A stretch of DNA of 16,448 bases, from positions 1-16,448 of the forward strand of contig JAVEEO010000434.1 in NCBI GenBank assembly GCA_030840415.1. The letters run 5' to 3'. The notes beneath the pieces were generated by a model. The model did no database searches. It was given only the letters and a program-made list of their open reading frames with translations, and was not told the origin of the DNA. This DNA comes from Pseudonocardiales bacterium. Lineage in GTDB: Bacteria > Actinomycetota > Actinomycetes > Mycobacteriales > Jatrophihabitantaceae. Positions 1 through 16,448 of the stretch are shown one piece after another (position 1 is the stretch's first letter; each line of letters begins with the position of its first letter). The position numbers were made by a program, and so were the translations under genes.

Positions 1-2
1 GC

Positions 3-266
3 CTGTTCACCTCCGCCACCAATGCCGAATTGCTCTACCGGCGCAACGGGATCCCGAACCCGGTGATCGCCCAGAACATGAACCGGATCATCGACCTGTG
101 GCAGTCGGGGACCGGCGAACGGGTGAAGGACCTGGCCGTCACGACCCGCCGCGCCGGGCTCGATACCCGACCGGCGCAACCCACCCGGATGCTGCCCGGA
201 CCGCTCGTGCCCACGGCGACCGCGCCGACCAACGGGCACCGGCCGACCAGCCCCGCCCGACCGTAG
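3..266 (+). CDS. C-terminal end of an unrecognised protein (5' partial)
   Basis: An open frame runs in from the left edge with no stop and ends at TAG 264-266, so this is the last 87 codons of a longer gene; the TTG at 30 is in frame but is probably internal. The readable part begins LFTSATNAELLYRRNG and continues with a helical-looking stretch (NPVIAQNMNRIIDLWQSG), then a low-complexity Pro/Thr/Arg-rich tail that is probably disordered. I do not recognise the family. It is followed within about 35 nt by the repeat-containing glucosaminidase gene on the same strand, so the three genes may form one operon. The G+C-rich third positions fit real coding. Function unknown. Confidence 0.6.
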   Translation: MFTSATNAELLYRRNGIPNPVIAQNMNRIIDLWQSGTGERVKDLAVTTRRAGLDTRPAQPTRMLPGPLVPTATAPTNGHRPTSPARP

Positions 267-299
267 GGTCCCGCGTTGTCGTACGAGGGAGTGATGGCG

Positions 300-2714
300 A
301 TGAATGGACACAGCGAATCAACGATCTTCGCGCCGGCCGAGCAGTTGCCGCTCGAGGCGGATCTGTCGTGGCCGGTGCGGGAGGACCTGTTCTCGACCGA
401 ATCCGGGGGTGAGCCGCGGCCGGAGTCGGAGTACGCCTCGGCCGTCGGCTTCGAGTCGGGTTTCGAGTCGCCTTATCCGTCGGGACACGAGCAGGGTTTT
501 GAGAGCGAGCGGGAACCCTTGCTCGAATCCGGCCTGGAGTCCGGGACGGAATCGAGCTTCGAGTCCGGGTTCGAGAGCGGTTTCGAAACCGGTCTGGAGT
601 CCGGTTACGAGTCACCGCTCGGATCCGAGGGCGAGTGGCAGGAATCGGTGGCCGAGTCGGGTTTCGAGAGCGGCCTGGAGTCCGGTTACGAGACCGGACT
701 GGAGTCCGGTTACGAGAGTGGCCTGGAGTCCGGTTACGAGACCGTCCTGGAGAGCGGCTTCGAGGGCCTGGCGAGTGGTCTCGAGTCCGGTTACGAGTCG
801 CCATACGGATCTCCGGGCGAGGGCCAGGAATCGCTGGCCGGGTCGGGCTTGGAGAACACGTTCGAGTCGGGCTTGGAGAGCGGGTTGGAGTCCGGTTACG
901 AGACCGGCCTGGAGAACACGTTCGAGTCGGGCTTCGAATCGCCGTACGAGAGCTCGGAGGACTCCGCGCTCGCCTCCCGACTCGGTGGCACCGACGAGGA
1001 CGGTTCGGGCGAGGACACCGTCTTCGAGTCGGGACTGCAGCAGTACCCGAACTTCGAGGAGTTCGCCGGCGAGCGGGCGGATGAGTCGGTCCAGGAATCG
1101 CCGTTCGAATGGGCGGTGGAGTCCTCGGCCGGCGAAGCGCCGCAGCGCCGGCCCGTGCCGCGGCACGTCGTCGCCTTCGTCAACAAGTTCCGGCGCGATG
1201 CCCTGGCGAGTCAGGCGGCCACGTCGGTTCCGGCGCTGGTGATCCTGGGGCAGGCGGCTCTGGAGTCCGGTTGGGGCCGGCGGGCGCCGGGTTTCAACTT
1301 CTTCGGCATCAAGGCGCGGCCCTCGGATCCCCCCGCTGCGCGCCAGTTGATCACCACGCGCGAGGTCCTCAGCAGGCCGAACGTGCGATTCCCGCAGGTC
1401 ATCTCGGTGACCAAGCGATCGGACGGACGCTACGACTACGTCGTCAAGGACTGGTTCCGTCGCTACCCGTCGGCCGCGGCCGGCTTCGCCGCACACGGCC
1501 GGTTCTTGCGGCGCAATAGCAGGTACGCCGCGGCGTTCGGACACACCCGGGACCCCTACGCCTTCGCCCGGGCCGTCGCGGCGGCCGGGTATGCGACCGA
1601 TCCGTCGTACGCCTCGGCGCTGACCAGCGTGATGCGGCTGATCGCGCGGGTTCCTGGCGGTACCCGTTCGCCGTCGTCCGCGCCGCCCGCCGGACCCGCG
1701 CCGAGCGGGCGACCGGCGCCGAGCGGGCCGGTGCCGAGCGGGCCGCCGGCTGGAATTCCGACCGGCACCGTCTCCGTGCCGATCCCGGCGCTGCCCGCCC
1801 CGGCGTCGCCGTGCCTGACCGGCTCGGATGCGCCGTCCGACCGCGCCCTCCGGGCCCCTGACCCGGGCACGGGCCGATTCGACGGGATCGCCGAGATCGC
1901 CACGTTCGCGGCGGCGCTGGCGCGGGTGCATGCCCAACGCCTGGGTACCGACGCGGCCAGGCGCGAGGCAGAACTCGCCGACGACTACGCCTCGACGATG
2001 AAGGCGGCCATGAGCCGGTACGGCGCCGGGTGGCGCCGATCGATGCAGGGCCGGGTCGCCCGCAGGCGTAACGAGCTCCAGCGAGCGCGCCGCGGTGGTC
2101 AGCTGACGGCACAGGACCGGGTAGCGCTCGAGGCCGTGCGGTGCGGTCAGGAGACCTGGTGGCTGACACAGCTGAACATTCTCCGTCGCGGATGGATGGT
2201 CGGACGGCGTGAGCAACTGGACTTCCAGACCTTGATGCCGAAGGTCGGATCGCTCGGCACCTTCGTGCCGCCATCCCTTCCCGCCGGGACGGCGCCCTCC
2301 CTTACCGCCATCGCACCACTCGGAACGGGTACACCGATCACCGCGCAGACCAGGGACTTCCTTGCCGAACTGCGACGGATCGCCGGGTCCTCGTTCGAGG
2401 CGAGCAACTACGCCGGCCACGGCGGAGGGGCTTTCCTCAACCGCGGGTACTCCCTCGACCTGTTCCTCCCCGGGCCGCTCGATGACCGCGGCTTCTACCC
2501 GCCGGACAAGGCGGTGGCGTTCCTCGGGCAGGTCGCGGCGGCCGCGAGGGCGGTGAACCTGCGCTGGCGCGTGCTGTACAACGACTTCCGGGTGGCCGCC
2601 GAGGTCAACGGGCGGACCGGGGTGCGGCACGTCCACTTCATCGGCGAGAGCCGCAAGGGCCTCAACTGGCACGGGCCACTCATCCTGCACTTCCACCTCG
2701 ACCTCGCCCCCTGA
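300..2714 (+). CDS. Acidic-repeat glucosaminidase-domain protein with possible M15-like C-terminal domain
   Basis: The start is placed at ATG 300 because GAGGGA at 285-290 lies 9 nt upstream; in-frame ATG 294, GTG 291 and TTG 276 are alternatives. The protein is about 804 aa. Residues ~51-218 are an acidic low-complexity array built on [F/L/Y]-E-[S/T]-G. Residues ~288-455 read as a FlgJ/GH73-type glucosaminidase: AQ-like helix with QAALESGWG (Glu322 in the catalytic position), then FNFFGIK, a DWFRRYPS segment and a C-terminal helix. A Pro/Ser/Gly linker (~453-505) follows. The C-terminal region (~520-804) contains GHGGGAFLNRGYSLDLF (His707, Asp720) and HVHF (His777, His779), which resembles the zinc-site spacing of M15 D-Ala peptidases; this is tentative. 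The expected role is peptidoglycan cleavage. No signal peptide or membrane segment is visible. The next gene, 6 nt downstream, has a related glucosaminidase domain. Confidence 0.85.
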   Translation: MNGHSESTIFAPAEQLPLEADLSWPVREDLFSTESGGEPRPESEYASAVGFESGFESPYPSGHEQGFESEREPLLESGLESGTESSFESGFESGFETGLESGYESPLGSEGEWQESVAESGFESGLESGYETGLESGYESGLESGYETVLESGFEGLASGLESGYESPYGSPGEGQESLAGSGLENTFESGLESGLESGYETGLENTFESGFESPYESSEDSALASRLGGTDEDGSGEDTVFESGLQQYPNFEEFAGERADESVQESPFEWAVESSAGEAPQRRPVPRHVVAFVNKFRRDALASQAATSVPALVILGQAALESGWGRRAPGFNFFGIKARPSDPPAARQLITTREVLSRPNVRFPQVISVTKRSDGRYDYVVKDWFRRYPSAAAGFAAHGRFLRRNSRYAAAFGHTRDPYAFARAVAAAGYATDPSYASALTSVMRLIARVPGGTRSPSSAPPAGPAPSGRPAPSGPVPSGPPAGIPTGTVSVPIPALPAPASPCLTGSDAPSDRALRAPDPGTGRFDGIAEIATFAAALARVHAQRLGTDAARREAELADDYASTMKAAMSRYGAGWRRSMQGRVARRRNELQRARRGGQLTAQDRVALEAVRCGQETWWLTQLNILRRGWMVGRREQLDFQTLMPKVGSLGTFVPPSLPAGTAPSLTAIAPLGTGTPITAQTRDFLAELRRIAGSSFEASNYAGHGGGAFLNRGYSLDLFLPGPLDDRGFYPPDKAVAFLGQVAAAARAVNLRWRVLYNDFRVAAEVNGRTGVRHVHFIGESRKGLNWHGPLILHFHLDLAP
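450..954 (+). repeat. In-gene tandem array encoding [F/L/Y]-E-[S/T]-G tetrapeptides
   Basis: Within the preceding gene this stretch encodes an acidic, phased array of four-residue units such as FESG, LESG, YESG, YETG and FETG, interrupted by short spacers such as ENTFESG and YESPYGS. At DNA level the 15-mer GAGTCCGGTTACGAG occurs six times exactly (597, 678, 702, 726, 783 and 888). Unit lengths are multiples of three, so gain or loss of copies keeps the frame. One hydrophobic or aromatic residue every fourth position flanked by Glu suggests a regular, negatively charged segment, perhaps for docking or packing; this is inference. Confidence 0.9.
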
Positions 2715-2720
2715 CCGGCG

Positions 2721-5132
2721 ATGTCGACGAGTACGGAGATCGCCCCGCGGACGTCCGGCTGCGGCCGTTGTGGGCCGGGAGCGCCGCAGCGGCCGGGAAC
2801 GGCGACGTCGCGACGCCAGGTGGTCCACTTCGTCCGGGCCTACCGTCCCTATGCGCTGGCGGCCGAGCGGGTGACGTCCGTGCCCGCCACCGTCCTGCTC
2901 GCCCAAGCTGCTCTGGCGTCGGGGTGGGGCACGCGCGCGCCAGGCTTCAACTTCTTCGGTATCCGGGCGCTGGGCACCGAGCCGGCCGAGATCCGGCAAC
3001 TCCTCGAGGCACGCAGGGTTCTGCTCCGTCCGGACGCGTCCTTTCCCGACGTCGTCTCGGTCAGCCGACGCCCGGACGGCCGCTACGCCTACGTGGTTCG
3101 CGACTGGTTCCGCAGGTTCGGCTCGCCTGCCGACGCGTTCATCGCCCACGGCGCGACGCTGCTCCGCAGCCCGCGGTACCGTGCCGCGTTGGGCGGCGGC
3201 GATCCCTATGCACTCGCGCGGACCATCGCGGCCGGCACACCCGCGGCCGCTGCGAGCTACAGTCAGGCCCTCACCGAGGCGATGCGCGCGATCGATGGGG
3301 TATCAGCTGGTCACGACCGGCGCAAGGCCGTCATCGACCTTGGGGGACGGCCCCACTACGAGGAGGCCGCGGCGAAGCCGCCCGGTGGGCCGCAGTGTCC
3401 GAGCTTCGTGGGCGACCCGACGCTGGACGCGGTGGCGCGTGGGAAGATCCGGCTCGCGGCCCGCGGCACCCGCCCCTATCCGGCTCCCGTCGTCAGCGAG
3501 GGTCCGGCCGTGGCCAAGGTCCAGGGCGTGTTGCGCGACGTGTTCGGCTACGCGGTGGAGACGAACGGGCAGTTCGGCCCGATGACCGGGCGGGCGGTGG
3601 CCGACTTCAAGGCCAAGCGCCGGATCTCGCCGGCCGATCCCGTGGTCGGGCCGAAGACCATCGCGGCGCTCAACCGCGAATGCCCGCGCCAGACCACGAC
3701 CATCGACGACTGGCTCGGCACCCCGCTCACCGGTTGGGCCTCACCGCTTACCACCAGCAGCGTGCGGGTGCACACGTCCGGCACGTCCGCCTTCGACTCG
3801 CTGGCAGCTGCCCTCGCGCGCTGCACCAGCAGCGAGGCCCGCGTCGTGATCAGCGGCTGGGACTTCTACGACAACACCTTGCTGCGACCGGGCCTGTCGG
3901 TGGGCGCGGCGATAACGGGTGCCGCCACCCGGGGTGCGACCGTGCGCGCGCTGCTCGCCCACACGCCGGTCATCGACATCCTCGGCCACCACCTGCGGGG
4001 GCCGGGCCCCGACAACACCTACCAAGTGGCGTGGTTCAACAAGCTGCCCAACGGCCGCGCGATCCACGACAAGCTCGTCCTGCACCACGTCCTCCCGGGT
4101 CGACTGCTGCCCGCCATGGGGCCCGTCCAGCTGGGCATGCACCACCAGAAGGCGTGGGTCGTGTACGACGGAGCCAGGCTGGTTGCCTGGATCGGCGGTA
4201 TCGACATCAATCCCAACCGGACGACCGAAGGCGGCCGAGCGGTGGACAGCGTGCTGCACGACGTCCAGGCCGAACTGGAGGGTCCGGCCGCGGTCGGCGT
4301 CTACGAACTGCTGCGGGCACGGTGGAACACCCATCCGGACTCGCCACCGGGCAGCCAGTTACCCGCGCTCCGACCGTCCTCGCAGGGCTCGGGAACCCAA
4401 CGGGCCCGGATCGTGACGACGTTCGGGGATCCGACCAGGTTCGCCGGCCTCGGACCGTCCGGCACGGCGGGCCGACGACTGCCGCCGTATCCCTTCGCGC
4501 CGAGCGGGAGCAAGTCCTACCGCGATCTGGTGTTCCACTGCCTGGCCAAGGCCCGTACGTTCGTCTACCTCGAGGACCAGTACCTCGTCGACGAGGAGGT
4601 CGGCCGACGGCTGGCCGCGGCGATGCCCAACCTGAAGGCGTTGATCATCGTCGTCGCGCACACCGATGCGGTGAACGGCGAACTCCACCAGGCGTGGGAA
4701 CGACGACGCCGGGTCCTCGGCCACCTCGCCCCGTTCGCCGACAAGGTCGCGGTCCTGACGGGTAAGCGGTTCATCCATTCCAAGACCTGGATCTTCGACG
4801 ACACCGTCGCCGTCGTCGGTTCGGCGAACGTCAACCGGCGGGGTTATCAGCACGACTCCGAGGCAGGGGTGGCCTTCGGCGACCTTGCGGGCTACGCCGA
4901 GGTCCGCGCCCTGCGTGGCCGCCTCTGGAGCGAGCTCCTCGGCCCCGCCGCGCCACCGGTGTCCGCGCCCGCGGAGCGCAGCCTCGCGCTGTGGAAGCGT
5001 CCGCCCGCGTCCGCCGGTGTGGTGCCCTACGACCCGAACGCAGGCAAGGACGCGGCCCCGGTCGACACCCGCGTCTCGTGGCTGTTCTCCAAGGAGGAGT
5101 TCTGGGACATCGTCGATCCTGGCTGCCCCTGA
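2721..5132 (+). CDS. Glucosaminidase-like / peptidoglycan-binding / phospholipase D-like fusion protein
   Basis: ATG 2721 follows the upstream stop by 6 nt without a good Shine-Dalgarno, suggesting translational coupling. The 803-aa protein has three modules. Residues ~30-190 are clearly paralogous to the neighbour's glucosaminidase (GWGTRAPGFNFFGI, RDWFRRF), but the segment reads QAALASGWG, so the catalytic Glu is Ala66. Residues ~258-322 resemble a PG_binding_1 repeat (VQGVLRDVFGY, NGQFGPMTGRAV, VGPKTIAALN). Residues ~345-770 are a PLD-superfamily domain with two HKD motifs: HHQKAWVVYDG (His475, Lys477, Asp483; one residue longer than HxKx4D) and IHSKTWIFDD (His686, Lys688, Asp693) followed by GSAN. 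PLD enzymes cleave phosphodiesters, usually phospholipids. No signal peptide is seen. It could be a wall-binding, membrane-attacking toxin or effector; the substrate is not deducible. Confidence 0.85.
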   Translation: MSTSTEIAPRTSGCGRCGPGAPQRPGTATSRRQVVHFVRAYRPYALAAERVTSVPATVLLAQAALASGWGTRAPGFNFFGIRALGTEPAEIRQLLEARRVLLRPDASFPDVVSVSRRPDGRYAYVVRDWFRRFGSPADAFIAHGATLLRSPRYRAALGGGDPYALARTIAAGTPAAAASYSQALTEAMRAIDGVSAGHDRRKAVIDLGGRPHYEEAAAKPPGGPQCPSFVGDPTLDAVARGKIRLAARGTRPYPAPVVSEGPAVAKVQGVLRDVFGYAVETNGQFGPMTGRAVADFKAKRRISPADPVVGPKTIAALNRECPRQTTTIDDWLGTPLTGWASPLTTSSVRVHTSGTSAFDSLAAALARCTSSEARVVISGWDFYDNTLLRPGLSVGAAITGAATRGATVRALLAHTPVIDILGHHLRGPGPDNTYQVAWFNKLPNGRAIHDKLVLHHVLPGRLLPAMGPVQLGMHHQKAWVVYDGARLVAWIGGIDINPNRTTEGGRAVDSVLHDVQAELEGPAAVGVYELLRARWNTHPDSPPGSQLPALRPSSQGSGTQRARIVTTFGDPTRFAGLGPSGTAGRRLPPYPFAPSGSKSYRDLVFHCLAKARTFVYLEDQYLVDEEVGRRLAAAMPNLKALIIVVAHTDAVNGELHQAWERRRRVLGHLAPFADKVAVLTGKRFIHSKTWIFDDTVAVVGSANVNRRGYQHDSEAGVAFGDLAGYAEVRALRGRLWSELLGPAAPPVSAPAERSLALWKRPPASAGVVPYDPNAGKDAAPVDTRVSWLFSKEEFWDIVDPGCP

Positions 5133-5185
5133 CCGTCGCCCGGCCGCAGGGTCCGCGATCGGTCGGCGTTGAGCGTGAACGGCGA

Positions 5186-5220
5186 ACCGGGCGGCAAGCC
5201 GTCATGGCTTGCCGCCCGGT
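5186..5220. terminator. Perfect 15-bp hairpin between convergent genes
   Basis: ACCGGGCGGCAAGCC (5186-5200) and GGCTTGCCGCCCGGT (5206-5220) are perfect reverse complements around a 5-nt loop GTCAT. It lies about 55 nt after the PLD-gene stop and about 60 nt after the stop of the convergent protease gene. There is no T-run, as is common for GC-rich actinobacterial terminators. It probably ends transcription from both sides. Confidence 0.8.
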
Positions 5221-5281
5221 CTCGTCGACTCAGGTCATGCGCCGAGTGGCCAGGATGTCTGGCCACCCGGGCTTGCCGTCC

Positions 5282-6847
5282 TTACGGGCAGGTCGGCTCC
5301 CCGGTCTGTGCCGGGACGCTGACGGCGTTCCAGGCGGCCTTGATGGTGTTGAAGTTGGTGCAGTTGCCGGGGGTGAGGTTCTTGGCGGCGTTCAGGGTGG
5401 CGATCCGGTACTTGGCGTAGGACATCCGGGAGGTCTTGGCCAGCATCGCGTTGTAGAAGATCTTGCCCACGGTCTGGATGCCGATGCCGGTCACCGTGGA
5501 GCCGTTGCAGGTCGGGCTGGCCGGGCCGTTGGTCGGGTTGCTGCCCTCGGCGGCCAGGTAGAACCAGTGGTTGCCGGGACCGGCCGCCGCGTGCGTCTCC
5601 ATGGTGTTGACCGACTTGGAGTAGCAGTTCGGGTCACCGGCCAGCGACGGGTTGTACATGTTGCGGATCGGGCCGGAGCCGACCAGGTTGATCTCCTCGC
5701 CGACGGTGTAGTCCGGCTCGTCGTAGGTGGCCGACTCGTTGGCGAAGCTCTCGGTCAGCGCGCCGAAGACGTCACCGGTGAACTCGGCGACGGCCGAGGA
5801 GCCGATGCCGCCCGGGGTGAAGTTGTCCACGGCGTGACCGAACTCGTGGCCCACCACGTCCAGGGAGGAGATCCAGTCACCGGCCTGGTTGTGGCCGATG
5901 GTGACCGACGAGCCGTTCCAGTACGCGTTGAGGTCGTTGAGGCCCATGTAGATCGGGAACCCGCCGCCGGAGCCGTTGATGCCGTTACGGCCGAGCCAGC
6001 TGCTGAGCATGCTCCACTCGTTCTTGAGGTCGAACAGGGCGTCCACGCAGCCGGTCTCGCGGTTGCTGCCCACGCCGTTGCCCCACACGTCGTCGGAGCC
6101 CGAGAGCACCGCCTTGGTGTCGTTGTCACGGCAGGAGACGTTCGAGCGGATCGGGTCGGTCATGGTCCAACTGGTGCTGGTCGGGTGGCTGGTGTCGATG
6201 GCCAGGGGGCTCGGGCCGTTCCACTTGCCGGTGCCAGATCCCTCCTGCACCTCGTCGAAGCTGTAGGCCAGCGCGCCGGTGGTGGCGTCGGTGAACACGT
6301 GCAGCTTGCTCGGGGTGGCGCCCGCGTGGCTGGAGACGACGGTCTCGTAGGCCAACTGCGGCGTGCCGTAGGCGAGCACGACCTGGCGGGTGCCGGCGAC
6401 CTTGTCCAGGGCCTTGTACTTGGCGTGCGCCCGGGCGGCTGCCGCGGCCTGGGCGGGGGTGCGGGTGGCGGCGGTGGACAGGTCGATCGCCTGGTCCTGG
6501 GCCACCGAGGTGGACAGCACCTGACCGGCGGAGTCGGTGACCACCACGAAGTCGCCGCCGACCACCGGCAGGCCCTTGTAGGTGCGGTCGTAGGGCACGT
6601 ACTGCAGGCCCTCGGGGGTGGAGATCACCTTGTGGGCGATGAAGGCGTCGTTCTGGCTGGCGTGCAGGGCGGCGGGCCTCGATGCGACCAGGCTGGCCGC
6701 CGACTGCGCGGCCAGCGCGCTGGGGGACGCCTTGGGTGAGGGTGCGGCGGTAGCCGAGCCGGTTGCCGTGATACCGGTGACGGCCAGGGCCGACATGCCG
6801 AGCAAGGCGACCGCTGTCGCGGTACGGCGACGAGGGGTTAGGGCCAT
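5282..6847 (-). CDS. Secreted M4-family (thermolysin-like) zinc metalloprotease preproenzyme
   Basis: The start is ATG 6847 (MALTPRRR...), chosen because GAAAGG lies 7 nt upstream and a classical export signal begins there: RRR n-region, hydrophobic AVALLGMSALAVTGI core and a likely cleavage near SATAAPSP. The 521-aa product has an FTP-like propeptide (~60-105), a PepSY-like segment (~120-185) and the M4 catalytic domain (~200-515). HEFGH (334-338) supplies two zinc His and the catalytic Glu335; AVAEFTGDVFG gives the third ligand Glu355; GNHWFYLAAEG carries His427, matching the transition-state His of thermolysin. The C-terminal helical domain is complete, ending at TAA 5282. It should be an extracellular neutral endopeptidase activated by propeptide removal. 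It stands alone, convergent to the PLD gene, with a likely promoter far upstream near 7123-7151. Confidence 0.95.
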   Translation of the reverse strand: MALTPRRRTATAVALLGMSALAVTGITATGSATAAPSPKASPSALAAQSAASLVASRPAALHASQNDAFIAHKVISTPEGLQYVPYDRTYKGLPVVGGDFVVVTDSAGQVLSTSVAQDQAIDLSTAATRTPAQAAAAARAHAKYKALDKVAGTRQVVLAYGTPQLAYETVVSSHAGATPSKLHVFTDATTGALAYSFDEVQEGSGTGKWNGPSPLAIDTSHPTSTSWTMTDPIRSNVSCRDNDTKAVLSGSDDVWGNGVGSNRETGCVDALFDLKNEWSMLSSWLGRNGINGSGGGFPIYMGLNDLNAYWNGSSVTIGHNQAGDWISSLDVVGHEFGHAVDNFTPGGIGSSAVAEFTGDVFGALTESFANESATYDEPDYTVGEEINLVGSGPIRNMYNPSLAGDPNCYSKSVNTMETHAAAGPGNHWFYLAAEGSNPTNGPASPTCNGSTVTGIGIQTVGKIFYNAMLAKTSRMSYAKYRIATLNAAKNLTPGNCTNFNTIKAAWNAVSVPAQTGEPTCP

Positions 6848-7122
6848 GAGCAGACCTTTCGTGACAGGCGAAGCTGGCCAGCGGCTGCCCGGTTCGGACA
6901 GCCTGATATCTGGGAAGGGTGCTGGGGTCTTCGTCTGGGGATGGGGGAGCAGGAGGACCTTCGAGTGCACCTCTCTCGTGCCGTGGTGCGCTCGCCTGCC
7001 CTGGCCTGGAGGCCCTGGCAGTGGACCAGCACCACATCCGATCGCCTGATCGAGCCGTGCCGGCTTTCTTGCGTCACGGCTCGGAGGCAGTCGGATGCGC
7101 TACAGATTCAGGTCGTGAGGCA

Positions 7123-7151
7123 CGATAAGAGGGGACAAAATGAAATGTCAA
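7123..7151 (-). promoter_or_regulatory. Candidate sigma-70-type promoter for the M4 protease
   Basis: On the minus strand TTGACA (7151-7146) is followed after 17 nt by TTATCG (7128-7123). The -35 is a perfect consensus with ideal spacing; the -10 is a weaker match. It points toward the protease gene, about 270 nt from its ATG. Confidence 0.45.
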
Positions 7152-7176
7152 TGATTTTCACATGATCTATTGACAT
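7145..7176. promoter_or_regulatory. 8-bp inverted repeat ATGTCAAT-N16-ATTGACAT, possible operator
   Basis: ATGTCAAT (7145-7152) and ATTGACAT (7169-7176) are perfect inverted copies separated by 16 nt in an AT-rich patch. Each arm contains TTGACA reading outward, so the dyad places back-to-back -35-like hexamers between divergent genes. The minus-strand one has a plausible -10; I see no matching -10 for the plus-strand one. It may be a regulator site, a divergent promoter core, or both. Confidence 0.4.
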
Positions 7177-7351
7177 GGGCCGCTGGCGGGTTGACGTCTG
7201 TTGGGGCTGCCAACGTCGGTCCACCGGCACCAGGAGCTGCCGCTCCTGCGGTGGAGATGCCGGTCGGTCGTCGGGTTCGTGGGAGCCATAGAGTCCACAG
7301 GTGGGGCCCTCCGTCGGCGGGCGCGAACCAGCAACCGAACGGAGCGAGGGA

Positions 7352-7855
7352 ATGGCGGACATCGTCGATTTGATCTACGCCGACCATGACTGGTTTCGGC
7401 GCCAGTTCTTCTACCTGGACTACGCCACCAGCGAGGGGGAGTTGGCGGCTGTGTGGGACGTGCTGGCGACCAGGTTGGACACCCACGCCGACGCCGAGGA
7501 GACGGTGTTCTACCCGGCACTGCTGAAGAGGGGCAAAGCCGGCGACCCCGAGGACGAGACCGAGGACGCGATCGAGGATCACAACAAGATTCGCGACGCG
7601 GTCGCCGAGGCCGGCAGGCACCGGGTGGGCACCGACGAGTGGTTCGAGGCGGTCGGCAAGGCCCGCACCGAGAACGGCGAGCATCTGGACGAGGAGGAGC
7701 GTGAGGCGCTCCCGGACTTCATCAAGAGCACCACACCCGAGCTCCGTCACCAATTGGCGATGGCGTGGCTTCAGTTCTATGCCGAGCACCAGGCCGGCGC
7801 CGGGGTGAACACCAAGAACAAGGACGCCGAGGAGTACATCGAGTCCAACAGTTGA
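7352..7855 (+). CDS. Hemerythrin-like HHE cation-binding domain protein
   Basis: ATG 7352 (MADIVDLIYADHD) is preferred over an in-frame GTG at 7301 because GGAG at 7341-7344 lies 7 nt upstream and the HHE domain begins right after it. The 167-aa protein is a single soluble four-helix domain with metal-ligand candidates His12 (ADHDWF), His45 and Glu49 (HADAE, followed by TVFYP), His77 (EDHN) and His111/Glu115 (EHLDEEE). The family binds a diiron centre and has roles in O2, NO or oxidative-stress sensing or iron handling; the exact role here is unknown. It is strongly acidic and has no signal peptide. It is monocistronic, divergent from the protease and convergent with arr. Confidence 0.9.
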   Translation: MADIVDLIYADHDWFRRQFFYLDYATSEGELAAVWDVLATRLDTHADAEETVFYPALLKRGKAGDPEDETEDAIEDHNKIRDAVAEAGRHRVGTDEWFEAVGKARTENGEHLDEEEREALPDFIKSTTPELRHQLAMAWLQFYAEHQAGAGVNTKNKDAEEYIESNS

Positions 7856-7860
7856 CCGCA

Positions 7861-7893
7861 CGCCTCGGCAATCGAAGGCGAGGCGGCGATTGC
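7861..7893. terminator. Interlocked inverted repeats downstream of the hemerythrin gene
   Basis: CGCCTCG (7861-7867) pairs with CGAGGCG (7879-7885), and GCAATCG (7868-7874) pairs with CGATTGC (7887-7893). The two perfect 7-bp stems interleave, so they are either alternative hairpins or a pseudoknot-like topology. The element starts 5 nt after the hemerythrin stop and sits 40 nt beyond the stop of the convergent arr gene. A bidirectional terminator is the simplest reading. Confidence 0.55.
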
Positions 7894-7933
7894 GCCACCG
7901 CCGCGGTGTCCGAAGCTCCGTCGTGCTCGGACC

Positions 7934-8356
7934 TCAATTGATGATTTCGCCACGCTCCCTCGAGAGAAGTGCTGCGAGGCGCTTCCGCCATGTCTCCAAC
8001 TGATCGGGTGTCAGCCGCGTCCACTTGGTGATCTCACCTGTGACCCGCAGTGGGGCGCTACTGCGGTACGAGCGGGTGGGGTTACCGGGGAACCTCTTGT
8101 CGGTCACGTTCGGATCGTTCTCGAACGCCCCAGTTGGCTCTACCGCATAAACTCTCGGAACCGCTTCACCCTCCGCGAGTTCTGCGGCGATCTCCGCAGC
8201 GAGGCCGGCTCCATCAACGAGTGCGGTGAAGTAGATGTGGTTCATGACGATCTCGGGACGGTAGTTCGACGGGCGGCCCGCGGTGAGGAAGTCACCCACG
8301 TTGAGGTCCGCGATCGTGCCATGGAAGAACGGGCCCTCATCGAGCGGTCTGGACAC
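7934..8356 (-). CDS. arr: NAD(+)-rifampin ADP-ribosyltransferase
   Basis: The start is GTG 8356 (MSRPLDEGPFFHGT): AGAAGGGA lies 6 nt upstream and the resulting 140 aa matches the compact Arr family (about 140-150 aa). Diagnostic segments are present in order: GPFFHGT, LNVGDFLTAGRPSNY, MNHIYFTAL, RVYAVEPTGAFENDPNVTDK and RFPGNPTRSYRS. Arr transfers ADP-ribose from NAD+ to the rifamycin ansa-chain hydroxyl and so inactivates rifampin; it acts in the cytoplasm as a single domain. An upstream in-frame extension to 8509 has no family likeness. The gene is monocistronic and convergent with the hemerythrin gene. Such genes are common on actinobacterial chromosomes, so this need not be acquired resistance. 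Confidence 0.95.
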   Translation of the reverse strand: MSRPLDEGPFFHGTIADLNVGDFLTAGRPSNYRPEIVMNHIYFTALVDGAGLAAEIAAELAEGEAVPRVYAVEPTGAFENDPNVTDKRFPGNPTRSYRSSAPLRVTGEITKWTRLTPDQLETWRKRLAALLSRERGEIIN

Positions 8357-8687
8357 CTGAAATCCCTTCTGCCTACCTGAGTGCACGCGAGTGTGACGCA
8401 CCAGTTGGGCCTTGCCGCAAGCCCCCTCCGGCGCCTTATCCTGAAGCTGGAAGGACGCCGCGAGCCGTCGCTGGGACAACCACTCCGCCGCAGTACCGGG
8501 GCAGGTCATCGGTGTCAGTCACCGGGCTCACCGCCGAGCGACAGAATTCCGCACGCCACTAGGAGCGGGTCACCGATCAGCTGCTGTCGACCGGGATGAG
8601 TCCAGACTCCTGGGCCTCACCGAAGGCGTATCGCGAGCGCTGCGTCAAGCAGATTCGGCGGCGGCGTGCGAGGGCTACGGTGATCGC
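8357..8687. other. 331-nt intergenic region, arr to MBL-fold gene
   Basis: This divergent spacer should hold promoters for arr (-) and the MBL-fold gene (+), but I see no consensus promoter, hairpin or credible small gene in it. Open frames here are short and unlike known families. Confidence 0.5.
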
Positions 8688-9752
8688 ATGTGCGACTCGG
8701 ACGCAGGATCCGCCGGCATGCAGCTCTCGTCGCCCCGTCCGGCGGCCGGTGCTGCCGTTGATCCGATCACCCTCGATCAAGTTGACGAGGTAAGGGTTAC
8801 CACGCTGGTCGACAACACGTTCGACGCCCTGCTCCCTGATGACGAGCGGACCCGGCGCGTTTCGTTCGGCGCTGGGACGATGGCAGCGCCGCAGTTCGAG
8901 GGCCGGGCGACGGCCGTCGGGCTGGTCGCCGAGCATGGCTTCTCGACGCTGGTTTCGGTACGGCGCGGCACATCAACGACCACGTTGCTGTTCGACACCG
9001 GCCTTTCGCCCGGTGCGATGGTCACCAACGCCGACCGGTTGGGCGTCGACCTCGGCGACGTCCAAGCGGTGGTGCTGAGCCACGGCCATTTCGACCACGC
9101 CGGCGGCCTGGCCGGACTGATCGACCGCGGCGGCGCACGTCGCCTGCCGATGGTGGTGCATCCGCTGGTGTGGACCCGACGTCGGATCGCTGTGCCTGGT
9201 CAGGACGTGTTCGAGCTGCCGACCCTGAGCAGGCGCGCGCTCGCGCACGAGGGGATCGAGGTCGTCGAGCGGCGGGTGCCCTCCCTGCTGGTGGACGGCG
9301 CCGTACTGATCACCGGCGAGATCGATCGCACCACCGAGTTCGAACGGGGGATGCCACCGTCGCACCAGGCCCTGGTCAACGGCGAGTGGCAGCACGACCC
9401 GGTGGTGCTGGACGATCAGGCGCTGGTGGTGCATGTGCGCGGACGCGGGCTGCTGGTACTGACTGGCTGTGGTCACGCCGGCGCTGTGAACATCGTCCGG
9501 CATGCTCAGCGGCTAACCGGAGTCTCGCGGCTGCATGCGCTGATCGGTGGACTGCACCTTAGTGGGCCAGCATTCGAGCCGATCATCAGCCCGACCGTGG
9601 CTGCCCTCACCGCGGCGGCGCCCAATCTCATTGTTCCGGGCCACTGCACCGGCTGGCGGGCGCAGCACGCGCTGGCCGCAGCGCTGCCCGACGCCTGGGT
9701 GCAGGGCAGCAGCGGAACCACCTACCGGATGAGTGCACCGGCAGCGGCATGA
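8688..9752 (+). CDS. Metallo-beta-lactamase-fold hydrolase, COG1237 type
   Basis: The frame is opened at ATG 8688; ATG 8718, with AGGA 9 nt upstream, is an equally plausible start because the first ~35 residues look non-conserved. The 354-aa protein has the MBL signature SHGHFDHAGGL (His132, His134, Asp136, His137), then LTGCGHAGAVNI (His263), an IGGLHL segment and VPGHCTGW (His319). This order, with GC-H-AG and GHCTG, is typical of proteins annotated as 7,8-dihydropterin-6-methyl-4-(ribofuranosyl)aminobenzene 5'-phosphate synthase-like, a family of cytoplasmic hydrolases with poorly defined bacterial roles. It is not a classical beta-lactamase: no signal peptide and the wrong family. It is monocistronic and convergent with the Shedu gene. 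Confidence 0.85.
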   Translation: MCDSDAGSAGMQLSSPRPAAGAAVDPITLDQVDEVRVTTLVDNTFDALLPDDERTRRVSFGAGTMAAPQFEGRATAVGLVAEHGFSTLVSVRRGTSTTTLLFDTGLSPGAMVTNADRLGVDLGDVQAVVLSHGHFDHAGGLAGLIDRGGARRLPMVVHPLVWTRRRIAVPGQDVFELPTLSRRALAHEGIEVVERRVPSLLVDGAVLITGEIDRTTEFERGMPPSHQALVNGEWQHDPVVLDDQALVVHVRGRGLLVLTGCGHAGAVNIVRHAQRLTGVSRLHALIGGLHLSGPAFEPIISPTVAALTAAAPNLIVPGHCTGWRAQHALAAALPDAWVQGSSGTTYRMSAPAAA

Positions 9753-9874
9753 CCGTGTGCCATCGGATCGGCGATGTGCGAGCGCAACACTAACCGCATC
9801 GGAACCGTCGGATGCTCGGACAACTTTGCGTCGATACGGTGGCGACCGACGCGGCTGATACGCGGTGTCAATTT

Positions 9875-9903
9875 ACAACGTTGTGCACCTGTTTGGGACA
9901 GCT
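9875..9903 (+). repeat. Left copy of an imperfect direct repeat flanking the Shedu segment
   Basis: The stretch ACAACGTTGTGCACCTGTTT with GG following matches 12021-12042 with two mismatches, and both copies continue to CAGCT after a 2-nt indel. In this copy ACAACGTTGT is a perfect 10-bp palindrome next to GTGCAC. The pair brackets about 2.1 kb that includes the Shedu gene, so it may mark ends of an inserted or rearranged segment. Confidence 0.45.
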
Positions 9904-9932
9904 TTCGAACCCTTGACAGACGGTGCTGAACA

Positions 9933-11168
9933 CTACGCCGCCGAAGCCACGAGCCAATCAGCACGAGCTAGCAGTTCGTCGAAGGTAATCACTTCAGGCT
10001 CGCTCAAGTGTCTGCGGTACAGCTCGAAGGAGCGGACCTTGTCGAGGTGGTGGCCTCCCGACTCACCGATGAACTCGCTCAGCTGGCCGATGATCAGGTA
10101 GGACTTGGGCCGAAGCAGGTAGCCGACCTCTCCCAGTCGTTCTGCGCCATCTGCGTCGAGTCGTATGAGCCTTTCCCCGATCTTGGTGGCCGCTCGATGG
10201 ACGGTTCCCTGAACCTGAGCCACTCCTCCTGCTAGGTGAGTAGACGGAGCCCAACAACCCGGCCTGTAGTAGTCCCTGCCGAGTAAATCGGTGCGGTGGG
10301 TCTTGATCTCTGCAAACACCATCGAGCGGATACGCCCGGATGTCTGCAGAAGGGCGTCAGACCGCTTCCCGACGCCCGCTACCGAGGAGCCGGCCACGAC
10401 TTGCTCGAGCTTAGACTCGTCCCAGGAAGTCAGGAGCTGGCCGCTCAAACTCATACCCAAGATCCAGGGATTAGACTCAAAGAACTGCTGCCAGACGGCC
10501 TCTGCTCGCTGTCCTGGCGCCGCCGCCCGGGATTCGTCGAAGTAGTCGTCGTCCTCCAGGTAACGATGGAATCGCTCCACCTCCTCCCGTCGATGAGCAA
10601 GAGCGATGACATCCTCGGCAGTTCTATCCTTGATGATCAGCTCTCGGAAGTGCGTACGATCTCGACGGTAGGCCGCATCAAGAGCATTAGGATCCTCGAA
10701 CACCTGTCGAATCAAAGAGTCATCCACGCGAACGGTCGGCGCGCCAGCTACCGGTATCTGGTCGAGACTCTTGAGTAGGTCGACCAACCGTTGCACCTGG
10801 GGAGCCTTCAGGTTGAGGGCGACCTTGATCGTTCCTGTTGAACCGTTGGCCGGAACCTTCTGTATCCACAACTCCTTGACCCGGCCTGCCTCCCTCGCCA
10901 CGAGCAACTTCACCTGGACCCGCCCACCAGGGGACTCATCGATGAGCCACTCGTTCCCATCCAGCGTCAGTGTGGTCTCGGTCTCGGAGTCGAACACTTT
11001 TTGGATGAACCGAGCAGGTTGGCCGAAGTCGGACGACGCTGGCCTATCAATCAAGAAGCTTCGGGACGCATAAACTTGGTCCGGCAGTCGTCCCTGCGCG
11101 TAGGTCGTCTCGGTAACGCTTTCACCGAAACCATCGGTACTTACGAACGGATCCTGGGGTTCTGTCAT
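9933..11168 (-). CDS. Shedu-family antiphage nuclease (DUF4263, SduA-like)
   Basis: The start is set at ATG 11168 (MTEPQDPF), giving 411 aa; the ribosome site there is weak, and GTG 11276 (447 aa, six nt downstream of a GATACT -10-like hexamer) could be a leaderless start. Residues ~40-210 form a beta-rich N-terminal region (SRSFLIDRP, TLDGNEWLID, VKELWIQKV). The C-terminal ~235-400 is the DUF4263 PD-(D/E)xK domain: QQFFESNPWILG, then Asp271 (RSDALL), Glu287-x-Lys289 (FAEIKTHRTDLL), followed by CWAPSTHLAGGVAQVQ and GYLLRPKSYLIIG. Shedu is a single-protein antiphage system whose SduA nuclease defends against phage. There are no partner genes on its strand. It ends convergent to the MBL-fold gene and opens the accessory region. 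Family assignment is by motif reading only. Confidence 0.88.
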   Translation of the reverse strand: MTEPQDPFVSTDGFGESVTETTYAQGRLPDQVYASRSFLIDRPASSDFGQPARFIQKVFDSETETTLTLDGNEWLIDESPGGRVQVKLLVAREAGRVKELWIQKVPANGSTGTIKVALNLKAPQVQRLVDLLKSLDQIPVAGAPTVRVDDSLIRQVFEDPNALDAAYRRDRTHFRELIIKDRTAEDVIALAHRREEVERFHRYLEDDDYFDESRAAAPGQRAEAVWQQFFESNPWILGMSLSGQLLTSWDESKLEQVVAGSSVAGVGKRSDALLQTSGRIRSMVFAEIKTHRTDLLGRDYYRPGCWAPSTHLAGGVAQVQGTVHRAATKIGERLIRLDADGAERLGEVGYLLRPKSYLIIGQLSEFIGESGGHHLDKVRSFELYRRHLSEPEVITFDELLARADWLVASAA

Positions 11169-11552
11169 CTCGCGTCCACGCTCTCGGCTGACCTGGCATT
11201 CGAGTATCCGCCATGTGTTCGGAAGATCAGCGCCATCCACGTTCCCGCGAGTCACGGCCTTGGCGTTGGTGGGCACCCCGCAGTATCCACTACGAAATTA
11301 GCGATCCGGCCAAGCTGGAGGGCACGGGGAAGTTCGTGGACGGCCAGGCGCTGACGCCGGAGGGCACGTTCGTCCGGTTGCTCGACTGCCACGCTATGCG
11401 TCGTCTGCTGGCGGTTTCCCGCCGTCGCATCCAGGACCGGCAGGTTATTTAACCACGATCGATGGCTGAGTCTTCCTGGCGCTGACCGATGGCGCCGGGG
11501 TCGATGCCGCACTCGAATGTGTCGGGACCGACCGAGTCCGGCCCATGACAAG

Positions 11553-11623
11553 TGCCGTCGGGAGGAATCGAACCTTCCGCAACGTCCAACGACGGCGAGG
11601 GGCGCCCGCCGGTCACCGACGGC
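11553..11623 (-). pseudogene. tRNA-3'-end-like fragment, possible attachment-site scar
   Basis: On the minus strand the 3' end reads GGTTCGATTCCTCC then CGACGGC and A. This is a T-arm (GAAGG/CCTCC, one mismatch, with the invariant GTTCGATTC) plus a 7-nt acceptor strand and discriminator. Its complement GCCGTCG occurs twice upstream, at 11590-11596 and at 11617-11623; the latter gives a 71-nt span, near tRNA length. The intervening sequence has no convincing D-arm or anticodon arm, so this is not an intact tRNA. Integrases that target tRNA 3' ends leave such pieces. Confidence 0.4.
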
Positions 11624-12019
11624 CCGTTCGCCAGGCCCGGGCGGCAAGCCGATCTACGAGTGGCTGGAACTGCGGCCCTTCCTCGGCTCGGCTCCCACCG
11701 TCGCGGACCCCCGTCCGCACTTCGTGGGTAATCGTGCCCTGCGGCAAACGGGCGGAAGGCAGCGCGAGCAGCCTAGTGAAGCTGGTGCGATCATCTGTAG
11801 GGGTGTGCATCGCCGACTTAGCCTGGTCTGGCGGACAACGACACGGCCGCAGACGACGGGGTGAACAAGCTGAACCGACGCCTGCCGAATGGCTATCGTG
11901 TGATGAACCACCCCGGGGCTGCCGATGTTGAGCGTGGAGCGTTCGCTTAACCCCCATCGGGGCCAGCATCCGACGGTGGATCAACCAGTCGACCACTGCT
12001 AGCAATGTCATGGCGGAGC

Positions 12020-12047
12020 TACAACCTTGTGCACCTGTTCGGCAGCT
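12020..12047 (+). repeat. Right copy of the imperfect direct repeat
   Basis: TACAACCTTGTGCACCTGTT followed by CGG and CAGCT matches the copy at 9874-9903 with two substitutions and one 2-nt gap. It lies about 185 nt before the two-gene cassette. Confidence 0.45.
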
Positions 12048-12230
12048 AACTCCGTACGACGATAGTTCGGGACGACGGCAAGATCAGTAACGACGCGCGC
12101 AGTCCGATTGTCTAGCTCGGAGTTCCGTCACGCGATGGATCATGGGCCATGCTGATGAGTCGCCCCGAGCTGTGCCCTGGAATAATGGGCCGAGAGCGGG
12201 TGCCGAGTTGGCGACAGTAGGGGCTATGCC

Positions 12231-13109
12231 ATGACTATGGAGAACGGGATCGGGCTTGTACGCAAGCCCGTTGGTGTCAGCCGGCGGGTCTTTCTTTCGC
12301 ATGGACCGAACGTCCAGATAGCTCCTATTCGCAACGTGTTGCACTCGTTGGGGTGGCTGACCTCTGAAGGAACAGACGTCGACCTTGCCGACTCCTTAGC
12401 CGAGGAACTTCTGGCAAGACTTACGGCGTCCGAGGTCGTTCTAGTCGTAACCGATGCGGAAGATGTTTCTAATGGTGTCTTGGTAGAGGCGGGAGCGGCG
12501 CTGGGTTTGGGGAAGCCACTTGGCGTCTTGGACATGGGGCGGGACCAACGGGGAGGCCCTAGCCCTCTGAGCATTTGGACTAACAATCCAACCCTTTACG
12601 CTCGCGCCTACGATACGGTCGCCATTCGCCAGGAGCTTCAGAGCTTCCTTGATTCACTTGTCAAAAGGAGCCACCAGCCTGTAACGGCAAATCGAGACCG
12701 AAGTATGCCGGCGCTTCAGGGCGTCATGGGCATCACGGATGAGTCGATTTCGCGTGTAGCGAATGCCTTCGCTGCCGTGGGTGGAACGGTCCAGGCGACC
12801 GCCTCGTCCTTGCGTGCACCCGACCTACTGGTGACTCTGCCGGGATTCGACTTACCATTTTCGCCGGTGGCGGTAGAAGTGCTCGGTCGTAAAGGTCGTG
12901 TGAGACGCGCGATTGATCGTTTAGAGGAAGCATTAACCGAACGTGACTTAAGGCTCGGAGTGCTAGTGACACTAGAGCCTGTGGAGAACTCCTCTGCCGT
13001 TACCCCCCTAGGCATCATAGTTGTCCCTTTGCGGTTGTTGGAAGAGCAGGCCGAGGTGGTCGTTCGACAGGTGCGAGATGCACGAAACCGAATTGTGCAT
13101 GGGGCCTAG
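12231..13109 (+). CDS. TIR/nucleoside-deoxyribosyltransferase-like N-terminal domain fused to a PD-(D/E)xK-like C-terminal region
   Basis: ATG 12231 has AGGGG 7 nt upstream. The 292-aa protein has an N-terminal Rossmann-like domain (~18-105): RRVFLSHGP (strand 1 and turn), a SEVVLVVTD strand (~67-74), and NGVLVEAGAALGLGKP (81-96), where Glu86 sits where TIR-like and nucleoside 2-deoxyribosyltransferase-like proteins carry a catalytic Glu. After a linker, residues ~175-290 resemble a PD-(D/E)xK fold: PDLLV (Asp198), VAVEVLGRKG (Glu216), then a helix RAIDRLEEAL and strand LGVLVTL. The usual lysine of ExK is Leu218, so nuclease activity is doubtful. The expected role is NAD+ or nucleotide sensing or cleavage coupled to DNA recognition; this is inference. 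It contains several TTA codons and lower G+C than its neighbours, suggesting acquisition. Its TAG lies 2 nt before the next ATG. Confidence 0.75.
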   Translation: MTMENGIGLVRKPVGVSRRVFLSHGPNVQIAPIRNVLHSLGWLTSEGTDVDLADSLAEELLARLTASEVVLVVTDAEDVSNGVLVEAGAALGLGKPLGVLDMGRDQRGGPSPLSIWTNNPTLYARAYDTVAIRQELQSFLDSLVKRSHQPVTANRDRSMPALQGVMGITDESISRVANAFAAVGGTVQATASSLRAPDLLVTLPGFDLPFSPVAVEVLGRKGRVRRAIDRLEEALTERDLRLGVLVTLEPVENSSAVTPLGIIVVPLRLLEEQAEVVVRQVRDARNRIVHGA

Positions 13110-13111
13110 GT

Positions 13112-13648
13112 ATGACCGCCTACGATCCCAAGCTTCTCGCCAAACTCAATGACGCATGCTCGTCGGCTAAGAGCAATGCCCAGAAAGGGGCTGCACTCGC
13201 GGACTTGGTTGAGTACGTCCTTAGCGAGGTCCCGGGACTTAGTGTCCGAGAACGAAGCAGTGTGGACCCATCGGGTGGCGCGGAATATGATTTCTTATTT
13301 AACAACGTTTGGTTTGATAGTCATCTGCCGCATGAGGTCGGGGTAATACTGTTCGTAGAGTGTAAGAATGAGAAACGTAAGATAAGTGCGGAGCAAGTCC
13401 GGGACTTCTCAGTTAAGCTGCGCGATCGTGGCAAACCACTTGGCTTGATGGTCTCCTCGGCAGGATTGGCCGGTCGAGGGCGGACACATGCGCATGACGC
13501 TATCATTAAGGAACTCGCACAAGGGCGCTATATTGTCGTTCTATTGCGGTCAGAGTTGGCGGCTCTGAGCCAGCCTGAAGAATTTGTTGCTCTCTTTACC
13601 GAGCGCTTAGCCGAACTAGTAGGCCAAGGTCAGTACACATCGATATAG
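13112..13648 (+). CDS. Small Mrr-like PD-(D/E)xK restriction-endonuclease-fold protein
   Basis: ATG 13112 begins 2 nt after the upstream stop; GGGG at 13101-13104 lies inside the end of the upstream gene, so translation is coupled. The 178-aa protein reads as a minimal type II/IV restriction-endonuclease fold. An N-terminal helix KGAALADLVEYVL carries Glu34; EYDFLFNN carries Asp60; ILFVECKNEKRKIS carries Glu83-x-Lys85; EQVRDFSVKLRDRG gives the following helix; PLGLMVSSAGLAGRG is the next strand and turn, as in Mrr-like enzymes. All key residues are present, so a metal-dependent DNase is likely. There is no DNA-recognition domain; specificity may come from the partner upstream. TTA codons (for example at residue 62) and modest G+C mark it, like the partner, as foreign to the surrounding genome. 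Confidence 0.8.
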   Translation: MTAYDPKLLAKLNDACSSAKSNAQKGAALADLVEYVLSEVPGLSVRERSSVDPSGGAEYDFLFNNVWFDSHLPHEVGVILFVECKNEKRKISAEQVRDFSVKLRDRGKPLGLMVSSAGLAGRGRTHAHDAIIKELAQGRYIVVLLRSELAALSQPEEFVALFTERLAELVGQGQYTSI

Positions 13649-13774
13649 GGTGCTGCAATCGAATGGTCGGTCGTCGCGCTCCGTTTGCCGTAGCGCTGGA
13701 CACCGATCCGTCGAGCCTTTCCATGAGCCACTTATGGCGCTGCCGGAGAGACGTTGACGTACTTACAGCACTTG

Positions 13775-13847
<73 letters not shown>

Positions 13848-13858
13848 CTACAACATCC

Positions 13859-13879
13859 GTGCCCGCTGGCGGCGGGCAC
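13859..13879. other. 8-bp GC-rich hairpin 5' of tRNA-Lys
   Basis: GTGCCCGC (13859-13866) and GCGGGCAC (13872-13879) form a perfect stem with loop TGGCG. On the minus strand it lies 12 nt before the mature tRNA 5' end, so it may be a leader hairpin trimmed during tRNA maturation. On the plus strand it could stop transcription heading toward the riboswitch. Confidence 0.45.
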
Positions 13880-13887
13880 GAGACAGA

Positions 13888-13893
13888 ACCTTA
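13888..13893 (-). promoter_or_regulatory. Candidate -10 hexamer for tRNA-Lys
   Basis: TAAGGT on the minus strand (13893-13888) lies about 40 nt upstream of the mature tRNA 5' end and fits the actinobacterial TANNNT -10. No clean -35 is evident. The predicted transcript leader would contain the hairpin at 13859-13879. Confidence 0.35.
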
Positions 13894-14008
13894 GCAGAGC
13901 CCGCCGGGCGCCTTGAAATCCGGCAGGCCACCAGGGTGGCGCGAAGCTGTCCACAGGTGGCAAACCCCGCGTTGACCGCCCCCAACCCCTGTGGTTGGCT
14001 GGTCGCAA

Positions 14009-14165
14009 CGACGGCAGTGAAGGAAGTCCGGTGCGAATCCGGCGCGGTCCCGCCACTGTCACCGAGGAGCAGACCCTGCTACATCACGGCCTCGCGGCTG
14101 GAAGATGGGGCGAGCGCGCCCGGCACCACCGGGCAGATTCGGAAGCCAGGATACTTCGGCCGTCG
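14009..14165 (+). promoter_or_regulatory. Cobalamin (adenosylcobalamin-type) riboswitch
   Basis: The element contains the hallmark core GTGCGAATCCGGCGCGGTCCCGCCACTG (14031-14058), where the conserved GCCACTG box is seen, a variable region, and the B12-box-like GGAAGCCAGGATAC (14141-14154). CGACGGC (14009-14015) pairs with GCCGTCG (14159-14165) to close the outer P1 stem. The strand and position, directly upstream of cobD and cobQ, fit feedback control of cobalamin synthesis. No classical terminator follows, so control of translation initiation is more likely. The 5' limit may extend to about 13995. Confidence 0.93.
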
Positions 14166-14192
14166 GAACAGCCAAGGGCGTGGACACCCGAC

Positions 14193-14198
14193 GGAGGT
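14193..14198 (+). promoter_or_regulatory. Strong Shine-Dalgarno GGAGGT for the leader ORF
   Basis: GGAGGT lies 8 nt upstream of ATG 14207 and 59 nt upstream of the cobD ATG. It is the only good ribosome site between riboswitch and cobD. Its first two bases also belong to CCGACGG (14188-14194), which is complementary to CCGTCGG (14160-14166) at the 3' edge of the aptamer. Confidence 0.7.
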
Positions 14199-14206
14199 CA
14201 CGAACG

Positions 14207-14257
14207 ATGACGGCAGCCCGGCGCATCCGCCGACGCGCCACCAGCCGCAGGCGTTAG
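14207..14257 (+). CDS. 16-codon Arg-rich leader ORF abutting cobD
   Basis: ATG 14207 with an ideal Shine-Dalgarno opens MTAARRIRRRATSRRR (8 of 16 residues are Arg) and stops at TAG 14255-14257, directly followed by the cobD ATG at 14258. The two frames are the same, so only the TAG separates them. Either this is a regulatory leader peptide that couples translation to cobD, or it is the original N-terminus of cobD interrupted by a nonsense codon. I favour coupling because cobD proper begins with a normal CobD N-terminus and has no ribosome site of its own. Confidence 0.55.
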   Translation: MTAARRIRRRATSRRR

Positions 14258-15217
14258 ATGTCACGGCTTCCGGTCGCAATCGGTCTGACTCTCGGTGTGG
14301 TGGCCGACGAACTGCTCGGTGACCCGCGGCGCGGCCATCCGGTCGCCGGTTTCGGCGCCGCCGCCGCTGCCCTGGAACGCGTGCTCTATCGCGACAGCAG
14401 GACAGCCGGCGGCCAGTACACGGCCGCCTGCGTGCTGCCGGTGCTGGCAACCGCCGCCCTGGTCGAGCGCCGGACCGCCCAGCACCCCGCGCTCAGAGCC
14501 ATCGCCGTCGCCGCCGCCACCTGGACCGTGGTCGGTGGCCGCAGCCTGCGCCGGATCGGCGGCGAACTGGCCACCGCCCTGACCGACGGCGACACCGAGG
14601 CCGCCCGGGCGAGGATCCCCAGCCTGTGCGGCCGCGACCCTGCCCGGCTGGACGCCGACGGCCTGGCCCGGGCCACCGTGGAATCGGTCGCCGAGAACAC
14701 CTCCGACTCGGTCACCGGCCCGCTGTTCTGGGGCGCCGTCGCCGGCCTGCCCGGCCTGCTCGGCTACCGCGCGATCAATACCCTGGACGCCATGGTCGGG
14801 CACCGCTCAGCTCGCTACGCCCGGTTCGGCACCGCCGCCGCCCGCCTCGACGACCTCGCCAATCTCGTCCCGTCCCGGCTGACCGCTGCCCTCACCGTGG
14901 CCCTGGCCGGCCGGGTCGGCGGATCACCGGCCCGGGCCTACCGTGCCTGGCGCTCGGACGCGGCAGCCCATCCGAGCCCGAACGCCGGCCAGTGTGAGGC
15001 CGCGGTGGCCGGTGCGCTGGGCGTCAGCCTGGGCGGCCCGACCAGCTACCGCAGCCACACCGAACACCGCCCGATCCTGGGGGGCGGCCGGAGCCCACAG
15101 CCGGACGACATCGTGCGCGCGACCACGCTCAGCCACCTGGTGCAGTACGCCACCCTGGCCGCGCTGCTGGCCGCCCTGCACCTGCAGGAAGTCCTGCGCC
15201 GGAACGGGCGCGCGTGA
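14258..15217 (+). CDS. cobD: Adenosylcobinamide-phosphate synthase (CobD/CbiB)
   Basis: The 319-aa integral membrane protein matches CobD/CbiB: an N-terminal [17 protein letters not shown] motif, [19 protein letters not shown], then [13 protein letters not shown] in the middle, and a C-terminal segment with [18 protein letters not shown]. It attaches the aminopropanol(-phosphate) arm to adenosylcobyric acid to form adenosylcobinamide (phosphate), a late step of coenzyme B12 synthesis. Several hydrophobic Ala/Leu/Val segments fit membrane helices. ATG 14258 is used because the family N-terminus begins there; it lacks its own Shine-Dalgarno and immediately follows the leader-ORF TAG. The TGA overlaps the cobQ GTG (GTGA, 4-nt overlap). 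Expression should be lowered by B12 through the upstream riboswitch. Confidence 0.95.
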
Positions 15218-16448
15218 GGGGCGCGCTGCTGGTCGCCGGTGCCAGTTCGGACGCCGGCAAGAGCCTGTTCACCGCGGGCCTGTGCCGGTTGCTGGCCCGC
15301 CGGGGCGTGTCGGTAGCGCCGTTCAAGGCCCAGAACATGTCCAACAACTCCGCGGTGACCGCCGACGGCGGCGAGATCGGCCGTGCCCAAGCCCTGCAGG
15401 CCCAGGCCTGCGGCATCGAGGCCAGCGTGCTGATGAACCCGGTGCTGCTCAAGCCGGGCAGCGACCGGCGCTCGCACGTCCTGCTGCACGGCCGGCCCTA
15501 CGCCGAGGCCGGCGCACTGGACTACCGGCAGCTCAAAGCCACCCTGCGCAAGGAGGTGCTGGCCAGCTTCGACGAGCTGCGCCGGCGCTACGACGTGGTG
15601 ATCTGCGAGGGTGCCGGCAGCCCCGCCGAGATCAACCTGCGCGAGAGCGACCTGGCCAACATGTGGCTGGCCGACCAGCGCGATCTGCCCACCGTGGTGA
15701 TCGGCGACATCGACCGGGGTGGCCTGTTCGCCGCGCTGTACGGCACCCTCGCGCTGCTCGGCGAGCGCGACCAGTCGCTGATCGCCGGCTTCGTGGTCAA
15801 CAAGTTCCGCGGCGACGACCGGCTGCTGGCACCGGGCCTGGACATGCTCACCAACCTGACCGGACGCCCGGTGCTCGGGGTGCTGCCCTGGCTGCCGGAT
15901 CTGCGACTGGACGCCGAGGACTCGCTGTCCACGCCGGCCGCCCTGGACGGTGGTGAGCCGGTCGGTACCGAGCGGTTGTCGGTGGCCGCGATCCGGCTGC
16001 CGCGCACCTCCAACTCCACCGATGTCGACGCCCTCGGCGCCGAACCCGGCGTCACGGTGCGCTGGACCGCCTCACCCGCCGAGGTGGCCGCCGCCGACCT
16101 GGTGGTGCTGCCCGGCAGCCGCGCGACGGTGGCCGACCTGGCCTGGCTGCGCGAGCAGGGACTGGCCGCCGCGATCACCGAACGCGCCCGGCGGGGGAGT
16201 CCGGTGCTCGGCATCTGCGGCGGCTACCAGATGCTGGCCGCCAGCATCGACGACGACATCGAATCCGGCGCCGGCACCGTGCCGGGGCTCGGGTTGCTGC
16301 CGGTGACGGTGCGCTTCGCCGTCGACAAGATCCTGGCCCGGCCCACCGGCATCGCCTACGGCGCCGAGGTCAGCACCGGCTACGAGATCCACCACGGGGT
16401 CGTGTCGCCACTCCCGGGCGCCGGCGAATCCTTTCTCGACGGCTACCG
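15214..16448 (+). CDS. cobQ: Cobyric acid synthase (CobQ), 3' partial
   Basis: GTG 15214 overlaps the cobD stop by 4 nt, and the frame stays open to the window end (411 full codons of a family usually near 490-500 aa). The N-terminal synthetase domain shows [20 protein letters not shown] (nucleotide-binding loop), [42 protein letters not shown] and [11 protein letters not shown], all CobQ hallmarks that separate it from CobB. The glutamine-amidotransferase domain begins around residue 250 and includes [15 protein letters not shown] and [11 protein letters not shown] with nucleophile Cys335; GYEIHHG follows. The enzyme amidates four side chains of adenosylcobyrinic acid a,c-diamide using Gln and ATP. 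It is translationally coupled with cobD and shares its riboswitch. The C-terminal catalytic His/Glu pair probably lies beyond the window. Confidence 0.96.

Follow-up and report, generated by a model that had tools for sequence, protein, structure and literature searches.

Domains of the NDT/TIR glycosidase type and PD-(D/E)xK nucleases are each recurrent in bacterial immunity, while a stable two-gene pairing of both was not found described. The effector of Retron-Eco1 contains an NDT-like domain that serves phage defence, and the study of this system is said, going by its title, to deal with NAD+-hydrolysing filaments. A TIR-like NADase fold with distant similarity to NDTs is used in defence by the DUF4062 domain of Swarozyc, according to the available part of the report (PMC13174449), and STAND NTPases are described, in the part of the source at hand (PMC9122126), as carrying interchangeable TIR, SIR2 or Mrr_cat effector domains. 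A bare catalytic nuclease subunit that depends on a partner is represented by the small subunit of BspD6I, as stated in the accessible portion of the corresponding paper (PMC6261011).

Here we analyse two adjacent genes in a 16,448-nt stretch of DNA from a Pseudonocardiales bacterium (GCA_030840415.1, contig JAVEEO010000434.1; hereafter the window), whose component kinds are known and whose pairing appears to be undescribed. Comparison establishes a recurrent gene order, constraint on two predicted active sites, homologous nuclease-fold domains and location in an island, and we read the pair as a candidate defence module that is rare, mobile and probably undescribed.

A coupled gene pair in a variable island at a tRNA gene

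Gene 1 (12231-13109, plus strand) encodes a 292-aa protein for which the open reading frame, Pfam and PDB profiles and a structure model indicate an NDT/TIR-like domain, a PD-(D/E)xK-fold domain and an RNxxxHG tail, and gene 2 (13112-13648, plus strand) is an open reading frame for a predicted stand-alone PD-(D/E)xK (Mrr-like) nuclease of 178 aa. A first-pass annotation had described the two as a closely coupled cassette of low G+C content with repeated TTA codons, lying in a segment with a Shedu gene and next to a tRNA, and all of these observations held. Both reading frames lie on the same strand with 2 nt between the stop codon of gene 1 and the start of gene 2, their G+C content is 57.3% and 52.5%, respectively, versus 75.5% in the cobD-like gene across the tRNA, and TTA occurs five times in gene 1 and twice in gene 2, whereas of seven other window genes in which it was counted five have none and two have one. 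The Shedu gene is sduA (9933-11276, minus strand; PADLOC SduA, E 1.4e-133; Pfam SduA_C, 108.9 bits), and the tRNA, identified with ARAGORN, is a tRNA-Lys(CTT) (13774-13847, minus strand) whose 3' end forms the island edge.

The edges were compared with regions around the cobD-like gene from five genomes of the same genus (G001, G002, G003, G004 and G007), of which G002 and G003 provide the edge evidence; the G001 contig stops near the tRNA, and homology in G004 and G007 begins inside the cobD-like gene. Both informative genomes show about 85% homology to the window from 13772-13773 rightward to about 16.4 kb. G002 aligns at 7258-7912 and 13773-16423, and between these segments about 2.1 kb of other DNA replaces the window's 5.9 kb, while in G003 no match to the window was found in the 12.5 kb beyond the tRNA-Lys. 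The G002 and G003 alignments therefore place the pair in a variable island (7913-13772, low in G+C, approximately 5.9 kb as delimited against G002) at the 3' end of the tRNA. At the tRNA-Lys flank of G003 (L064:3493-16001), genes for an ABC transporter and for AMP-binding, carrier and condensation-domain proteins were observed, and because these flank genes differ, the tRNA-Lys site carries different cargo in relatives. Besides the Shedu gene and the pair, the island holds an arr-type gene (7934-8509, minus strand; NAD(+)--rifampin ADP-ribosyltransferase, NF033144, 139.8 bits against a cut-off of 130) and a gene for a metallo-beta-lactamase-fold protein (8688-9752, plus strand; PF00753, 50.5 bits), the latter falling far under the beta-lactamase cut-offs among the NCBIfam matches listed (25 of 47 families).

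Domain architecture of gene 1

The first-pass annotation had assigned a Rossmann, TIR/NDT-like domain and a C-terminal nuclease-like fold to gene 1 and a nuclease with an intact motif to gene 2, and profile and structure comparisons upheld these domain assignments; gene 1 contains the motifs VFLSHGP and NGVLVEAGAALGLGKP, and gene 2 contains ECK. The head of gene 1 (residues 17-147; 12279-12671, plus strand) combines a predicted Rossmann fold with Glu86 (codon 12486-12488, plus strand), which in the profile alignment stands opposite the residue counting to Glu88 of CtNDT, a combination that identifies an NDT/TIR-like fold. Of 13 gene 1 sequences, including one broken copy, 12 keep this glutamate. 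The window protein itself scores below the Pfam cut-off for Nuc_deoxyrib_tr (PF05014; 22.2 versus 28.8 bits), which is passed by the homologues from L003 (31.5 bits) and L005 (31.1 bits) and narrowly failed by that from L001 (28.4 bits). A sequence-profile search of the PDB gave PycTIR (8jsj) as the best match (E 8.9e-6), and the Agrobacterium homologue clears the cut-off of PF10137 (25.6 versus 24.7 bits); as matches to the head, DNPH1 and NDT nucleotide enzymes equal or beat TIRs, and one homologue is annotated as nucleoside 2-deoxyribosyltransferase. The structure model of gene 1 is of moderate confidence (pLDDT 70.8, pTM 0.45). In the Agrobacterium locus, the annotated start of gene 1 omits 37 upstream open residues (L002:7022-7133), whose counterpart in the relatives is their first strand.

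Secondary structure and hhalign indicate that the head is followed by a PD-(D/E)xK-like domain of alpha-beta3-alpha-beta order (residues 170-272; 12738-13046, plus strand). The nuclease-like fold proposed earlier stands, with one correction: the Asp and Glu are kept, and a degenerate EVL takes the place of the expected ExK. Aligned with the gene 2 family, this domain reached an hhalign probability of 91% (E 1.1e-6) and a score of 44.9, versus a best of 24.6 among 100 column shuffles, and on these profile comparisons the second domain of gene 1 is homologous to the predicted gene 2 nuclease and often degenerate. The homology, the degeneracy in the window and the RNxxxHG tail are additions to the first-pass annotation. 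The loss of the lysine in the window protein points to gene 2 as the likely cutter. Seven of 13 sequences retain an intact ExK in this domain, so that in some lineages it may be a DNA cutter in its own right.

The protein ends in the tail RNRIVHG (residues 285-291; 13083-13103, plus strand), and 11 of the 12 intact sequences of this protein share its RNxxxH pattern. HEPN RNases are characterized, in the available part of the source (PMC3710099), by an Rx4-6H motif with a polar residue after the arginine, a pattern that RNxxxH matches in these 11 sequences. A HEPN helical domain around the motif was not found, and Pfam gave no HEPN family for the window protein or the tested homologues; the motif sits in a terminal helix (residues 274-290) behind the PD-(D/E)xK-like domain, as predicted by the moderate-confidence model. 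An assignment of gene 1 as a HEPN RNase was dropped, the motif being there and the HEPN domain absent. One variant of gene 1 (L089 in G1250, 6348-7703, minus strand) appears without the NDT glutamate and without the RNxxxHG tail and has an intact EAK nuclease motif, although its alignment is less sure in the stretch of glutamate and tail, where it carries an insertion. Because the pair is kept there despite the loss of both, NDT catalysis seems dispensable in this locus; that glutamate and tail are missing together suggests that the tail may be tied to the head in function.

Gene 2 is a predicted bare nuclease

The intact nuclease motif claimed for gene 2 was recovered by residue conservation as a presumed catalytic triad D60...E83-C-K85 (13289-13366, plus strand), with D60 and E83 kept in 11 of 11 and K85 in 10 of 11 aligned homologues. 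Fold and D...ExK arrangement together place the protein among the PD-(D/E)xK nucleases. The window protein stays under the Mrr_cat cut-off (PF04471; 15.8 versus 21 bits), as does the L001 homologue (19.5 bits), and those of L002, L003 and L005 pass. A sequence search of the PDB with gene 2 yielded no match at E <= 0.001, and a DNA-recognition domain was seen neither in gene 2 nor in gene 1.

Domains resembling gene 2 were also observed at the C-terminus of longer proteins. On a Kozakia plasmid (L007:2337-6413), a 331-aa protein ends in such a domain and is followed by SIR2_2 and HerA genes, which places this nuclease type beside another NAD-related domain. Further cases are a 664-aa archaeal protein from Halorussus (L006:6465-8459), whose N-terminal portion has no assignment, and longer proteins in L046:7611-11844 and L092:5664-7226, that of L046 adjoining a protein with Mrr_cat and nSTAND1 domains.

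Recurrence of the pair

Conserved co-occurrence, which the first-pass annotation had named as a check, was found in distant bacteria, beyond close relatives: at all 12 loci where an intact stand-alone gene 2 could be seen in its context, gene 1 lies directly upstream on the same strand. These are the window, a Clostridiales MAG (L001), plasmids of Agrobacterium (L002) and Sphingomonas (L003), an IMG/VR contig (L005) and seven loci in the class of the window (L040, L041, L042, L043, L089, L090 and L091); the proteins P0003 and P0004 stand outside the count. The two genes overlap by up to 14 nt or are separated by up to 2 nt (-14 to +2 nt; computed for 9 of the 12 loci). In the protein collection, gene 2 found two relatives, P0003 (52%) and P0004 (45%), and gene 1 alone matched only itself among 7997 scored candidates; a five-row gene 1 profile recovered one other protein of 295 aa, probably that of L001. 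Searches of plasmids and of phages with the gene 1 of the window gave no match, while the gene 2 of L001 found a single record among phages (L008), and viral contigs yielded one locus overall.

Genome samples, which overlap with one another, were searched with gene 2 profiles. The phylum sample gave matches in 10 of 296 genomes, the only strong stand-alone copy being that of the window, and the class sample in 11 of 394. In the latter, the window, G818, G681 and, at two loci, G747 have a full-length gene 2, G507 has a broken copy and G582 a remnant, the other matches being weaker and Mrr-like. Three of 35 genomes from the order of G818 matched, all already found. For the window's own order the count was 6 of 397, with full-length copies in the window, G1250, G1233 and G1391 and the other two within longer proteins. 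The phylum of the Clostridiales genome contributed 3 of 348 (one stand-alone copy in G387, which holds L001, and two within long proteins) and its class 4 of 113 (the G387 copy again and three without gene 1). Stand-alone gene 2 is rare, at approximately 1% of the sampled genomes. In the reverse direction, the gene 1 profile matched 3 of 298 genomes, all three with already known pairs; since eight candidates were scored per genome, solo copies could escape this search, and G1391 went unreported, being either outside the sample or missed. In a control set of 1922 ORF pieces, taken from 12 other regions of six genomes with the pair (broken in one of them), both profiles gave no match at E <= 0.1.

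Decayed forms were encountered as well. Both genes are present in broken form in the G507 locus, and gene 2-like remnants occur without a whole gene 1 (L044, L019 and L008), those in G582 and G330 having no gene 1. L008 is a cut, unverified phage-scaffold record in which, by our own reading, a stretch resembling the gene 1 C-terminus stands just before the start of gene 2; the gene 1 profile search gave no match there. An unannotated stretch that matches just 52-60 residues from the N-terminus of gene 1 is present on each of three Rhizobium plasmids (NZ_CP064188, NZ_CP121642 and NZ_CP092346) and may be a decayed copy.

For nine of the 12 pairs the distances between gene 1 sequences were compared with those between gene 2 sequences, and the two matrices correlate (r 0.91, Mantel p 2e-4). 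Identity of gene 1 is lower than or equal to that of gene 2 in 36 of 36 comparisons at two decimals, gene 1 being also harder to align, and we infer that the lower identity would fit a partner facing the phage.

Defence genes beside the pair

Strong PADLOC matches beside the pair comprise Shedu in the window, LmuA and LmuB in L001, HamA, HamB and PDC-S01 in L002, and Avs3a in L042, so that Shedu, Lamassu, Hachiman or Avs3 adjoins 4 of the 10 loci examined. The scan covered 77 ORFs at E <= 1e-40 from 9 of the 12 loci (without L089-L091) and the broken locus L045; its ORFs came from a crude caller, with HamA of L002, a known match, added by hand, the end of HamB trimmed and 15214-16446 of the window omitted. 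At least nine component names were obtained among the 25 of 29 families listed, namely the seven strong ones, PDC-S67 and a CARF6 model, possibly corresponding to eight or nine distinct proteins. The control scan, over 97 ORFs in 12 contig-start regions of six genomes with the pair and none of the plasmids, gave one candidate match (PDC-S11). Counting nine components, the Fisher p value was 0.005 (0.011 without the hand-added ORF), and counted by locus, as 4 of 10 loci with a named system versus 1 of 12 control regions, it was 0.14. Of the enrichment named as a check by the first-pass annotation, the adjacency of named defence genes to some copies stands and is suggestive when counted by gene, whereas significance by locus was not reached. 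As the genes of one system are non-independent, the locus value is 0.14 and the controls derive from contig starts, we regard enrichment near the pair as suggestive only. In L001, an ORF between the pair and the Lamassu genes (L001:4064-4903) matches the first 157 of 278 PDC-S35 positions, and a second ORF after it may be the remaining part.

Proposed mechanism and alternative explanations

We consider the chances about even that these two genes make up a mobile defence module, gene 1 docking and gating gene 2. Their related PD-(D/E)xK domains would hold the two proteins together as a heteromer, gene 2 acting as the DNA-cutting subunit and the often degenerate nuclease domain of gene 1 docking, restraining or positioning it. 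The switch would be the NDT/TIR head, whose glutamate is presumed to be catalytic, together with the RNxxxHG tail; the head would bind or cleave a ligand, either a nucleotide or an NAD-like compound, that changes on infection, and after switching gene 2 would degrade phage or host DNA. A more detailed version is possible and is put forward tentatively: a so far undescribed type of defence in which a nucleotide or NAD glycosidase head, completed by its own C-terminal RNxxxHG tail at the active or ligand site, would allosterically license a bare nuclease through a homologous pseudo-nuclease docking domain.

The roles would be exchanged in a SPARTA- or Swarozyc-like NADase abortive system, in which gene 2 and the nuclease-fold domain of gene 1 would detect or bind invader DNA and the head would kill by NAD+ depletion. 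This alternative seems rather doubtful to us: a pure DNA sensor would not need the nuclease triad that gene 2 keeps in 10 of 11 homologues, the head resembles DNPH1 and NDT nucleotide enzymes no less than TIRs, and the L089 variant is without the NDT glutamate. Were the head instead DNPH1- or MilB-like, it might recognise or remove unusual (e.g. hydroxymethylated) nucleotides while the nuclease pair cuts DNA, a form of modified-nucleotide or modified-DNA restriction that we judge to be unlikely.

Two small coupled genes found in an island and on plasmids would also suit a toxin-antitoxin or other selfish maintenance pair, yet both folds are enzyme-like, neither protein resembles an antitoxin, and no toxin-antitoxin family was matched in Pfam or NCBIfam by the window proteins or in Pfam by four homologous pairs, which makes such a pair very improbable. 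The annotation of one homologue as nucleoside 2-deoxyribosyltransferase would agree with a nucleotide salvage or housekeeping gene standing beside a restriction-like gene by chance; this we find barely credible, because stand-alone gene 2 is so rare and is paired with gene 1 in all 12 loci, and in the window the pair sits in a variable island.

If the docking-and-gating module proves true, nucleotide or NAD sensing would be linked directly to DNA destruction through a pseudo-enzyme scaffold, providing a compact and testable model. It would further give a function to genes annotated as hypothetical protein, restriction endonuclease or nucleoside 2-deoxyribosyltransferase.

Comparison with known systems

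That the pair belongs to no named system, as first suggested, agrees with our searches: neither window protein has a match above cut-off in Pfam or NCBIfam, and PADLOC-DB 2.0.0 contains no family matching window gene 1 or gene 2 at E <= 1. Among their homologues, matches are confined to generic models of TIR, NDT and Mrr type, in PADLOC to the TIR effector, PycTIR, PDC-S02 and PDC-S35 models (best E 2.8e-7). Neither of the two outcomes that the first-pass annotation would have counted as a refutation came about. A description of the pair or of its domain combination was not found in the open-licence literature, which falls short of proof of absence. A scan of the five island genes, leaving out short ORFs at about 11.3-12.2 kb, led us to set several assignments aside, as it found no methyltransferase for restriction-modification, no Argonaute or reverse transcriptase for SPARTA or a retron, no ThsA match in PADLOC for Thoeris and no Pycsar/CBASS cyclase.

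Type IV Mrr-like restriction enzymes resemble gene 2, which clears Mrr_cat in L002, L003 and L005, whereas the window protein remains below it as a bare catalytic domain. The heterodimeric restriction endonuclease R.BspD6I differs in that gene 1 carries an NDT/TIR head, with no DNA-recognition domain seen. Nucleoside 2-deoxyribosyltransferases, DNPH1 and MilB differ from gene 1 in its two-domain build and its operon with a nuclease, and position 62 of CtNDT (wild-type Asp by the entry title) has no acid opposite it in the gene 1 profile alignment. The TIR effectors of Pycsar and CBASS (PF10137; PycTIR 8jsj) have the Rossmann glycosidase-like head in common with gene 1, but in gene 1 this head is joined to a domain of nuclease fold, and the protein has a nuclease as its partner. 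An NDT-like domain is common to Retron-Eco1 and gene 1.

Swarozyc likewise offers a TIR-like fold with distant NDT similarity, as far as the available part of the report goes (PMC13174449); gene 1 has no match to DUF4062 in Pfam at E <= 1, and no word beginning with "nuclease" occurs in the main text of that report. STAND NTPases, as presented in the accessible part of the source (PMC9122126), use as defence effectors NAD-type and Mrr-type domains, kinds that are also present in the pair. There the effectors replace each other on one protein, while here, with no STAND domain found, both occur together.
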